NCBI RefSeq assembly: GCF_024448895.1
Contig: NZ_JAMOIC010000003.1
Location: 1-64,000 of the forward strand
Length of the DNA: 64,000 bases
Direction: 5' to 3'
Source of the DNA: Stutzerimonas stutzeri
Lineage (GTDB): Bacteria; Pseudomonadota; Gammaproteobacteria; Pseudomonadales; Pseudomonadaceae
A program made the translations under genes and the position numbers. The notes under the pieces were generated by a model, which saw only the letters and a program-made list of their open reading frames with translations, did not search any database and had not been told where the DNA came from. Numbering within the stretch: position 1 is the first letter of the stretch; each line of letters opens with the position of its first letter. Shown here piece after piece: positions 1 through 64,000 of this stretch.

Positions 1-502
1 ATTCGCGCTTCTCAATCCGCCCTGAGATTAGGGTTAGTCTGCTGGGTAGCTAGGCAAGCGGAATCGCTGAACTCAGCCAGCAGCCGCAAGAGATGTGCTG
101 GGAAGTTCGCAGTTGATACCGTCTCGGCTAAGAGTCCTGGACAACGCAGCATCTGCGCCGTAAGCGCCTGTGACTGACCTAAGCAAGGCATCCAACACCC
201 AGTCTCTTTTGCACGGTGTTTGGTGGAAGTGATAAGCGGGAGGCTGCAGGCGGCAACCGAATCGCATGCCAGCGTTACTAACGAAGCTCGCAGCGCTAGT
301 GCTTCGTTTAGCCTGGTATAGCTGCTCTTTAACTTCGATATGCTGCGCTGCAGTACCTATATCGAGCAAGCAGTAGCAGCTGATGTTGATGAGGCGCTTC
401 GGAAGTTGTATGCACAGGAAGGGGCTATATATCCAAGGCCTCTGCATTTACGAATGGCGACCTGTTCGATATCGATCCAGCGCTACTACGATTGGTGTTC
501 GC
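1..502. other. Gene-poor stretch with one inverted repeat
   Basis: I see no gene I can support here. Short open frames exist on both strands but none shows a recognisable motif, a good ribosome binding site or a signal peptide. The only structure noted is an 8-bp inverted repeat (AACGAAGC at 280-287 and GCTTCGTT at 301-308) around a 13-base loop, without a following T-run. It could be a degraded gene end, a regulatory hairpin or chance. Confidence 0.5.
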
Positions 503-1546
503 TTAAGATATCTGTTTACGTCCGTGCAGTACGTCGATTATGTCGCCGAGCAGTCGGTGCAGCGCGTCGCGATGCCCCATGGCGCCGCTGGAGGGTTGTC
601 GGGTGTTGGAGGTCATTACCACCGTCATCTTTAGGCTCGGCACCACGTAGACCATCTGCCCGCCGTAGCCCCAGCCATAGCGCACCGCTTCTCCGCTCAG
701 CTCGGTGATGAACCAACCATAGCCGTAGTCGTGACCGGTGTATCGCGAGCGGGTGCGGGGCGTCCAGGACGCTTCTATCCAGTCCTGCGAGAGCAGCCGT
801 TCGCCCGAGGCCGTGAGCCCAGCGCGGCGGTAGAGCTCGCCGAAGGCCAGCAGCGAGCGCGGCGTCATTGCCATCTCGTTGCCGCCCAGATAGATACCTT
901 GCGGGTCGCGCGTCCAGGCGCTGATGGCGAAGCCGTCGAGCGGCGCCAGCCACTGCCGCGCAAGCTGCAATGTGGATTTCCCTGTGCGGCGGGTGAGGAT
1001 CGCCGAGAGCAGGTGACTGGACCCGGTGGAGTAGATCATCGCCGTTCCGGGGTCGGCCTCGAACGGTCGCGCCAGTGCCGCACGAACCCAGTTGCGACTC
1101 GCCACCCAGGCGCCGTAGTTGCGCCCGGAGGTTGATCCGAGCCCGGCCTGCATGGTCAGCAAGTTGCCAATCGTCACCTGATGCAGACGCGGATCGGGCT
1201 TGCCGGGCAGGTCGGCTGGCAGAAGCTCCGCAATGGGCTGGTCGACGCTCTTGATGACGCCCTTGTCGATGGCGATGCCGACCAGTGCGGAAATCACCGA
1301 TTTGGACGCGGATTTGATGTTGCTCGGCTGGGTCGTGCGATGGCCACGGTAACCGCGCTCGGCGATCACTTTGCCATGTTGGGCGATGATCAGCGTTTCC
1401 AGCGGGGCCAGCCGCTCGGCCTCCTCGAGCACGGTCGCCAGTCCGCTGTCCGCGGTTGCCAGCGGGCTGAGGGTAAAGAGCATCGTCACGCAGAGAGCGC
1501 GGCGATACCAGGTTGAGCGCAAGATGCGCTTGTCAGGAATGGGCAT
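503..1546 (-). CDS. Serine hydrolase, beta-lactamase class C-like
   Basis: A 347-residue secreted protein of the beta-lactamase / penicillin-binding-protein-like superfamily (family knowledge: esterases, amidohydrolases and DD-peptidases; not necessarily antibiotic-degrading). The catalytic SxxK is seen in NIKSASKSVIS, a Tyr-Ser motif in MIYSTGSSH, and the third motif as GWGYGGQ, which is typical of the esterase-like branch. A basic N-terminus followed by a hydrophobic stretch ending in ATA|DS suggests export. The frame is open further upstream, but that part overlaps the next gene in another frame, so the ATG at 1546 is preferred. The substrate cannot be told from sequence. It follows the DUF2147 gene on the same strand after 77 bases. 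Confidence 0.85.
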   Translation of the reverse strand: MPIPDKRILRSTWYRRALCVTMLFTLSPLATADSGLATVLEEAERLAPLETLIIAQHGKVIAERGYRGHRTTQPSNIKSASKSVISALVGIAIDKGVIKSVDQPIAELLPADLPGKPDPRLHQVTIGNLLTMQAGLGSTSGRNYGAWVASRNWVRAALARPFEADPGTAMIYSTGSSHLLSAILTRRTGKSTLQLARQWLAPLDGFAISAWTRDPQGIYLGGNEMAMTPRSLLAFGELYRRAGLTASGERLLSQDWIEASWTPRTRSRYTGHDYGYGWFITELSGEAVRYGWGYGGQMVYVVPSLKMTVVMTSNTRQPSSGAMGHRDALHRLLGDIIDVLHGRKQIS

Positions 1547-1623
1547 GCAGGGTTCGACCCCGTCCTTACCCTTCCGTGCAGTCCGGCAGCCGTGCCTCCC
1601 GGCATTCCCGATGTGCGTCGGCG

Positions 1624-2070
1624 TTACTGGCGAATCCAGTTCTGCGTGCGGCCCAGCGCCTCGATGCCGATGTAGCCGCGGACCTCCAGCTTCTCGCCGC
1701 CTTCGACCAGCTTGGCCTTGGCGCGGTAGGTCTTGCCCTTGGCCGGGTCGAGGATGGTGCCGTCGCTCCAAGCCTGCTCGCCGTCCGGCTTGAGGTCCCA
1801 AAGAATGGTCATGCCGGTGATGGGCTGATCCTTGCGCTCGCCGTCGCATTCGCTGCAGACCGGGTTCGGTCCGTGATCCGATTTCAGGATTTCGGCGACC
1901 TTGCCGCTTAGCGTGCCGTCAGCGGCCTGCTGGATTTCGACGATGGACCTGGGCTTGCCGGTTTCGTCGTCGATGGTCTGCCAGCGGCCGGCAGGCGATT
2001 CGGCGGCAAACGCCAGTGACGAGAGCGAGAGTGGCAGGGCCAGCAGCAGGGCATTGAAAAGAGGACGCAT
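1624..2070 (-). CDS. DUF2147 secreted protein
   Basis: A 148-residue protein with a clear signal peptide (MRPLFNALLLALPLSL..., cleavage after AFA). It shows the DUF2147 pattern: GRWQTIDDETGKPRSIVEI near the mature N-terminus, a CSECDG motif, ITGMTILWDLKP, the conserved WSDGTILDPAKGKTY and the RGYIG ending. The family is of unknown function and is usually periplasmic. The ATG at 2070 is preceded by a GGAGAC ribosome site; an upstream in-frame start would only add residues before the signal peptide. It may be co-transcribed with the serine hydrolase downstream. Confidence 0.88.
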   Translation of the reverse strand: MRPLFNALLLALPLSLSSLAFAAESPAGRWQTIDDETGKPRSIVEIQQAADGTLSGKVAEILKSDHGPNPVCSECDGERKDQPITGMTILWDLKPDGEQAWSDGTILDPAKGKTYRAKAKLVEGGEKLEVRGYIGIEALGRTQNWIRQ

Positions 2071-2174
2071 GATGTCTCCAGTGATGGAAAAGGCAGCGTC
2101 GACTCTAGCACCGGGCATTTGCTTGCGCTGGCCCTAGCCGGCTGACCGGTCGGTTCTCGTCGCTTTCGCCATCC

Positions 2175-2690
2175 TCACTCGTCCTGATCGCGGGATGGCA
2201 GCTGCCAGGGCCAGTGCCACGATGGAGCTGTGTGCGGCGTTGGTGCCGTGGTTGGCTCCCGGAACAACTGGAATTCGCTGTGCAGAGCGTGGCTGAAAAG
2301 CCGCTGCAGACGGTCGACCATAGGCTGGGCAATGCCGACCATGCGCGCGGCGACAGGCTGGTCTACGAGCTGCCGTTCGAACGCTTCGAGCGTGCGTTCG
2401 ACTTAGGCCTTGTACCACCAGATCAACGGACTGGCGGCCACACCCCTGGAACGCCTGTGACTTGGTGAGCAGGGTGTAGAGGGTAAACAGGCCGCAGTAG
2501 GAATGGCCGAACAGGGCCTGCCGTCGAACCTCGACAGTGTAGAGCTTGGCGATCAGCAGTTTGAGTTCATGCTCGATAAAGGCCAGAAATTCATCGGCAC
2601 CGCCCGATGGCGGTGATTCGAGGCCCGGAAGGCGCTGGCGATTCTCGGCGTTGGGCGTGTAGTCCTCAGCGCGGGCCTTGAAGGTGCCGA
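2175..2690 (-). pseudogene. Decayed siderophore-esterase-like alpha/beta hydrolase
   Basis: The minus strand encodes the central part of an esterase of the Fes/IroE/BesA type: ARAEDYTPNAENRQRLPG, then a nucleophile motif GHSYCGLF (normally GHSYGG). After FQG near 2440 a frameshift is needed to keep reading homologous sequence: AASPLIWWYKA follows in a second frame, is cut by a TAA at 2403-2405, and the same frame goes on as VERTLEAFERQLVDQPVAARM to a stop at 2175. So at least one frameshift and one in-frame stop break the gene. The N-terminal part is missing or unrecognisable. The intact relative would hydrolyse ferric-siderophore esters or similar compounds; this copy is unlikely to work. 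Confidence 0.75.
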
Positions 2691-3046
2691 CGCTGCCAAC
2701 TCGCAAAACGGATTTGCGGTCGAGCAGGTTGTTCACGTCGAAGGTGCCGGTCAGTGTGTCCGTAATCGTTGAGAAAGTTTGGCGTCCGCCACTGCATATC
2801 CCGGTGAGCTGAGGCGCGGGCTGCAGGCGCGTTCGATGTCGTAGTCCCTCATCGCGGTCACGCCGCCGCCTATACCCTGTCCGCGCAGGGAGTTCGGTGG
2901 CGCTCAGATCTGTCATGACGCAGGCATTGTCTTGGATGGTGTTCCGATGAGTGCGGGTGAATCCATGACCGGCTGTCTGCTGAGGCTTCAGAAAACTGTT
3001 TGTAACCCGATGTGTAGGAGACGTCATTCCCTCTGGAGCCGCGCTC
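2691..3046. other. Non-coding gap with possible TonB-receptor remnant
   Basis: No intact gene is visible. On the minus strand around 2700-2765 the translation reads TGTFDVNNLLDRKSV, which resembles the VNNLLDRxY signature near the C-terminus of TonB-dependent siderophore receptors. It runs straight into the esterase remnant, suggesting a deletion that fused the tails of two iron-uptake genes. The rest holds the promoter region of the HDOD gene at 3047. The receptor reading rests on one short motif. Confidence 0.35.
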
Positions 3047-3865
3047 ATGCAACTCGACGATCTGTTTGCCAACCTTCATCAGCTTCCCAACGTACCCAAG
3101 GTCGCCCAGGACCTGATCCTGCAATTCGATAATCCCAACACGTCCGTCGAGTCCGTGGCGCGCAACATTGCCTGCGATCCGGTGATCTCTGCCCGGGTGC
3201 TGCGCCTGGCGAACTCGGCTCGTTTTCGCGGTGCGCGCGAATCTACCAGCATTGAAGATGCGGCCCTGCGTCTGGGCTTCAATACCCTGCGAACACTGGT
3301 GCTGGCGTCTGCATTCACCTCAGCATTCAAATCGCACACCGATTTCAATCTCAAGGCGTTCTGGTACCACAGTTTCCTGGTAGCCAGCATCTGCAGGCTG
3401 CTGGCCAAGCGGGTGGGCGCTGATGTCGAAACGGCGTTCACATGCGGCATGTTGCATGACATCGGCGAACTGCTTATCCAAACCGGCGCGCCTCAGCTGG
3501 CTGATTGTCTCGGCGGCGGCGCAACCTCCGGCCCGACCCGTGCGGCCAACGAAACCCTGCAGTTGGGCTTTGGTTATCCGGAAGTAGGTGCTGAACTGGC
3601 GCGTCGCTGGCAGTTGCCACAGGTGCTGCAGGAAGCTATCGCGTACCAGGCTCGACCGTTGCAAGCACCCAACGGCAGCACGTTGCCGTATGTGATCGCG
3701 CAAAGCGTGGCGTTGACGCAGGCGCTTGAGGATCACGGCGGGGATATCGATTTGGCTCTTGAGTCCGTCAAGGGCCCGTTGACCGACAACATGGATCGAA
3801 ACGAGCTGCTAAAGTCGTTGCCGGGCGCCATCGAAACCGCGCGCACGTTCGTGGAAATGGTCTGA
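3047..3865 (+). CDS. HDOD domain protein
   Basis: A 272-residue cytoplasmic protein that is one HDOD domain nearly throughout. Family features seen are LPNVPKVAQDLI at the N-terminus, the block CDPVISARVLRLANSARF (about residues 45-62), IEDAALRLGFNTLRTLVL, and MLHDIGELL, which keeps an HD pair, although HDOD proteins usually lack the full metal site of true HD phosphohydrolases. Family members act in signalling, often with c-di-GMP or chemotaxis pathways, and have no proven common reaction. It stands alone, 261 bases before a binding protein / diguanylate cyclase cluster on the same strand. Confidence 0.88.
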   Translation: MQLDDLFANLHQLPNVPKVAQDLILQFDNPNTSVESVARNIACDPVISARVLRLANSARFRGARESTSIEDAALRLGFNTLRTLVLASAFTSAFKSHTDFNLKAFWYHSFLVASICRLLAKRVGADVETAFTCGMLHDIGELLIQTGAPQLADCLGGGATSGPTRAANETLQLGFGYPEVGAELARRWQLPQVLQEAIAYQARPLQAPNGSTLPYVIAQSVALTQALEDHGGDIDLALESVKGPLTDNMDRNELLKSLPGAIETARTFVEMV

Positions 3866-4126
3866 TCCGCGACCATGCCGGCATGGTGCGTTCCGCGCAC
3901 GCCATGCCCGCTCGGGCGTATCTGCATCAGGGCGCAGTCGGTTGCTTCGCCGCACAAAAGCGCAGCTCGTTTCCGTTCGTCGGCGGTCTTCGTTGAGCTC
4001 GCAACTGTGTTCAAGGGAACGAGCCCGGTGCCGACTAAAGTAAGGCTCGATTGCCAAACGAATGATGCCATTATGGTGGCAAGCTAATGTCGCATGCCGG
4101 ACGATAATCATCCCAGAGGTCACCTG

Positions 4127-4897
4127 ATGAATCGACCCTCGTTCCGCCGTGTGACGCTTGCTCTCACTCTGATTGCAGGGCTGTTCTGTTTTCAGCCCGC
4201 CCAGGCGGCGAGCGGCGTTACGGTCGTTACCGAAGAACTCCCTCCATACAACATGACCGTCGACGGCAAGCTGACGGGTATGGGAACTGAGGTAGTGGAG
4301 GCGGTGCTGGCGGAGGTGGGCGAGGAGGCTCGCATACAATCGATGCCCTGGGCCCGCGCCTATGACATCGCGCTCAACTCGGAAAACGTCCTGATCTATT
4401 CCATCGCCCGTACCCCGCAGCGCGAAGCGTTGTTCAAGTGGGTCGGCGTCATCGCACCAACGCGCTGGTCACTGTTTTCGCTTCCCGGCACTCAGTTCGA
4501 CCTGAAAAGCCTAGACGACGCGCGTAAATATCAGATTGCTACCGTGAAAGAAGATGTTGGCGAGCAGTACCTGATCGATAAAGGCTTCGCCATCGGCCGT
4601 AACCTGCAGTCAAGCAACAAGTACGAGCACAACTACGAAAAGCTCAAGGCCGGACGTGTGGACCTTTGGATATCCAACGAGCTAAACGCCCACTATCTGG
4701 TGCGAGAAGCCAGCGGTAATCCAAAGGAGAATGCCGTTTCTCAGCTGAATCTGGACGATCTCGGTGGCGCCAACGGCCTGTGCATGGCCTTCAGCCGCAA
4801 CACCCCGGACGAAGTTGTCGAGCGCTTCCGCCAAGGGCTCGCCCGAGTGCGCGCCGACGGTCGATATGACGCCATCGCCGCCCGTTGGCTTAAATGA
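4127..4897 (+). CDS. Periplasmic solute-binding protein, SBP_bac_3-like (first copy)
   Basis: A 256-residue exported protein. The signal peptide runs through LALTLIAGLFCFQPAQA and is cut before ASGVTVVTEE. The mature part has the type-II periplasmic binding fold pattern of the amino-acid-binding SBP_bac_3 family: VTEELPPYNMTVDGKLTGMG, PWARAYDIAL, IARTPQREALFKWVG and the C-terminal RYDAIAARWLK. The ATG at 4127 lies behind an AGAGGT site and fits the signal peptide. Its stop overlaps the start of the diguanylate cyclase by four bases, so the two are translationally coupled. No permease or ATPase gene is near, which argues for sensing rather than transport. The ligand is unknown. It is paralogous to the gene at 6248. 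Confidence 0.85.
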   Translation: MNRPSFRRVTLALTLIAGLFCFQPAQAASGVTVVTEELPPYNMTVDGKLTGMGTEVVEAVLAEVGEEARIQSMPWARAYDIALNSENVLIYSIARTPQREALFKWVGVIAPTRWSLFSLPGTQFDLKSLDDARKYQIATVKEDVGEQYLIDKGFAIGRNLQSSNKYEHNYEKLKAGRVDLWISNELNAHYLVREASGNPKENAVSQLNLDDLGGANGLCMAFSRNTPDEVVERFRQGLARVRADGRYDAIAARWLK

Positions 4898-6237
4898 ACG
4901 CCAGCATTCCGAACGCCGTAGTCGCCACAACGCAGCGCCGCCAGACCGGCTCGCTAGGCCGCCGGCTGGTGCTTGCCACGTTGGGCTTCTGCCTGCTGTT
5001 CACCCTGGCGAGCGCCGGCTTGCGCACCTGGTTGGCCTGGCACGACAGCCTCAAGGCCATGAATGCCGAACTGGTGCTGATCGATCAGGTGTTCCAGAAC
5101 AACCTGGCCAAGGCCATCTGGGAAATGGACAGCGATGCCCTGGAAACCCAGCTCGACAGCGTGGCCAGCGCAGCGCCGGTAGGCCGGGTGGAATTGCAGA
5201 TCATCCGAGCCGGACGTGCGCCGGAGGTCATTGAGCGTCAACGGGCGCAGCAGCAGGCCCAGCACCGTGCGCCCGTGTTGCAGCATCCTCTGACGTACGA
5301 AGCCTACGCGGGCGCCCGGGAAACAGTGGGCCATCTCAGGCTGGACGGTCACGAAGGGCTGCTTTGGGAGCGCCTCGTCGATGAAATCACCGAAATAGTC
5401 ATCACTCAGGTCATTCAATCGCTTCTGCTGGCCGGGCTTATCATGTGGATGTTCAACAGCACCGTGACCCTGCACGTTCGGCGAATCGCCCGGCACCTCA
5501 CCGCGCTGGCGCCAGAGAATCTCGACCAGACCCTGCGCCTTGGCCGATCTGTGAAGCGGCGTGACGAGCTGAGCCTGTTGGAGTCCGGCGTCAACAGCTT
5601 GCAGGCGAAGCTCTCCGCCTATCTCGAGCGACAGCATCAGGACGAACTGGCCCTGGCTGCTCACCGCGATCGCCTGGCCGAACTGGTGGAAGAGCGCACC
5701 ACCGAGTTGCGCGCGGCCAACGTGTTGCTGGAAGAACTGTCACGCAGCGACCCGCTCACTGGGTTGGCCAACCGCCGCCACTTCGACGAGATCAAGGAAG
5801 TCGAATTCCGTCGCGCGCTGCGCCTCGGCCAGCCGCTGACGGTGCTGATGTGCGATGTGGATTTCTTCAAGCGTTACAACGATCACTACGGCCATGCCCA
5901 GGGTGACGCATGCCTGAAGGCGGTCGCCGATACGCTCAAGAGCGTGTTCGCACGCGCGGGCGAGGTGGTTGCTCGGCTTGGCGGCGAGGAGTTCGTCGTG
6001 CTGCTGCCGGGCGTCGATGCCGAGTCCGCTCACCGCTCAGCCGTGCGTCTGCAACAACGGCTGGCCGAGCGTGAAGTCCCGCACGAGGCCTCGGCCGTCT
6101 CGCCCTACGTCACGCTGAGTGTCGGGCTGAGCGGGTTCGATCCCGAGACCGTGGATCAATTCGACCAACTGTTGCGACGTGCGGATGAAGCCCTTTATCG
6201 GGCCAAAACGCAGGGCCGCAATTGCATTTCCGACTAG
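4894..6237 (+). CDS. Membrane diguanylate cyclase with periplasmic sensor region
   Basis: A 447-residue inner-membrane protein that should make c-di-GMP from two GTP. Layout: TM1 at about 24-48, a periplasmic region of about 120 residues, TM2 at about 170-190, a HAMP-like and coiled-coil linker (about 190-280), then a GGDEF domain from about 285. The active site reads GGEEF (363-367), with SDPLTGLANRRHFDEI and MCDVDFFKRYNDHYGH upstream, so catalysis is expected. At the position of the inhibitory RxxD site there is RAGE (354-357), so product inhibition may be weak. It is sandwiched between two related periplasmic binding proteins, which probably present a ligand to its periplasmic region. Confidence 0.93.
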   Translation: MNASIPNAVVATTQRRQTGSLGRRLVLATLGFCLLFTLASAGLRTWLAWHDSLKAMNAELVLIDQVFQNNLAKAIWEMDSDALETQLDSVASAAPVGRVELQIIRAGRAPEVIERQRAQQQAQHRAPVLQHPLTYEAYAGARETVGHLRLDGHEGLLWERLVDEITEIVITQVIQSLLLAGLIMWMFNSTVTLHVRRIARHLTALAPENLDQTLRLGRSVKRRDELSLLESGVNSLQAKLSAYLERQHQDELALAAHRDRLAELVEERTTELRAANVLLEELSRSDPLTGLANRRHFDEIKEVEFRRALRLGQPLTVLMCDVDFFKRYNDHYGHAQGDACLKAVADTLKSVFARAGEVVARLGGEEFVVLLPGVDAESAHRSAVRLQQRLAEREVPHEASAVSPYVTLSVGLSGFDPETVDQFDQLLRRADEALYRAKTQGRNCISD

Positions 6238-6247
6238 CGAGGATCGA

Positions 6248-6976
6248 ATGATGCACCCGATTGCCTGGATCGCTTTCCCCCTCGTTTTGCTCGGCACGGT
6301 GGCGCATGCCGATCCGGTTCGGGTAGTGACCGAAGAGACCGCCTACAGCTATCTCCATGACGGCAAGGTCGGTGGCCCGGCGACCGAAGTGGTCGAGGCG
6401 ACCTTGCAACGCGCGGGGCTGGATGGCTATCAGATCGGCATGTACCCCTGGGCTCGCGCTTATGACATGGCGCTGCAGGAGCCCGGCGTGCTGGTGTATC
6501 TCATCGCGCGCACGTCTGAGCGCGAAGCGCTGTTTCGCTGGGTCGGTGAGATTCTGCGCATCGACTATCACTTCTACAAACTTCGCGAGCGGGACGATAT
6601 CCAGGTCGCCGATCTGGAGTCTGCAAAAGCCTATCGGATCGGCGTGTTGCGCGACGATGTGCGACATCAATATCTGGAGGCCAACGGCTTCTCCAAGATA
6701 GTGGTGACGGCGCACAACAGTGACAACTTCAAGCGGCTGCTCAACGGCCAGGTCGATCTCGTGCCCATGCCTGAACGCGACATCCTCGCGCTGTGCAAAG
6801 AGGCGGGCCTTGATCCTGGGGAAGTCCAGCGTGTTTTCACGCCAAACACATCAACGCAGCTGTACATGGCCTATAACCGGCAGACCGAAGACGAGATCGT
6901 ACTGCGCACCCAGGCCGCCTTCGAGCGGCTGCGGGACGAAGGTGTGGTCACACGCATCATGGCAGGGCACCGCTAA
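6248..6976 (+). CDS. Periplasmic solute-binding protein, SBP_bac_3-like (second copy)
   Basis: A 242-residue exported protein with signal peptide MMHPIAWIAFPLVLLGTVAHA, cut before DPVRVVTEE. It shares with the protein at 4127 the segments VVTEE, EVVEA, PWARAYD, IART, REALF and WVG, so the two are paralogues although the C-terminal halves differ clearly. The ATG at 6248 follows GAGGA and begins 11 bases after the cyclase stop; an open frame upstream lies inside the cyclase gene and lacks a signal peptide. The three genes read as one operon. Loss of the tyrosine- and proline-rich PPYN stretch (here AYSY) suggests a different ligand from the first copy. Confidence 0.85.
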   Translation: MMHPIAWIAFPLVLLGTVAHADPVRVVTEETAYSYLHDGKVGGPATEVVEATLQRAGLDGYQIGMYPWARAYDMALQEPGVLVYLIARTSEREALFRWVGEILRIDYHFYKLRERDDIQVADLESAKAYRIGVLRDDVRHQYLEANGFSKIVVTAHNSDNFKRLLNGQVDLVPMPERDILALCKEAGLDPGEVQRVFTPNTSTQLYMAYNRQTEDEIVLRTQAAFERLRDEGVVTRIMAGHR

Positions 6977-6993
6977 GCTGCCCCCGCGGCGCC

Positions 6994-9813
6994 TCAACTT
7001 CCGCCGCCGCGCTCGAATTCGTCGAGCGCCTTGCGACAGCCTGCGCCGGCGCCTTCTCCGAGCCCAGTTTCGACCCAAGGCAGGATAGCCAGCGGCGGGG
7101 CGATCAGGGCCCCTGCCACGCTGGCCAGCGTGCGGGCGACCAGCTGATCGGTCACTACACTGACCTGCGGGTTGCTCAGCGTGCCTTTGAGTTGCACGGG
7201 TGAGTTGGCCGATAGCAGGCTGAAATCCTTGGCGCGGGTTTCGAACGCAAGGTCCATGCCCTCGCTGTCCAGATCGATCTCGCCCCCTCCAGTGATGTTG
7301 CTATCGGTGGTGTTGATGTACAGCTGCTCCAGCTCCGCAATACCGCGAGTCGAGGCGAAGCGCAGATAGCCGCAGTTCATCTCCACCTTCTTTGAATCAG
7401 CCAGTGCCGCGATGGCGGCTTCGCCAGCGTCGAGGCCGAGTAGCTCAACGGCCAACATATCGAGTTTGCCGCCGGACATGGCCAGCTCCATCTTGCCTTC
7501 GAGGTCGGCCGCCATCTCGCCGAGTGATTCCCCCTCGAACGCCAGGTCCAGCCTGCCGCCGAGAGTGCCGGAGGAATCGTCCGCCACCTGCGACAGATTG
7601 GCGTCACGCAGCACTGGGGAAAGATTGACGCTCTCAATAGCCAATCGCAGCTCGCCAGCGGGCTGCGATTGGCCCACATCGATTCGTAGCCGACCGTCTG
7701 CCCGGCCCTTTCCGATATTGAGCTTCAGCGGTTCGACCAGCAGAACGTTGTCGTCCAGCTCGGCTTTCAGGTCGACGCCATTGAGGGGGAAACTTTCGGT
7801 ATTCACCTTTTCCGCTTCGTACCGGATGATGGCGTCACGGTCACGCAAGGCGTCAAGGCCGATAGGCTCGTCCGAAAACACCTGGTCATCAGTGGGATCG
7901 GTATGCGTACCGGGCGCTTTCAGATCTTCGGTGTCTAGCCTGTTGGAGTGCAGATTCGCCCAGAGCATCGGACGGCCGCTAAGGCTAAGGCGAACATCGC
8001 CGCTCAGATCGCTCTCGCCCCACTGTGCCTTGATGTTCTGTAAACGCAGCTGCTCTTCCTCCCAAGTCAGCCGGCCGCTCTGCTGGTAAGCGGCGAGCGG
8101 GGGAAGGTCCAGACCCGTCAGCGGATTCAGGGTTGCCGGGTTGGGACCTTCGAGCGACGCCTGTATGTCGGCTGCCTTGAGCTCAAGCGGCTCGGTGACG
8201 GTGCCGTCGACATGGAGCCGGCTCTCCCGCGAAGTCAGGGTGCCTTCGACCGGATTAGGCTGCTCGTCAAAGAATTTCAGCAGTGGGCCGAGGCTCAGCT
8301 CGAACTGCAGCGGAATCTCATTGCGCTCGGCATTTCCTTCCAGCTCCAGCCCCGATTCTGTGGATTTGGCCTCCAGCTCGATCCATAGATCCTGCGCCGG
8401 TGCGTCGTAGCGCAGCTGTGTATCACTCACTCGGGCTTCTTCCTGCCCTAGACGGCCATGAAGTTCGCCGTCCAACGTGCCAAGGGTTTCATAACCCAGG
8501 GGGCCCAGCGCCCGGCCGAGGTCCAGCTGATCGAAATCGGCGTCGAGATCTCCGCTCAGGGAGTCCTGTTTCAGATCAAGGGCACCGGTTACGTTGATCG
8601 CGCGGTCACCCTGTTCGGCGTACAGCTGTTCAATCTGCAGCTGCTGATCCGCTAATGCTCCTTTGAGCACCAGCTCGCTCAGCTCGGCGTCGCCGTAGCG
8701 AAGCTGCTCGAGGCTGACGTCCACTTCGCCCCGGTAGCGGCGCAGTGGTTTCAAAACTTGGCTGATGCGTTCCTGCAGGGATTGCGACTCCTCGTCGCGG
8801 GGTGTATTCGATTCGTCCTGGTCCGTCTCGAGCAAGCGCATCACGCCCCAGCGGTTAAGGTCGAGTTGATTACCGTGCAGATTGGCCGTCAGTTCGGGTG
8901 TTTCGCCTTGTTCGAAGACTAGTGAACCCTCGAGCTGACTTTCGCCGGATTGTAACTCGACATCCTGTAGCGCCCAGCGTTGGCCGTCGCGTTGCAATTG
9001 AGCGTTGAACTCGAATGCTGGAACGTCAATGGCGGGGTGCTCGAAGGAGATCAGCTCGGCTGATTCCGGGGCGCTCAGCGTTACCGATCCCGTCAACTTA
9101 TCCATATTTGGCAGCTGTGCAGCCTCGCCATCGAAGCGTGCACGGATCTCCCCCAGCTGGGCGTCGAGCATTACTGCATAGGGCGCGTCAGAGGTCAGTG
9201 CCTCGGAGGGTGGCGCGCCTGTCAGGGTCAACGTCAGTGGTTTGCCCTGCACATTGCCTCGACCTTCGACTGACAGCTGGCGCTCGCCGGAGCCTGCTTC
9301 GGTGGTTGTGATCTCGAGTGTCAGCTCCGCATCGAACTCGGCGTCGCTATAGGTGAGCTGGCCGTCGCTGATTCGGATTCTGTCCGGCTGGATCGGCGGC
9401 TCGCTGTTCTCTGGGCTGTCTTCGTTCATCAACGGCTCCCAGTTGGAGCGGCCGTCAGCGCGTCGACTAAGATCAACCCGCAGTTCCTCAAGCCCGAGCA
9501 GCTCAACGCCCAGGCTGCCGGTCATCAGCTCGCCGGGATCGAGTCGCATCTGAAGCGCATCGAGCTCGAGCATGTAGGGGTTTTCGGCCCACGCCGGGTT
9601 CTCAATCTTGACGTCGCTGAGGCGAATGCCAAGAGGCCAGCCCCAGTCGATATCAAGATTACCGATTTCCACCCCGCGCCCGTCCATGCGCTGGCTTAGC
9701 TGTTCTTCAAGCTTCTCCCGCGCCCATTGCGTCTGTACCAGCATCGCCGCGCCGACGAGCAACAACAGCACAACTGCCAGCACACTACCTAGAATCTTCG
9801 CTGCCTTGACCAC
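6994..9813 (-). CDS. AsmA family protein
   Basis: A 939-residue protein anchored by one N-terminal transmembrane helix (about residues 7-27, ILGSVLAVVLLLLVGAAML) with a very large periplasmic part. The N-terminal block WAREKLEEQLSQRM...VEIGNLDIDWGWPLGIRLSDVKIENPAWAE is the AsmA N-terminal signature, and the C-terminal part (LEGKMELAMSGGKLDMLAVELLGLD and following) matches AsmA C-terminal domains. The family belongs to the bridge-like lipid-transfer/AsmA group thought to affect outer-membrane lipid balance. The start is a GTG with an AGGAGG site. It is monocistronic and converges with the SBP gene at 6976, with only 17 bases between the two stops. Confidence 0.9.
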   Translation of the reverse strand: MVKAAKILGSVLAVVLLLLVGAAMLVQTQWAREKLEEQLSQRMDGRGVEIGNLDIDWGWPLGIRLSDVKIENPAWAENPYMLELDALQMRLDPGELMTGSLGVELLGLEELRVDLSRRADGRSNWEPLMNEDSPENSEPPIQPDRIRISDGQLTYSDAEFDAELTLEITTTEAGSGERQLSVEGRGNVQGKPLTLTLTGAPPSEALTSDAPYAVMLDAQLGEIRARFDGEAAQLPNMDKLTGSVTLSAPESAELISFEHPAIDVPAFEFNAQLQRDGQRWALQDVELQSGESQLEGSLVFEQGETPELTANLHGNQLDLNRWGVMRLLETDQDESNTPRDEESQSLQERISQVLKPLRRYRGEVDVSLEQLRYGDAELSELVLKGALADQQLQIEQLYAEQGDRAINVTGALDLKQDSLSGDLDADFDQLDLGRALGPLGYETLGTLDGELHGRLGQEEARVSDTQLRYDAPAQDLWIELEAKSTESGLELEGNAERNEIPLQFELSLGPLLKFFDEQPNPVEGTLTSRESRLHVDGTVTEPLELKAADIQASLEGPNPATLNPLTGLDLPPLAAYQQSGRLTWEEEQLRLQNIKAQWGESDLSGDVRLSLSGRPMLWANLHSNRLDTEDLKAPGTHTDPTDDQVFSDEPIGLDALRDRDAIIRYEAEKVNTESFPLNGVDLKAELDDNVLLVEPLKLNIGKGRADGRLRIDVGQSQPAGELRLAIESVNLSPVLRDANLSQVADDSSGTLGGRLDLAFEGESLGEMAADLEGKMELAMSGGKLDMLAVELLGLDAGEAAIAALADSKKVEMNCGYLRFASTRGIAELEQLYINTTDSNITGGGEIDLDSEGMDLAFETRAKDFSLLSANSPVQLKGTLSNPQVSVVTDQLVARTLASVAGALIAPPLAILPWVETGLGEGAGAGCRKALDEFERGGGS

Positions 9814-10053
9814 CTGACCTCCTGCTCCGGTCCGCTTGCGCGGATGTGGAATGAGGGTCGGCTACATCGGGTGCAGCCACGTAAGGGTGTCGACCCCAGC
9901 TAGCTTGAAAAAGGTCACCATCAATCGAGCGGCGCAGCCGTCGCGAAGGCTGCCGAAAGGCCCACGGTGGCTGGGGTAAGCCCTCTGCACCTGTTTCCGC
10001 TCGGATCAGCAAATACAGACGGACGGCATCAGCGCGTCCGCCCTGGATGAGGG

Positions 10054-11673
10054 TCAGCCCTGCAGATCGGCCAGCATGGCGGTTGCGACCGCTTCGGCGA
10101 CCTTGATGCCATCGACGCCCGCCGAGAGAATCCCCCCGGCGTAACCGGCGCCCTCACCGGCCGGGTACAGGCCGCGGGTGTTGATGCTCTGCAGGTTGTC
10201 ATTGTCGCGCTTGATCCGCACCGGCGATGAGGTGCGCGTTTCGATTCCGGTGAGAATCGCGTCGGCGCGGTCGAAACCGCGGATCTGCTTGCCGAATGCC
10301 GGTAGCGCTTCGCGGATGGCCTCGATCACGTAGTCGGGCAACGACGGCGCCAAGTCGCCGAGGCGCACACCAGGCTTGTAGGACGGCTCGACCTCACCGA
10401 ACTCGCTAGAAGCGCGACCGCGAATGAAGTCACCCACCAGCTGCCCCGGCGCGCAGTAATCGCTACCCCCCAGTTCGAAGGCGCGCGACTCCAGCTGCTC
10501 CTGCAACTCGACGCCGGCCAGCGGACCGCCAGGGAAGTCTTCGTCCGGGTTGATGCCGACCACGATGCCAGCGTTGGCATTGCGCTCATTGCGTGAGTAC
10601 TGGCTCATGCCGTTGGTGACCACGCGCCCTGGTTCCGAGGTCGCCGCAACCACGGTGCCGCCCGGGCACATGCAGAAGCTGTACACCGCACGGCCATTCT
10701 TGGCGTGGTAAACGAGTTTGTAGTCAGCCGCACCCAGCTCCGGATGCCCGGCGTACTTGCCCAGGCGGGCCTGGTCGATCAGCGACTGCGGATGTTCTAT
10801 CCGGAAGCCCACCGCGAAGGGCTTGGCCTCGATATAGACGCCACGTTCGTGCAGCACGCGGAAGGTATCGCGAGAGCTGTGCCCGAGGGCAAGTACCACG
10901 TAGCGACTGCGCAGTTCTTCGCCGTCTGCCATGCGCACGCCCTGGATGCGGCCATCCTCGATAATGAAGTCGACCACACGGCTGTCGAACCGCACCTCGC
11001 CGCCCAGCGCCTTGATCTCCTCGCGCATGGTCGAAACCACGCCGGTCAGGCGGAAGGTGCCGATGTGCGGCTTGCTGACGAACATGATCTCTTCCGGCGC
11101 GCCGGCACGGACGAACTCGTGCATCACCTTGCGACCGTAGAACTTCGGGTCCTTGATCTGGCTGTAAAGTTTGCCGTCGGAGAACAGCCCAGCGCCGCCC
11201 TCACCGAACTGCACGTTGGACTCGGGGCTCAGCACCTTCTTGCGCCACAACGCCCAGGTGTCCTTGGTGCGGCTGCGCACATCGCGACCACGTTCCAGCA
11301 CGATCGGCCTGAAGCCCATCTGCGCCAGGGTCAGCGCAGCGAACAGCCCGCACGGACCAAAGCCGATCACCAGCGGTCGTTCGCTCAACCCCTCGGGCGC
11401 CTGGCCGACCGGGTAATAGCCGGTGTCCGGCGAGACGCGGATGTTGCGGTCGTCCGCCAAGCGCTCGAGCACCTTTGTCTCGGCCGCCACGCTGGCGTCG
11501 ATGATGTAAACGAAGGTGATCTCGCTGTTCTTCTTGCGCGCGTCATAGCTGCGCTTGAACACCGTGAAGTCGATCAGCTCGGTATCGCTGATCTTCAGGC
11601 GCGTGATGACGGCTTGGCGCAAGGCCTCGGCGGGATGGTCCAGAGGAAGTTGCAGTTCGTTGATGCGAATCAT
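10054..11673 (-). CDS. NAD(P)/FAD-dependent dehydrogenase (COG2509-like)
   Basis: A 539-residue cytoplasmic flavoprotein. An N-terminal region of about 95 residues (MIRINELQLPLDHPAEAL..., VFKRSYDARKK) precedes the FAD-binding Rossmann motif VIGFGPCGLFAALTLAQMG and the acidic strand end PIVLERG. Further FAD-family features are the ALGHSSRDTF block and the C-terminal GLYPAGEGAGYAGGILSAGVDG. Conserved uncharacterised FAD-dependent dehydrogenases of this size are common in Pseudomonas; the substrate is not established. It stands alone between the AsmA gene and the carbonic anhydrase, all on the minus strand. Confidence 0.88.
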   Translation of the reverse strand: MIRINELQLPLDHPAEALRQAVITRLKISDTELIDFTVFKRSYDARKKNSEITFVYIIDASVAAETKVLERLADDRNIRVSPDTGYYPVGQAPEGLSERPLVIGFGPCGLFAALTLAQMGFRPIVLERGRDVRSRTKDTWALWRKKVLSPESNVQFGEGGAGLFSDGKLYSQIKDPKFYGRKVMHEFVRAGAPEEIMFVSKPHIGTFRLTGVVSTMREEIKALGGEVRFDSRVVDFIIEDGRIQGVRMADGEELRSRYVVLALGHSSRDTFRVLHERGVYIEAKPFAVGFRIEHPQSLIDQARLGKYAGHPELGAADYKLVYHAKNGRAVYSFCMCPGGTVVAATSEPGRVVTNGMSQYSRNERNANAGIVVGINPDEDFPGGPLAGVELQEQLESRAFELGGSDYCAPGQLVGDFIRGRASSEFGEVEPSYKPGVRLGDLAPSLPDYVIEAIREALPAFGKQIRGFDRADAILTGIETRTSSPVRIKRDNDNLQSINTRGLYPAGEGAGYAGGILSAGVDGIKVAEAVATAMLADLQG

Positions 11674-11837
11674 GACGAGTCCTGGCCGGTGGCCCCGGCA
11701 GAGGTGGGTGAGCAGGCGCTGAACCCGGAGGTTCGCGGGCGCGAAGTGTAGCGGCGGCAGGGCGGGCTGTCATGGGCCCTAAAGACTGCCAGAAGCGGCC
11801 CCCGACGAGGCGAAGGCCGATTGACGCGAATGACGCG

Positions 11838-12569
11838 TTATTGCAGGACCACCCGAGCGTTCAGCGGTTGCAGGGGGCGGTTATTGGCATGGCCGACAGC
11901 CTTGGTCAGTGCCTCGATCTGCTCGTGCGACGCCACGACGGGCTGCTTGAGCACCAACCAGCGAACGCCTTCGGAGCAGGGCGGAGTGGTGAGTGAACCA
12001 TTGAAACGGTAGTAATCAAGATCGGCTGGCAGCATGTCGCGGATGTTCTGGCGCGGTGATATCGGCTGTTTCTGGCCTTCGACGGGCGGCGTGCCCCAGA
12101 GATTAGCAAGCATGGCGTTCCGCTCGCCTTCCTCGAACATTACTGCCACGACCGCCAGGTTGCCTTTCTCGTCAGCATGGACAAGGTGACCTTCGAGCGG
12201 ATAGGAGCGGCCCTTGATCTGATTCTCGCTTGGCATGTGGAAGTGAAACTGGATTAACTGAAATGACGTTCCGTCCAGCTCGAGGGTACTGCCCGGCTCG
12301 TAGCTCACCTGCACGGTATGACCATTATTGGCCGCCTCGCTCGCACCGGCTGCATAGTCCACTTTAAGCGGTGCGAGCTCGGCTTCGATGAAACCGTCCA
12401 GATTGACCGGCGACTGATTCTGCCCGCCGCAAGAATGAAATTCGGGCGTGAGCTTCGCCCAGTTTTCAGGTCCGGCCGCGCCGAAATATTCCCAGTGAGT
12501 ACCAGGCGTCACAGCCCAGGCGTTCATGCAGGCGGTAAGAGCGCCTGCAGCCAATATAGCTTTCTTCAT
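11838..12569 (-). CDS. Alpha-class carbonic anhydrase, periplasmic
   Basis: A 243-residue protein with signal peptide (MKKAILAAGALTACMNAWA) that should interconvert CO2 and bicarbonate in the periplasm. Alpha-class signatures are present: HWEYFG, CGGQNQSPVNL, the zinc-ligand segment FQLIQFHFHMPSEN with two His, the third His in LEGHLVHAD, and the active-site segment YYRFNGSLTTPPCSEGVRW. The two cysteines (HSCGG and PPCSE) would form the usual disulfide. The ATG at 12569 follows TGAGGA; a TTG two codons earlier is less likely. It is divergent from the PQQ-type dehydrogenase at 12868. Confidence 0.95.
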   Translation of the reverse strand: MKKAILAAGALTACMNAWAVTPGTHWEYFGAAGPENWAKLTPEFHSCGGQNQSPVNLDGFIEAELAPLKVDYAAGASEAANNGHTVQVSYEPGSTLELDGTSFQLIQFHFHMPSENQIKGRSYPLEGHLVHADEKGNLAVVAVMFEEGERNAMLANLWGTPPVEGQKQPISPRQNIRDMLPADLDYYRFNGSLTTPPCSEGVRWLVLKQPVVASHEQIEALTKAVGHANNRPLQPLNARVVLQ

Positions 12570-12867
12570 GGTCAATCCTCAGCGTGTCGATGTCGGAAGC
12601 CTGCCTACAAAGTGGTGAAACAAATTGAAACAGATTGTTTCGGTGATGGCTAACTGATTACTGCGTACCGGTCGATGCTTCTGCCAAGAGCGGATAGATA
12701 GAGGCGCGTGCGGATATCTGGTAAAGGCGCGGATTGCCGCTACGCTGTGATCGAGTTCTCGGTTTTCCTATGCCTGTCGTATCGGCTCGGCCTGCGGCGG
12801 GAGGGGCGCTGAGCACAACAACAATAACGATCGTCTGTCGGGACGACCCCGATGAGGTAGATGCGCT
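12570..12867. other. Divergent intergenic region
   Basis: About 300 bases between the start of the carbonic anhydrase gene and the start of the sugar dehydrogenase gene. It must hold both promoters. A block near 12618-12640 (AAACAAATTGAAACAGATTG) is AT-rich for this genome and carries two AAACA-type direct repeats about 12 bases apart on the carbonic anhydrase side. I see no gene or clear operator. Confidence 0.4.
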
Positions 12868-14142
12868 ATGAAATCTGCTCCTTTTGCCTTGAGTGCATTG
12901 CTGATCTGTATGTCTGGGGTCGCGCTTGCCGCGCCCACCAGCGACGAAGCCCTGGAACGTATGCGCTCTATGAAGACCACCGGTCAGTCGCTCGAGATGG
13001 CGACCATTCCCCAGACCGGCGAAATCGCCGACGCGATACGCGCCAACCTTGCGCGAATCGAGTTGCCGGACGGCTTCAAGATCGAACTTTATGCGGTGGT
13101 GCCCGATGCCCGGCACATGGCGGTCGGGCCATCCAGCGGCGTGGTGTTCGTCGGCACGCGCAAGACCGACCTCTGGGCCGTCACCGACCGCACCAAAAAT
13201 CGCAAGGCGGACGAGGTCAAGCGTTTCGCTCCGGCGATCTCCTTTACCCAGCCAGGCCCATGCTTCAGTCAGGACGGCTTTCTCTTCGTTGCCGAACACA
13301 ACCGCGTGTTGGTCTTCCCGGCCGCGGAGTTCTTTTATGAAGGACCGGATGTCGCAGCGGACATCGTGGTGCCCACCGGCGAGCTGATTCCGACCGACGA
13401 AGAAAGCTACAACCACGGTGCCCGGGTCTGTGCCGTAGGGCCGGACAACAAACTCACCGTGTCCCTGGGGCAACCGCACAACGTGCCGCCTAAGGACAAG
13501 CTCGATCTCTACAGCAAGCACGGTATCGGCGGCATCGTGCGCATGGAGCGCGACGGCAGCAAACGCGAGGTCTACGCGACCGGCGTGCGCAACTCGGTGG
13601 GTATCACCTACAACCCGACCAGCAAAGAGCTTTGGTTTACCGACAACCAGGTGGATGGCATGGGTGATGACATTCCACCGGGCGAGATCAACCATGCACC
13701 GAAGGCCGGCATGACGTTCGGCATGCCCTGGTACGGCGGTGGCCAAGTGCGCACCAAGGAGTACGCCGAGGAAACCCCGCCCGAGGGACTGACGTTCCCG
13801 GTGATCGAAACCGTCGCTCACGCAGCTGACATGGGCCTCACCTTTTATACCGGCAAGATGTTCCCCGAGCAGTACCGCGGCGGGCTGTTCAGCGCTCAGC
13901 GCGGCAGCTGGAATCGGACCGAGCCGGCTGGTGCGCGGGTGATGTTCACGCCTTTCGCCGCCGACGGCAGCGCGCCGTCAGGGGAAACCGTGCCATTCGC
14001 AGAGGGCTGGCTGGACAAGGAGACCGGTGAATACTACGGCCGTATCGTCGACGTTGCGCAGCTCAAGGACGGTTCCCTACTGGTCAGCGACGACACCGCT
14101 GGGGCGATCTACCGAATCTCCTACAGTGCCGATGCGAACTGA
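12868..14142 (+). CDS. PQQ-dependent sugar dehydrogenase (sorbosone dehydrogenase-like)
   Basis: A 424-residue periplasmic protein with signal peptide (MKSAPFALSALLICMSGVALA). It is a six-bladed-propeller type oxidoreductase of the glucose/sorbosone dehydrogenase family: LPDGFKIELYAVVPDARHMAVG, the tell-tale YATGVRNSVGITYNP and ELWFTDNQVDGMGDD, and the final blade LKDGSLLVSDDTAGAIYRI. PQQ is the usual cofactor in the family. The next gene, 62 bases downstream, encodes a small c-type cytochrome, a natural electron acceptor. Cofactor and substrate are inferred. Confidence 0.85.
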   Translation: MKSAPFALSALLICMSGVALAAPTSDEALERMRSMKTTGQSLEMATIPQTGEIADAIRANLARIELPDGFKIELYAVVPDARHMAVGPSSGVVFVGTRKTDLWAVTDRTKNRKADEVKRFAPAISFTQPGPCFSQDGFLFVAEHNRVLVFPAAEFFYEGPDVAADIVVPTGELIPTDEESYNHGARVCAVGPDNKLTVSLGQPHNVPPKDKLDLYSKHGIGGIVRMERDGSKREVYATGVRNSVGITYNPTSKELWFTDNQVDGMGDDIPPGEINHAPKAGMTFGMPWYGGGQVRTKEYAEETPPEGLTFPVIETVAHAADMGLTFYTGKMFPEQYRGGLFSAQRGSWNRTEPAGARVMFTPFAADGSAPSGETVPFAEGWLDKETGEYYGRIVDVAQLKDGSLLVSDDTAGAIYRISYSADAN

Positions 14143-14204
14143 CACAGTGCCATGAGGTGGCCCGGCTCTTGTGAACCGGGCAACGTTGTCCAAGGGGGCT
14201 GAAC

Positions 14205-14543
14205 ATGTCTGTTAATCGTCGTCGCAAAATGGTGATGCACTGGCTCATTCTGCTGTCGTTGCTCTTTGCCACAGAGGTTCGCGCTGACCTCGCGGCCGGG
14301 AAAGCCAAGGCCAAGATGTGCGCGGCCTGTCACGGGATCGATGGCCTGAGCAAGGTGGCCGATGCACCAAATCTGGCCGGCAACGGCGAGCTGTATCTGG
14401 CCCGGCAGCTCAAGGCGTTTCGCAGTGGTGAGCGCAAGCATCCGCAGATGTCGGTAATCGCCGCCGGACTGAGCGACGAGGACATCGCCCTCGTGACGGC
14501 CTGGTACTCGGCCATCAAGGTCAGCGTGGAGCTGCCCCAGTAA
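14205..14543 (+). CDS. Small class I cytochrome c
   Basis: A 112-residue exported protein (hydrophobic HWLILLSLLFATEVRA, cut before DLAAG). It has one haem-attachment site CAACH (about residues 42-46) and the distal methionine ligand likely in HPQMSVIAAGLSDEDI, with NLAGNGELYLARQLKAFRSGERKH as in cytochrome c-553/c4-half type proteins. It should carry electrons in the periplasm, probably from the dehydrogenase encoded just upstream. The two genes appear to be one transcription unit. Confidence 0.9.
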   Translation: MSVNRRRKMVMHWLILLSLLFATEVRADLAAGKAKAKMCAACHGIDGLSKVADAPNLAGNGELYLARQLKAFRSGERKHPQMSVIAAGLSDEDIALVTAWYSAIKVSVELPQ

Positions 14544-14709
14544 GGCCGGCGAGCGCGGCATCGACGGCAATGCTCTGGAAGCCCGGTCGATCCTCTATAC
14601 TCGCAGCCCTTTCGGGCCGGCGGCGCTGCTGCGTCATGCCGGCCCGGCAACGTATCAACAATTTGAGGTGTGGCGCCGCTCTCGCTCCTCGACGAAGTAA
14701 GGAACATCC

Positions 14710-15168
14710 ATGCTCAACAACGATGTGATGCGCAGCCTGCGCTACATCCTCAATGTCAGTGACGCCAAGATCGCCGAGATCACTCGCCTTACCGGTTGCG
14801 AGATTCCCGATGACGAGGCGGTTGCCTATCTGAAGAAAGAAGACGAGGAAGGGTACAAGCCCTGTGGTGACCGGATCATGGCGCATTTCCTCGATGGCCT
14901 GGTGATCTACAAGCGAGGCAAGGACGACAGCAGGCCGACGCCGCCGATAGAGCTGCCGATCAACAACAACATCGTGTTGAAAAAGCTGCGAGTCGCCTTC
15001 GAGCTGAAGGAAGACGACATGCACGAAATCCTCAAATCAGTGGACTTTCCGGTATCCAAGCCAGAGCTCAATGCACTGTTCCGCAAGGCCGGGCACAGCA
15101 ACTACCGGGCCTGCGGCGATCAGCTATTGCGCAATTTCCTCAAGGGCCTGGCGCAACGCGGTAACTGA
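14710..15168 (+). CDS. DUF1456 protein (YehS-like)
   Basis: A 152-residue soluble protein with two DUF1456 repeats: repeat one LRYILNVSDAKIAEI...YLKKEDEEGYKPCGDRIMAHFLDGL (about 9-64) and repeat two LKKLRVAFELKEDDMHEIL...FRKAGHSNYRACGDQLLRNFLKGL (about 87-148). It is homologous to E. coli YehS, of unknown function. The ATG follows AAGGA. It ends just before a strong bidirectional terminator. Confidence 0.92.
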   Translation: MLNNDVMRSLRYILNVSDAKIAEITRLTGCEIPDDEAVAYLKKEDEEGYKPCGDRIMAHFLDGLVIYKRGKDDSRPTPPIELPINNNIVLKKLRVAFELKEDDMHEILKSVDFPVSKPELNALFRKAGHSNYRACGDQLLRNFLKGLAQRGN

Positions 15169-15190
15169 GCAATCACTGTGCTGCAGATAT

Positions 15191-15220
15191 AAAAAAGCCC
15201 CGTCATGAACGGGGCTTTTG
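15191..15220. terminator. Bidirectional intrinsic terminator
   Basis: An 11-bp stem AAAAGCCCCGT / ACGGGGCTTTT with a five-base loop, preceded by an A-run and followed by a short T-run. It serves both the convergent DUF1456 gene (plus) and DUF4168 gene (minus). Confidence 0.92.
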
Positions 15221-15234
15221 CGTATCGGCGAGCG

Positions 15235-15627
15235 TTAGCTCTGGATCATCGAGATGACCTTGTCACGCAGCTGAGGATCGCTCTGCACCGCCTGGTTGAT
15301 GGCGTTGTATTCCTCGATGCTCAGGTCATTTTCTTCGACCGTATTCATCATTTTCTCATTAGCCTGCTGCTGCAGCTGCTGGGCTTCGGACGGATCGCCG
15401 GTCTTCTCCAGCTTGGCGGTGAAGTCCTGGCGGATCTCCATGATTTCACCCAGGGAGTCGGCAAATTTCTCAAGCTTCTTGTCGCTGATGTCCGAGGCTT
15501 GCATCGCCGGTGCGGCTTGCGGTGCCTGCGGCTGAGCGGCTTGCTGCGCCACAACCTGCGAGCTGCCGGCGGCCATGAACAGGGCGAACAGGCTGGCGGA
15601 TACGAAGCGAGTATTGAGCTTGGTCAT
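15235..15627 (-). CDS. DUF4168 secreted protein
   Basis: A 130-residue exported protein: signal peptide ending near SSQVVAQQ, a short Gln/Ala/Pro linker, then a helical DUF4168 domain (DISDKKLEKFADSLGEIMEIRQDF ... LSIEEYNAINQAVQSDPQLRDKVISMI). The domain is of unknown function and is common in periplasmic proteins of Pseudomonas and cyanobacteria. A single gene, convergent with the DUF1456 gene. Confidence 0.88.
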   Translation of the reverse strand: MTKLNTRFVSASLFALFMAAGSSQVVAQQAAQPQAPQAAPAMQASDISDKKLEKFADSLGEIMEIRQDFTAKLEKTGDPSEAQQLQQQANEKMMNTVEENDLSIEEYNAINQAVQSDPQLRDKVISMIQS

Positions 15628-15777
15628 GTGTATTCATCCTGAGTTTGAAAAGACGATCAGGACATTGCATCAGCCATGCCATTTCTGGCGGATTTTGTAA
15701 GTAGTTGATCAGTAAGGAAAATGACCGCCGGTCTCGCTCCAGTCGACGGTCAATCCTTCCTTCTGTATGGTGCCAGA

Positions 15778-17251
15778 ATGGCACATGTAGCAGTTTGGCA
15801 AAGAACTTCGACGTTACGCGGCGCGTTACTGCTGAAGGTGGTAATCCCCCTTGTGGCGATCATGCTCGGCTTTAGTTATCTGCTGTTGTGGACGGTCGAG
15901 CGCAACAGCGAGAGGCGCCTGCAGGAGGAGGTCGAATTGGTGGCCCGCGCCGTTCGGCTGCCGCTCAGCGACAGCCTGGAAAAGCAGCACGACCGTACTT
16001 CGCAGCAGGTCCTTGAATCAGTGCTCGGCGTCGGGCGAGTCTACGGCGCCTACCTCTACGATGATCAGGGCGAGCTCGTGGCTTTCGCCGGAGCCATCGA
16101 GCCGGATCAGGATCAGTCGTCCATTCAGCGATTGACTGCCGACGGCAAGCGCCGTGGTGGCTATCAGCGCATTCGCGGGCGCGAGGTCTATTCCTACTTT
16201 CTGCCGCTGGAGCAGAGCGGCGGGCGCATCAATGGGCTGTTGCAGGTGACCCGCCGCTGGAATGATTTCGAACGCGATACGCGTCAGCTGCGGATGATCG
16301 CTGGTATCTCCGCCGCGGTGCTAGCGCTGGCGTCGGTGTGCATCGTCCTGCTCGGGCACTGGGCGGCCATCGGCCGACATCTGCAGGACCTGACGCAGAG
16401 CATGGCGCGGGTGGCCGCGGGGGAGCGTCAGCACCGCGCGCCACGCAGCGGTCCCCAGGAAATCGCGGTGCTCGGCCGGGCGCTTAATCAGATGCTCGAC
16501 AGCATTGCTGATGCCGAACAGCGAATGGCCGAACAGAAAGCCCGTGAGGCCGAGCTTGAAGCGCGCCTGCGGCGTTCCCAGCAGCTTGCGGCGGTGGGAA
16601 GACTCGCCGCCGGCGTCGCCCACGAGCTGGGCAGCCCGCTCAGCGTGATCGATGGCAAGGCTCAGCGCGTCCTGCGCAGCGAGACACTGGAGGATGGCCA
16701 GCGCAAGGGCCTGTTGCAGATCCGCAGTCAGGTCCAGCGCTTGAGTGAAATCGTCCGCCAGCTGCTGGACTTCGGGCGTGCTGCAGGGCGTCCGCCGCGA
16801 CGCATGCCGGCCGACGTGCTGGCCCATTCGTCCGCCGCCGCTGTGGCCGACGAACTGGCTGCGCTGAACGTCGAGCTGCAGCTCGAGGCGCCAACCGAGC
16901 CGCTGTATTGTGAAGTTGACCCGCCACGTTTCGAGCAGGCGCTGACCAATCTGCTGCGCAATGCCGCCCAGGCCAGTCCCGGCGGCCAGGTGCTGTTGCG
17001 CTGGTGGCGAGAGGATGACTGCCTGCTGTTTCAGGTCGAGGACGATGGTGCCGGTGTAGCCGAAGAGCACCGTGCCGCCCTGTTCGAACCCTTCTTCACC
17101 ACCAAACCAGTCGGTAAAGGCAGCGGCCTAGGCCTGGCTGTGGTGCACGGCGTAGTGGCCGAATGTGGGGGCCGGATTGATCTGGTCGAGAGCCGGCTGG
17201 GTGGCGCGGCGTTTCGTATTTCCCTGGCGCTGGCCGATGAGGAGGAAGGCA

Positions 17252-17265
<14 letters not shown>
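15778..17265 (+). CDS. Sensor histidine kinase (NtrB-type output)
   Basis: A 495-residue inner-membrane kinase. TM1 is about 17-40 (LLLKVVIPLVAIMLGFSYLLLW), followed by a periplasmic sensor of about 130 residues, TM2 about 178-200, a HAMP segment, and a kinase core with H-box LAAGVAHELGSPLSVIDG, N-box LTNLLRNAAQAS, and G-boxes VEDDGAGV and GKGSGLGLAVV. It should phosphorylate the response regulator encoded next, with which it overlaps by 14 bases. The start at 15778 was preferred over an in-frame start 57 bases upstream, which adds a non-membrane tail. The signal sensed is not evident. Confidence 0.92.
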
Positions 17266-18658
<1,393 letters not shown>

Positions 18659-19011
18659 GCCGGCATGCAGGGCTGCGCGGGACGAATTCATTGGTCATTG
18701 GTCGCGGGCGAATAAATTCGCCCCTACAAGGGCGCGGGTGTCTTTGGGTTCGGTGAGCCATTAAGCACGGAATAAGTGGTTGCGCTTGAGCACGTCCTGT
18801 AGAGGCGAATTTATTCGCCTGCTTGGCATTGGTTGGCGAATAAATTCGCGGCTACAGGGTGTTGGGCGTTGTTGTTTTGGGAGGTGCTGGAGTGGCGTTG
18901 TAGCCAACGGATGGATGTTTACGCTGGAGCGACGCACGCGCCGATAAATGCACACGTGGAACGATCACGCGGCCGCTGGGCCCAAACCGCTATACGTTCA
19001 TAGGACAGACC
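18659..19011. other. Intergenic region with REP-like palindromes
   Basis: About 350 bases without a gene, between the sigma-54 activator and the DUF1028 gene. It contains three copies of a short palindrome, listed separately. The promoter of the DUF1028 gene presumably lies in its last 100 bases; I see no clear operator. Confidence 0.6.
18706..18859. repeat. REP-like palindromes, GGCGAATWWATTCGCC type
   Basis: Three copies of a palindrome with core GCGAATAAATTCGC or GCGAATTTATTCGC: 18706-18727 (flanked by CCCTACAAGGG), 18799-18821 and 18832-18859. The second and third are in inverted orientation to each other, as in BIME-type clusters. The same core recurs in the array at 31251-31577. Confidence 0.85.
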
Positions 19012-19686
19012 ATGACCTTCTCCATCATTGCGCGATGCCCGCGAACCGGCCAATTCGGGATCGCCGCCGCCACGGCCATGCCGGCGGTGGGCAAGCTGCT
19101 GACCCATGCGGCCGCGGGTGTCGGTGCGGTCGCCACCCAGGCGCGTATTAATCCTTACCTCGGCATCGACGGGCTGGCTCTGTTACGTGAAGGTTGCGAG
19201 GCAGGGCAGGTGATCGAGCGCCTGAAGGCGACCGATCCCTGCATGTCTCAACGCCAAGTCGCGGTGATCGACGCGCAGGGGCGCACCGCTTGCTGGACCG
19301 GCGATCAGTGCCTGCCCTGGTCCGGCTGTATCGAAGGTGATGGTTTCTGCGTGCAGGGCAACCGGCTGACCGGCCGCAACGTGCTGGAAGCCGTGGTCGA
19401 TGCGCTCAACTGCACGCGCTTTCTGCCGCTCGTCGAGCGCCTGATGGAAGCCCTGGTGGCGGGCGACGCGCTGGGCGGCGACCGCCACGGCGAGTCGTCG
19501 GCGACCATCTACGTCGTTGACCGCGAGGAATATCCCTTGTGGGACATCCGGGTCGATCATCACCCCGATCCGATGAAGGAGCTGCGCCGCCTGCATGGCG
19601 TATTCGAGCGTGAGGTGCTGCCGGAAATGCTGGGCATGCCGACCCGCGAGAACCCTGCCGGGGCAGCGGAAGAAGACTCGATCTGA
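19012..19686 (+). CDS. DUF1028 family protein
   Basis: A 224-residue protein of the DUF1028 family, thought to have an Ntn-hydrolase-like fold. It begins directly with the conserved block MTFSIIARCPRTGQFGIAAATAMPAVG, continues with GVGAVATQA and INPYLGIDGL, and includes GEGF-like GDGFCVQGN and DPMKELRRL. No signal peptide is visible. Some relatives lie near peptidase or transport genes; here the neighbours give no hint. It converges with the GGDEF-EAL gene with 12 bases between stops. Function is unassigned. Confidence 0.88.
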   Translation: MTFSIIARCPRTGQFGIAAATAMPAVGKLLTHAAAGVGAVATQARINPYLGIDGLALLREGCEAGQVIERLKATDPCMSQRQVAVIDAQGRTACWTGDQCLPWSGCIEGDGFCVQGNRLTGRNVLEAVVDALNCTRFLPLVERLMEALVAGDALGGDRHGESSATIYVVDREEYPLWDIRVDHHPDPMKELRRLHGVFEREVLPEMLGMPTRENPAGAAEEDSI

Positions 19687-19698
19687 GGGCGCGAGCCC

Positions 19699-22071
19699 TC
19701 AGCCTTCCGCGGGCAGCGCGCGGCTCGGCATCAGGTCGAGCCGCGGATCGGCCTGCGCGCGATTGCGGACCGCGACCCAGTCGGTGAGCGCGCTGACCGA
19801 TCGTGGCGGCGAAATCAGATAGCCCTGGAACAGATCACAGCCGGCTTGCAGCAGCGCCGACTGCTTTTCCAGTGTGTCCACACCCTCGGCGTTGACCCGT
19901 TTGCCCTGCGCATGGCAGAACGCGACGATGGCGCTCAGGCTCTGCTGCATCTCGGGGCGGGTCAGACGTTCGACGATGGCCATGTCCAGTTTGATGGTGT
20001 CGGCCGGATACTCCAGCAGCTGCTGGATCGAGGTGTAGCCAACTCCAAAATCGTCGATGGCCACGCGGAAGCCTGCCATGCGAATGGTGCGTACGACTTC
20101 CATGGTGTTGCTGCTCAGCTCGGCGGCATAGGTCTCGGTCAGCTCGATCTCGATGCGGGTGGGGCAGATGCCGTAATGCGCCGCGCGCTCGATGAGGTAG
20201 TTGCACAGGCGGTCATCGGTCAGCTGCGCGGAGGATACGTTGATCGCCAGGATCACCCGCTCGCCGAACAGCGTCACCAGGTCCGGATAACCGGCCAGCG
20301 CGCGGTCGATCACCCAGCTGTCGATCTTCGGAAACAGCCCGGCGCGCTCGGCGATGGGAATGAATTCGCCTGGTGACACCGTGCCCAGCACCGGCGAATG
20401 CCAGCGCAGCAGCACCTCACAACTCACCACCGCGCCCTCGCGATCAACTGCCGGCATGTACACCAGGCGGAGTTGGTCGTCGCCATCCAGTGCGCGCAGC
20501 TGCTCTTCGATTAGCCGAATGCGCCGGTCGCGCCGCTCCAGCTCCGCAGAAAACGCCACCGCGGCATTCTTGCCCTCGGCTTTGGCCTGGTACATGGCGG
20601 TGTCGGCGCGGGTAAGCAGTTGCGTGAAGGAGTCCGCATCGCTGGGGTAGCACGCGGTGCCGATGCTTACGCTGACCTGATAGAGGCGGTCGTCCATCCG
20701 GAAGCCACCGCGGCAAAGGCCGAGCAGGGCGTCAGTCAGCTCGCGCAAGCCGTCGTTCGCGGGTTCGGACATGAGCAATACCGCGAACTCGTCCCCCGAC
20801 AGGCGCGCCAGGGCCGTTTCCGTATTCGGGCGGGTTTCACGGTGGCGATCAAGTGCGCCCTGGGCGCGCAGCGCGAATATCCGCAGCAGCGCGTCACCGG
20901 CGTCATGCCCATGCTGGTCGTTGACCTGCTTGAAGTTGTCCAGGTCAATGAACAGCAGCGCCAGTTGTTGACCGCTTTGCTGACATTTGTCGTGCATCGC
21001 CGAGGCCAGCATGGCGAAGTGCGCGCGGTTGCTAATGTGGGTCAGGCTGTCGGTCCAGGAGATCTCCTGAATGCGCTGCAGGGCCTCAGTGTTGCGCTCG
21101 TGCAGGGTCTTCATGTTCAGCGTCAGCCGGCCGATCTCGCCGCCGTCGGTGGGCTCGTCCAGCGCTTCGCGCTTGCACAGCAAGAGGTCCGTAAGCTGGC
21201 TGTCGAGGTGGCTGATGGGGTCGGTGATATAGCGGCGGAGCAAGAGCATCAGCAGTGCGATGGTCAGCACGCAGATCAGCGAGCCACCGATGAGAAAGGC
21301 AAGGCTCAAGGTGCGCAGCCGCTCGGCAATGTACTCCGATGGCGGCGTCAGCCGGGCCTTCATCGAAGATGACAGTTCGACTTCGGCCGACAGGCCCGAC
21401 GGCGCCGCCCCCAGCTGTGGAGCGATCTCCATCGCTGCGCCGTACTCGGCCTCGAGGCGCGTCTTCAGTGCGATGAACTGATCCGGGCGCACGGCCAGCT
21501 GCAACGTGAACGAATCAGCCCGCTGGCTGGGCAACGGCCGGGTGGCCGAAGCCGGCATGATGAAATCGGTATCCACCAACAGTGGTCCGCCCTCCGCATT
21601 CTCCACGTAGGTCATCTCGCGGGTTTCGGTGGCCAGCTTGGCTTCGCGGACGATCTGCTGCTGAGTGGCATTCATGCTGGCGAAGGGCGACAGGCTGCTT
21701 TCGAAGTAGTACGCCACCTCGCCCGCGGGTTCGACGATGGCGAATGAGACGAACGACAGGCGGGTGGTGGACAACGAGCGAATGCTCTGCTGGATGCGCA
21801 GGCCGAGCGTTTCGTTGCGATAGCCGGTGTTCGATTCACGTAGGAACAGCAGCAGGGCATCGCTATCGATGATCGAATACAGCACGCTTCGGTTGAACGA
21901 CTCGTAATCCAGATAGGCGGATTTGAGCGCCGACAGCTGTTGTTCGAGGCGCGCCTGCTCCAGGCCCAGCAGCGAGGCGCGCTGGGTCACGTAGGCGGTG
22001 GTGGCGGCAAGCAACTGGACGATCAGGATGACCGGAAAGATCACCAGCAGTGCGCGTTTACCGAGCGTCAT
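19699..22071 (-). CDS. GGDEF-EAL membrane protein, MbaA-like
   Basis: A 790-residue inner-membrane c-di-GMP enzyme. TM1 is about 9-29, a periplasmic region about 30-253, TM2 about 255-278, then a HAMP-like linker, GGDEF domain (about 338-505) and EAL domain (about 515-770). The cyclase motif reads SGDEF (425-429) and no RxxD inhibition site is visible. The EAL motif reads EVL (552-554); ELTET, IDDFGVGY, KLD, AEGVD and QGY are kept, but the usual YQP is YMP (538-540). Phosphodiesterase activity is therefore plausible; cyclase activity is possible. It overlaps by 14 bases the upstream gene for a PotD-like binding protein, the arrangement of Vibrio nspS-mbaA. Confidence 0.92.
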   Translation of the reverse strand: MTLGKRALLVIFPVILIVQLLAATTAYVTQRASLLGLEQARLEQQLSALKSAYLDYESFNRSVLYSIIDSDALLLFLRESNTGYRNETLGLRIQQSIRSLSTTRLSFVSFAIVEPAGEVAYYFESSLSPFASMNATQQQIVREAKLATETREMTYVENAEGGPLLVDTDFIMPASATRPLPSQRADSFTLQLAVRPDQFIALKTRLEAEYGAAMEIAPQLGAAPSGLSAEVELSSSMKARLTPPSEYIAERLRTLSLAFLIGGSLICVLTIALLMLLLRRYITDPISHLDSQLTDLLLCKREALDEPTDGGEIGRLTLNMKTLHERNTEALQRIQEISWTDSLTHISNRAHFAMLASAMHDKCQQSGQQLALLFIDLDNFKQVNDQHGHDAGDALLRIFALRAQGALDRHRETRPNTETALARLSGDEFAVLLMSEPANDGLRELTDALLGLCRGGFRMDDRLYQVSVSIGTACYPSDADSFTQLLTRADTAMYQAKAEGKNAAVAFSAELERRDRRIRLIEEQLRALDGDDQLRLVYMPAVDREGAVVSCEVLLRWHSPVLGTVSPGEFIPIAERAGLFPKIDSWVIDRALAGYPDLVTLFGERVILAINVSSAQLTDDRLCNYLIERAAHYGICPTRIEIELTETYAAELSSNTMEVVRTIRMAGFRVAIDDFGVGYTSIQQLLEYPADTIKLDMAIVERLTRPEMQQSLSAIVAFCHAQGKRVNAEGVDTLEKQSALLQAGCDLFQGYLISPPRSVSALTDWVAVRNRAQADPRLDLMPSRALPAEG

Positions 22072-23140
22072 GGGAGTTGATCAGGGCGCTGATGATGCGC
22101 CGCCGCGTCTGTGTTGACTGCATGGGGCGCGGCTCGTAGATCTGGCTGTTCTGCAGCACCGCTTCGGTCGGGTAGATGGTCGGGTCTTCGCTGATCTCCG
22201 CGGGCTGCAAAGCTCGGGCGGCGGCATTCGGCGTGGCGACGCCCAGGTCGGTTGCGTTCAGTGCAGCGATCTGCGGATCGCTGATGAAGTTAAGGAAGCG
22301 GTAAGCCAATTCCTTCTTGCTGCCCTTGGCCGGAACGGAGAGGCAGTCGACCCAGAGCAGCGTGCCTTCCTTGGGCACCACATAGCGCCACGGCTCGCCT
22401 TCCACGCCTTCGACTTCATTGAGCACCTGCTGATCACCGCTGTAGGCAAGGGCCATGTCGGCCTTGTCCAGGTAGCGCTGGCTACGCAGGGAGGTGATCG
22501 CATATTCGTAGGTCAGCACCGCACTGGATTGCGCGGTCAACATATCGAAGGCGGCTTTCAGATCCTCGTTGCTTGAGGTGTTGATCGAGTGCTGGCGATA
22601 CAGCAGCGGGCCAGCCAGGATGTCTTCGTGATCCTCCATCATGATGATGTGCGGCTCGTCACTGCGGGTAGGCTGCAGCAGATCGGCCCAGGATTGCGGC
22701 GCGACTGGCATCCGGTCGGTGCGGTAGGCGATGCCGAGGGTGCCCCAGAGGTAAGGGATGGCGTGGGCGCCGCAGCTGTTACGCCAGCGCTCGGAAACAT
22801 GCTTGAGATTGGGCAGCGCCTTGAAGTCGATGGGTTCGAGCAGGCCACGCTCGCCGAAGCGGTTGGCGCTGATCAGCTCGGTCAGCGAAATATCGATCTG
22901 GTGGTCTGGCTTGGCCAGCACTTCATCGCGCTTGTCGCCACTGTCGAAGTAGACCTGTTGGATCTTGACCCCTGTCTCGGCTTCCCAACGCTCGATGACC
23001 GCCTCGCTGAGATATTCCTCCCAGTTCAGCAGGCTCAGGGTTTCGGCCGCGTGCGTGGCAGTCGAGGGGAACAGCAGACAGGCTGCGGCCAGGAATAAAC
23101 CGCGTGAGCGGCCAAGGCCAGGTGTTTTCTTGTTATTCAT
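22058..23140 (-). CDS. PotD/NspS-like periplasmic polyamine-binding protein
   Basis: A 360-residue exported protein of the spermidine/putrescine-binding family. After the signal peptide (LFLAAACLLFPSTATHA) come SLLNWEEYLSEAVIERWEAETG, IPYLWGTLGIAYRTD, MALAYSGDQQ and EGTLLWVDCLSVP, which align with the ligand-contacting tryptophan and aspartate segments of PotD-type proteins. There are no potABC-type permease or ATPase genes nearby. Instead its stop lies inside the GGDEF-EAL gene, so I infer a sensor role as in Vibrio NspS. The start is uncertain: ATG at 23140 or 23152. Confidence 0.87.
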   Translation of the reverse strand: MNNKKTPGLGRSRGLFLAAACLLFPSTATHAAETLSLLNWEEYLSEAVIERWEAETGVKIQQVYFDSGDKRDEVLAKPDHQIDISLTELISANRFGERGLLEPIDFKALPNLKHVSERWRNSCGAHAIPYLWGTLGIAYRTDRMPVAPQSWADLLQPTRSDEPHIIMMEDHEDILAGPLLYRQHSINTSSNEDLKAAFDMLTAQSSAVLTYEYAITSLRSQRYLDKADMALAYSGDQQVLNEVEGVEGEPWRYVVPKEGTLLWVDCLSVPAKGSKKELAYRFLNFISDPQIAALNATDLGVATPNAAARALQPAEISEDPTIYPTEAVLQNSQIYEPRPMQSTQTRRRIISALINSHDAR

Positions 23141-23353
23141 CAGGCTATCCATCCACCGCAAAAAAAATCGTTCGGCCGCTGCGCTGACGGCTGCAATGTG
23201 GCTCATCCGCCGGCAAAGAAGTGTTCTTTACTGCCGTGCACCCGACCGCGGACGCGTGACGGACACACGGCGTATCGGCATGCAGTAGTGGCACTTTAAT
23301 GGCGTCAGACGAACGGCAGCAACGACTTTATGCGGCCGTCCCTGGCCATCCGA

Positions 23354-23929
23354 TCAGCGGGCGGTAGCGGCCTGTTTTGGAGATCGCAGGGCAGGGCGGG
23401 GGGAGGCAGTCAGCCAGGGTGCAAGCAGGCGCGTGGACAGCGGAATGAACAGGTAGGTCATCAACGGCGTCAGGGCGAGGGTGCTGATCAGAATGCGCGC
23501 GACCAGGCCAAGTTCGCTGAGCACGCCGCCAAACAGCATGTTGAATAGTAGCGATACCGGGAAGAACGCCAACCAGATCGCCACGCTTTGCTTCCAGCGC
23601 GGTGGCGGGGTGCTGTCGTTACTGCCAAACCAGGTGTCGATGCCGCGGGCGCGTTGCTCGTGGGGTTGGCCGAAGAGGTCGCCGCCACGCTGCAGCCAGG
23701 CACGGCGGGAGGCTGAATGCTCCCAGGTGTCGAGGGTCTGCTCATCGGCGAAGCGGAAGACGATCTGAAATTCATCGTCGCCAGGCGGCGGCGCCAGTAC
23801 GCCGGAGCCAAGATAGCCGGGGAAGTCTGCGGCCAGCAGTTCGCCTTCGTGGAGCCAGGCGAGGAGATCGTGGTAGCGGCCATCGCGCACGCGGCGGGCC
23901 ACCATCAAGGTGACGGGTTTGGTAGACAT
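23354..23929 (-). CDS. ABM-domain protein with C-terminal membrane helices
   Basis: A 191-residue protein. The first 100 residues match the antibiotic-biosynthesis-monooxygenase (ABM, ferredoxin-like) fold: VTLMVARRVRDGRYHDLLAWL, FPGYLGSGVL, FQIVFRFADEQTLDTWEHS and RRAWL. The second half holds two predicted transmembrane helices (about 118-138 and 145-168). Such ABM-plus-TM proteins are common conserved hypotheticals; activity on an oxidisable substrate has not been shown for them. The start follows GGAGAT. Confidence 0.85.
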   Translation of the reverse strand: MSTKPVTLMVARRVRDGRYHDLLAWLHEGELLAADFPGYLGSGVLAPPPGDDEFQIVFRFADEQTLDTWEHSASRRAWLQRGGDLFGQPHEQRARGIDTWFGSNDSTPPPRWKQSVAIWLAFFPVSLLFNMLFGGVLSELGLVARILISTLALTPLMTYLFIPLSTRLLAPWLTASPRPALRSPKQAATAR

Positions 23930-24190
23930 CGTGTATCTCCAGCATCAGGCCGTCGACCCGGATAGGGCATTCGGCAAACGCAGCGCCGGGGTGGTGGGCT
24001 GCGGGGAAATTCAGGCAAGGATCATGCCCTGGTCGTCTGACCACGCCGGACCCGGTAAGGTCGGTGCGTGTGGTGGACGACGGCGCACTATACGGAGATT
24101 TTCTGCACTTGGAAGGGGCGCCGCCGAGCGGGCCTGCATGGAGGTTGAGCGACAGCTGCAGACCGGGCATCAGGCAGGCGGAAGTTTGAC

Positions 24191-25327
24191 TCAGTCCCGA
24201 CCCTGATCGGCTGCTGGGGTGACTTTCAGTAACCGGCCTTCCGGGCCGTCGGTAAGCAGGTAAAGCGCACCGTCCGGGCCGATCTGGACGTCCCTGATTC
24301 GCTCGTCGAGTTCGGCAAACAGTGTTTCCTGTTCGGCCACCTCACCGTCGATGAGCCGGACCCGGCGAACCTCCTTGGCAGCCAGCGCGGCGTTGAATAG
24401 ATCGCCCTGCCAGTCTGGAAACAGCGAGCCCTCATAGATCGCCAGCGCGCTTGGCGCGATGGAGGGCGTCCAGTGCAGCAGTGGTGCGACAGTCTCCGGC
24501 TGGCTCTGGAAGGGGCTGACCTGCGCCCCGGTGTAATCCAGGCCGAAGGTCGCCAGGGGCCAGCCGTAGTTGCGGCCAGCCTCGATCAGATTGATTTCGT
24601 CGCCGCCCTTCGGACCGTGCTCGTTGATCAGCAGCCGGTCGTTTTTTCTGTCGTAGGCGATCCCCTGAACGTTGCGGTGTCCGTAGCTGTAGATCTCGTC
24701 AACCATACCGGTGCGCCCATGGAACGGGTTGTCCTCGGGTGCTTTACCTTCACGCGTCAGGCGGACCAGGGTGCCAAGATGGTTGTCGAGGTTCTGCGCT
24801 TGCTCCCGATAATCGAAGCCGTCGCCAAGGGTCAGGATCAGCGTCTTGTCAGGCAGAAAGGCAATGCGGCCGCCGTAATGCGAACCGCCGGCCTTGGCGG
24901 GGTGGGCATCGAACAATGTCTCCACCTCTTCCAGGCGATCATCGACCAGGCGCCCGCGTATCAGCCGCGTGTTGTTCGCATCGTCCTTGCCGTAGGCCAG
25001 GGTCAGGTACACCCATGGCGAGCTCCCGAAGTCGGGGTCCAGCGCGACGTGCATCAAGCCCGCCTGAGTGTCCTGATAGCCCATGGGTACACCCTCGACA
25101 GGCTCGTCTCGAAGCTCGCCATCGGCTTCGATCATGCGCAGCCTGCCGACGCGCTCGGTGACCAGCATGCGGCCGTCAGGGAGAAACGCCAGCGCCCAGG
25201 GATACTGCAGCCCTTCGGTGAGCGTTTCGACCTGATACTCGCTGCGCGCACTGGCGTGGCTTGCCAAGGCGATAGTCATCAACATCGCCGCGAGGGTTTT
25301 GTGAAGCATCAGCTTGTGCGCGTTCAC
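24191..25327 (-). CDS. PQQ-dependent sugar dehydrogenase (YliI/Asd-like)
   Basis: A 378-residue periplasmic protein. Signal peptide (LAAMLMTIALASHASA), then the glucose/sorbosone dehydrogenase propeller: VETLTEGLQYPWALAFLPDG, MLVTERVGRL, GLMHVALDPDFG, SHYGGRIAFLPD, GHRNVQGIAYD, INEHGPKGGDEINLIEAG and NYGWPL. These are hallmarks of the soluble aldose dehydrogenase YliI group, which uses PQQ. The start is a GTG at 25327 with GGAGGA before it, overlapping the upstream gene's TGA as GTGA, so the two are coupled; ATG at 25309 is the alternative. Confidence 0.9.
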   Translation of the reverse strand: MNAHKLMLHKTLAAMLMTIALASHASARSEYQVETLTEGLQYPWALAFLPDGRMLVTERVGRLRMIEADGELRDEPVEGVPMGYQDTQAGLMHVALDPDFGSSPWVYLTLAYGKDDANNTRLIRGRLVDDRLEEVETLFDAHPAKAGGSHYGGRIAFLPDKTLILTLGDGFDYREQAQNLDNHLGTLVRLTREGKAPEDNPFHGRTGMVDEIYSYGHRNVQGIAYDRKNDRLLINEHGPKGGDEINLIEAGRNYGWPLATFGLDYTGAQVSPFQSQPETVAPLLHWTPSIAPSALAIYEGSLFPDWQGDLFNAALAAKEVRRVRLIDGEVAEQETLFAELDERIRDVQIGPDGALYLLTDGPEGRLLKVTPAADQGRD

Positions 25328-25767
25328 CGGCGGTTCCTCCATAGGGTGGCGAACAGCAGGCCGCCGAACGCGCCGCTGAGCATCATCGCCGCGGTGCCCT
25401 CGGCGCTGCGGGTGGCGGCGATCAGCGTCGGCATCGGCGCGACCGCATCCGCGATCTGGAATGCCGCAAGCAAGCCGAGGCCACCGGCCAGAAAATACAG
25501 CGGAAGTCGCCAGGTGGGCAGGAAACGAGCCGCGAGGGCCGCAAGGGGCAGAGCGCACAGAAGCGTGACGCCCATGATTGCCGCGTATGCCGGAGTGAAA
25601 CCAAGCAGATCTCGCGCGGTGGCGCTCAGTCGTACCGACAGGCTGACCGGTGCGCCTAAGCTCTGCAGTGCTGCGAGGTTGATCTGGGTTTGGATGATCG
25701 AGCCGACAACCGTGGCAAAGGCCACGGCTAGCAGAAAAATCAGGATGGCGCGCAGGTAGGCGGTCAT
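25324..25767 (-). CDS. Four-helix inner-membrane protein, unknown
   Basis: A 147-residue hydrophobic protein with about four transmembrane helices (about 5-27, 58-80, 87-107, 125-143), for example ILIFLLAVAFATVVGSII and AAIMGVTLLCALPLAALAA. I do not recognise the family. It overlaps the sugar dehydrogenase gene by four bases and so probably forms an operon with it; it might assist export or quinone coupling, but that is speculation. A GGAGC site precedes the ATG. Confidence 0.75.
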   Translation of the reverse strand: MTAYLRAILIFLLAVAFATVVGSIIQTQINLAALQSLGAPVSLSVRLSATARDLLGFTPAYAAIMGVTLLCALPLAALAARFLPTWRLPLYFLAGGLGLLAAFQIADAVAPMPTLIAATRSAEGTAAMMLSGAFGGLLFATLWRNRR

Positions 25768-25831
25768 GCTCAGCTCCGGATGTAGTGCCGGGATTATCTA
25801 CAGGCCTCGTCGGGTACAGGCATAAAGACTG

Positions 25832-26836
25832 TTACGGGGTTTTTGTCTGGACAGCGAGTTGCTCCCCGAATGCATCGAGCGCCGCTTCCCCGACCACGTC
25901 TTCGGCCAGTAGAGGCAGCTGTTGCAGCGCAAGGCCGGGCAGTGCTTGTCGCAACGTATCCAGATGGCGTTGTTCCCCTGCGTGGCGCTCGGCGAGAAAG
26001 GCGCCGGCGTCGGCGGGCGAGCGCTTGTTCACCACCAGCCCGGCCACCTCGATGCCGCTGCGTTGCAGCTGGGCCTGCAACTCGATGGTTTCCAGCACGG
26101 GCAGTCGCTCCGCGGCGAGCACGATGACGAAGGCACAGCGCTGGCGATCCTGAATCAGGTCACGTAGCTGGCGGAAGCGTTCGCGGCGTCGGTAGAGCAG
26201 CTGGCGCACACGCTGCTGACGGTCCTCGCCGTCGCCCTTTTCCTGGCCGAGTACGCTTTCGCCCAGGCCGCTGTCGTCCTTGCCTAAATTGCGCAGGACG
26301 TCGCCGAAGCGCTTGCTGCGTTCCTGGCGTTGCAGCAGGCCTTCGGTCCAGGCGGTCATCATTTCCGGCAGGGCCATCAGGCGCGAGGTGTGGCCGGACG
26401 GGGCGGTGTCGAAGACCAGCAGGTCGTAGTCGGCCAGACCCTGGATAACGGTGTCTGCGATGCGCTCGAGCAGTGCGGCTTCGTGCATCCCGGGTGCGTC
26501 GCGTGAAAGCGCCATGTGTTTGTCGACTTCGCCGGCCAGATGCGGCGGCATCAACCGACGCAGGGCGCTGCCGACTTCATCGAGGTGGTGACGTACCGTT
26601 TCGTCAGGGTCCAGTTCCAGCCCGTCGAGTCCGACTGCCAATCGCACGATGTTGGAGCCGATGGAACGGTTCCACAGGTGCCCGAGGTTGTGCGCCGGAT
26701 CGGTGGAGATCAGCAGCACCCGGCGACCGGCCCGCGCTTGCTGCAGCGCCGTGGCGGCAGCGACCGTGGTCTTGCCGACACCGCCTTTGCCGCCGATGAA
26801 CAACACGCGGCGCTCGGCCGCCAGCGTCAGCAACAT
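25832..26836 (-). CDS. ArsA/Get3-like ATPase
   Basis: A 334-residue cytoplasmic ATPase of the ArsA/GET3 SIMIBI class. Seen are the P-loop IGGKGGVGKTT, switch I STDPAHNLGHLW, switch II FDTAPSGHTSRLMALP and the guanine-type motif VVNKRSP. It has one ATPase domain, like Get3, not two like plasmid ArsA, and no arsenite operon is nearby. Family roles are anion export or handling of membrane-protein tails. Its ATG overlaps by ten bases the end of the small gene upstream, which itself overlaps cstA, so all three are one operon. Confidence 0.88.
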   Translation of the reverse strand: MLLTLAAERRVLFIGGKGGVGKTTVAAATALQQARAGRRVLLISTDPAHNLGHLWNRSIGSNIVRLAVGLDGLELDPDETVRHHLDEVGSALRRLMPPHLAGEVDKHMALSRDAPGMHEAALLERIADTVIQGLADYDLLVFDTAPSGHTSRLMALPEMMTAWTEGLLQRQERSKRFGDVLRNLGKDDSGLGESVLGQEKGDGEDRQQRVRQLLYRRRERFRQLRDLIQDRQRCAFVIVLAAERLPVLETIELQAQLQRSGIEVAGLVVNKRSPADAGAFLAERHAGEQRHLDTLRQALPGLALQQLPLLAEDVVGEAALDAFGEQLAVQTKTP

Positions 26837-27090
26837 CCGATGTGATCCAGTGGCGAGTGCTCCATGCCCATGCGCAGGTGCCAGTCGTGGAAGCGTTCGT
26901 AGAGTTCCGGCATCAGCTCTAGGGTGTACCAGGCCGCCGGATTGGGCACGCCCAGTGCCTCGGAGAACACCAGCAGCATGAACAGGTCGTCTTCGTCGCG
27001 CCGGGCGCGGGCGAAGGTACGTCGATACGGCGCGACGTAGAACTCTTTCAGCCCGTGCGAGACCCGCTCGAAGAACGGCCGCTGGGTCAC
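26827..27090 (-). CDS. Small protein ending in Cys-Cys (cory-CC-star-like)
   Basis: An 87-residue soluble protein from a GTG start that overlaps the cstA stop as GTGA. It reads TQRPFFERVSHGLKEFYVAPYRRTFARARRDEDD in its first part, then LEALGVPNP-like SEALGVPNPAAWYTLELMPELYERFHDWH, and ends in DHIGCC directly before the stop. From memory this matches the family named cory-CC-star, found beside ArsA-like ATPases and CstA-type carriers; the name should be checked. The terminal Cys pair could bind metal or be a contact for the ATPase encoded next. Position between cstA and the ATPase implies a joint role. Confidence 0.75.
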   Translation of the reverse strand: MTQRPFFERVSHGLKEFYVAPYRRTFARARRDEDDLFMLLVFSEALGVPNPAAWYTLELMPELYERFHDWHLRMGMEHSPLDHIGCC

Positions 27091-28769
27091 GGCAGCGGCT
27101 CGTCGGTGGTCATCTCGGCGGCCGGATCGCGGCCTTTGCGCATGGCAATCACCGATTCGAGCGTGACCCACAACGCGGCGATCAGGATCACCACGTCCAT
27201 GCCCAGTAGCAGCCAGTCCTCGGCGCGGTAGAACTGGCCCATCTGCACCAGCAGCGCATAGATGGACATGGCCAGCAGGAATACCAGCGGCACCAACGTG
27301 TACATTGCCGGGCGGCCCTGCTTGATCAGCAGCACCGTGATGATCGATAGCGTCAGCCCGGCCAGCAGTTGGTTGGTGGTGCCGAACAGCGGCCAGATCG
27401 CCATGCCGCCACTGCCCTCGGCTCCCGCACCAAAGGCCAGCGCCATGCACACGCCAACGGCGATGACGGTGCCGACCAGCGTGTTCACCTTGATTCCGGC
27501 CAGCTCGCCGGCCTCCTGAATGACGAAGCGCTGCAGACGCAAACCCGTGTCCATGGTCGTCCCGGCGAAGAGGATCGCCATCACCGCGAGGATGGTTGCG
27601 CCCAGGTCCGCCGGTAGGCCAAGGCCATTAGCGAGCAGCGTGCCGCCGCCCTGGACGAAGGCATTCACACCGCCCTGACCGAATGCGGTGTAGACCTGCT
27701 GCCAGTCGAGCAGGGTGGCAAAGCCGGCGGTGCAGCAGATGATCGCAGCCAGCGAGAGCATCCCTTCACCCACCGCGCCGAAATAGCCGACGAAGCGGGC
27801 GTCGGTTTCCTTGTCCAGCTGCTTGGAGGTGGTGCCGGAAGCGACCAGCCCGTGGAATCCGGAAATCGCGCCACAGGCGATGGTGACGAACAGCAGCGGC
27901 ACGATGCTCGGGCTGTCGGGCGGCAGCTCGTTGTTATAGGCCGGCGCGACCAGCTCCGGTGCGCCGAACAACACGGCCATATAGAGCAATCCAAGACCGA
28001 CGAACAATTGCAGGCCGTTGATGTAATCACGCGGTTGCAGCAGCACCCACACCGGCAGCAGCGAGGCGATCGCGGCGTAGGCAAACAGCAGCAGAATCCA
28101 GAACGACTTAGCGCTCAGGCCCAGCACCGTGTCCGGCAGACTGACTGGGTAGGCACTGCCCAGCAGAATCAGCAGATACAGCAAAATGACGCCGCCCAGC
28201 GAAGGCCAGAGCAATTTGACGTTGTAGCGGTAAATCAGCTGGCCGATCACCAGCGCGACGACGATCGCACCCCACACCGGAATCACCGAGGTGGGCGTCG
28301 AGACCAGCAGATTGGAGATCACCGCAGCGAAGGCGCCGTTCACCATCAGCAGCACCAGGAAGATCACAACGAGGAACAGGCTGCGCCCACGTGAGCCGAT
28401 CAGCCGGCCACTGAGCATGCCCACCGATTGCCCGCGGTTGCGTGCGCTGGCCCAGAGGGCACCGAAGTCGTGGATGCCGGCAAAGAAGATGGTGCCTAAG
28501 ACTACCCAGAGAAAGGCCGGCACCCAGCCCCAGATCACCGCGATGGCCGGCCCGACGATGGGCGCTGCGCCCGCCACCGAGGTGAAGTGATGGCCCCACA
28601 GCACGAACTTGTTGGTCGGCACGTAATCCACGCCGTCGCGCATGGTGTGGGCAGGGGTACGGTAGTTGGGATCGAGGCGGTAGATCTTCTCGGCGATGAA
28701 CTTCGAGTAGAAGACATACCCCAGCGACATCGCCGCCAGCCCCACAATCATCAACGCAATCGCACTCAT
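27087..28769 (-). CDS. CstA-family carbon starvation transporter
   Basis: A 560-residue membrane protein with many transmembrane helices. CstA-family motifs are visible: MLIVGLAAMSLGYVFYSKF-like start, YVPTNKFVLWGHHFTSVAGAAPIVGPAIA, GTIFFAGIHDFGALWAS and the central AIACGAISGFHGLVASGTTSKQL. The family carries pyruvate or peptides in enterobacteria. This is the shorter variety (E. coli CstA is about 700 residues). A GAGGAG site precedes the ATG. It leads an operon with the CC-ending protein and the ArsA-like ATPase rather than with the usual small YbdD/YjiX partner. Confidence 0.92.
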   Translation of the reverse strand: MSAIALMIVGLAAMSLGYVFYSKFIAEKIYRLDPNYRTPAHTMRDGVDYVPTNKFVLWGHHFTSVAGAAPIVGPAIAVIWGWVPAFLWVVLGTIFFAGIHDFGALWASARNRGQSVGMLSGRLIGSRGRSLFLVVIFLVLLMVNGAFAAVISNLLVSTPTSVIPVWGAIVVALVIGQLIYRYNVKLLWPSLGGVILLYLLILLGSAYPVSLPDTVLGLSAKSFWILLLFAYAAIASLLPVWVLLQPRDYINGLQLFVGLGLLYMAVLFGAPELVAPAYNNELPPDSPSIVPLLFVTIACGAISGFHGLVASGTTSKQLDKETDARFVGYFGAVGEGMLSLAAIICCTAGFATLLDWQQVYTAFGQGGVNAFVQGGGTLLANGLGLPADLGATILAVMAILFAGTTMDTGLRLQRFVIQEAGELAGIKVNTLVGTVIAVGVCMALAFGAGAEGSGGMAIWPLFGTTNQLLAGLTLSIITVLLIKQGRPAMYTLVPLVFLLAMSIYALLVQMGQFYRAEDWLLLGMDVVILIAALWVTLESVIAMRKGRDPAAEMTTDEPLP

Positions 28770-29183
28770 CGAAGGCTCCTCGCACGCGTGCCCAGTCCAG
28801 GCATCACGCAGGCTTGGGCTACTGCCCAGTGATCCATGCCACCCGAGCGGGCGGCCGTCCGCTGTGTCGGTGCAGAACCGACCTTGGAGATTCGAGCGAT
28901 GTCACCACGAAAGGTTTCCCGCCAGCGCTCAAGGACGGGGAGCTGCGGCTGAATTTGGTGCACTGGCGACCGGCTCGTGCTCATTGAGGTGCACGGCGGG
29001 AGGCGGTTTGCTGCCGGCCGACTAGACTTGCGAAGCGAGCCTGGTGGCACAGTGCCTTTATTGGTGCAGGCAATGCGTGCGATGCACCTGACACCCACGC
29101 CGTGGCGCGCCCTTTGCTTTGGATCGGGTTCTACACCGGCTCGACCCGTTGGTGAATGCAATGAACGATCAAGGAGATCGGTG
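28770..29183. other. Divergent intergenic region, cstA / chemoreceptor
   Basis: About 410 bases with no gene I can support. It should hold the promoters of the cstA operon (minus) and of the chemoreceptor gene (plus). A candidate sigma-54 site is listed separately. Confidence 0.5.
29103..29118 (+). promoter_or_regulatory. Candidate sigma-54 promoter
   Basis: TGGCGC, five bases, TTGCT at 29103-29118 matches the sigma-54 -24/-12 pattern (TGGCAC-N5-TTGCW) with one mismatch in the -24 element and the invariant GG and GC correctly spaced. It lies 66 bases before the chemoreceptor start. One such match in 64 kb could be chance. Confidence 0.35.
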
Positions 29184-31241
29184 ATGAATGCCTTGTTGCT
29201 ACCAGGAGTGCGCACCCTCGAGCGCTTCAGTTTCGCCCGCAAATTTCAGCTGCTGGCGCTGATGTTCGTGTTGCCGCTGGGCTACGCCATCTGGGCCATC
29301 GGCCAGGGCTACATCGACAAATTGCAACTGGTTGCCAACGAGCGCTCCGGCGTGCGGCAGTTGATTGCACTGGATCAGGTCGAGGCGCTGCTGGTCGCGC
29401 AGCGCAACCTCACGGCGCGCTGGAAGGCCAGCGAAACCAACCGCGAAATCAGCAACGAGACCCGCGCCCTGATGGACGCCATGCAGCTCAGCGAAGCCCA
29501 GCTCGATGACAGCCTGGTCGGGCTGAAGACTCGGCTCGACGAGGAGGGCGCCGGTCCCGAGGTGCTTGCCGTCATCGGCCAACTCCAGGCACAGCGTGAT
29601 GGCTTGCGGACCGAGGCGCTGAAGGGCATCGCCTGGTGGCCGGATGCCTACAACCGATTCACCGATGCACTGCAACAGGTGGTGACTGTTCGCGAGCAAG
29701 TCGCTACTGACAGCGGCCTGATTCTCGATCCCTGGCTGGAAACCTACCTGATGATGCAGATGGTCACCCAGGGCGCGCCAAGCCTCGTGCAGCAACTCGG
29801 CGTGCTTGCCAGCGTCGGCCAGGGGGTGGTCGCCTCTGGACAGTTCAGCATGCAGAGCCGCCTGCAACTGCGCGAGATCCGCAGCGCCAGCGGCGCCCTG
29901 CGAGCGCAGCTGGGTAAATATGGCGATCACCTGCAAGGCAAGCTGCCCGCTTCGCTCGCCGGTTGGGAGCAGAGCTATCGCGGCAACCTGCAGGCCGTTG
30001 ACGCCTGGATGGCGCAACTGGACAGCGACCTGTTCGACGGCAGCGTCAAGCTGAACGCCAGCACCTTCGAGCAGGGCATGGATGCCGCCCTGCAACAGAC
30101 CCACCAGTTGCAAGCCGCAACCCTGGCCGCCCTCGACCAGCGCCTGGCCGAGTACCGTGAACAATCACTGCGTGCCCTGACCCTGACTGCCACCGCGTTC
30201 GGCCTGCTGGTGCTGTTGGCGTTGTACACGCTGGTCTGCCTGCAGGCCTCGATTCGCGCCAGCACGGCCCGTATCACGGCCATGGCCCAGGCGCTGCGTG
30301 ACGGTGATCTTCGTTGCGAGACCCGCACTCACGGCCACGACGAGCTGGCCCTGATCGGCACGGCGTTGAACGAGGCGGTGGCGCACCTGCGCGACTCTTT
30401 GCAGGGCGTCAACCAGCAGAGCGCGGCGCTGGGCGGTACGGTGCAAACGCTCGCCGGGCAGGCGCAGCAGTCATTGCGTTCAGTGGAAGAGCAACAATCG
30501 CAGGTCAGCCAGATCGCCACCGCCGCAACGGAAATGGCGGCCACCGCCCAAGCCGTTGCCGAGAGCTGCGAACAGGCCTCGCAGGACGCCGCGCATACGC
30601 GCAAAATCGCCGAGCAGAGCAACCAGCGCAGCGTGCAGACCACCGCCAGCATGCGTCAGCTCACCCTGCGCATGGGCGAGACCTCCGCCGCGCTCGGCCA
30701 GCTGCGCGAGCAGGCGCAGCAGATAAACCGTGTCGTCGATGTGATCAAGGGCATCGCCGAGCAGACCAACCTGCTGGCACTCAACGCCGCTATCGAAGCC
30801 GCGCGGGCCGGCGAGCAGGGCCGAGGTTTTGCGGTGGTCGCCGACGAGGTTCGCAGCCTTTCGCAGCGCACCCAGGACTCCACGCGTGAAATCAGCTCGA
30901 CCGTCGAGGCGCTGCAGCGGGTGGTGCTGCAATCGGTGGAGCTGATGGACGCCGCCTGCAGCCAGGCCGACAACGATGCCGGCGCGGTTACCGAATTGGG
31001 CGATCACCTGGGCGAAATCGCCGGTGCGGTGCAGCGCGTCAGTGACATGATCGTGCAGATCGCCACCGCGGTGGAGCAGCAAGCCGCGACCGCCGAGGAC
31101 GTCAGCGGCAATATCCAGCGCGTCGATCAGGCGGCGCTGGTGCTGCTGGAAGGTGCGCAAGCCGTGCATGGCGTGGCTGATCGATTGAGCGAAGGCACAC
31201 GCAGCCTGGCGCAGAACACCGCACGGTTCCGGCTCGGCTGA
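29184..31241 (+). CDS. Methyl-accepting chemotaxis protein
   Basis: A 685-residue chemoreceptor. TM1 is about 20-42 ([18 protein letters not shown]), followed by a large periplasmic ligand region (about 43-325) that I do not recognise, TM2 about 330-352, a HAMP domain ([12 protein letters not shown]...[15 protein letters not shown]) and a long coiled-coil signalling domain. The hairpin tip, [31 protein letters not shown], contains the universal CheW/CheA contact. No C-terminal CheR-binding pentapeptide is seen. The start at 29184 follows AAGGAGA. It is a single gene, followed by the repeat array. Confidence 0.95.
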
Positions 31242-31710
31242 TCTCAACCCGTAGGGGCGAATTTATTCGCCCCTACAAGTGTCGGGTGACCCTACGACTC
31301 CTAGCTGCCGCTCAGCGCTTTCCCGTTGGGGCGAATTTATTCGCCCTGCAGCGGTGAGGCTGGGCCCATGGGCGAATGAATTCGCCCCTACAAGGGCTGA
31401 GTGAGCCTACGACTCCGAGCTGTCGCTCAGCACTTTCCCGTAGGGGCGAATTTATTCACCCGGCTGAGGTGAGGCTGGGTCCCATGGGCGAATGAATTCG
31501 CCCCTACAAGGGCCGGCGAGCCTACGACTCCGGGCTGCCGCTCAGCGCTTTCCCGTAGGGTCGAATTTATTCGCCCATCCCACATGAGCTGAATCCGGCA
31601 CCGGCAATACCCATCGCAACGGCTGGAAACACCCTGATCCCGCTCTTTGACGGAACGCCTGCGCTGGGCTCAGTCCAAGAATCACGATGTGTCGAATAAA
31701 GAGAACCGAA
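31242..31710. other. Intergenic region holding the repeat array
   Basis: About 470 bases between the chemoreceptor gene and the antiporter operon. Most of it is the 115-bp repeat array. The remaining 130 bases (31578-31710) should contain the antiporter promoter; no clear -35/-10 pair was identified. Confidence 0.6.
31251..31577. repeat. 115-bp tandem repeat array built from REP-like palindromes
   Basis: A near-exact tandem repeat with period 115: the marker CCTACGACTC begins at 31291, 31406 and 31521. Each unit contains the palindrome TAGGGGCGAATTTATTCGCC, then TGGGCCCATGGGCGAATGAATTCGCCCCTACAAGGG-type sequence split over two palindromic halves, and a spacer CTGCCGCTCAGCGCTTTCCC. About 2.8 units are present. 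The palindromes share the core seen at 18706-18859. No coding capacity; it separates the chemoreceptor from the antiporter operon. Confidence 0.92.
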
Positions 31711-32202
31711 ATGGAGCGGACCAGATGGAAGCACCGCCTCAGCGATGGGCTGGGCTGGGCGTTGATCTACGCCGCGCTCTGGGCTCTGTTCAGCGAGGGT
31801 GGTGGTTGGTCTTTGGGCGTGCCTACCGCCCTGCTCGCGGCTGGGGTCTCGGTCTGGCTGGGCATGCGGCCTTGGCACCCGACATTGTCCGTCCTGCCAG
31901 GATTCATCGGATTCTTCCTCGGCAAGATGGTTGCCGGTGCCTGGGACGTCGCCGTGCGCGCGCTGCATCCCGGCCGGTCATTGCAGCCAGCGTGGCTCGT
32001 CTACCCACTCACTGCTCACTCTCCCCAGGTGCGACTGGTGCTTTCGGCGCTGGTCGGCCTGCTACCCGGCACCCTGGCTTCGCGGGTGGACGGTGACAGC
32101 ATGCGCGTGCATGTGCTGGATCAGCGTCAGCCGTGGGAGCCGACGGTTCGTGAGCTTGAGCAGCGACTGCAGCGCTTGCTGACGCGGGAGCCCTTGCGCT
32201 GA
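31711..32202 (+). CDS. Mrp/MBH-type antiporter subunit E (MnhE-like)
   Basis: A 163-residue membrane protein of the MnhE/MrpE family: about two or three N-terminal helices (LGWALIYAALWALFSEGGGWSLGVPTALLAAG), then VLPGFIGFFLGKMVAGAWDVAVRALHP and the conserved LVGLLPGTLASRVDGDSMRVHVLD. It is the first of eight overlapping genes and corresponds to MbhA in the archaeal hydrogenase antiporter module. The ATG at 31711 was preferred to one 24 bases upstream. It overlaps the next gene by one base. Confidence 0.92.
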   Translation: MERTRWKHRLSDGLGWALIYAALWALFSEGGGWSLGVPTALLAAGVSVWLGMRPWHPTLSVLPGFIGFFLGKMVAGAWDVAVRALHPGRSLQPAWLVYPLTAHSPQVRLVLSALVGLLPGTLASRVDGDSMRVHVLDQRQPWEPTVRELEQRLQRLLTREPLR

Positions 32203-32453
32203 TGGCGGTGTATTCGGCGCTGTTGCTGTTGACCATCATCATCGGCCTGGGCCGCGTGGTGCGAGGCCCTGGGCGGGTCGATCGGCTGCTTGCCATTCAG
32301 TTGTTCGGCACTACAGGCACTGCTTTGCTGCTGGTGCTGGCGCAATGGCAGTCGCAACCGGCACTGCGTGACGTAGCGCTGCTGCTTGGGTTGCTGGCCG
32401 CCGTGGCCAGCGCGGCGCTGGTGCAGCTGTTGCGCCGAGGTCGCCATGACTGA
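32202..32453 (+). CDS. Mrp/MBH-type antiporter subunit F (MnhF-like)
   Basis: An 83-residue protein with three transmembrane helices and the MnhF motif GPGRVDRLLAIQLFGT. In Mrp complexes this small subunit packs beside MrpA and MrpG. Start and stop overlap the neighbours on both sides, so translation is coupled. Confidence 0.92.
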   Translation: MAVYSALLLLTIIIGLGRVVRGPGRVDRLLAIQLFGTTGTALLLVLAQWQSQPALRDVALLLGLLAAVASAALVQLLRRGRHD

Positions 32454-32742
32454 AGCATTGCTCGACGGCCTGAGCTGGCTGCTGCTGATCGGCGGCCTGT
32501 TGTTCTTTGTCGCCGGTAGCGTCGGTTTGCTGCGCTTTCCAGACACGGTCAGCCGTCTGCACGCGCTGACCAAGGCAGACACCCTGGGCCTCGGGTTGGT
32601 GATCGCCGGGCTTTCGCTGCGTGCCGACAGCCTCTGGGAGGTCGGCCAGATGGTGCTGATCTGGTTGTTACTGCTGGCCTCCGGCGCCACCGCCTGTCAG
32701 CTGCTGGCCCGCCACGCCGATGAGGAGCGCGGCGATGACTGA
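32446..32742 (+). CDS. Mrp/MBH-type antiporter subunit G (MnhG-like)
   Basis: A 98-residue, three-helix membrane protein with the MnhG signature VGLLRFPDTVSRLHALTKADTLGLGLVIAGL. The ATG at 32446 overlaps the subunit F gene by eight bases. It corresponds to MbhC. It completes the E-F-G trio of small subunits at the head of the operon. Confidence 0.93.
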   Translation: MTEALLDGLSWLLLIGGLLFFVAGSVGLLRFPDTVSRLHALTKADTLGLGLVIAGLSLRADSLWEVGQMVLIWLLLLASGATACQLLARHADEERGDD

Positions 32743-33658
32743 ATGGCTGTTCGACGGGGTGCTCGGCTTGCTGCTGCTGGGCCTGGCCTTTGGTGCCCTG
32801 CATGGTCGCAATCTCTACGCCAGCGTGTTGCTGTTCATCGCCTTTGGCCTCGCGCTGGCGCTGATCTGGGCTCGCCTGGGGGCGGCCGATCTGGCGCTTG
32901 CCGAAGCGGCCATCGGTGCGGGGCTGACCGGTGTGCTGCTGTTCACCGCCCTTGCACGTCAGCCGGGTGCTGCGGACCTGCCCGACATCACCGGAACCCG
33001 CCTGCGTCTGGGTGCTGCGGTTGTGGTGCTGCCAATGTTGTTTGTGATGGTGCAGGGGCTTGCCCCCATTGGTGGGCTACCAAATGAGGCTGAGCCGCAA
33101 CTGCCGGCGATGATCACCCGGCACCTGAATGAAACCGGCGTCAGCCATCCGGTGACGGCCGTGCTCCTGAACTACCGCGCCTGGGACACCCTGCTTGAAC
33201 TCGCCGTCCTGCTGCTGGCGTTGCTTGGCGCGCGTCAACTCGGCCCGCGGCGCCTCGACCTGGCCGAACCCTGGCCGCTGCTGCGGGCCTGGGCGCGTGT
33301 GCTTGCGCCGTTGCTGGTATTGGCCGCCGGTTACATTCTCTGGCGCGGTGCCAGCGCGCCGGGCGGCGCCTTTCAAGCCGGAGCGCTGCTCGCTTCCGGG
33401 GTCGTGCTGTTGCGGCTGTCGGGGGTGCTGCCGCGGCTGCGCTGGTCCTTCCTGCCGCTGCGCCTGCTGGTTCTGGGCGGCTTGCTGGTCTTCCTGGGTG
33501 TCGCGGCGCTCACCGCCTGGCTGGGGCAGGGTTGGTTGACCTATCCCGTTGGTGCAGCCAAATCGATCATTCTCCTGATCGAGACGGTCGCGACGCTGTC
33601 CATCGCGGCAAGCCTGAGCCTGCTGGTGGTGGGCGAAGGGGAGGACGCCCCCACATGA
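32735..33658 (+). CDS. Fused antiporter subunit: DUF4040 (MbhD) plus MbhE/MnhB region
   Basis: A 307-residue membrane protein that joins three regions usually found separately or in MrpA/MrpB. Residues about 1-75 (LFIAFGLALALIWARLGAADLALAEAAIGAGLTG) are the DUF4040/MbhD type. Residues about 90-170 contain TGVSHPVTAVLLNYRAWDTLLELAVLLLALLG, the MbhE / MrpA C-terminal type. Residues about 180-305 (PGGAFQAGALLASGVVL and VGAAKSIILLIETVATLSIA) are the MnhB type. MrpA's large antiporter part is absent here and is apparently supplied by later genes. It overlaps its neighbours by 8 and 4 bases. Confidence 0.88.
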   Translation: MTEWLFDGVLGLLLLGLAFGALHGRNLYASVLLFIAFGLALALIWARLGAADLALAEAAIGAGLTGVLLFTALARQPGAADLPDITGTRLRLGAAVVVLPMLFVMVQGLAPIGGLPNEAEPQLPAMITRHLNETGVSHPVTAVLLNYRAWDTLLELAVLLLALLGARQLGPRRLDLAEPWPLLRAWARVLAPLLVLAAGYILWRGASAPGGAFQAGALLASGVVLLRLSGVLPRLRWSFLPLRLLVLGGLLVFLGVAALTAWLGQGWLTYPVGAAKSIILLIETVATLSIAASLSLLVVGEGEDAPT

Positions 33659-33936
33659 GCAGCAGCCTGTTCTGGATGATCATCGGCGCGGCGCTCTGGC
33701 TGCTCGGCTTGCACGGGCTGCTGACCTTGCGTCAGGCACTGCGGCGGATTATCGCCTTCAATTTGATGGGCAGCGGCGTGTTTCTGGTGATGATCGCCCT
33801 GGCCGCACGCCAGCAGCCAAGTGATCCCTTGCTGGTGGCACTTGTGGTGACCGGGCTGGTGGTGGCGGTCAGCGCCACTGCCCTGGCACTGCGGCTGGCC
33901 GGGGTAGTGCAGGAAAAACAGGAGCCGCGGCGATGA
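33655..33936 (+). CDS. Mrp/MBH-type antiporter subunit C (MnhC/NuoK-like)
   Basis: A 93-residue, three-helix protein of the MnhC/NuoK family: FWMIIGAALWLLGLHGLLTLRQALRRIIAFNLMGSGVFLVMIALA and DPLLVALVVTGLVVAVSATALALRL. In complex I the relative NuoK carries key glutamates in the membrane; here the helix-2 acidic residue is not evident (FNLMGSGVFL). It overlaps both neighbours with ATGA junctions. Confidence 0.9.
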   Translation: MSSSLFWMIIGAALWLLGLHGLLTLRQALRRIIAFNLMGSGVFLVMIALAARQQPSDPLLVALVVTGLVVAVSATALALRLAGVVQEKQEPRR

Positions 33937-35357
33937 ACGCAGCCCTGCTGAGCCTCTCGCTGCCGCTGGTCGCTGGCCTGCTGCTGGTGCTGCTGCAACC
34001 GCGGCGCAAAGGTCTCTGGGTGATCGCGGTGAGTCTGGCCAGCCTGATCGCCGCGGGTTTCGCCCTGCATCAGGTCATGCAGCTGGGGCCACAATTGGCG
34101 CAGATCGGCGGCTGGCAAACGCCCCTGGCAATCCGCTTCCAGCTGACGCCCTTGACTGCCTTGCTGATGGTCTTCACCGCTGGCCTGCACCTGCTGGTTG
34201 CGCTCTATGCCGCGCGTAGCCCGCACGCCACCGGCAACGAGGATTACTGGCCGCTGTCCTGCCTCTTGCATGCAGCGCTGGTCGCGCTGTGGTTATCGGC
34301 AGACCTGTTCAACCTCTACGTCACGCTCGAACTGCTGAGTCTGTGCGCCGTTGCGCTGGTGGCACTGGCGGGGCGCAAGGCCTATCGACCGGCCTTCAAT
34401 TACCTGATGCTGTCGCTGGCCGGATCGCTGGCCTACCTGTTCGGCGTCGCGCTGCTCTACGGTCGCTACGGCGTGCTCGATATTTCGGTGCTGGCAGAGC
34501 TGGCTCAGGCCGATTCAACCACCCGTCTCGCGCTGCTGCTGATGAGCCTGGGGCTGATGCTCAAGGCGGCCCTGTGGCCGCTGCATCTTTGGTTGCCCCC
34601 CGCGCATTCCGGCGCGCCGACCGCGGTCAGCGCCTTGCTCTCGGCACTGGTGGTCAAGGGGCCTATCTACATTCTCTGGCTGGTCTGGAGCGAGATTGCC
34701 CCGCCGGAGCTGGGGCAGCCGGCGGGTGTGCTGTTTGCCGGGGCCGGCATTCTGGCGCTGATTTCCGGTGGCTGGTCGGCCCTGCGTGCGCCGCGGCTGA
34801 AGATGCTGGTGGCTTATTCCACGGTCGCTCAGCTGGGCTATGCATTGCTGGCGCTCGGCCTGCTGTTGCACTGGCAAGAGCCGCGGATGGAAGCGGCGCT
34901 GTGGTTGTTCATCCTGGCCCACGGTCTGGCCAAGGTCTCGATGTTCCTTGCGGCCGGCGAACTGCAGCGCGTCCTGGGCACGCGTCGGGTGCGCGCGTTG
35001 AAAGGCGCCAGCCAGAACATGCCGGTGGCCATGGCGACCTTTGCCGTGGCGGGCGGCAGCCTGATCGGCCTGCCGCCCAGCGGCGGGTTTCTGGCCAAGT
35101 GGCTGCTGCTGCAACCGATGTTCGAGCAGCCGCAACACTGGCCCTGGGCATTTGGTGTGTTGCTCGGCACGCTGATGTCGGCCGCCTATGTATTTCGCGT
35201 GGTCGCCCTCGGATTTGATCGCGCGCGGCCCAACCCGCCAAGCGTCAAGCCCGATCCGCTCGCACAATGGCTGGCGATGTTGCCGGCGATAGTTGTCTTG
35301 AGCTTGGCGCTGATCAGCGAGCCGTTGCTGCTATGGCTTGGCGGGGTGGCACGATGA
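33933..35357 (+). CDS. Mrp/MBH-type antiporter-like subunit D, first of three
   Basis: A 474-residue membrane protein of the proton-antiporter family (NuoL/M/N, MrpD) with about 14 helices. Key polar sites of the family are present: the glutamate helix LFNLYVTLELLSLCAVAL, the lysine helix GLMLKAALWPLHLWLPPAHSGAPTAVSALLSALVVKGPIYIL, and KMLVAYSTVAQLGYALLALG with HGLAKVSMFLAAGEL. It should translocate protons or Na+. It is most like MnhD/MbhH by its place after subunit C. Confidence 0.93.
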   Translation: MNAALLSLSLPLVAGLLLVLLQPRRKGLWVIAVSLASLIAAGFALHQVMQLGPQLAQIGGWQTPLAIRFQLTPLTALLMVFTAGLHLLVALYAARSPHATGNEDYWPLSCLLHAALVALWLSADLFNLYVTLELLSLCAVALVALAGRKAYRPAFNYLMLSLAGSLAYLFGVALLYGRYGVLDISVLAELAQADSTTRLALLLMSLGLMLKAALWPLHLWLPPAHSGAPTAVSALLSALVVKGPIYILWLVWSEIAPPELGQPAGVLFAGAGILALISGGWSALRAPRLKMLVAYSTVAQLGYALLALGLLLHWQEPRMEAALWLFILAHGLAKVSMFLAAGELQRVLGTRRVRALKGASQNMPVAMATFAVAGGSLIGLPPSGGFLAKWLLLQPMFEQPQHWPWAFGVLLGTLMSAAYVFRVVALGFDRARPNPPSVKPDPLAQWLAMLPAIVVLSLALISEPLLLWLGGVAR

Positions 35358-36850
35358 CCTGGACCAACTGGCTACCCCTGGCGATCGTGCTCAGCTCGCT
35401 GGTGCCGGGGCTGCTCATCTTTACCCTGCGCGAAGACCAGCAACGGTTGCGGGTCACCCTCAACCTCTGCGGCGTGGTGATCAAACTGCTGCTGGTGGTG
35501 GCGATGATCGTCGGCGTCAGCCGTGGCCTGGAGTTTCGCTTCAGCCTGCCGTTCCTGCCCGGCGCGCCGCTGGTGCTGCAGGCCGATGCGCTCTCGTTGC
35601 TGTTCGTCGCGCTGTCATCCGTGCTGTGGATGGCGACCACCCTTTACGCCATCGGTTATCTGGAAAAGTCACCGCTGCGCTCGCGCTTTTTCGGCTATTT
35701 CAGCCTCTGTGTCAGTGCCACCGTGGGGCTGGCGCTGGCGGGCAATCTGGTCAGCTTCCTGATGTTCTACGAAATGCTGACTCTGGCGACCTTTCCGCTT
35801 GTGGTGCATCGCGGAACGCCGGAGGCGCTCCGTGCCGGGCGGGTCTACCTGGCCTATACCGTCGGTGGCGGGGCCTTGGTGCTGATGGGCGTGGCACTGC
35901 TTCATAGCCTGGCAGGCGGGCAGGACTTCCAGCCGGGTGGTTACTTGCTGTCAGCGGTGGGCGAGCATGATCTCGCGCTACAGGTGGCGTTCGTCCTGCT
36001 GATAGCCGGGCTCGGGGTCAAGGCGGCGCTGCTTCCGCTGCACGGCTGGCTGCCCAAGGCGATGGTCGCGCCTGCCCCGGTCAGCGCATTGCTGCATGCC
36101 GTGGCGGTGGTCAAGGCTGGTGCGTTCGGCATCATCCGCGTGGTCTACGACGTGTACGGTGCAGAAGCGATGGGGCTGCTGGATATCGCGGGGCCGCTGC
36201 TCTGGCTGGCCGCGGCAACCATCATCTATGGCTCGGTGCGCGCACTGCAGCAACAGGAACTGAAAAAGCGCCTGGCCTACTCGACCATCAGTCAGGTTTC
36301 CTACGTAACGCTCGGCGTTGCCTTGCTCGGCCCAATCGCGGCAGTTGGCGGGCTGGTGCATCTGGTGCATCAGGGCCTGATGAAGGTCACGCTGTTCTAC
36401 TGCGCAGGCAACTTCGCCGAAACGCTGGGCATCCACCGCATCCGCGAGATGGACGGCGTCGGCAAACGCATGCCCCTGACCATGACCGCATTCAGCATCG
36501 GTGCGCTGGGCATGATCGGGATTCCGCCGATTGCCGGCTTCGTCAGCAAATGGGCGCTGGGCATGGGTGCGCTGGAGGTCGGTCAGGATTGGGTGTTGCT
36601 GGTACTGATGGGCTCGGCCCTGCTCAACGCGGGGTACTTCCTGCCGCTGCTGTGGCGCGGCTGGTTTGCCGAGCCGGCCGACTGGCACGAGGACAACTGG
36701 CGTGAAGAGCGCTGGGAAACCCACTGGATGTTGCTGTTGCCGGCGCTGTTTACCGCTGCGCTGTCCGTGCTGGTCGGGCTGCTGGCCGGCACTGCGCTGA
36801 GCCCGCTGGGCTGGGCGCAGCTGATCGTCGACCGGGAGTTCCGGATATGA
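35354..36850 (+). CDS. Mrp/MBH-type antiporter-like subunit D, second of three
   Basis: A 498-residue membrane protein of the same family. It shows LVSFLMFYEMLTLATFPLVVH with the conserved Glu, GVKAALLPLHGWLPKAMVAPAPVSALLHAVAVVKAGAFGI with the Lys/His pattern nearer to NuoL/MrpA-type subunits, and KKRLAYSTISQVSYVTLGVAL followed by HLVHQGLMKVTLFYCAGN. The start at 35354 overlaps the previous stop as ATGA; an upstream in-frame start lies inside the preceding gene. It may replace the large N-terminal part of MrpA. Confidence 0.92.
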   Translation: MTWTNWLPLAIVLSSLVPGLLIFTLREDQQRLRVTLNLCGVVIKLLLVVAMIVGVSRGLEFRFSLPFLPGAPLVLQADALSLLFVALSSVLWMATTLYAIGYLEKSPLRSRFFGYFSLCVSATVGLALAGNLVSFLMFYEMLTLATFPLVVHRGTPEALRAGRVYLAYTVGGGALVLMGVALLHSLAGGQDFQPGGYLLSAVGEHDLALQVAFVLLIAGLGVKAALLPLHGWLPKAMVAPAPVSALLHAVAVVKAGAFGIIRVVYDVYGAEAMGLLDIAGPLLWLAAATIIYGSVRALQQQELKKRLAYSTISQVSYVTLGVALLGPIAAVGGLVHLVHQGLMKVTLFYCAGNFAETLGIHRIREMDGVGKRMPLTMTAFSIGALGMIGIPPIAGFVSKWALGMGALEVGQDWVLLVLMGSALLNAGYFLPLLWRGWFAEPADWHEDNWREERWETHWMLLLPALFTAALSVLVGLLAGTALSPLGWAQLIVDREFRI

Positions 36851-38502
36851 CTGGCGCCTGGATGTGGCTGCTGGTGCCGCTGGCACCGTTGTTGGCTGCC
36901 GGTGCGCTGGCGATCTGGCGCGAGCGCGCGGTCGTCTGGCTGTGGCTGGCCTGTGTTCCGGCGCTGGTGTTGGTCTTCCAGCCGATGCCTACGCTGGATC
37001 TGCCGATGCTTTGGGACGGCATTCGCTGGGGAGCGAGTGACGATCTCAGTCGTGCCTGGTTGGGATTCACCGCGCTGCTTTGGGGCTGCGCCGGGGTCTT
37101 TGCCAGCAGCAGCCAGAAGGGTGACCCGCAGCAGATGCGCTTCTGGACGTTCTGGCTGCTGGCGCTGGCCGGCAATCTGCTGCTGATCATCGCTGCGGAT
37201 GCACTGAGCTTTTACTTTGGCTTCAGCGCCATGAGCCTTTCCGCCTACGGGCTGATCGTCCATCAGGGCGGCCCTGGCCCGCGGCGCGCTGGGCGCTTGT
37301 ATCTGCAACTGGCGATCTGCGGCGAGATGGCGTTGCTTGCAGGGTTGATGCTACGCAGCCATGCCACTGGCGGCGATTTCTCCTTTGCAGCCTGGCAGGC
37401 GGTGCCCATGGATGGGCTAACCCTGCTGCTATTGCTGATCGGGCTGGGCTTGAAGGCCGGTTTCTGGCCCTTGCATGTCTGGCTGCCCCTGGCGCATCCA
37501 GCCGCGCCCGCGCCAGCCAGCGCGGTCCTGTCCGGGGCAATGCTCAAGGCCGGGCTGCTGGGTATATGGCGCTGCCTGCCCGAGGGCGACCCGCTGCTGT
37601 CGAGCTGGGCCGAGGTGTTGCTCGTCATGGGTATCTTCGGGGCGATCTATCCAGCGCTGATGGGGTTGATTGCCGGTAAGACCAAGGCGGTGCTGGCTTA
37701 TTCGTCGGTCAGCCAGATGGGCTATTTGGTGATTCTCATGGCATTGGCCTGGCGACACCCGCAACAACACCAGGCCATGACCGTCGTGCTGATGCTTTAC
37801 GGCGTGCACCACGGGCTGGCCAAAGGCGCGCTGTTCCTCGCCGCAGGCCTGATCCACGCCGGTAGGCTGCCGCGAATCGGCTGGCTGCTGCTGACGTTGC
37901 CGGCGCTGGCTATTGTCGGCTTGCCGCTCACGAGTGGCGGCGCGGTGAAGACGGCCTTGAAGGATGTCTGGCACGCCGGCGAATTCGAAGGCTGGCTGCT
38001 TTGGCTGACCGTCAGCAGCCTGACCACCGCCTTGCTGCTGGCTCGTGCGCTCTTGTTGCTGCGCTCCGATGCCGCCGATGCGCCCGCCGGCCGTCCGCCA
38101 CTGCTGCAGATATTGCCCTGGGCGTTGCTAAGCGTCCTGGCGCTGCTCCTGCCCTGGCTCTGGCCTGTGTTGCGCGAGCCGATGCTGCATGGCTTGTATC
38201 CCGGGGGGCTCTGGTCTTCGCTGTGGCCATTGCTCCTGGCCTTTTGCGTGGCTGGTGTGGTCGTGAAGCGCGATCTGAGGGTGCCGGCTCGTTTGGCTAA
38301 CCTTCCGAATCCGGCGCTATGGATGTCGTTGCGCCTCAAGCGTCTGGTGATGCGACCTCCCATGGCCGTGCCGATTGTGCGCCCGGATGCATCGCGCTGG
38401 CGTCAACGAGAGCGCCGCTGGAATCGATTCTGGAACAAGGGCGCGCTCGCCATGAGCGCCTGGGTGCTGGCCGCTCTGCTGTGGCTGGGATGGTTGTGGT
38501 AG
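36847..38502 (+). CDS. Mrp/MBH-type antiporter-like subunit D, third of three
   Basis: A 551-residue membrane protein of the proton-antiporter family, more divergent than the other two. The lysine helix is kept (GLGLKAGFWPLHVWLPLAHPAAPAPASAVLSGAMLKAGLLGI) with AVLAYSSVSQMGYLVILMAL and YGVHHGLAKGALFLAAGL. The glutamate-helix position reads ALSFYFGFSAMSLSAYGL, with no Glu, so its own proton path may be altered. A C-terminal basic, non-helical region of about 60 residues and a last helix (MSAWVLAALLWLGWLW) extend it. It is the last gene of the operon. Confidence 0.88.
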   Translation: MTGAWMWLLVPLAPLLAAGALAIWRERAVVWLWLACVPALVLVFQPMPTLDLPMLWDGIRWGASDDLSRAWLGFTALLWGCAGVFASSSQKGDPQQMRFWTFWLLALAGNLLLIIAADALSFYFGFSAMSLSAYGLIVHQGGPGPRRAGRLYLQLAICGEMALLAGLMLRSHATGGDFSFAAWQAVPMDGLTLLLLLIGLGLKAGFWPLHVWLPLAHPAAPAPASAVLSGAMLKAGLLGIWRCLPEGDPLLSSWAEVLLVMGIFGAIYPALMGLIAGKTKAVLAYSSVSQMGYLVILMALAWRHPQQHQAMTVVLMLYGVHHGLAKGALFLAAGLIHAGRLPRIGWLLLTLPALAIVGLPLTSGGAVKTALKDVWHAGEFEGWLLWLTVSSLTTALLLARALLLLRSDAADAPAGRPPLLQILPWALLSVLALLLPWLWPVLREPMLHGLYPGGLWSSLWPLLLAFCVAGVVVKRDLRVPARLANLPNPALWMSLRLKRLVMRPPMAVPIVRPDASRWRQRERRWNRFWNKGALAMSAWVLAALLWLGWLW

Positions 38503-38636
38503 GCGGAACGGATTACAGAATACGCCGGATCATCAGGTTGTTTATTCCCACTTGATAGGGTTGAAACAACGCAACATTGAAGTTAGATAATTCCTGCAAT
38601 TACCGCGTGATGATTAACTTTCATAATTTCGCGCAA

Positions 38637-38660
38637 TAAAAAAGGCGCCAACGGCGCCTT
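38637..38660 (-). terminator. Intrinsic terminator of the repeat-protein gene
   Basis: The stem AAGGCGCC / GGCGCCTT (38642-38660, three-base loop) is followed on the minus strand by TTTTTTATT. It lies 17 bases after the stop of the gene at 38677 and could also stop read-through from the antiporter operon. Confidence 0.88.
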
Positions 38661-38676
38661 GGATTTTACGTCAGGC

Positions 38677-39030
38677 TCAAGCAGTACCAAGCCCGGTGCG
38701 ATCACTTCCATCTTCAGCGATCAGCTGGCCCAGCGGAGTGCGGTCGAAGCCGTCATCGGCGATCTGATCGGCCTGTGGCGTCAGATCAAAACCATCCTCC
38801 GCAATCTGTTCACTGATAGGTGTGTGATCGAAGCCATCTTCTGCAATAAGCTCACTTAACGGTGTGCGATCGAAGCCATTTTCAGAAAGCGTAAGGTCCG
38901 GAATCAAGTCATTCAGAACAGTTGATGCGCCTTGCACTTCGCCGAGAAGCGGCTGCGGTTGGCTAGCGGGCACAGCAAATGCGGTGGAGGCGACGCTGGC
39001 CAGAATTACACTTGCAAGTAACTTTTTCAT
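38677..39030 (-). CDS. Secreted protein with 14-residue tandem repeats
   Basis: A 117-residue protein with signal peptide MKKLLASVILASVASTAFA. The second half is a tandem repeat of 14 residues with consensus GFDRTPLSELIAED: four full units (GFDRTPL, GFDHTPI, GFDLTPQ, GFDRTPL starts) and a part unit GSDRTGL. I do not recognise a function. The repeats are acidic with regular Asp, so divalent-cation binding or adhesion is conceivable. Similar repeat proteins are, from memory, found in other Pseudomonas. The ATG at 39030 was chosen for the signal peptide. Its own terminator follows. Confidence 0.82.
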   Translation of the reverse strand: MKKLLASVILASVASTAFAVPASQPQPLLGEVQGASTVLNDLIPDLTLSENGFDRTPLSELIAEDGFDHTPISEQIAEDGFDLTPQADQIADDGFDRTPLGQLIAEDGSDRTGLGTA

Positions 39031-39209
39031 GATGTGATCCTCGGTGCAGTTGGGTACGGGACCTATGCTACGGGCGAGGACTGAATGGACAAACGTGAGC
39101 GTATCAATAGTGCTAATCGATACTGGTGATGCTCTTTGAGGTCGGTATATAACTATCCAATCAGCCAATTATATAAATCGATGAGATCGATAGTGATTAG
39201 CTGATCGTA

Positions 39210-39863
39210 TTAACTGGCGGTCTCGCCGTGCATGTCGGTTCGCCCGCGGTTGGATTGATCGATCGCCGCCATGCTGCGGTTATGCAGTGGAACCAGAGCC
39301 GTCATTGCCGTCAAAGCACCGAGCAGCGCGCAGAACATATCGGCCTGGGTGTCCCACTGGTCGCCCTGCATCCCTAGAAATTCCTCGGCGCCCTGGCCCA
39401 GTACGAGCGCCGCCGCCCATTCAACCAGTTCGTAAACGGCGCTTAGCGTCATTGCCATGCAGACGCAGACAAACGGCAGCAGGTGGCGGCCGAGCCTATG
39501 CCCGTTACGCAGCAGCAGCTCCCTGGCTATCAGCGCCGGCACCACGCCTTGCAGGAAATGCCCGAGCCGGTCGTAAGGATTGCGGCTAAGTTCCAACCAA
39601 TCCTGCAACCAGAAGCCCATGGGCACGCGGGCGAAGCTGTAGTGCCCGCCGGCAATCAGCCCCAGCGCCTGGACGGCGAGTAGCAGATAGAGCAAGGACG
39701 AAAGCGGGAAACGCTGATGACTGTAGATCAGCACCGGTAGCAAAACGGCCGCCGGAAGGATTTCCAGCAGCCAGGTGGTGCGGTCATGGGGATTGATGGC
39801 AGACGCCATCAGGGCAAGTACGACGAGGCCAACCAGGGTCTTGAGCAACTGCGTTCGGTGCAT
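39210..39863 (-). CDS. DUF2238 inner-membrane protein (YjdF-like)
   Basis: A 217-residue protein with about six transmembrane helices. The family signature is visible in GGHYSFARVPMGFWLQD, RNPYDRLGHFLQGVVPALIARELLLR, LSAVYELVEWAAALVLGQGAEEFLGMQGDQWDTQADMFCALLGA. DUF2238 proteins are of unknown function. The gene stands alone on the minus strand. Confidence 0.9.
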   Translation of the reverse strand: MHRTQLLKTLVGLVVLALMASAINPHDRTTWLLEILPAAVLLPVLIYSHQRFPLSSLLYLLLAVQALGLIAGGHYSFARVPMGFWLQDWLELSRNPYDRLGHFLQGVVPALIARELLLRNGHRLGRHLLPFVCVCMAMTLSAVYELVEWAAALVLGQGAEEFLGMQGDQWDTQADMFCALLGALTAMTALVPLHNRSMAAIDQSNRGRTDMHGETAS

Positions 39864-39967
39864 TCAGCCTGCCTTTCGAAATCGGGGCGTATTCACAGTG
39901 GACCGCGAAACCGCTTCGCCGACTGCTTCAAGGCGATGAAACGGCACGCGGCATCAGCTGACTCCCG

Positions 39968-40411
39968 TCAGGGCAGGGCTTTTTCGGCGTAGGTCCGGGT
40001 CGCCAGCCCTATCTGTGAGCGGAAGCTTTCCATGTCGAACATGGTGCATATCTCGCGAATCAGGCCGCCCGGTGTCAGGGTCCAGAACGCCATCGCCGAG
40101 ATGCTCAACACCTTGTCACTGGGGGGATAACCGAGGGCTTCGTTCTCGATGGTGCCGATCAGCGTGCACCAGGTCACTACCTTGTCGCCTTCGGCGACGC
40201 ACTCCTCGATGACCACCTCGAGATCCGGCATGGCCGTACGGATCTGCGAGACCATTGCGGCAAATGCGGTGCTGTTCATGGGGCGACCCACGAAAGAGCT
40301 CTTGTAGAGAAAATCCTTGCTGTGCAATTGCTCGGCCAGGGCCAGGCGACCCCGGTTCCAGCTCAGCTCAATGTGGTTGCGAACCAGTCTTTTGTTGTCG
40401 TCCAGTGACAT
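39968..40411 (-). CDS. SnoaL-like polyketide-cyclase-fold protein
   Basis: A 147-residue cytoplasmic protein with the SnoaL/NTF2-like cone fold: NKRLVRNHIELSWNRGRLALAEQLHSKDFLYK, MPDLEVVIEECVAEGDKVVTWCTLIGT, and GGLIREICTMFDMESFRSQIG. Family members are ester cyclases or simple hydrolases and isomerases; most free-standing ones are unassigned. The ATG at 40411 was preferred over an upstream start that adds a poorly conserved tail. It lies 87 bases downstream of phoQ on the same strand, perhaps in the same transcript. Confidence 0.85.
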   Translation of the reverse strand: MSLDDNKRLVRNHIELSWNRGRLALAEQLHSKDFLYKSSFVGRPMNSTAFAAMVSQIRTAMPDLEVVIEECVAEGDKVVTWCTLIGTIENEALGYPPSDKVLSISAMAFWTLTPGGLIREICTMFDMESFRSQIGLATRTYAEKALP

Positions 40412-40498
40412 TGCGTTGCGTCCGTGTGCGGGGCGGGGGATTGAACTGTAGCAGCCGCAACCGGGGGGCGGCATCCATCCTCCGAGCCCTTCGTCGGC

Positions 40499-41896
40499 TC
40501 AGCCCTGAGGCAGGCGCAGCCGGAACGCCGCGCCACCGAGACTTGAGTCGTCGAGTTTGAGCTCGCCACCATAGCTGTCGAGAATGTCCTTCACGACCGC
40601 CAGGCCAATGCCCTGACCCGGATGTTGTGCGTCCAGCCGTTCGCCACGACGCAGGATGCGCGCGCGCTGGTCGATTGGCACGCCTGGGCCGTCGTCTTCG
40701 ATGCTCAATAAGAGGCGGTCGCCGTCCTCATGCAGACTGATGCGCACCTGATGGAGACAGAGCCGGTAGGCGTTTTCCAACAGGTTGCCGAGCAGCTCCA
40801 TCAGTGCGCCCTGCTCCAGCGGCAGGGTGGCACCCGGCGGAAGTTGCAGGTCGACCTGCACGCGCTTGTCCTGATAGACCTTGTCCAGCGTGCTGCACAG
40901 GCGCACCAGCACCGGTTGCAAGGCTACGCGGTGCCGCACCAGGCCGCTCTGGCCCAAGCACGCGCGTTGCAGCTGGTAGCCGATCTGCTGGCTCATCCGC
41001 TCGATCTGTGCGCGCATCACGCGGGCCTGCTCGCGATTGTCGGGCTGAGCACTGATGACTTCGCCGACGCTTTGCAGCACCGTCAGCGGGGTTTTCAGGC
41101 TGTGCGCCAGGTCGCCCAGCGAGTTGCGGTATTGCTCGCGCTGGCGGCGTTCACCGTCGAGCAGTCGGTTAAGCGAGCGGGTCAGGCGCAGCAGTTCCTG
41201 CGGATGCCGGTCGCTGAGTCGATCCAGTCGACCTGATTCGACCTGATCCAGTTCGCGGCTCAAGCGCTTGAGAGAACGAAAGCCCCAGGTCAGGCCCAGC
41301 CACAGCAGGGTCAGCAGAACCAGCAGGCCGCCGCCCAGCCAGAGATACAGCTGCTGACGAAATTCGTCGAACAGGCTGCGGTATTCGCTGGTGGGTTGCA
41401 TGGTGACGAAGCTGAATGCCTTGCGCGCCTCGCCGGCGAGCCGCAGCTCGACGTCGTAGACAAAGTACTCCAGGCCATCGGCGTCTTTCACCCGTTTGAA
41501 CTCGGTAAGGTCGCCGTGCAAACGTGGTTGGTAGTCGATCTGCTCATCCTCGGCCGAGCGCGACTGCCACAGCCGCTTGCCATCCGGGTCGAAGATATAG
41601 CCGAGCAATTTGGCATCCGGCAGGTTGAATTCTTCATCGGGCAGTCGCCTGGGCATCAGCAACTGTCCTTCTTCGATGCGCGACGCGGTGATCAGGGTAT
41701 TGGCGTCGGCGGCCAGCCGCTCCTCGATGACGCGCTCGAAAGCCAGACTGAATGCTGCCTGCAGCACCGGCAGAAGCGCGAGCATGAACACGACGGCAAG
41801 GCAGGTCGCGCCGAGCATGAGGCGCAGGCGCAGCGAGAGAGTCCCGTTGCGCGTGGTTCTCGCCAGCACCAGCCAGCGGCGCCAGCGTCGGCTCAT
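40499..41896 (-). CDS. phoQ: PhoQ-like sensor histidine kinase
   Basis: A 465-residue inner-membrane kinase. TM1 is about 24-46, a periplasmic PhoQ-type sensor (EERLAADANTLITASRIEEG ... LWQSRSAEDEQIDY) follows, TM2 is about 187-208, then HAMP and kinase core with H-box LGDLAHSLKTPLTVLQS, N-box LLGNLLENAYRLC and G-boxes IEDDGPGVP and GQGIGLAVV. The acidic cluster near the membrane fits Mg2+ and cationic-peptide sensing. Its start overlaps phoP by four bases (ATGA). Identity is supported by the oprH-phoP-phoQ order. Confidence 0.93.
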   Translation of the reverse strand: MSRRWRRWLVLARTTRNGTLSLRLRLMLGATCLAVVFMLALLPVLQAAFSLAFERVIEERLAADANTLITASRIEEGQLLMPRRLPDEEFNLPDAKLLGYIFDPDGKRLWQSRSAEDEQIDYQPRLHGDLTEFKRVKDADGLEYFVYDVELRLAGEARKAFSFVTMQPTSEYRSLFDEFRQQLYLWLGGGLLVLLTLLWLGLTWGFRSLKRLSRELDQVESGRLDRLSDRHPQELLRLTRSLNRLLDGERRQREQYRNSLGDLAHSLKTPLTVLQSVGEVISAQPDNREQARVMRAQIERMSQQIGYQLQRACLGQSGLVRHRVALQPVLVRLCSTLDKVYQDKRVQVDLQLPPGATLPLEQGALMELLGNLLENAYRLCLHQVRISLHEDGDRLLLSIEDDGPGVPIDQRARILRRGERLDAQHPGQGIGLAVVKDILDSYGGELKLDDSSLGGAAFRLRLPQG

Positions 41897-42570
41897 CGGC
41901 AGCGCTCGGTAAAGAGGTATCCCAGGCCGCGGACGGTATCGATGGGCTTGAGGTCGCCCTGGGCTTCCAGCTTGCGCCGCAGGCGGCCCACCAGCACTTC
42001 AATGACGTTGGTGTCGCGCTCGGTGTCGTCCGGATAGAGCTGTTCCATGAGCCGCTCTTTGGCGACCACCTGCTGCTGGTGGCGCATCAGGTATTCGAGG
42101 ATGCGGTATTCGAATGCAGTCAGCGCCAGCGGCTCGTCATTGACCAGCGCCTGTTTGCGGTTGAGGTCGAGTTTCAACGGGCCGGCCTCGATGCTCGCCT
42201 GGGTAAAGCCGGACGAGCGCCGCAACAGGGCGTTGAGGCGCGCTTCCAGCTCTTCGAACTGGAACGGCTTGACCACGTAATCATCGGCACCGGCGGCGAG
42301 GCCTTCGACCTTGTCCTGCCAGTTGCCGCGTGCCGTAAGAATGAGGATGGGAAAGCGTTGACCATTGCTGCGCAGTTGGCGGATCAGGTCGAGCCCGCTG
42401 ATATCAGGCAAGCCCAGGTCCACTACGGCCAGGTCGTGGTGAAACTCACGGGTCTGATAGAGCGCGTCTTCGGCATTGGCCACAGCATCGACCACGTGAC
42501 CGCTCTCGCTCAGACGAGTCAACAGGTGGTGGCGCAGCAGCGCCTCATCCTCCACCACCAGCACTTTCAT
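41893..42570 (-). CDS. phoP: PhoP response regulator
   Basis: A 225-residue OmpR-family regulator. Receiver: VVEDEALLRHHL with the acidic pair, phospho-Asp in DLAVVDLGLPDISG, Lys in DDYVVKPFQFEELEARL. Winged-helix DNA-binding domain: LALTAFEYRILEYLMRHQQQVVAKERLMEQLYPDD and VLVGRLRRKLEAQG. PhoP regulates outer-membrane modification and Mg2+ responses and in P. aeruginosa controls its own operon. The upstream quadruple GTTCAG repeat before oprH is the likely autoregulatory site. Confidence 0.95.
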   Translation of the reverse strand: MKVLVVEDEALLRHHLLTRLSESGHVVDAVANAEDALYQTREFHHDLAVVDLGLPDISGLDLIRQLRSNGQRFPILILTARGNWQDKVEGLAAGADDYVVKPFQFEELEARLNALLRRSSGFTQASIEAGPLKLDLNRKQALVNDEPLALTAFEYRILEYLMRHQQQVVAKERLMEQLYPDDTERDTNVIEVLVGRLRRKLEAQGDLKPIDTVRGLGYLFTERCR

Positions 42571-42588
42571 GGGTAACTCCCGTCATGC

Positions 42589-42611
42589 AACGGCCGGGAC
42601 AATCCCGGCCG
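42589..42611 (-). promoter_or_regulatory. Hairpin between oprH and phoP
   Basis: The inverted repeat CGGCCGGGA / TCCCGGCCG with a short loop lies in the 68-base gap between the oprH stop and the phoP start. It has no T-run on the minus strand, so it is more likely an mRNA stabiliser or partial attenuator that keeps oprH transcript in excess of phoPQ. The role is inferred. Confidence 0.55.
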
Positions 42612-42638
42612 TGGTCCTGTTGAAGCAAACCGCGCGGC

Positions 42639-43244
42639 TTAGAAGTGATAGTTCAAGCCGAGGTAGGCCTGCTTGCTGCTATGCACATCGATGGAGCCGA
42701 CCTTGCCGACGCCGCGCTCGGCAACTTCGGTACCGGCATTGCTGCGCAGATAACGATAGCCGGCTTCGATTGAGGTATTGCTGCCAACCTCCTGCAGAAC
42801 GCCGGCTTGCAGGCCAACCAGATAACCGATGTCGCTGTCACGACGGTAACCGCTGGACTCGTTCTCAAGCTTGGTCAGGCCGGCGCTGGCGCCGCCGAAC
42901 AGGCGGGTGGTTTCGCCGACTGGTAAGAACATGTCGTAGCTGCCGATCAGGTTCTGCTGGCGCAGCTTGAGCGAGCTGCCGTAGTCGTCGGATACGTTCT
43001 CATAGGTTGCATAGTAGCGCGCCTCGTCGGTCATCTGACCGGCCCGCACGCCCCAGGTGCCACTGTTCTTGATGGTGTCGTCGAAGCGGTTCTTGCCAGG
43101 CATGTTCTGCTTCAGAGTGCTGGAGCGGTCGATGTTGACCGTGCTCTTGCCCCAGGTCAGGCCGGCAAAGTTGTCGGCGGCTTGGGCGCCAAGGGTGAAG
43201 ACACTCAGGGTAGTGGCGATGGCCAGGGTATGCAGCTTGTTCAT
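42639..43244 (-). CDS. oprH: Outer-membrane protein H1 (OprH)
   Basis: A 201-residue protein: signal peptide ending FTLGAQA, then the OprH eight-strand barrel. The match to P. aeruginosa OprH from memory is close: ADNFAGLTWGKST, NSGTWGVRAGQ, ARYYATYENVSD, LKLRQQNLIGSYD, RRDSDIGYLVGLQAGVLQE, ASIEGGYRYLR-like SIEAGYRYLRSNA, and a terminal aromatic in LGLNYHF. OprH binds lipopolysaccharide and replaces Mg2+ bridging when Mg2+ is scarce. It heads the oprH-phoP-phoQ operon and sits behind four PhoP-box half-sites. Confidence 0.95.
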   Translation of the reverse strand: MNKLHTLAIATTLSVFTLGAQAADNFAGLTWGKSTVNIDRSSTLKQNMPGKNRFDDTIKNSGTWGVRAGQMTDEARYYATYENVSDDYGSSLKLRQQNLIGSYDMFLPVGETTRLFGGASAGLTKLENESSGYRRDSDIGYLVGLQAGVLQEVGSNTSIEAGYRYLRSNAGTEVAERGVGKVGSIDVHSSKQAYLGLNYHF

Positions 43245-43298
43245 GTGTTGCTCCTGTGCAGGCTGGAAAAGTTACAGTGCCATCCTGCCTGTAGCCCC

Positions 43299-43337
43299 CT
43301 GAACCGCTCCTGAACCCTGGCTGAACCTGAGCTGAAC
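43299..43337 (-). promoter_or_regulatory. Four phased PhoP-box half-sites upstream of oprH
   Basis: On the minus strand the hexamer GTTCAG occurs four times with exactly 5-base spacers: its plus-strand form CTGAAC starts at 43299, 43310, 43321 and 43332. The 11-bp period puts all copies on one DNA face, as expected for PhoP dimers (direct repeats N5-spaced). They lie 55-93 bases before the oprH ATG; a possible -10 (TGTAAC) is at 43271-43276. Confidence 0.85.
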
Positions 43338-43379
43338 GATCACGAATGCGGCGCAGCAGCTGCTGCGCCGTCCCCAACG

Positions 43380-44390
43380 CTAGCGTCCGCGGCGCCCCAG
43401 TAGAGCCACCAGCGCCGCTGCGCCCACAGCCACCGCGGCGGTAGTGGCGAGCGGATGTTGCGTGGCCTGGGTATAGAGACTGCGCTTCAGGACCATGCCC
43501 GGGTAGTTGCCGCTGGCCCTGCCATCGCCCGCCGCGCCGACATCACTGTCATGTAACGCGCCATGCGGGTGACGGTCTGGTCGGCCGCTCTGGATGGCGT
43601 CGTAAACGAAGGTCCGGTTGATCCAGTCAGCCAGCCGCGGTGCGTTCTGTGCCAGCTTGGAGAGCAGCTTGGCGTTGCCAATGTAAACATCACGCTGCGG
43701 GTGCTCGGCGGCGTTCAGTATCGCCCTGGCGACCACTTCGGGCGCATAGACTGGCGGCGGAAAGACCGGCGCGCTGGGCAGGTAGTTCTTCGAGTGATCC
43801 ATGAACTGGGTGTCGGTCGACGATGGGCGTACCAGGGTCACCGAAACGGGTGTACGGGATTTCTGCAGCTCAACGCGCAGCACGTCCGTCATCGCCTTGA
43901 TCGCGTGCTTGCTGGCGCTGTAGCTGCTGTGGAAGGGCAGTGCGTTGGCCGACTCGACACTGCCGATGTTGATCAGCGCGCCACCTTTGTCACGCAGGTG
44001 CTTCACCGCAATCGAAGAGCCGTAATGGGTGCCCCAGAAATTGGTCTGCATGACCTGCTGGTGATCTTCGTCGTTGACCTCATCGAAGCGGCCCCACACC
44101 GAGCTGCCAGCATTGTTGATCCAGGTGTCGAAGCCGCCAAAGTGGGAGATGGTCTCACTGGCAACACGTTCGAGCTGCTGGCGGTCACCTACATCCGCCT
44201 GCACGTGCAGGACGCGTTCCCCTGCGTTCAGCTGCTGCTTGATGTCCTGCAGGGCTTCTTCGTTACGCGCCACCAGTACCACGCGAGCGCCACGTTCCAC
44301 GGCCATCCGCGCCGTGGCCAGGCCTATACCGCTGGACGCGCCGGTAATGACGACGACCTGTTCACGCAAGGGTTTCAAGGAAATGTGCAT
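43380..44390 (-). CDS. Short-chain dehydrogenase/reductase with C-terminal extension
   Basis: A 336-residue oxidoreductase. Cofactor motif VVITGASSGIGLATARMA followed by basic VLVARN (NADP preference likely), NNAG in DTWINNAGSS, and catalytic Tyr/Lys in SSYSASKHAIKAM. After the SDR core (about 10-255) a tail of about 80 residues ends in a transmembrane-like segment ([25 protein letters not shown]), so it may be membrane tethered. The substrate is unknown. It is a single gene. Confidence 0.9.
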   Translation of the reverse strand: MHISLKPLREQVVVITGASSGIGLATARMAVERGARVVLVARNEEALQDIKQQLNAGERVLHVQADVGDRQQLERVASETISHFGGFDTWINNAGSSVWGRFDEVNDEDHQQVMQTNFWGTHYGSSIAVKHLRDKGGALINIGSVESANALPFHSSYSASKHAIKAMTDVLRVELQKSRTPVSVTLVRPSSTDTQFMDHSKNYLPSAPVFPPPVYAPEVVARAILNAAEHPQRDVYIGNAKLLSKLAQNAPRLADWINRTFVYDAIQSGRPDRHPHGALHDSDVGAAGDGRASGNYPGMVLKRSLYTQATQHPLATTAAVAVGAAALVALLGRRGR

Positions 44391-44543
44391 CTGAACTCCT
44401 CCAGCTGACCGCAGGGTAGGTTGGCTCGGTAGAAGCCTCTGTCACCCTGGCGGTTCCGGAAAGGCGATGGATGGCAGCTGCTGGCGAGCCGGTTGCTGGT
44501 TGTGGAGATCTCATGACTGTGATCCGCGATGACGCAAACCCGC

Positions 44544-46421
44544 TCAGTTGAACCTGATCTCGGTCGTTCCCGCCGGCAGCTGGCGAATCAGCAGGCGCTC
44601 GCCATCAAGCAATACGCCTGGCTGCTCGAATGCATGAACAGTCGTACCGGGCGGCAGTTGAAGGCTCAGCCCGTCAATTTGCTCGGCGCTGACTACGCTG
44701 ATCACCGTGCCCTTCTTCTCGCGCCTGACATCGACCTGCAGCTGGTCGCGCGCCGCCCACCATCGACCCAGCTGCCCTTGGGTGCCGAACCAGGCAAAGG
44801 GTTTAAGCCGTGGTATGGCGGCCTCAAGGAATCGATATTTATGCTCGAGCTGGTTGGGATGTATGAGGATCACAAAACTGCCGCCGTAGCTGGATAGCCG
44901 TTGCGCCAGGTCGACTGCCTCGTCGACACGCAGGTCCATGTGCGGCGGGATTTCATCTTCGATGGCGATTGGGAATTCGAACACGCTGGTCTCGCGGGCG
45001 TACATCCGGTCGTGATTGCTGCGATACGGTAGGTGGGTTGTCACGTTCCCAGCCGTGGCGGACGAACCGAAGCGATAGCCTGACGCTTCCATAGCCTGCG
45101 GCAAGCTCGCAGGCGTAGCGAGATAGCCGGGACGAAATGACACCACTTGCGCATCGAACAACTGTTCGAGAAGAAACTTGCTGACCCGTAGCTCGCCGAG
45201 CACTGAGGCATTGCGCGTATCACCTTGCGCTTTCACCCGGGGCTGGTAGTTCGGATAGGTTTCAGCACCATCACCGAGAGGTACCGATGCGTACATGTCT
45301 GAATGGCTGACCGAATGACTGGCGATCTCCATTCCGGCACGTTGCAGCTCCGTGATCGCCTCCAGCGTTCGATCGTTGAAGAACCCTTCGTCCTGAAAGT
45401 CCCGGTAGTACTTGGTCTGAATGAAGAAGGTGGCCGGCACCTGCATACGCTGAAGCAAGTCTCGGTAGGCTGTCAGGTGCTCCATCGACTGGACGAAGTC
45501 CACATCGAAGGTCACCACCGCAGCAAGGGACCTGCCGTCGGGCACAGTGCCCAGCGTTACGGCCAACGGCTCGTTCTGGATGTATAGCTCGCGAAGCCAA
45601 CGCAGCCATACGTCCACCGAAGGTTCGTAGTGGTTGGCGTAGTTGCGGTAGCTCTGGTCGTTGCGGTCGCCATGTGCACGCATAATGAAAAAGCCAAGGT
45701 CGAAACCTAGCGCGTAGGCCTTGCCGCCGCCGGGGTCGCTTCGCTGAATCAGCGCTGGCGCGCCGTCCTCGAAGCGGGCCATGACGTTTACCGCCCCTTC
45801 GTACACCTGTGTGCCCATCCAGCTGGCCGGGTTATCAGGATTGCCCAGCAGTACCGATCGCTCATGCGGATGATTGATCCAGCTAAGCGAGGGCTCCGTG
45901 TCAGCGGTGTCGGTATCAAAATCGATACGGTGATGTCGTGACTCGACGACCGAGTCGAAGCCGAACAGGTCCTGTACGCCACCCCCGAGAACCTGGGTTG
46001 CGATTAGCGTTCCGCCCCGTGCCACGTGCTGGCGCAAGGCTTCCACAGCCTTTGTTTCCAGCACACGCCCCGACACCGTTGGATAAGCGAGCACCACGTT
46101 GTGCCGGATAGCCTGAGTCACGTCGCGGGTGATGGTGAACGGAACGCCGATGCTCTTGAGCCCTTGCGCGAGCCCGAGCCAGGCGGAATCTTCATCGGTC
46201 AACAGGATCGCCAATCTTGAAGGTTCGCCCCTTTCGTAGGTTCGCCAGTCAGTTGGAACGTCGGCTTTGATCTCGCTGGGCTCGTCCGGACCTACCAGCT
46301 TGTCAAAGCGGGCAAAGGTATTGCGCTCCAGAAAGGCCATCCCACCCAGAGCGACCAGGGCTGCAACGCCTACGATGGCCGCGACACGAAACAGGTTCGA
46401 GATGTGATACCAGCGTGACAA
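44544..46421 (-). CDS. Membrane-anchored polysaccharide deacetylase-like protein
   Basis: A 625-residue protein with one N-terminal transmembrane helix (about 10-31) and a large periplasmic part. Residues about 65-270 resemble a glutamine-amidotransferase-like / DUF2194-type fold (LAILLTDEDSAWLGLAQGL, ARGGTLIATQVLGGG). Residues about 300-540 are a NodB-type deacetylase: VVTFDVDFVQS, VPATFFIQTKYY, GMEIASHSVSHSDMY with the metal-binding HxxxH, FRPGYLATPASLPQAM and GSFVILIHPNQ. It probably trims N-acetyl groups from a surface polysaccharide. It is divergent from an acyltransferase gene, which fits an envelope-polysaccharide role. Confidence 0.85.
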   Translation of the reverse strand: MSRWYHISNLFRVAAIVGVAALVALGGMAFLERNTFARFDKLVGPDEPSEIKADVPTDWRTYERGEPSRLAILLTDEDSAWLGLAQGLKSIGVPFTITRDVTQAIRHNVVLAYPTVSGRVLETKAVEALRQHVARGGTLIATQVLGGGVQDLFGFDSVVESRHHRIDFDTDTADTEPSLSWINHPHERSVLLGNPDNPASWMGTQVYEGAVNVMARFEDGAPALIQRSDPGGGKAYALGFDLGFFIMRAHGDRNDQSYRNYANHYEPSVDVWLRWLRELYIQNEPLAVTLGTVPDGRSLAAVVTFDVDFVQSMEHLTAYRDLLQRMQVPATFFIQTKYYRDFQDEGFFNDRTLEAITELQRAGMEIASHSVSHSDMYASVPLGDGAETYPNYQPRVKAQGDTRNASVLGELRVSKFLLEQLFDAQVVSFRPGYLATPASLPQAMEASGYRFGSSATAGNVTTHLPYRSNHDRMYARETSVFEFPIAIEDEIPPHMDLRVDEAVDLAQRLSSYGGSFVILIHPNQLEHKYRFLEAAIPRLKPFAWFGTQGQLGRWWAARDQLQVDVRREKKGTVISVVSAEQIDGLSLQLPPGTTVHAFEQPGVLLDGERLLIRQLPAGTTEIRFN

Positions 46422-46662
46422 GGTGACCTCGGTTCATCCGGAGCAAGAGGGGGAGTATCGCCCACTTAACGTGCCCTCTGCAGAGCGCTTCAGCCTAAGC
46501 GACCGTAGCCGAGTGAAGAACTGCTTGTATGGTTCGGAACTCTTTGATGGCCAATTGCTCTCATTAAGGCCGGGAGTCCCTTTCCCGGTATTCCCCCGTT
46601 GATCAGGAACCGGCGCGCTGGATGTGCAGCGAGCATGCCTGGATGTCGAGCAAGGCTTAGGA

Positions 46663-47814
46663 ATGAAGCGTTTCGTTGTGCTGGATAGTTTTCGTGGCAT
46701 CTGCGCGGTTGCGGTGGTCCTGTTTCACACCCAGATCCTGCTGAGTTTTTCAGAGCTCAGTTTCTTTCGTCATGCTGACCTGTTCGTCGAGTTCTTCTTC
46801 GTGCTCAGTGGCTTCGTGATGTTCCACGCCTACGGTTCGCGCCAGTTCTCAGCCGACATGCTGCGGCGATTCGTCATCAGCCGCACGTTCCGCCTCTATC
46901 CGTTGCACCTGGTGATGCTGCTGGTGTTCATTGGCCTGGAGTTCGGCAAGCTGTGGGCCGAGCACCACGGATTCTCCTTCAACGACGCGGCGTTTACCGG
47001 CAAGACGGCACCGAGCGAGATCCTGCCCAACGCCTTGTTGCTGCAGAGCTGGATCGGTGATTTCAACAGCCTGTCCTTCAACACTCCGGCCTGGAGCATC
47101 AGCATCGAGTACTACCTGTACATGGTGTTGGGCGTGCTGCTGTTGGCGATGCCGCGTTACTGCGGTCAGATTCTGGTAGTCGCTACAGCGGTGTCCTTTG
47201 CGGCGCTGTATGTCGAACTGGACGTGATCAAGCCTTTCATCTGGCGCGGCGCTTCCTGCTTCTTCGCCGGGGCGCTGACCTACCGGCTCTATCAGACGCT
47301 GGAGCCGGTGATCGACCGCTTCGATGATCGGCCCTTTTTCACGGGCCTCGAGCTGCTCTGCCTGTTGCTGGTCTACCGCACCCTGACCCACGAGGTGCCG
47401 CATCAGGGCATCTTCGCCAGCCTGTTGTTCTGCCTGGCGGTGCTGGTATTTGCCGGCGAGCGGGGCGCGGTGTCGCAGCTGTTGCAACGCAAAGTGTTCA
47501 CCCGCCTGGGGGAGCTTTCGTTCTCCATCTATCTAACCCATGCCGCGGTGATCTTTGCCTTCACCAGCGCCGCGGTAGTGCTGTCCAAAGTCACCGGCGC
47601 CGATTACACGATCATTCTGCAGCAGCCTGGCAGCGAGCAGATCATGCGTTACATCAGCTCGGGGAGCGTCCTGCTCGACGACTTGCTAACGGCGCTCGAG
47701 CTGGCGATGGTGCTGGCCGTTTCAGCCGTCACCTATCATTTCATCGAGTTGAAGGGCATCGAGACGGGCAGGCGTCTGGTCCGAAGCAAGCAATCGCAGC
47801 TATCGCAGGTCTGA
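46663..47814 (+). CDS. Acyltransferase 3 family membrane protein
   Basis: A 383-residue protein with about ten transmembrane helices. The acyltransferase 3 hallmarks are RFVVLDSFRGICAVAVVLFHTQ with the catalytic His, FVEFFFVLSGFVMFHAYGSR, and FRLYPLHLVMLL; WSISIEYYLYMVLG follows. Such enzymes O-acetylate exported sugars (exopolysaccharide, LPS). The start at 46663 was chosen for the motif position; the site before it (TTAGGA) is modest. It ends 15 bases into the oppositely directed curli chaperone gene. Confidence 0.9.
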   Translation: MKRFVVLDSFRGICAVAVVLFHTQILLSFSELSFFRHADLFVEFFFVLSGFVMFHAYGSRQFSADMLRRFVISRTFRLYPLHLVMLLVFIGLEFGKLWAEHHGFSFNDAAFTGKTAPSEILPNALLLQSWIGDFNSLSFNTPAWSISIEYYLYMVLGVLLLAMPRYCGQILVVATAVSFAALYVELDVIKPFIWRGASCFFAGALTYRLYQTLEPVIDRFDDRPFFTGLELLCLLLVYRTLTHEVPHQGIFASLLFCLAVLVFAGERGAVSQLLQRKVFTRLGELSFSIYLTHAAVIFAFTSAAVVLSKVTGADYTIILQQPGSEQIMRYISSGSVLLDDLLTALELAMVLAVSAVTYHFIELKGIETGRRLVRSKQSQLSQV

Positions 47815-48243
47815 TTCGGATTTGACGACAAGGTGGCCGTCGGGTAGCGGTTCGCTCGGTGGCGAAGCGGGCGCCTGAGGTGTGGGGCTGGTGGGCTGGG
47901 TAGAGGGGTAGACCTGATGTACGGCTGGTTGCTCTTCACCGTCCACCGTCCAGGATAGTGTGGCTTCGATGCGGCTGTCCTCCGCCAGGCCGACACGGTT
48001 ATTCAGTGGACATTGCGCCTCCGGCCCGCTGGTCAACTGCCCGGACTGGCGGCTGCGGCTGGTGCCGGCTCGCCCGATGGTGCGTACCTCCAGCTGGTAC
48101 GTGAGCTGGTGAGGTGCGGCGCTGCTGAAACAGAGCCTCAGGTGCAGGCGGCTGTCTTCCGGTAGCAGTTCCAGCCGCGCTTCAACCGGCGCGGCGGTGG
48201 CAGCTGTGGCGAGCAGCACGGTGGCCAGAGCAGTGGTAAGCAT
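47800..48243 (-). CDS. Curli chaperone CsgC/CsgH-like
   Basis: A 147-residue exported protein: signal peptide (LTTALATVLLATAATAA), then a beta-sandwich of CsgH/CsgC type (VEARLELLPEDSRLHLRLCFSSAAPHQLTYQLEVRTIGRAGTSRSRQSGQLTSG), with two Cys that could pair. A Pro/Ser-rich tail of about 40 residues follows. The family stops curlin from forming amyloid too early in the periplasm. Being last of the csg genes, 30 bases after csgA, supports the call. CsgH versus CsgC is not certain. Confidence 0.8.
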   Translation of the reverse strand: MLTTALATVLLATAATAAPVEARLELLPEDSRLHLRLCFSSAAPHQLTYQLEVRTIGRAGTSRSRQSGQLTSGPEAQCPLNNRVGLAEDSRIEATLSWTVDGEEQPAVHQVYPSTQPTSPTPQAPASPPSEPLPDGHLVVKSESDLR

Positions 48244-48273
48244 GGACGGAATGCAACCCCATGTGAGTGCGGC

Positions 48274-49203
48274 CTACTGCTGGGTGATGTTGGCCTGATT
48301 GCCGCTTCCCGTTTGCAGGATTACGGCGTTCATGAGCGCGGCACTCTGGGTGATTGCCGCCTGGTTCGACGCTCCGGCCTGGGTGATGCGGGCTTCGTTG
48401 AACTCAGCAAACTGCCGAATTGCTGCCAGGTTACCGTCGCCGTTCTGCACGATGCTGGCCTGGTTGTCATCGAATTGCTGCACCACCTCTACGCTGTTGC
48501 CGTTGCCCGTCGATGAGCCTCTGAACGCATTGCCACGCCCGGTTTGCTCGACGGACAACAGGTTGTTGTCGCCAGCCTGATTGAATGCGATCTCACCAAA
48601 CAGCGCGTACTGCGTGATGTCAGCGCTGTTCGAGTTGCCATTCTGAGCAAGCCTGATGTCGCCGGCGTCGCCTTGGTCGATGGTCGCCCGGTTTTCATCG
48701 CCGACCTGGTAAACCGCCAGCTGCGTGCCGTGGTGGATGCCGTCCTGGGTCAGAGTGACCGAGTTGTCGTCACCTATCTGGTAGGCCTGGGCCTGAGCGA
48801 AACCCTGTTGTGTGGCGGAAATGAAGTTGTTATCGCCGATGCTGCTGAGCTGCAGGTCGTTTGCGTACCAGGTCTGTTCCACCTCGACGCGGTTGCTGCT
48901 GCCTTCCTGGTAAACACTGGCGGTGGCGAAGTGGCTTTCAGGGCCCTGATAGACGGCTACGTCGTTGTCGCTACCGATCTGAACGATAGTGGCCAGATTC
49001 GATTCGCCACCCTCTGTCTGGTAGACGGCGCCGATGTTAGCGGTGCCGTTCTGGCGCACCACAGCTTCATTGAGCGGGCCGGTCTGCTCGACGGTGGCAT
49101 CGTTATCGTCGCCGGTCTGCACGACCTTGGCGCTGGTGTCGGCATGAGCGCCAATGGCAACAGCCAGCAAAGCGGCTGACGCGAGGAAGTGCAGGCTGCG
49201 CAT
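48274..49203 (-). CDS. csgA: Major curlin subunit CsgA-like (long form)
   Basis: A 309-residue exported protein (signal ends GAHA), about twice the length of E. coli CsgA. It consists of about a dozen imperfect curlin repeats of roughly 22 residues with the S-x5-QxGxxNxA-x3-Q pattern, for example VVQTGDDNDATVEQTG, IVQNGDGNLAAIRQ and VILQTGSGNQANITQQ at the end. It should form the extracellular amyloid fibre. Many Asn and Asp give a low pI. It lies 29 bases after csgB. The family is sure; which of the two repeat proteins is the nucleator is inferred from length and order. Confidence 0.88.
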   Translation of the reverse strand: MRSLHFLASAALLAVAIGAHADTSAKVVQTGDDNDATVEQTGPLNEAVVRQNGTANIGAVYQTEGGESNLATIVQIGSDNDVAVYQGPESHFATASVYQEGSSNRVEVEQTWYANDLQLSSIGDNNFISATQQGFAQAQAYQIGDDNSVTLTQDGIHHGTQLAVYQVGDENRATIDQGDAGDIRLAQNGNSNSADITQYALFGEIAFNQAGDNNLLSVEQTGRGNAFRGSSTGNGNSVEVVQQFDDNQASIVQNGDGNLAAIRQFAEFNEARITQAGASNQAAITQSAALMNAVILQTGSGNQANITQQ

Positions 49204-49232
49204 ATCGTTACCTTAGTGATGAAGCTATGTGA

Positions 49233-49718
49233 TCAACGATGCTGAACGATCTCGACCCGCTGGCCGCTGCCGTACTGGACGACGCTGCTGCTCAGGCCGC
49301 TGCCGAGCTGCTCGATGCTGGCGTTGTTGTTGGATCCGACCTGGGCGATTGCCGCCTCGTTATCGCTGCCGATCTGGCTGATGTCGGCGATGTTGCCCGA
49401 GCCGATCTGAAGGATGGTGGCCAGCTGGTTTTCGCCCTGCTGGAGGATGAAGGCCTGCTGGTCGCTACCTTGCTGAACGATGTTCGCCAGCTGATTGGTC
49501 CCGGTCTGGGTGATATCGGTCAGGTTGTCACTGCCTTCCTGCAGCACCCGGGCGATCTGCCCGTCAGGCAGCTGCATGGCCGCGGATGCAGAGTTGCCCA
49601 GGCTGACCGGGCCTCCGGCCAGATCGGCGTTGTCCATCAGATCATTGGCGTGGAGCCCGGCGCTGGCGAGCACGAATGCGGCGAACACGCTGCGGCGGAG
49701 TAGGGCTAGACAATCCAT
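49233..49718 (-). CDS. csgB: Minor curlin / nucleator CsgB-like
   Basis: A 161-residue exported protein (signal VFAAFVLASAGLHA). The last 100 residues are nine units of exactly 11 residues, each beginning QxG: QEGSDNLTDIT, QTGTNQLANIV, QQGSDQQAFIL, QQGENQLATIL, QIGSGNIADIS, QIGSDNEAAIA and so on to the end (QHR). This is half the normal curlin repeat, with an unbroken register, and should fold into a very regular beta-helix. The ATG at 49718 has AGAGGT before it. As in other csg operons it precedes csgA. Confidence 0.87.
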   Translation of the reverse strand: MDCLALLRRSVFAAFVLASAGLHANDLMDNADLAGGPVSLGNSASAAMQLPDGQIARVLQEGSDNLTDITQTGTNQLANIVQQGSDQQAFILQQGENQLATILQIGSGNIADISQIGSDNEAAIAQVGSNNNASIEQLGSGLSSSVVQYGSGQRVEIVQHR

Positions 49719-49834
49719 GCAGGCACCTCTTGATAGTGTGCGGATTCTTGACTGCAGGCGAGGCGGTGAATATCCATCGAACGGTGCAAAAAGCCTCTTT
49801 AATGACATCCGTAAAGGATTAAGCCATCGATTGT

Positions 49835-50266
49835 TTACAGCTCGTCGCGATCCATGTCGTAGGTATCCAGTAACAGGTTCTGCAGTTTGTTTCGGCTGAT
49901 GTTTTCCTGAATCAGGCGCGCAGCTTCATTGGCGATGGTCTCGATCTCCGCGACGTTGGGCTGCAGGAAGCGGCGATAGACGATGCGCTGCCCATGCTCG
50001 ACCCAGACCAGGCTTCCCCAGCGTGCCGAGGGCCGCTCGCGCACCACCAGGTCGCCGTCCAGACCCGTCGCATCCTGCAGGGCAAAGCTCAGGTAGCGAT
50101 GGAAATCGTGACCGAAGCGGGTGATTGCATTGTCGATGATCAGCCCGCTCAGTTCCGCTTCGCTCTCTGCCTGTTGTGATTCGATCGGCTGCTCCTGTGC
50201 GCGCAACGGCGCGAGAGTGAGTAACAGGAGCAGACCCAGCGTCAGGCGTGGCACGACTCTGACCAA
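49835..50266 (-). CDS. csgE: Curli secretion factor CsgE
   Basis: A 143-residue periplasmic protein. After the signal (LTLGLLLLLTLAPLRAQ) it shows CsgE signatures LSGLIIDNAITRFGHDFHRYLSF and VVRERPSARWGSLVWVEHGQRIVYRRFLQP, then NISRNKLQNLLLDTYDMDRDEL. CsgE caps the CsgG secretion channel and guides CsgA through it. The start is probably TTG at 50266 or GTG at 50254; both overlap the end of the LuxR-type gene. No csgF or csgG follows in this window. Confidence 0.92.
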   Translation of the reverse strand: MVRVVPRLTLGLLLLLTLAPLRAQEQPIESQQAESEAELSGLIIDNAITRFGHDFHRYLSFALQDATGLDGDLVVRERPSARWGSLVWVEHGQRIVYRRFLQPNVAEIETIANEAARLIQENISRNKLQNLLLDTYDMDRDEL

Positions 50267-50904
50267 TCCAGCCGGCCACGCAGCAGGAAGGCTGCTTCGG
50301 CCCGGTTGGAGGCGCCGATCTTGCGTAGCAGGTTATGGATATGACTTTTAATCGTGTGCGGGCTCAGGCATAGCTGTTCGGCGATCTCGGCGTTGGACAG
50401 GCCCTTGCCTGCCAGGCTGAGAATCTCGCGCTCGCGCAAGGTCAGCGATGGCTTGCTGCCCGCCAGCTGACGCATCCGCCGCCACTGGCTGAGCAGCCGC
50501 TCGGTGAGCACGCGCGGCAACCAGTCGCCGCCTTCGAGCAATACCTGAATGCCGTCGAGCAGATGTTCGCGGGTGGCGTGGCTGTAGAACACGCCGCGAA
50601 TGGCCGGGTGCTTGTCGACCAGTTGCTCGGCCTGGTCGGGAGCGATATTGACCAGTGCAACGGGCGTCTGCTCGTCGAGTTGATCCAGCAGTGCAGAGAG
50701 CTGCTCGGTCTGGGCGTTGCCAGAATCGAGCAGGTAGAGGTCGGTGGCGCCGGGAACGATTTTCTCGAGCCGGGCAAGGGCTACTTCCAGCTGAGCCTGT
50801 TCGCCGAGAAAGTGTTTGAAGAACAGTCCCAGTAGCTCATTGCCGGTGAGCAGGGTCACAGTAGGCCGGTTACGTTCCAGGTGGGTGAAATCCGCTTCGT
50901 CCAT
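50242..50904 (-). CDS. LuxR-type regulator, CsgD-like
   Basis: A 220-residue regulator. The N-terminal half is a receiver-like domain without the clear phospho-Asp set (VTLLTGNELLGLFFKHFL ... LLDSGNAQTEQLSALLDQL), as in CsgD. The C-terminal LuxR helix-turn-helix reads LTLREREILSLAGKGLSNAEIAEQLCLSPHTIKSHIHNLLRKIGASNRAEA. The start at 50904 follows AAGGA. It is translationally coupled to csgE, so it most likely switches on the curli genes. In E. coli csgD expression depends on c-di-GMP, which would connect it to the cyclases in this window. Confidence 0.85.
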   Translation of the reverse strand: MDEADFTHLERNRPTVTLLTGNELLGLFFKHFLGEQAQLEVALARLEKIVPGATDLYLLDSGNAQTEQLSALLDQLDEQTPVALVNIAPDQAEQLVDKHPAIRGVFYSHATREHLLDGIQVLLEGGDWLPRVLTERLLSQWRRMRQLAGSKPSLTLREREILSLAGKGLSNAEIAEQLCLSPHTIKSHIHNLLRKIGASNRAEAAFLLRGRLDWSESCHA

Positions 50905-51105
50905 GTTCAATCCTTGGTCTGGGGTGCCGTTATGCCGCGTAGAAAAGTTACTAAACGACCGGGTGAAAATGACGAAGTTCAGCGTTTGGGTTGCGATTAA
51001 GCTGGTATCTGCGCTCGGACGCTGACAACCCGACGGACGGTTAAGTACCGGCAAATTGGAATGAATGGACTACCTTGAGTCAATCACCCGTTCGATGGAG
51101 ACGGC

Positions 51106-52806
51106 ATGAATCACCCCTCTCGTGAATTGACAGTGCGCGCGTTGCTCACCGGACTAATCCTGGGCGCGATATTGACGCCTTCGAACATCTACTCAGGCCT
51201 GAAGATTGGCTGGTCGTTCAACATGTCGATCATCGCGTTGCTGGTCGGCTTCGCTTTCTGGCAAAACCTGGGCAAGGCATTGGGCCGACCGGCCTGGACG
51301 CTCCATGAAAGCAACATCAACCAGACCACTGCCTCGTCCGCAGCCTCGATCATTTCGGGCGGGCTGGTGGCGCCCATTCCTGCATTCACGTTGATTACCG
51401 GGCAGCAGTTGGACACGCTGCCATTGATGGCGTGGGTGTTCTCAGTGAGTTTTCTTGGCATATGGGTCGCTTGGTATCTGCGCCCATCGCTGATCATCGA
51501 ATCCCAGCTGCGCTTTCCGGAAGGCATGGCGACGCTGGCAACCATGCAGCAGATCTACAGTCACGGCGCTGAAGCGGCCCGGCGCCTGTGGGTGTTGGGC
51601 TCCGCCGCGTTGCTGGCGGCATTGGCCAAGCTGATCGACAGCCTGTGGTGGACCTTGCCACGCTGGGCACCGAGTGCGCAGCTGGAACGCCTCACCTTCA
51701 ATCTGGAACCGTCACTGCTGTTGCTCGGCTTCGGTGGAATCATCGGTCTGAGGGTGGGCCTTTCACTGTTTCTGGGTGCTGTGATCGCATGGGGGCTGAT
51801 CGCGCCGTGGCTATTGGCAGAAGGCCTTGTAGAAATGCCTGCAGGAGCCAGCGGGCCGCAGTTCGCCTTGCTCATCGAGTGGTTGCTCTGGCCAGGGGTA
51901 AGCCTGATGGTGTGCTCTACGCTGACCGCGCTTGGGCTACGCTTCTTGCGTGCCCGTCGAACTGACCCGTCGCGCCGAGTCGCATTGGGCCGTCCGGCAT
52001 TGCTGCCTGCGGCTGGGTTAGGTCTGGCTGCGATTCTGGTGATCATCCTGCAGACGACATTGTTCGGCATTCACCCGCTGATGGCAGCCCTTTCGATTCC
52101 TTTGGCGCTGCTGTTGGCGATGGTTGCGGCACGGGTGGTGGGCGCGACCGGCATCCCACCCATCGGCGCGATCGGGCAGCTGTCGCAGCTGAGCTTTGGT
52201 GCCATCGCGCCGGGGCAGGTGGCGATCAATCTGATGAGTGCCAATACCGCCGGCGGTGCCGCCGGTCAGTGCACCGACCTGCTAAACGATTTCAAGGTCG
52301 GTCATGCAATTGGCGCTACACCGTCGCGTCAGGTCGTCGCGCAATGCCTGGGTATTCTGGTGGGAAGCCTGGTCGGCGTGCTGGCCTACCAGCTGCTGAT
52401 CCCCGACCCCCAGTCGATGTTGATCACGCCGGAATGGCCGGCACCAGCGGTGGCGACCTGGAAGGCCGTGGCAGAGGCGCTGACTGCCGGGCTCGGCTCG
52501 ATCAGTCTGGATATACGCTGGGCCATGCTCGCCGGTGCCCTGACGGGCGTGATGCTGGGCGTGCTCGAAGGTGTGGCGCCGGTCTGGCGCTTGCGCTGGT
52601 TGCCGAGTTCCGCGGCGCTGGGGCTGGCCTTTATCATCCCTGCTTCGATTTCATTGATGATGGCGTTCGGCGCTCTGCTGGCCTGGCTGTTCGCGGCCCG
52701 CTGGGGCAGTCTCGCCGAGCGGTTCGTCATAGTCGCAGCTGCCGGCCTGGTCGCTGGTGAAAGCCTCGCGGGGATCGGTATTTCGCTGTGGCAGCTGCTC
52801 CGCTAG
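51106..52806 (+). CDS. OPT-family oligopeptide/metal-complex transporter
   Basis: A 566-residue membrane protein with about 14-16 helices. OPT features seen are RALLTGLILGAILTPSNIYSGLKIGWSFNMSIIALLVGFAFW, NQTTASSAASIISGGLVAPIPAF, the SANTAGGAAGQCTDLLNDFKVGHAIGATPSRQ block and the C-terminal ESLAGIGISLW. The family imports oligopeptides or metal chelates with protons. A GGAGAC site precedes the ATG. It is divergent from the CsgD-like gene with about 200 bases between. Confidence 0.92.
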   Translation: MNHPSRELTVRALLTGLILGAILTPSNIYSGLKIGWSFNMSIIALLVGFAFWQNLGKALGRPAWTLHESNINQTTASSAASIISGGLVAPIPAFTLITGQQLDTLPLMAWVFSVSFLGIWVAWYLRPSLIIESQLRFPEGMATLATMQQIYSHGAEAARRLWVLGSAALLAALAKLIDSLWWTLPRWAPSAQLERLTFNLEPSLLLLGFGGIIGLRVGLSLFLGAVIAWGLIAPWLLAEGLVEMPAGASGPQFALLIEWLLWPGVSLMVCSTLTALGLRFLRARRTDPSRRVALGRPALLPAAGLGLAAILVIILQTTLFGIHPLMAALSIPLALLLAMVAARVVGATGIPPIGAIGQLSQLSFGAIAPGQVAINLMSANTAGGAAGQCTDLLNDFKVGHAIGATPSRQVVAQCLGILVGSLVGVLAYQLLIPDPQSMLITPEWPAPAVATWKAVAEALTAGLGSISLDIRWAMLAGALTGVMLGVLEGVAPVWRLRWLPSSAALGLAFIIPASISLMMAFGALLAWLFAARWGSLAERFVIVAAAGLVAGESLAGIGISLWQLLR

Positions 52807-52872
52807 AGCGGCTTGACCTGAATTTCTCCAACAGCCTCATGTCCCAACTTCAGACTTCGAGAAGGGGATGGC

Positions 52873-53964
52873 ATGAGCGACGCAGATAACGAGAACAAAA
52901 GCGCAAGAGAGGTCGCCAGCCGCAGCCTGATCAAGGTCAGCGTGCTGGTCGTGGTCGCGCTGCTGGTAATAGTGGCGTGGCTGGCATTCGAGTTTCTTCT
53001 GCTGCTGTTTGCCGCCATTCTGTTCGGCGTGTTGATCAACGGCATCAGCTGTTGGATCAGCGAGAAAACGCCTCTGTCGCGCAACCTCTCGATGGGATTG
53101 TTTTTTGTCCTGTTCCTGACGTCGGTAGGGCTGTTCGGCTGGCTGGTGGCGCCGAGCATTTCCGATCAGGTCGATGCGCTCTCGGAATCTCTGCCTGAGG
53201 CCGTCGAGCGCCTGCGTGAGCGTGCCGACGAATCCGAATGGGTCAGCCGACTTATGGAATATCAGGACAGCCTGAGCGAAGCCGTATCACCAGGTGATGG
53301 CTTCAGCGTGGTGACGGCTGTGCTGGCGTCGATAGGCGGAGCGCTGACTAGCTTCGTGGTGGCCTTCGCCATCGGCGTCTGCCTGGCCATCAACCCTCGG
53401 GTTTACGTTGACGGCTTCGTCAAACTGATCCCTCTGGGTTACCGGGCACGCACCAGAGAGGTGCTGAGCGAGAGCGGTTCGACGCTGCAGTCCTGGCTGA
53501 TCGCCAAGCTCATCGAAATGCTGCTGATCGGCGTGCTGACCACGCTTGGATTGTGGTTGCTGGGTATCGAGCTGGCGCTGGTTCTTGGGCTGATTGCCGG
53601 CTTGCTGTCCTTCATTCCCAATATCGGGCCGGTGATCGCCGTGATTCCTGCGCTGTTACTGGCGTCGATGGAAGGCACCCGGACGATGCTCTACGTCGCA
53701 GGGCTCTATACCTTGGTGCAAGTGCTCGAGAGCTACGTCTTCACGCCGTGGATGCAGAACCGCATCGTATCCGTACCACCTGCGCTGACCATTTCGCTGC
53801 AGCTGCTGTTCGGCCTTCTCGCCGGAACTCTTGGCCTGTTGCTGGCGACGCCACTAGGAGCGGTGGGGATGGTGATGATCCGGATGTTGTACGTGGAAGA
53901 CGTGCTGGGCGATCGTCCGGACAGCGACGAACGGCTCAAAAACGGTGATCGCGATGAACGGTAA
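52873..53964 (+). CDS. AI-2E / PerM family membrane protein
   Basis: A 363-residue protein with about eight helices in the two-block pattern of the AI-2 exporter / PerM family: an N-terminal pair (LLVIVAWLAFEFLLLLFAAILFGVLI), a soluble stretch with SEKTPLSRNLSMGLFFV and VDALSESLPEAVERL, and the conserved LALVLGLIAGLLSFIPNIGPVIAVIPALLLAS followed by ESYVFTPWMQNRIVSVPPALTI. Proposed roles in the family include permeation of small signals or Na+/H+ exchange; the substrate here is unknown. Confidence 0.9.
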   Translation: MSDADNENKSAREVASRSLIKVSVLVVVALLVIVAWLAFEFLLLLFAAILFGVLINGISCWISEKTPLSRNLSMGLFFVLFLTSVGLFGWLVAPSISDQVDALSESLPEAVERLRERADESEWVSRLMEYQDSLSEAVSPGDGFSVVTAVLASIGGALTSFVVAFAIGVCLAINPRVYVDGFVKLIPLGYRARTREVLSESGSTLQSWLIAKLIEMLLIGVLTTLGLWLLGIELALVLGLIAGLLSFIPNIGPVIAVIPALLLASMEGTRTMLYVAGLYTLVQVLESYVFTPWMQNRIVSVPPALTISLQLLFGLLAGTLGLLLATPLGAVGMVMIRMLYVEDVLGDRPDSDERLKNGDRDER

Positions 53965-54088
53965 TTCCCGCCAGAGCGCGGTTTAACGGGCCTGATCAAC
54001 GTTTGTACAAATTTTGTAATGCGTCAGATGAAACCCCTGGCGCTGGTGGTTGCCCGATTATAGGAACCCTTTGTGATAGGAGAACGAC

Positions 54089-54430
54089 ATGAAAACGACT
54101 AAATTGGCAGCCCTGACCCTGGCCGGTTTGATGTCCACCGGCGTTTTCGCAGCCGGTACGTCCGATAGCGATCACATGAAAGACAAAGATGGACACGGCT
54201 CGATGGATAGCGGCACCCATAGCGGCACATCAATGGATGGCAAGTCCACTGATGACACCAACCGCAACGGTATGAGCACTGGCACCGGCACCACCACAGG
54301 TTCTGGCCAGGAAGCAGGTCCCGGCACTGGCACTGGTACTGGCGTGGGTAACACCACTGGTACTGGCAACAGCGCGACCGGCTCCGGCACTGGTTCCGGT
54401 TCAGGCGGCGCGGGCGGCGCGGGCAACTGA
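54089..54430 (+). CDS. Small Gly/Thr/Ser-rich secreted protein
   Basis: A 113-residue protein: signal peptide (TLAGLMSTGVFA), then a His/Asp-rich stretch (SDHMKDKDGHGSMDSGTHSGTSMDG) and a low-complexity tail of GT/GS repeats (GTGTGTGVGNTTGTGNSATGSGTG). No recognised domain. The His, Asp and Met content of the first part could bind metal ions. A ribosome site AGGAGA precedes the ATG, and a strong terminator lies just after the stop, so it is a real, separately transcribed gene. Confidence 0.78.
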   Translation: MKTTKLAALTLAGLMSTGVFAAGTSDSDHMKDKDGHGSMDSGTHSGTSMDGKSTDDTNRNGMSTGTGTTTGSGQEAGPGTGTGTGVGNTTGTGNSATGSGTGSGSGGAGGAGN

Positions 54431-54448
54431 TGCCATCGCAGCCAGATG

Positions 54449-54478
54449 AAAAGCCCCGGCCCTGGTCGGGGCTTTTTC
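54449..54478 (+). terminator. Intrinsic terminator
   Basis: The stem AAAAGCCCC / GGGGCTTTT with a GC-rich top, followed by TTTTTCTTT. It lies 19 bases after the stop of the Gly/Thr-rich gene. Confidence 0.9.
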
Positions 54479-54556
54479 TTTGGGCAGTCCGGTGCGGCCC
54501 GTGGTGACAAGTATCCGGTTGCGCTGAAATGCCCATCTCTCGCAAGGAGTGGACCC

Positions 54557-54832
54557 ATGGATATGCGTGTACCTGTACTTGTGATGATGGTGGCGGCTGC
54601 ACCTCTGGTATCCGCCACAGGAACCGGCCCGACCCTTCCGGAGAAAAGCCGCGAGCATCCGCTCGATACCCGTGAGCCTCGCCAGGATGTGATCGAGGAT
54701 CGCAGTGGCAGCCAGGACAAGCCGAGGCCGCCAACCCTGGAATCGCCGACTGAGCCGCCAGCCGAGCAGCCCTCGCAGGATGGCGATACGGACGCGCGCA
54801 GTGCGGCTGAAAGCCCCGCAACTGTCCGTTGA
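54557..54832 (+). CDS. Small secreted Pro/Glu-rich protein
   Basis: A 91-residue protein with a short signal peptide (RVPVLVMMVAAAPLVSA) and a disordered, charged, proline-rich mature part (LDTREPRQDVIEDRSGSQDKP, TEPPAEQPSQDGDTD). No domain is recognised. AAGGAG at 54544 supports the ATG at 54557. It lies between two terminators and is probably expressed by itself. It may be an envelope or stress protein, but nothing in the sequence fixes its role. Confidence 0.65.
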   Translation: MDMRVPVLVMMVAAAPLVSATGTGPTLPEKSREHPLDTREPRQDVIEDRSGSQDKPRPPTLESPTEPPAEQPSQDGDTDARSAAESPATVR

Positions 54833-54851
54833 CGCTATGCAAGCGAGGCAA

Positions 54852-54884
54852 TAAAAAACGGGAGGCCGAAGCCTCCCGTTTGTT
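54852..54884. terminator. Bidirectional intrinsic terminator
   Basis: An 11-bp stem AAACGGGAGGC / GCCTCCCGTTT with a CGAA tetraloop, A-run on the left and T-rich on the right. It serves the convergent small secreted gene (plus) and serA (minus). Confidence 0.92.
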
Positions 54885-54901
54885 TCGAGCCTGATACCGA
54901 A

Positions 54902-56131
54902 TCAGAACAGGACGCGGCTACGGATGGTGCCATTCACCTGCTCGAGCTTTTCCAGAGCCAGGTCGGAATAATCCTTGTCTACGTCGATCACCACGTAGCC
55001 GACCTTCTCATTGGTCTGCAAGAACTGGCCACAGATGTTGATGCCATTTTCGGCGAACACTTTGTTGATTTCGCTCATCACACCTGGAATGTTCTGGTGA
55101 ATATGCAGCAGACGGTGCTTGCCAGGGTGCGATGGAAGGGCGACTTCCGGGAAATTGACCGAGGACACCGAAGTGCCGTTGTCGCTGTACTTGACCAATT
55201 TTTCGGCCACTTCCAGCCCGATGTTGGCCTGGGCTTCGGCAGTCGACCCACCGATGTGCGGCGTCAGGATCACGCGATCCAGACCGCGTAGCGGGCTTTC
55301 GAACTCTTCATCGTTGGATTTGGGCTCGACCGGGAACACGTCAATGGCGGCGCCGATCAGGTGTTCGTCCTTGATCGCGGCGGCCAGGTGATCCAGCTCG
55401 ACTACGGTACCGCGGGCGGCGTTGATCAGGATCGAGCCTTTCTTCATGGCACGGATTTCCTTCTCGCCGATCATCCACTGGGTGGATGCCAGCTCGGGGA
55501 CGTGCAGGGAGACGATGTCGCACATGCCCAGCAACTCGTACAGCGAACCGATCTGGGTGGCGTTGCCCAGCGGCAGCTTGGTCACTACGTCGTAGAAGCA
55601 GACTTGCATGCCCAGGCTCTCGGCGAGTACCGACAGCTGGGTGCCGATGGAGCCATAACCGATGATGCCGAGCTTCTTGCCGCGGATCTCGAACGAGTTG
55701 GCCGCCGACTTGATCCAGCCGCCGCGATGGCACGAAGCGTTCTTCTCAGGGATGCCGCGCAGCAACAGGATGGCTTCGGCAAGCACCAGCTCGGCTACCG
55801 AGCGAGTGTTGGAGTAGGGGGCATTGAATACGGCGATGCCGCGCTCACGGGCGGCGTTCAGGTCGACCTGGTTGGTGCCGATGCAGAAGCAGCCGACGGC
55901 GATCAGCTTGTTGGCGGCCTCGAATACGTCTTCGGTGAGCTGGGTGCGCGAGCGGATCCCGATGAAATGAACGTCCGCGATCTTTTCCTTCAATTCCGCC
56001 TCGGTCAGGGCGGTCTTGAGGTACTCGATATTGGAGTAACCGGCGGCCTTGAGGGTGTCGACAGCGTTCTGGTGAACGCCTTCGAGAAGAAGGAACTTGA
56101 TCTTGCTCTTGTCGAGAGAGGTCTGGCTCAT
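54902..56131 (-). CDS. serA: D-3-phosphoglycerate dehydrogenase SerA
   Basis: A 409-residue enzyme for the first step of serine synthesis, oxidising 3-phosphoglycerate with NAD; SerA can couple this to reduction of 2-ketoglutarate to D-2-hydroxyglutarate. Seen are the substrate-domain IGIRSRTQLTEDVF, NAD-binding GKKLGIIGYGSIGTQLSVLA, catalytic Arg in INAARGTVV, Glu in the DVFPVEP segment, His in LTPHIGGST, and a C-terminal ACT domain (HRLLHIHQNIPGVMSEINKVF) for serine feedback. Start at 56131 follows the family; ATG at 56137 is possible. It is divergent from D2HGDH. Confidence 0.95.
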   Translation of the reverse strand: MSQTSLDKSKIKFLLLEGVHQNAVDTLKAAGYSNIEYLKTALTEAELKEKIADVHFIGIRSRTQLTEDVFEAANKLIAVGCFCIGTNQVDLNAARERGIAVFNAPYSNTRSVAELVLAEAILLLRGIPEKNASCHRGGWIKSAANSFEIRGKKLGIIGYGSIGTQLSVLAESLGMQVCFYDVVTKLPLGNATQIGSLYELLGMCDIVSLHVPELASTQWMIGEKEIRAMKKGSILINAARGTVVELDHLAAAIKDEHLIGAAIDVFPVEPKSNDEEFESPLRGLDRVILTPHIGGSTAEAQANIGLEVAEKLVKYSDNGTSVSSVNFPEVALPSHPGKHRLLHIHQNIPGVMSEINKVFAENGINICGQFLQTNEKVGYVVIDVDKDYSDLALEKLEQVNGTIRSRVLF

Positions 56132-56240
56132 CTGCATTAAAACCTTAAGGCCGAAGGGTAGGACGAAGTGTCCAGCGAAGGCTGGCCGACCCGGTATCAG
56201 CGGTGTCGGGAGTCTGCCGAGGCACGTTTCAAAAGGGTGC

Positions 56241-56256
56241 GTATGCTAGCATACGG
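56241..56256. promoter_or_regulatory. Perfect 16-bp palindrome between serA and D2HGDH genes
   Basis: CGTATGCTAGCATACG is an exact palindrome at 56241-56256, in the shared divergent region, 110 bases from the serA start and 74 from the other start. It looks like a dimeric-repressor operator and overlaps TATGCT, a possible -10 on either strand. The regulator is unknown. Confidence 0.6.
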
Positions 56257-56329
56257 GCCCCTCGAAACACCCTATGTCCTGAGCTGAAGCGTACTCAGGG
56301 TGACCATGAATCGAATGAGAGTTCACATG

Positions 56330-57724
56330 ATGACCGATCCCGTCCTGATCGATGAGCTGAAGACCCTGGTCGAGCCCGGCAAGGTGCTGACCGATGCCGA
56401 TTCGCTGAATACCTACGGCAAGGACTGGACCAAACACTACGCCCCGGCACCCACGGCCATCGTCTTTCCGAAGAGTGTCGAGCAGGTTCAGGCCATCGTG
56501 CGTTGGGCCAATGAGCGCAAGGTCGCGTTGGTGCCCTCAGGCGGGCGGACCGGTCTTTCAGCAGCGGCCGTGGCGGCCAACGGTGAGGTGGTGGTCTCCT
56601 TCGATTACATGAATCAGATCCTCTCGTTCAACGAGATGGACCGCACCGCGATCTGTCAGCCGGGCGTGATCACCGCGCAGCTGCAGCAGTTCGCTGAAGA
56701 CAAGGGCCTCTACTATCCGGTCGACTTCGCCTCGTCCGGCTCCAGCCAGATTGGCGGCAACATCGGCACCAATGCCGGCGGCATCAAGGTGATTCGCTAC
56801 GGCATGACCCGCAACTGGGTGGCGGGCCTGAAGGTGGTGACCGGCAAGGGCGATCTGCTCGAGCTGAACAAGGACTTGATCAAGAACGCCACCGGCTACG
56901 ACCTGCGTCAGCTGTTCATCGGTGCCGAGGGCACGCTGGGCTTCGTCGTCGAGGCGACCATGCGCCTCGAGCGCCAGCCAACCAACCTCACGGCAATGGT
57001 GCTGGGCACGCCGGACTTCGATTCGATCATGCCGGTGCTGCACGCCTTCCAGGACAAGCTCGACCTGACCGCCTTCGAATTCTTCTCCGACAAGTGCCTG
57101 GACAAGATCCTCGAACGTGGAGATATACCGGCACCCTTCGAAACCCGCACGCCGTTCTATGCGTTGCTGGAGTTCGAAGCGACCACCGAGGAGCGCGCCG
57201 AACAGGCCCTGGCGACCTTCGAACATTGCGTGAACGAGGGTTGGGTAGTCGACGGCGTCATGAGTCAGAGCGACCAGCAACTGCAGAACCTGTGGAAGCT
57301 GCGTGAATATATTTCCGAGACCATCTCCCACCGGACACCGTACAAGAACGACATCTCGGTCACCGTTTCCCGGGTGCCGGCATTTCTTGCGGACATCGAT
57401 GCCATTGTCTCCAGCAACTACCCGGATTTCGAGGTGCTCTGGTACGGCCATATCGGCGACGGCAACCTGCATCTGAACATCCTCAAGCCCGAGGCGCTGA
57501 CGAAGGATGAGTTCTTCGACAAGTGCTCGACGGTCAACAAATGGGTGTTCGAGACGGTCGAAAAGTACAACGGTTCGATATCGGCAGAGCATGGCGTCGG
57601 CATGACCAAGCGCGATTACCTAACCTATAGCCGTTCCGAGGCAGAGATCGGTTACATGAAGGCGATCAAGGCGGCATTCGACCCGAACGGCATCATGAAC
57701 CCGGGCAAGATATTCGCGGTTTGA
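56330..57724 (+). CDS. D-2-hydroxyglutarate dehydrogenase (FAD-dependent)
   Basis: A 464-residue FAD enzyme of the vanillyl-alcohol-oxidase / GlcD-like family. FAD-binding part: PTAIVFPKSVEQVQAIVRWAN, VPSGGRTGLSAAAV, FASSGSSQIGGNIGTNAGG and GYDLRQLFIGAEGTLGFV. C-terminal oxidase part with the metal-binding HIGDGNLHLNI, and SAEHGVGMTKRDYL. It should oxidise D-2-hydroxyglutarate back to 2-ketoglutarate and pass electrons via ETF. Coupling of this enzyme to SerA has been reported for P. stutzeri; the divergent layout here fits. Starts at 56327 or 56315 are alternatives. Confidence 0.9.
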   Translation: MTDPVLIDELKTLVEPGKVLTDADSLNTYGKDWTKHYAPAPTAIVFPKSVEQVQAIVRWANERKVALVPSGGRTGLSAAAVAANGEVVVSFDYMNQILSFNEMDRTAICQPGVITAQLQQFAEDKGLYYPVDFASSGSSQIGGNIGTNAGGIKVIRYGMTRNWVAGLKVVTGKGDLLELNKDLIKNATGYDLRQLFIGAEGTLGFVVEATMRLERQPTNLTAMVLGTPDFDSIMPVLHAFQDKLDLTAFEFFSDKCLDKILERGDIPAPFETRTPFYALLEFEATTEERAEQALATFEHCVNEGWVVDGVMSQSDQQLQNLWKLREYISETISHRTPYKNDISVTVSRVPAFLADIDAIVSSNYPDFEVLWYGHIGDGNLHLNILKPEALTKDEFFDKCSTVNKWVFETVEKYNGSISAEHGVGMTKRDYLTYSRSEAEIGYMKAIKAAFDPNGIMNPGKIFAV

Positions 57725-57726
57725 TT

Positions 57727-57778
57727 GTAGGGCGGGTGACAACCCGCCAACGGCCACGGCGGGACTGACCCGCCCTAC
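57727..57778. repeat. Inverted repeat after the D2HGDH gene
   Basis: GTAGGGCGGGT at 57727-57737 and its complement ACCCGCCCTAC at 57768-57778, with further nested GGCGGGT/ACCCGCC copies inside. A REP-like intergenic palindrome distinct from the GCGAATTTATTCGC type; it could act as a weak terminator. Confidence 0.75.
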
Positions 57779-57792
57779 AGACGAGAGCTTCG

Positions 57793-58458
57793 ATGAATTA
57801 CCAACACCATTACACCGACGGCACGCCCATCCACTATCCGCTGGGCAAGGTGGTTTGCATCGGCCGCAACTATGCCGAGCATGCCAAGGAACTCAATAAT
57901 CCGGTGCCCACCGAGCCGTTGCTGTTCATCAAGGCCGGTAGCTGCACGGTGCCGCTGGAAGGCGGCTTCAACATCCCGACGGACCGCGGGGTAGTGCACT
58001 ACGAAGCCGAGATTGCCGTGCTGATCGGCAAGCCGCTGTCGCGCAAGCCAAACGAAGAAGAAGTGCGCGATGCCATCTCCGGCTTCGCTCCGGCGCTGGA
58101 CCTGACCCTGCGCGACGTGCAGGCCAAGCTCAAGGAAAAGGGCCACCCGTGGGAAACAGCCAAGAGCTTCGATGGCGCCTGCGTGCTAGCGCCGTTCGTG
58201 CCGGGCGATGCGGTGCAGGATCTGAATGACATCGGCATCCGCCTGACCATCAACGGCGAGGTCCGCCAGGACGGCAACAGCAACCAGATGCTCAACGCCG
58301 TGTTGCCGCTGCTGCAACACATCGCCGGGCATTTCAGCCTGCAGCCGGGCGACGTGGTACTGACCGGTACCCCGGTGGGCGTCGGGCCGCTGAATCAGGG
58401 CGACGAGCTGGTGCTCGAGCTGGTTGGCTTGTCTCGCTTCGAGAGCCGCGTGCTCTGA
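57793..58458 (+). CDS. Fumarylacetoacetate hydrolase family protein
   Basis: A 221-residue protein with the FAH catalytic domain: GKVVCIGRNYAEHAKELNNPVPTEPLLFIKAGS, HYEAEIAVLIGKPLS with the metal-binding Glu pair, FAPALDLTLRDVQAKLKEKG, WETAKSFDGACVLAPFV, and LQPGDVVLTGTPVGVGPL. The size and motifs fit the YcgM/FAHD1 type, which includes acylpyruvate hydrolases and oxaloacetate decarboxylases. It lies 68 bases after D2HGDH on the same strand and may act on related oxo-acids; that is inference. Confidence 0.92.
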   Translation: MNYQHHYTDGTPIHYPLGKVVCIGRNYAEHAKELNNPVPTEPLLFIKAGSCTVPLEGGFNIPTDRGVVHYEAEIAVLIGKPLSRKPNEEEVRDAISGFAPALDLTLRDVQAKLKEKGHPWETAKSFDGACVLAPFVPGDAVQDLNDIGIRLTINGEVRQDGNSNQMLNAVLPLLQHIAGHFSLQPGDVVLTGTPVGVGPLNQGDELVLELVGLSRFESRVL

Positions 58459-58559
58459 ACCACGCCGGCCGGGTACGCCTGACGTGCCCGGCCTCTTGCG
58501 GCTATATCTCGACGTCTGCTGGCATGTTGTAATCGCGACCTCTTCCTGGGTCCGTCTTT

Positions 58560-59471
58560 ATGCCTGACATCGCCTCTCGCCCCTCCCGTCTTCGCCTGTT
58601 TCTCTACGCCTCGCTATGTCTCACCGTCGCTGCGGCTTTGCTGGCGGGTTGGTTATTGCATTGGGACGACCAGCTCGGACTCTATTGGCAGGAGCAATCC
58701 GTCGATGCCGAACAGCGCGCCGCCAGTATCTGGTTGCCCGATTACGAGCTGTCGTTGCAAACCACCTTGTTTGGTCTTGAAGAGGATGAAACCTCAGGCC
58801 TGACCTGGAGCGCCGCAACCGGCACGCTATTCACGGTGACGGGTCAAAATCCGCAGCTGGTGGAGTTTTCCCCAGGCGGCGTAGTGCTGCGACGCATCAC
58901 CCTGAGCGGATTCTCAGACCCCGAGGCGGTCGAGGCGCTGGACGACGGTCGATTGGGGATCGTAGACGAGCGCCGCCGTCTGGTCGCGGTATTCCGACTG
59001 GCACCGGGCGTCGAGAGCCTCGATCTCGATGATCTTGCCACCTATGACCTGGGCTTCGATGGCGCTGGCAACAAGGGGTTCGAGGGGCTGGCCTGGAATC
59101 CCCATACCCGACGCATGCTCTTGGCAAAAGAGCGTGACCCCCAGGGCTTGTTCGAACTGCCGTTCCCCGGTGAGGACGGTGCAGCTGGCGTGCTCGAGGC
59201 GCTGCCCGATCAGCCATTGCTGGTACGCGATATCTCATCGGTGACCATCGATCCGCGTACGGGCCATACGCTGATGCTCTCCGACGAGTCTCGCCTGCTG
59301 GTCGAGCTGGATCTGCTTGGCAGGCCGCGTAGCTTCATCAGCCTGCTCGGCGGCCTCAATGGGCTGGTGGAAGGTATCGATCAGGCCGAAGGGGTGGCGA
59401 TGGATGAGCGTGGCAACATCTACGTAGTCGCCGAGCCGAACCTGCTTTATGTATTCAGCCGCAAGCGGTAA
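58560..59471 (+). CDS. SdiA-regulated-type beta-propeller protein (first of tandem pair)
   Basis: A 303-residue protein with an N-terminal membrane anchor (about 12-32, LYASLCLTVAAALLAGWLL) and a periplasmic SdiA-regulated/YjiK-type propeller: LEEDETSGLTWSAATGTLFTVTGQNPQLVEFSPGG, SDPEAVEALDDG, NKGFEGLAWNPHTRRMLLAKERDP, DISSVTIDPRTGHTLMLSDESRLLVELD, and QAEGVAMDERGNIYVVAEPNLLYVF. The function is not established. It is followed 114 bases later by a paralogue of the same length. Confidence 0.88.
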   Translation: MPDIASRPSRLRLFLYASLCLTVAAALLAGWLLHWDDQLGLYWQEQSVDAEQRAASIWLPDYELSLQTTLFGLEEDETSGLTWSAATGTLFTVTGQNPQLVEFSPGGVVLRRITLSGFSDPEAVEALDDGRLGIVDERRRLVAVFRLAPGVESLDLDDLATYDLGFDGAGNKGFEGLAWNPHTRRMLLAKERDPQGLFELPFPGEDGAAGVLEALPDQPLLVRDISSVTIDPRTGHTLMLSDESRLLVELDLLGRPRSFISLLGGLNGLVEGIDQAEGVAMDERGNIYVVAEPNLLYVFSRKR

Positions 59472-59585
59472 CGACTCGAGGTTCACGCTGTCAATCTGTG
59501 CGCCCTGCAGTCGGGCGCTGCCGTTAAGGTTCGGCTAAGCCTGGCTCGGCACAATCGCGTTCCCGTATTTTCTTGAGTATTCGAG

Positions 59586-60497
59586 ATGCGCCCAGTCTTC
59601 AAATGGCTGCTGGCTGCGCTGGCCGGTGCAGCCCTGCTGCTGGCGATCGCCGCCGGACAGCACTACCGCCTGTTCGGGCTCACCTGGTTTCAATTCTCCC
59701 AATGGCGGCAGGCCGATCAACGGGAAGCCGCCTCTTTGTGGTTGCCAGATTATCGTGCGGTGATTCAGGGGCAGCAGGTGGAAGGCATCGACGACGACTT
59801 GTCGGCGCTGACCTTCGATCCGGACCGTAACAGCCTCATCGCCATCACCAACGGCAATCCCCAGCTGCTGGAACTCAGCCTGGACGGCAAGCTGTTGCGC
59901 GCAATCCCGCTGGTGGGTTTCGGCGATCCGGAAGCCATCGAGTACATCTCCCGCGGTGTCTATGTGATCAGTGATGAGCGCTTGCAGCGCCTGTTGCGGG
60001 TGGCGGTTGACGAGCGTACCGAGTCGATCGACGCGGCGGCCAGCCAGCAGTTGTCGCTGGGCATTGGGCAGAACGGCAACAAGGGCTTCGAAGGGCTGGC
60101 CTACGACGTGGCAGGCAAGCGACTGTTCGTCGCCAAGGAGCGCGATCCGGTGCGCATCTTCGAGATTGAAGGCTTTCCCTATGCCGAGGATGATCAGCCG
60201 CTATCCGTTCACGTGAGTGAGAACGTCGAGCGCGACGCTGATCTGTTCGTGCGCGATCTTTCCAGCCTGCAATATGACGAGCAGACCGGTCACTTGCTGG
60301 CGCTCTCCGATGAGTCCCGGCTGGTGGTGGAGTTGGACATCTACGGCAAAGCGATCAGCGCGCTCTCGCTGAAAGCCGGGGACCATGGGCTGGAGAAGGG
60401 CGTGCCGCAGGCCGAAGGCATCGCCATGGGCCCTGACGGCACGATCTACGTCGTCAGCGAGCCCAATCTGTTCTATGTATTCCGCAAGGGTGGCTAG
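59586..60497 (+). CDS. SdiA-regulated-type beta-propeller protein (second of tandem pair)
   Basis: A 303-residue paralogue of the preceding protein, with the same anchor-plus-propeller layout (anchor about 5-24). Shared blocks are LTFDPDRNSLIAITNGNPQLLELS, GDPEAIEYI, NKGFEGLAYDVAGKRLFVAKERDP, DLSSLQYDEQTGHLLALSDESRLVVELD and QAEGIAMGPDGTIYVVSEPNLFYVF. The identical length and order point to an old tandem duplication. It converges with rpiA, with 26 bases between stops. Confidence 0.88.
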   Translation: MRPVFKWLLAALAGAALLLAIAAGQHYRLFGLTWFQFSQWRQADQREAASLWLPDYRAVIQGQQVEGIDDDLSALTFDPDRNSLIAITNGNPQLLELSLDGKLLRAIPLVGFGDPEAIEYISRGVYVISDERLQRLLRVAVDERTESIDAAASQQLSLGIGQNGNKGFEGLAYDVAGKRLFVAKERDPVRIFEIEGFPYAEDDQPLSVHVSENVERDADLFVRDLSSLQYDEQTGHLLALSDESRLVVELDIYGKAISALSLKAGDHGLEKGVPQAEGIAMGPDGTIYVVSEPNLFYVFRKGG

Positions 60498-60523
60498 CCA
60501 GCGCCAAGCTGGCTCGGAGTGGG

Positions 60524-61195
60524 TCAGCGCTTGAGCGTCTGCACGCCGTCTTTGGTGCCCAGCAGCAGAATGTCGGCCGGGCGTGCGGCGAACAGGCCGT
60601 TGCTGACCACGCCGACGATGTTGTTGATCTGCGCTTCGACATCCGGGGCAAAGCCGATCATGAGGTTGTGCACATCGAGAATGACGTTGCCGTTGTCCGT
60701 CACCACGCCTTCACGGTAGACCGGATCGCCACCCAGCCTGACCAGTTCGCGCGCCACATGGCTGCGCGCCATTGGGATCACTTCGACCGGCAGGGGAAAC
60801 TCGCCGAGGCGTTCGACCAGCTTGCTGCCGTCAGCGATGCAGATGAAGGTTCGCGCAACTGCGGCGACGATCTTTTCGCGGGTCAATGCCGCGCCGCCGC
60901 CCTTGATCAGCTCCAGGTGACTGTTGGTTTCATCCGCGCCGTCGACGTAGAACTCCAGTTCCGATACCGAGTTCAGGTCATAAACCGGAATGCCGTGCCC
61001 CTTGAGGCGCTCGGCGGTGGCATCGGAGCTTGCTACTGCGCCGTCGAAGAAGCCCTTGTGCTTGGCCAGCAGATCAATGAAGAAGTTGGCGGTTGAGCCG
61101 GTGCCGACCCCTACGACGCTGCGGTCGGTGAGCTGCGGGACGATGAGGTCGACGGCGGCCTGGGCGACGGCCTGCTTGAGTTGATCCTGAGTCAT
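60524..61195 (-). CDS. rpiA: Ribose-5-phosphate isomerase A
   Basis: A 223-residue cytoplasmic enzyme interconverting ribose 5-phosphate and ribulose 5-phosphate in the pentose phosphate pathway. Motifs: [17 protein letters not shown] (phosphate binding), [16 protein letters not shown], the catalytic [27 protein letters not shown] with Asp and Lys, and [14 protein letters not shown]. It is divergent from ilvA, the arrangement known in other Pseudomonas genomes. Confidence 0.97.
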
Positions 61196-61368
61196 GGCGT
61201 ATGGGTCCGGGCTGAGAGAAACGAGGTGCGAAAGTATAGCGGCGCCCCGAGGGCCGGGTCTTGTCTGCTGAGGTTATCCGGCTTTTTTGTGCGCGGATTG
61301 CCGGTGGTCGGCGGGTTTTTCGCAGAGTAGACTCGTCTGCCCCGCAAGGCCCGCCAAGATAGCCCACG

Positions 61369-62883
61369 ATGCTCGAACAATACGTCAAGAAGATCCTCAC
61401 CTCGCGCGTTTACGACGTTGCGGTGGAAACTCCGTTGCAGCCTGCCCGCCAGCTTTCCGAGCGTCTCGGCAACCAGATTCTGCTCAAGCGCGAGGATCTG
61501 CAGCCGGTGTTCTCCTTCAAGATTCGCGGCGCCTACAACAAGCTGGCGCAGCTGTCGGCCGAGGAGCTGGCGCGCGGCGTGGTTACGGCTTCGGCCGGCA
61601 ACCATGCGCAAGGCTTGGCGCTGGCGGCGCGCGAACTGGGCATCAAGGCGACCATCGTCATGCCTCGCACCACGCCGGAGCTGAAAGTGCAGGGCGTGCG
61701 CGCCCGCGGTGGCAAGGTAGTGCTGCACGGTGATGCCTTTCCCGAGGCGCTGGCCTATTCGCTGAAATTGGTCGAGGAAAAGGGCTACGTCTATATCCAC
61801 CCGTATGACGATCCACACGTGATCGCCGGGCAGGGGACCGTGGCGATGGAAATCCTCCGCCAGCACCAGGGCCAGCTCGATGCGGTCTTCGTACCGGTGG
61901 GCGGTGGTGGCTTGATCGCGGGCGTCGCGGCGTACATCAAGTATCTGAAGCCGGACATCAAGGTCATTGGTGTCGAGCCGGATGATTCCAACTGTCTGCA
62001 GCAGGCCATGGCGGCCGGCGAGCGCGTTGTGCTGCCGCAGGTTGGATTGTTTGCCGACGGTGTTGCCGTAGCCCAGATCGGCCTGCACACCTTCGATATC
62101 TGCAAGGATTACGTCGACGAGGTGATCACCGTCAGCACCGACGAAATCTGCGCTGCGATCAAGGATATCTACGACGACACCCGCTCGATAACCGAGCCGG
62201 CGGGCGCGCTGGCGGTGGCCGGGATCAAGCGTTATGTGGAGCGCGAGGGCATCGAGGGTCAGGTGCTTGTCGGTATCGACTCCGGTGCCAATGTGAATTT
62301 TGACCGCTTGCGCCATGTGGCTGAGCGCGCCGAGCTGGGCGAAAAGCGCGAGGCGATCATCGCCGTGACAATCCCCGAGGAGCCCGGCAGCTTCAAGGCG
62401 TTCTGCGAGGCCATCGGCAAGCGCCAGATCACCGAATTCAACTACCGCTACCATCAGGACCGCGAAGCGCACATCTTCGTTGGCGTGCAGACCCATCCGG
62501 AGAACGACCCGCGCGCGGCACTGGTTGAGGGGCTAAGGGCCAAAGGTTTTCCGGTGCTGGATCTCACCGATAACGAGCTTGCCAAGCTCCACACCCGGCA
62601 CATGGTGGGCGGGCATGCTTCCGGCGTCAGCGACGAGGTGGTCTACCGCTTCGAGTTTCCCGAGCGGCCGGGTGCGCTGTTCAACTTTCTGAATAACCTG
62701 GGCGGGCGCTGGAACATCTCGATGTTCCACTACCGCAACCACGGTGCGGCGGATGGCCGGGTGGTCGCCGGCCTGCAGGTGCCGGCCGAGGAGCGTCACC
62801 TTTTACCCGCCGCGCTGGACAAGATCGGCTACCGCTACTGGGATGAAACCGACAATCCTGCCTACCAACTGTTTCTCGGCTGA
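61369..62883 (+). CDS. ilvA: Threonine ammonia-lyase, biosynthetic
   Basis: A 504-residue PLP enzyme converting threonine to 2-ketobutyrate, first step of isoleucine synthesis. The PLP lysine lies in FSFKIRGAYNKLAQL; ASAGNHAQGLALAA and the glycine loop VPVGGGGLIAGVAAYIK bind cofactor phosphate. Two ACT-like regulatory domains fill about 325-504 (REAIIAVTIPEEPGSFKAFCEAIG and VYRFEFPERPGALFNFLNNLGG), so isoleucine inhibition and valine relief are expected. The length is standard for the long form. Confidence 0.97.
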   Translation: MLEQYVKKILTSRVYDVAVETPLQPARQLSERLGNQILLKREDLQPVFSFKIRGAYNKLAQLSAEELARGVVTASAGNHAQGLALAARELGIKATIVMPRTTPELKVQGVRARGGKVVLHGDAFPEALAYSLKLVEEKGYVYIHPYDDPHVIAGQGTVAMEILRQHQGQLDAVFVPVGGGGLIAGVAAYIKYLKPDIKVIGVEPDDSNCLQQAMAAGERVVLPQVGLFADGVAVAQIGLHTFDICKDYVDEVITVSTDEICAAIKDIYDDTRSITEPAGALAVAGIKRYVEREGIEGQVLVGIDSGANVNFDRLRHVAERAELGEKREAIIAVTIPEEPGSFKAFCEAIGKRQITEFNYRYHQDREAHIFVGVQTHPENDPRAALVEGLRAKGFPVLDLTDNELAKLHTRHMVGGHASGVSDEVVYRFEFPERPGALFNFLNNLGGRWNISMFHYRNHGAADGRVVAGLQVPAEERHLLPAALDKIGYRYWDETDNPAYQLFLG

Positions 62884-62904
62884 CCAGCCGTACCGCGAGG
62901 ATCG

Positions 62905-63345
62905 ATGGAACACTATCAGCTGCTGAATATCGTCCATGCCGCACTGGCAATTCTGTTAACGCTCGGGCTGATCGCCCACATCGTCATGCTCTGGAAAGCC
63001 TGGCGGCGTGCCGACCCAGCTGTCCTGCAACAGAAGCTGCGCCGGACTCGGCTGATGTCGCTGCCATTGCTTGCGGTGTTTGCGCTGCTGCTCCCGGTGA
63101 CAGGTTGGTGGCTGGCGCATCTGGCAGGCTTTCCGCTTGGCCAGCTGTGGTTGCTGGCCAGCTCGATTCTGTTTCTTGTGCTGGTGCCGCTCGGGCTGCT
63201 GCTCGGTGGCCGGCTGCGCGCCTGGCAGGCGTTAGGCGATACCCCGGCACCGGCTCGGCTCCCACGCTTTGCGCTGGTGTACGCCGGGCTGATCCTGCTG
63301 ATCCTGATCGTCATCATGGGGCTGATGGGCGCCAAGCCGGTCTAG
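62905..63345 (+). CDS. Four-helix membrane protein, DUF2269-like
   Basis: A 146-residue inner-membrane protein with four helices (about 5-28, 50-70, 78-102, 118-142): LLNIVHAALAILLTLGLIAHIVMLW, LLAVFALLLPVTGWWLAHL, and VYAGLILLILIVIMGLMG. The first-helix His (NIVHA) and the placing of helices recall DUF2269 proteins, of unknown function; the call is tentative. It starts 21 bases after ilvA and may be co-transcribed. Confidence 0.72.
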   Translation: MEHYQLLNIVHAALAILLTLGLIAHIVMLWKAWRRADPAVLQQKLRRTRLMSLPLLAVFALLLPVTGWWLAHLAGFPLGQLWLLASSILFLVLVPLGLLLGGRLRAWQALGDTPAPARLPRFALVYAGLILLILIVIMGLMGAKPV

Positions 63346-63382
63346 TCACATCCGTAGTCATCTACCAGCCTGCGGCGACTGG

Positions 63383-64000
63383 TCAGCGCAGGCTGATAAC
63401 GCTCCAGCCACGCTGCAGGGCGATTTCCCTTAGCGTCGCGTCGGGATCGACCGCAACCGGATGGCTGACCCGCTCCAGCAGCGGCAGGTCGTTGCATGAA
63501 TCGCTATAGAAGTAGCTGTCATCCAGACTCTGGTCGTTCTCCTGCAGCCAGCGTTCGATCCGCGTGACCTTGCCTTCCTGAAAGCATGGGACGTCCGTGA
63601 GGCGACCGGTGTAGCGTCCGTCCTGCATCTCGCATTCGGTGGCCAGCAGGGTATCCACGCCGAGGCGCTTCGCGATCGGCCCGGTGATGAAGCGATTGGT
63701 AGCGGTGATGATCACCACACGGTCGCCTGCCTCATGATGCTGGCGCACCAGCGCCTCACCCTTGGCCAGCACGATGGGTTCGATATGGTCGCGCATGAAT
63801 TCGGCATGCCATTGGGCAAGCTGAGCCATCTCGCTGCGACCGAGCAGCTCCTGACAGAAGTTCTGATACGCCGCGACGTCCAGCTCGCCGGCCAGGTAGT
63901 CCTGATAGAAAGCATCGTTGCGCGCGCGATAGGCATCGGCTTCTACCAGGCCGCGCTGGCAGAGAAATTCGCCCCAGGCATGGTCGCTGTCGCCGGCCAG
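63383..64000 (-). CDS. HAD-family phosphatase, SerB-like (partial, runs off window)
   Basis: The visible 205 residues lack the N-terminus, which lies beyond 64000, so the first HAD motif DxDxT is not seen. Motif II is [20 protein letters not shown] (usually T/S), the Lys of motif III is in [14 protein letters not shown] and motif IV is [25 protein letters not shown] near the visible start fits the HAD subfamily IB (phosphoserine-phosphatase-like) cap. In P. aeruginosa a similar phosphatase lies close to rpiA-ilvA1 (from memory). The substrate is uncertain. Confidence 0.9.

Follow-up and report, generated by a model that had tools for sequence, protein, structure and literature searches.

The external signal has been identified for only a few c-di-GMP enzymes. 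Control by a single periplasmic binding protein (SBP), as in NspS/MbaA and ScrB/ScrC, and a fused two-domain input, as in CdgH, are already known. In the NspS-MbaA system of Vibrio cholerae and Sinorhizobium meliloti, with polyamines as the ligands named in the available part of the source (PMC9993111), the SBP gene lies just upstream of, and overlaps, the gene of a c-di-GMP enzyme that sits in the membrane and has a periplasmic domain. The locus described here is alike in this respect, but NspS-MbaA consists of one PotD-like SBP and a GGDEF-EAL enzyme, whereas our locus encodes two SBP_bac_3-like proteins and a GGDEF-only enzyme (no EAL domain was found in the cyclase by Pfam search) and falls outside the NspS-MbaA type. 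In the ScrA-ScrB-ScrC operon of Vibrio parahaemolyticus, a periplasmic ligand-binding protein likewise switches a c-di-GMP enzyme, but one binding protein is combined with a signal synthase, and ScrC both makes and breaks c-di-GMP (PMC10269520, available in part). CdgH of V. cholerae carries two periplasmic binding domains with differing ligand preferences on one GGDEF cyclase (PMC5431781, available in part); both domains are fused into CdgH, whereas the SBPs of our locus are encoded apart from a cyclase that carries a CHASE5-like domain of its own. CHASE5 sensor proteins, finally, share a related periplasmic domain and an SBP gene immediately upstream, but have one upstream SBP, outputs that include histidine kinases, and sequences above the Pfam CHASE5 cut-off.

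The precedent offered by a sequence-only reading of this DNA, NspS/MbaA, is apt as to the control of a c-di-GMP enzyme by an SBP, but CdgH is closer for two inputs. The same reading could name no precedent for two receptors on one cyclase, and two separate SBPs on one cyclase were indeed not found in the literature searched, where the term "CHASE5" misses the spelling "CHASE 5".

The locus lies on the forward strand of the window (the whole stretch of 64,000 nucleotides analysed) and is composed of three distinct reading frames; each starts independently and encodes a hydrophobic N-terminus. SBP1, the upstream partner (positions 4127 to 4897, 256 aa), is a probably exported SBP_bac_3 protein; the membrane diguanylate cyclase (4894 to 6237, 447 aa), recognized by a GGDEF match and a structure model, follows with an overlap of 4 bases; and SBP2, the downstream partner (6248 to 6976, 242 aa), with a modelled periplasmic-binding-protein fold and probably also exported, begins after a gap of 10 bases as counted to the first ATG at 6248. 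The compact unit of SBP, membrane GGDEF protein and SBP on one strand was thus present as first described, and as to its spacing the overlap stands and the second gap is corrected from 11 to 10 bases. We consider it fairly probable that the three genes form a signalling cassette, in which two SBPs dock on one cyclase and two inputs are converted into one c-di-GMP output. Through a putative contact of SBPs and cyclase, the cassette probably enables the cell to sense two external chemicals via one switch. A compact and conserved cassette with two soluble receptors offers a tractable route to the combination of signals before the membrane.

Only SBP1 passed the Pfam model SBP_bac_3 (PF00497; E 8.3e-12, 45.4 bits, cut-off 26.4), while SBP2 gave no Pfam family at E<=1 and is thus below the SBP_bac_3 cut-off. 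SBP2 was nevertheless counted as SBP_bac_3-like, because its alignment with SBP1 shows 37% identity over 227 residues and because its model (pLDDT 88.7) resembles periplasmic-binding-protein folds, with 3h7m as the best match (E 1e-15); the description of both as SBP_bac_3 proteins therefore holds by homology and fold, but by the Pfam model for SBP1 alone. The SBP profile also finds the GGDEF-protein structure 5gzs (E 0.0007), which we take to be CdgH. Orthologues were collected for SBP1 (17, 58-91% identical) and SBP2 (18, 54-84% identical). A PPY motif after the first strand of SBP1 (P39, P40 and Y41) is invariant in 18 rows and absent from the SBP2 alignment.

The ligand pockets were compared with AncQR. 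The aspartate of AncQR that holds the alpha-amino group is replaced by N in 5 of 5 SBP1 rows compared and by I in other SBP1 rows, and by P or S in 5 of 5 SBP2 rows; the position of threonine T78 is A in 9 of the 10 rows of SBP1 and SBP2. The loss of these contacts would fit a reading in which SBP2 (or SBP1) no longer binds a ligand and serves the receptor complex as a constitutive structural part. This is improbable, for the carboxylate-type arginine, the Trp at aromatic site F58 and the glutamate are kept in all 10 rows, and the PBPb-I domain of CdgH, also without the aspartate contact, still binds arginine according to the available part of PMC5431781. We keep both SBPs as putative ligand-binding receptors, and since they form two separate clades and differ in the residues at one pocket position, they are likely to bind different ligands.

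A total of 61 sandwich-type cyclases, defined by a match at E<=2e-99, were identified by searching 398 Pseudomonadaceae genomes, and in 60 of these the genes ran SBP1-DGC-SBP2 on one strand. The same order recurred in 30 of 30 loci of another collection that overlaps the first in part, one of the loci coming from an Aquabacterium. At the sole exception (G288), cyclase and SBP2 adjoin and an SBP1-type gene (identity 69% with an SBP1 orthologue and 41% with the best SBP2) stands alone about 180 kb away; SBP2 was present in 61 of 61 loci. The conservation of gene order in relatives, on which the proposal had been made to depend, was borne out, and because of it the arrangement is far beyond chance. 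In the genus sample the cyclase was present in 18 of 37 genomes, each with both SBPs, and the best SBP match in the 19 genomes lacking the cyclase was E >= 2.7e-75, against <= 1e-108 in carriers (co-occurrence, Fisher 6e-11). No sandwich-type cyclase other than that of the window was detected in a class sample of 369 genomes, in which the next best match was E 8.9e-30. SBP1 is split into two frames in G001 and G267, and the cyclase of G270 carries an in-frame stop, frame intactness not having been surveyed locus by locus. A loss of SBP1 in one lineage (L094/L095) was considered and rejected, as SBP1 was found there by tblastn.

The neighbours in the window with Pfam names are HDOD, DUF2147 and AsmA, and 72 neighbouring open reading frames of 19 related loci, chosen by length and possibly including false ones, fell into 61 clusters, of which the largest had 3 members. 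Since flanking frames are hardly shared, the unit resembles a cassette complete in itself. SBP_bac_3 proteins as a rule work with transporters, and on that ground the two SBPs might feed an ABC transporter encoded elsewhere, the adjacency to the cyclase reflecting co-expression only and being in itself no proof of interaction (PMC11113362, available in part). Such a role is given scarcely any probability, because the gene order is conserved, the SBPs co-occur with the cyclase, and neither the ABC ATPase motifs (Walker A and signature) nor the permease EAA motif was found in the 72 frames, in agreement with the earlier remark that no permease or ATPase is nearby; of the 65 Pfam families of the neighbours, the 25 listed include no transporter family. 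The locus thus has the conserved genetic linkage without transporter genes that would be expected of an SBP-regulated c-di-GMP enzyme.

The GGDEF domain of the cyclase (positions 5746 to 6222, residues 285-443) matched PF00990 with E 7.9e-50 (169.2 bits), and its GGEEF signature (G363, G364, E365, E366 and F367) is invariant in 18 aligned sequences, so that the protein is predicted, by its intact GG[DE]EF signature, to be a diguanylate cyclase that synthesizes c-di-GMP. The canonical inhibitory site of GGDEF proteins is RxxD, which activity does not require; it is absent here, R354-A-G-E357 standing in its place with all four residues invariant in 18 rows. Two hydrophobic stretches near residues 20-48 and 161-195 enclose the periplasmic region (5035 to 5373, residues about 48-160), modelled as a long helix, a short helix, four strands and a long helix (pTM of the whole model 0.41), in accord with the description of a GGDEF protein with a periplasmic region. 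Against Pfam CHASE5 (PF17149) the cyclase remained under the cut-off of 27 (E 0.1, 13.0 bits), but with ten distant homologues the domain aligned by hhalign at a probability of 99.6% (E 3.6e-24), by which it is classed as a divergent CHASE5 relative. In a structural search with the full model, the span covered by a fifth or more of the matches was residues 238-447, and two matches extended beyond it (8wcn_B from residue 24, 5xgb from residue 97; rmsd 15-19); the periplasmic domain was thus hardly probed and no structural relative was assigned to it. When the sensor profile was run against PDB sequences, a single match at E 0.69 was obtained. A weak HAMP-like linker (5476 to 5616, residues 195-241; E 0.034, below the cut-off) follows the second hydrophobic stretch.

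With these parts the following mechanism is proposed. SBP1 and SBP2 would be soluble periplasmic receptors, not transporter subunits, and would dock on the divergent CHASE5-like domain of a homodimeric membrane cyclase. Ligand loading would alter their docked state, and the movement would pass by the second transmembrane helix, the HAMP-like linker and a coiled coil to change GGDEF activity in a presumed direction, so that two chemical inputs would set a single c-di-GMP output; the AND, OR or antagonist gate put forward by the sequence-only reading would be a possible form of this integration.

All three genes are under purifying selection, with dN/dS of 0.05-0.17 in four comparisons per gene. 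In the tree SBP1 formed one clade (support 98/77) and SBP2 another (95/100). An origin of the two from local duplication found no support, another SBP of the same genome (L045) falling in the same weakly supported group. Long branches were flagged in this tree, and the sisterhood of SBP1 and SBP2 is weakly supported. A placement of the sandwich SBPs inside the clade of other CHASE5-linked SBPs likewise found no support, as 22 of the 25 latter (the 24 counted below and L164) form a clade of their own. Two loci (L049 and L051) are mosaic, with a likeness to another lineage in SBP2 and the GGDEF half but not in SBP1 or the sensor half; this recombinant exchange of SBP2 without the sensor domain weakens strict matching of the two, whose coevolution need not be tight. 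SBP1 might be the sole signalling receptor and SBP2 an antagonist, decoy or scavenger that competes for ligand or docking face. SBP1 indeed holds the upstream place taken by the single SBPs of CHASE5 loci, keeps the PPY motif that SBP2 lacks together with Pfam recognition, and evolves more slowly (dN/dS 0.05-0.09 vs 0.11-0.17). We regard this as unlikely, though with some weight, because SBP2 is kept in every locus and under purifying selection, and its R92 and E29 are invariant in 19 sequences.

The preferred reading, with both SBPs as receptors of one cyclase, was compared with the surroundings of CHASE5 genes in general. Of 17 PF17149 loci over the Pfam cut-off, 14 had a same-strand SBP gene upstream, as did 0 of 4 below the cut-off, against 0 of 30 CHASE8 control loci (Fisher 2e-9; loci available for 30 of 40 matches, 24 of the 30 over the CHASE8 cut-off). 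The training set of this SBP profile included 3 of the counted SBPs; a stricter profile, not trained on CHASE5-linked SBPs, gave 11 of 17 against 0 of 30. Canonical CHASE5 loci from Pseudomonadaceae also had the SBP gene, in 4 of 4 cases. That CHASE5 genes usually lie 3' of an SBP gene suggests that the CHASE5-type domain serves to dock SBPs, and is independent support for regulation of the cyclase by SBPs. The earlier proposal of such control gains by this linkage, but has to be set against a published warning that adjacency of SBP and sensor genes does not ensure interaction: in the available part of PMC11113362, AgtS and AruS of Pseudomonas aeruginosa showed no binding to neighbouring SBPs, the test of AruS, which carries a CHASE 5 sensor domain, being by two-hybrid only. 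The wider proposition, that paralogous exported SBPs with different ligands form a split two-input receptor on one cyclase dimer and that CHASE5 is a dedicated SBP_bac_3 docking domain across Gammaproteobacteria, is tentative and falls a little short of an even chance. The linkage offers a testable role for a sensor domain that is little understood, and points to likely partners of many kinases and cyclases; if true, the presence of CHASE5 would predict which of these are SBP-controlled.

Among 37 distant homologues of the sensor domain, a set that overlaps the PF17149 set, comprises 30 of the 36 class-sample matches outside the genome of the window plus 7 from another search, and leaves out six class-sample matches, an SBP gene lay directly upstream in 25 (24 and L159), or in 22 with the stricter profile. 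As a control, an SBP gene was directly upstream of 0 of 37 GGDEF stretches of the window's own genome (about 40 of 42 GGDEF matches by position), with the same result on unfiltered reading frames, by which L159 was gained; at one own-genome stretch (L194) an SBP gene is present without adjoining the GGDEF gene. The remaining 12 of the 37 homologues were without a directly upstream SBP gene on the same strand; among these, L164 has an SBP gene on the opposite strand and L123 an SBP match within the same long frame.

The three genes lie on the forward strand of the window, which opens contig C3, and encode an upstream binding protein (SBP1; 4127-4897), a GGDEF protein (the cyclase; 4894-6237) and a downstream binding protein (SBP2; 6248-6976), the last being separated by a gap of 10 bases and not 11 as given by the sequence-only reading. 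The two binding proteins had been taken there for paralogous members of SBP_bac_3. SBP1 passed this Pfam model, but SBP2 exceeded the cut-off of no model in the Pfam scan; the kinship itself was supported by 37% identity in sequence comparison and by the predicted structure of SBP2 (pLDDT 88.7), which matched binding-protein folds, with 3h7m, a histidine-kinase sensor domain, as the top match. The cyclase carries two hydrophobic stretches, a strong GGDEF domain with the motif GGEEF and a weak HAMP match, and its periplasmic domain was modeled as four strands that follow a long and a short helix and precede a second long helix. At 5953-5964, the place of the usual inhibitory-site motif RxxD, the sequence reads R-A-G-E and is invariant across 18 cyclases, so that product inhibition may be altered.

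The sensor region of the cyclase was identified in 18 of the 37 genomes of the genus sample, all 18 with SBP1 upstream and SBP2 downstream. Among 398 Pseudomonadaceae genomes, a sandwich-type cyclase (E<=2e-99) was detected in 61, belonging to four genera by handle, and four further genomes carried a CHASE5 protein of the canonical type, at E about 1e-26. Upon reading of the 61 loci (28 in L268-L295, 16 in L296-L311, 15 in L077-L096, the window and L020), the order SBP1-cyclase-SBP2 on one strand was found at 60, the sole exception being genome G288, in which cyclase and SBP2 stay together and an SBP1-type gene stands alone about 180 kb away. The order was also kept at all 30 genome_contigs loci, which overlap with the other locus sets and include records named Pseudomonas and one Aquabacterium. 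The gene order, proposed as a check of the earlier reading, is thus conserved in relatives.

Clustering of 72 neighboring ORFs from 19 loci gave 61 families, the largest with three members, and no fourth gene therefore stands out. A motif scan of these 72 ORFs detected no ABC ATPase or permease motif, in agreement with the absence of such genes noted from the window alone, and no transporter family was present among the 25 displayed of 65 Pfam families for neighboring ORFs. An HDOD-domain gene (3047-3865, same strand) ends 261 bases before SBP1; since its homologue adjoins the cassette at only one of the 30 genome_contigs loci (L048), it is probably not a part of the cassette. The dN/dS values against four relatives were 0.05-0.09 for SBP1, 0.06-0.13 for the cyclase and 0.11-0.17 for SBP2. 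The three-gene unit is real, conserved and functionally coherent.

The periplasmic region of the cyclase scored 13.0 bits against Pfam CHASE5, under the cut-off of 27. Its profile, however, retrieved distant proteins with strong CHASE5 matches in six of six scanned (3.9e-18 to 6.9e-25), and profile comparison with a set of ten distant homologues, of which eight matched CHASE5, gave 99.6% probability (E 3.6e-24). An SBP_bac_3-like gene was located directly upstream on the same strand at 25 of 37 distant loci, or 22 by a stricter profile not trained on CHASE5-linked SBPs, while in the window's own genome none of 37 GGDEF stretches had an SBP gene adjoining the GGDEF gene. In a Pfam CHASE5 draw, overlapping with the 37 distant loci, an SBP gene lay upstream on the same strand at 14 of the 17 loci that scored above the cut-off (11 by the stricter profile) and at none of four below, compared with none of 30 loci for CHASE8, another sensor domain of signaling proteins (Fisher, 14/17 versus 0/30, 2e-9). 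The canonical CHASE5 loci of the Pseudomonadaceae sample all had an upstream SBP (4/4). The outputs varied: by motif, 15 of the 37 distant proteins were histidine kinase-like and three had a GGDEF motif; by Pfam, three of six were kinases and three matched GGDEF plus EAL. The simplest reading of this linkage is that CHASE5-type domains dock SBPs. At locus L123, a single long frame (775-3042) contains both an SBP match and the latter half of the sensor match, and is perhaps an SBP fused to its receptor.

Judging from linkage, co-retention, the conserved cassette, the catalytic motif and the family-wide SBP linkage of this sensor type, both SBPs are most likely soluble receptors for the cyclase. 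They would dock on it, presumably in a ligand-dependent manner, and two inputs would be integrated at one enzyme. NspS-MbaA (PMC9993111), ScrABC (PMC10269520) and CdgH (PMC5431781) are one-SBP or fused precedents, different from the two separate SBPs here, and RmcA is the studied SBP_bac_3 case within c-di-GMP networks in a review (PMC8846402). As a caution, AgtS and AruS gave no interaction with neighboring SBPs (PMC11113362). Among the papers listed in an open-licence library, which includes few subscription papers or bioRxiv preprints, none dealt with a pair of separate SBPs acting on a single cyclase or with a CHASE5-SBP linkage. The sandwich would extend SBP-controlled c-di-GMP signaling by two separate SBPs on one cyclase.

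Five SBP1 and five SBP2 rows were aligned with the arginine-binding ancestor AncQR, of which the ligand contacts are listed in PMC5431781. All ten rows keep counterparts of glutamate E17 and arginine R83, and a Trp fills the aromatic position F58. Aspartate D167 is absent, being replaced by N in the five SBP1 rows, P or S in the five SBP2 rows and I in other SBP1 rows. From these residues, the ligand may plausibly be a carboxylate that is no simple alpha-amino acid, or else be bound in an unusual manner, as in CdgH.

In a tree of 79 SBPs, 19 SBP1 rows form one clade (98/77) and 21 SBP2 rows another (95/100), the deeper joins being unsure owing to long branches. Two loci of Stutzerimonas stutzeri, L049 (strain 28a22) and L051 (NT0128), are mosaic: SBP1 (86-89% identical to the window) and the sensor half (84-86% to the window) resemble the window's clade, whereas the GGDEF half (83-85%) and SBP2 (73-76%) resemble the lineage of L066 and L069, the corresponding identities to the window being 72-73% and 64%. 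The lineage switches near cyclase residue 290, as after recombination. The mosaic speaks against a strict pairing of SBP2 and sensor domain, and is compatible either with tolerance at the docking face or with the absence of SBP2 docking on this domain. The window's own genome has a further SBP homologue on contig C5 near 242800 (L044), apparently split over two frames.

Among the reading frames seen in passing, SBP1 is split over two frames in genomes G001 and G267, and likewise at L029 of the genus sample, and appears as two frames or with a stop at L056, L059, L268 and L270; the cyclase is in two frames at L048 and has one stop in G270. Such copies may point to decay of the cassette, or to misreading, in a few strains. 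In genus g27, the cyclase is about 590-690 residues long, with roughly 150-200 extra residues ahead of the GGDEF domain (L077-L079, L094-L096); of the two inserts tested, that of L079 was weakly GAF-like and that of L096 was not. The insert may add a cytosolic input.
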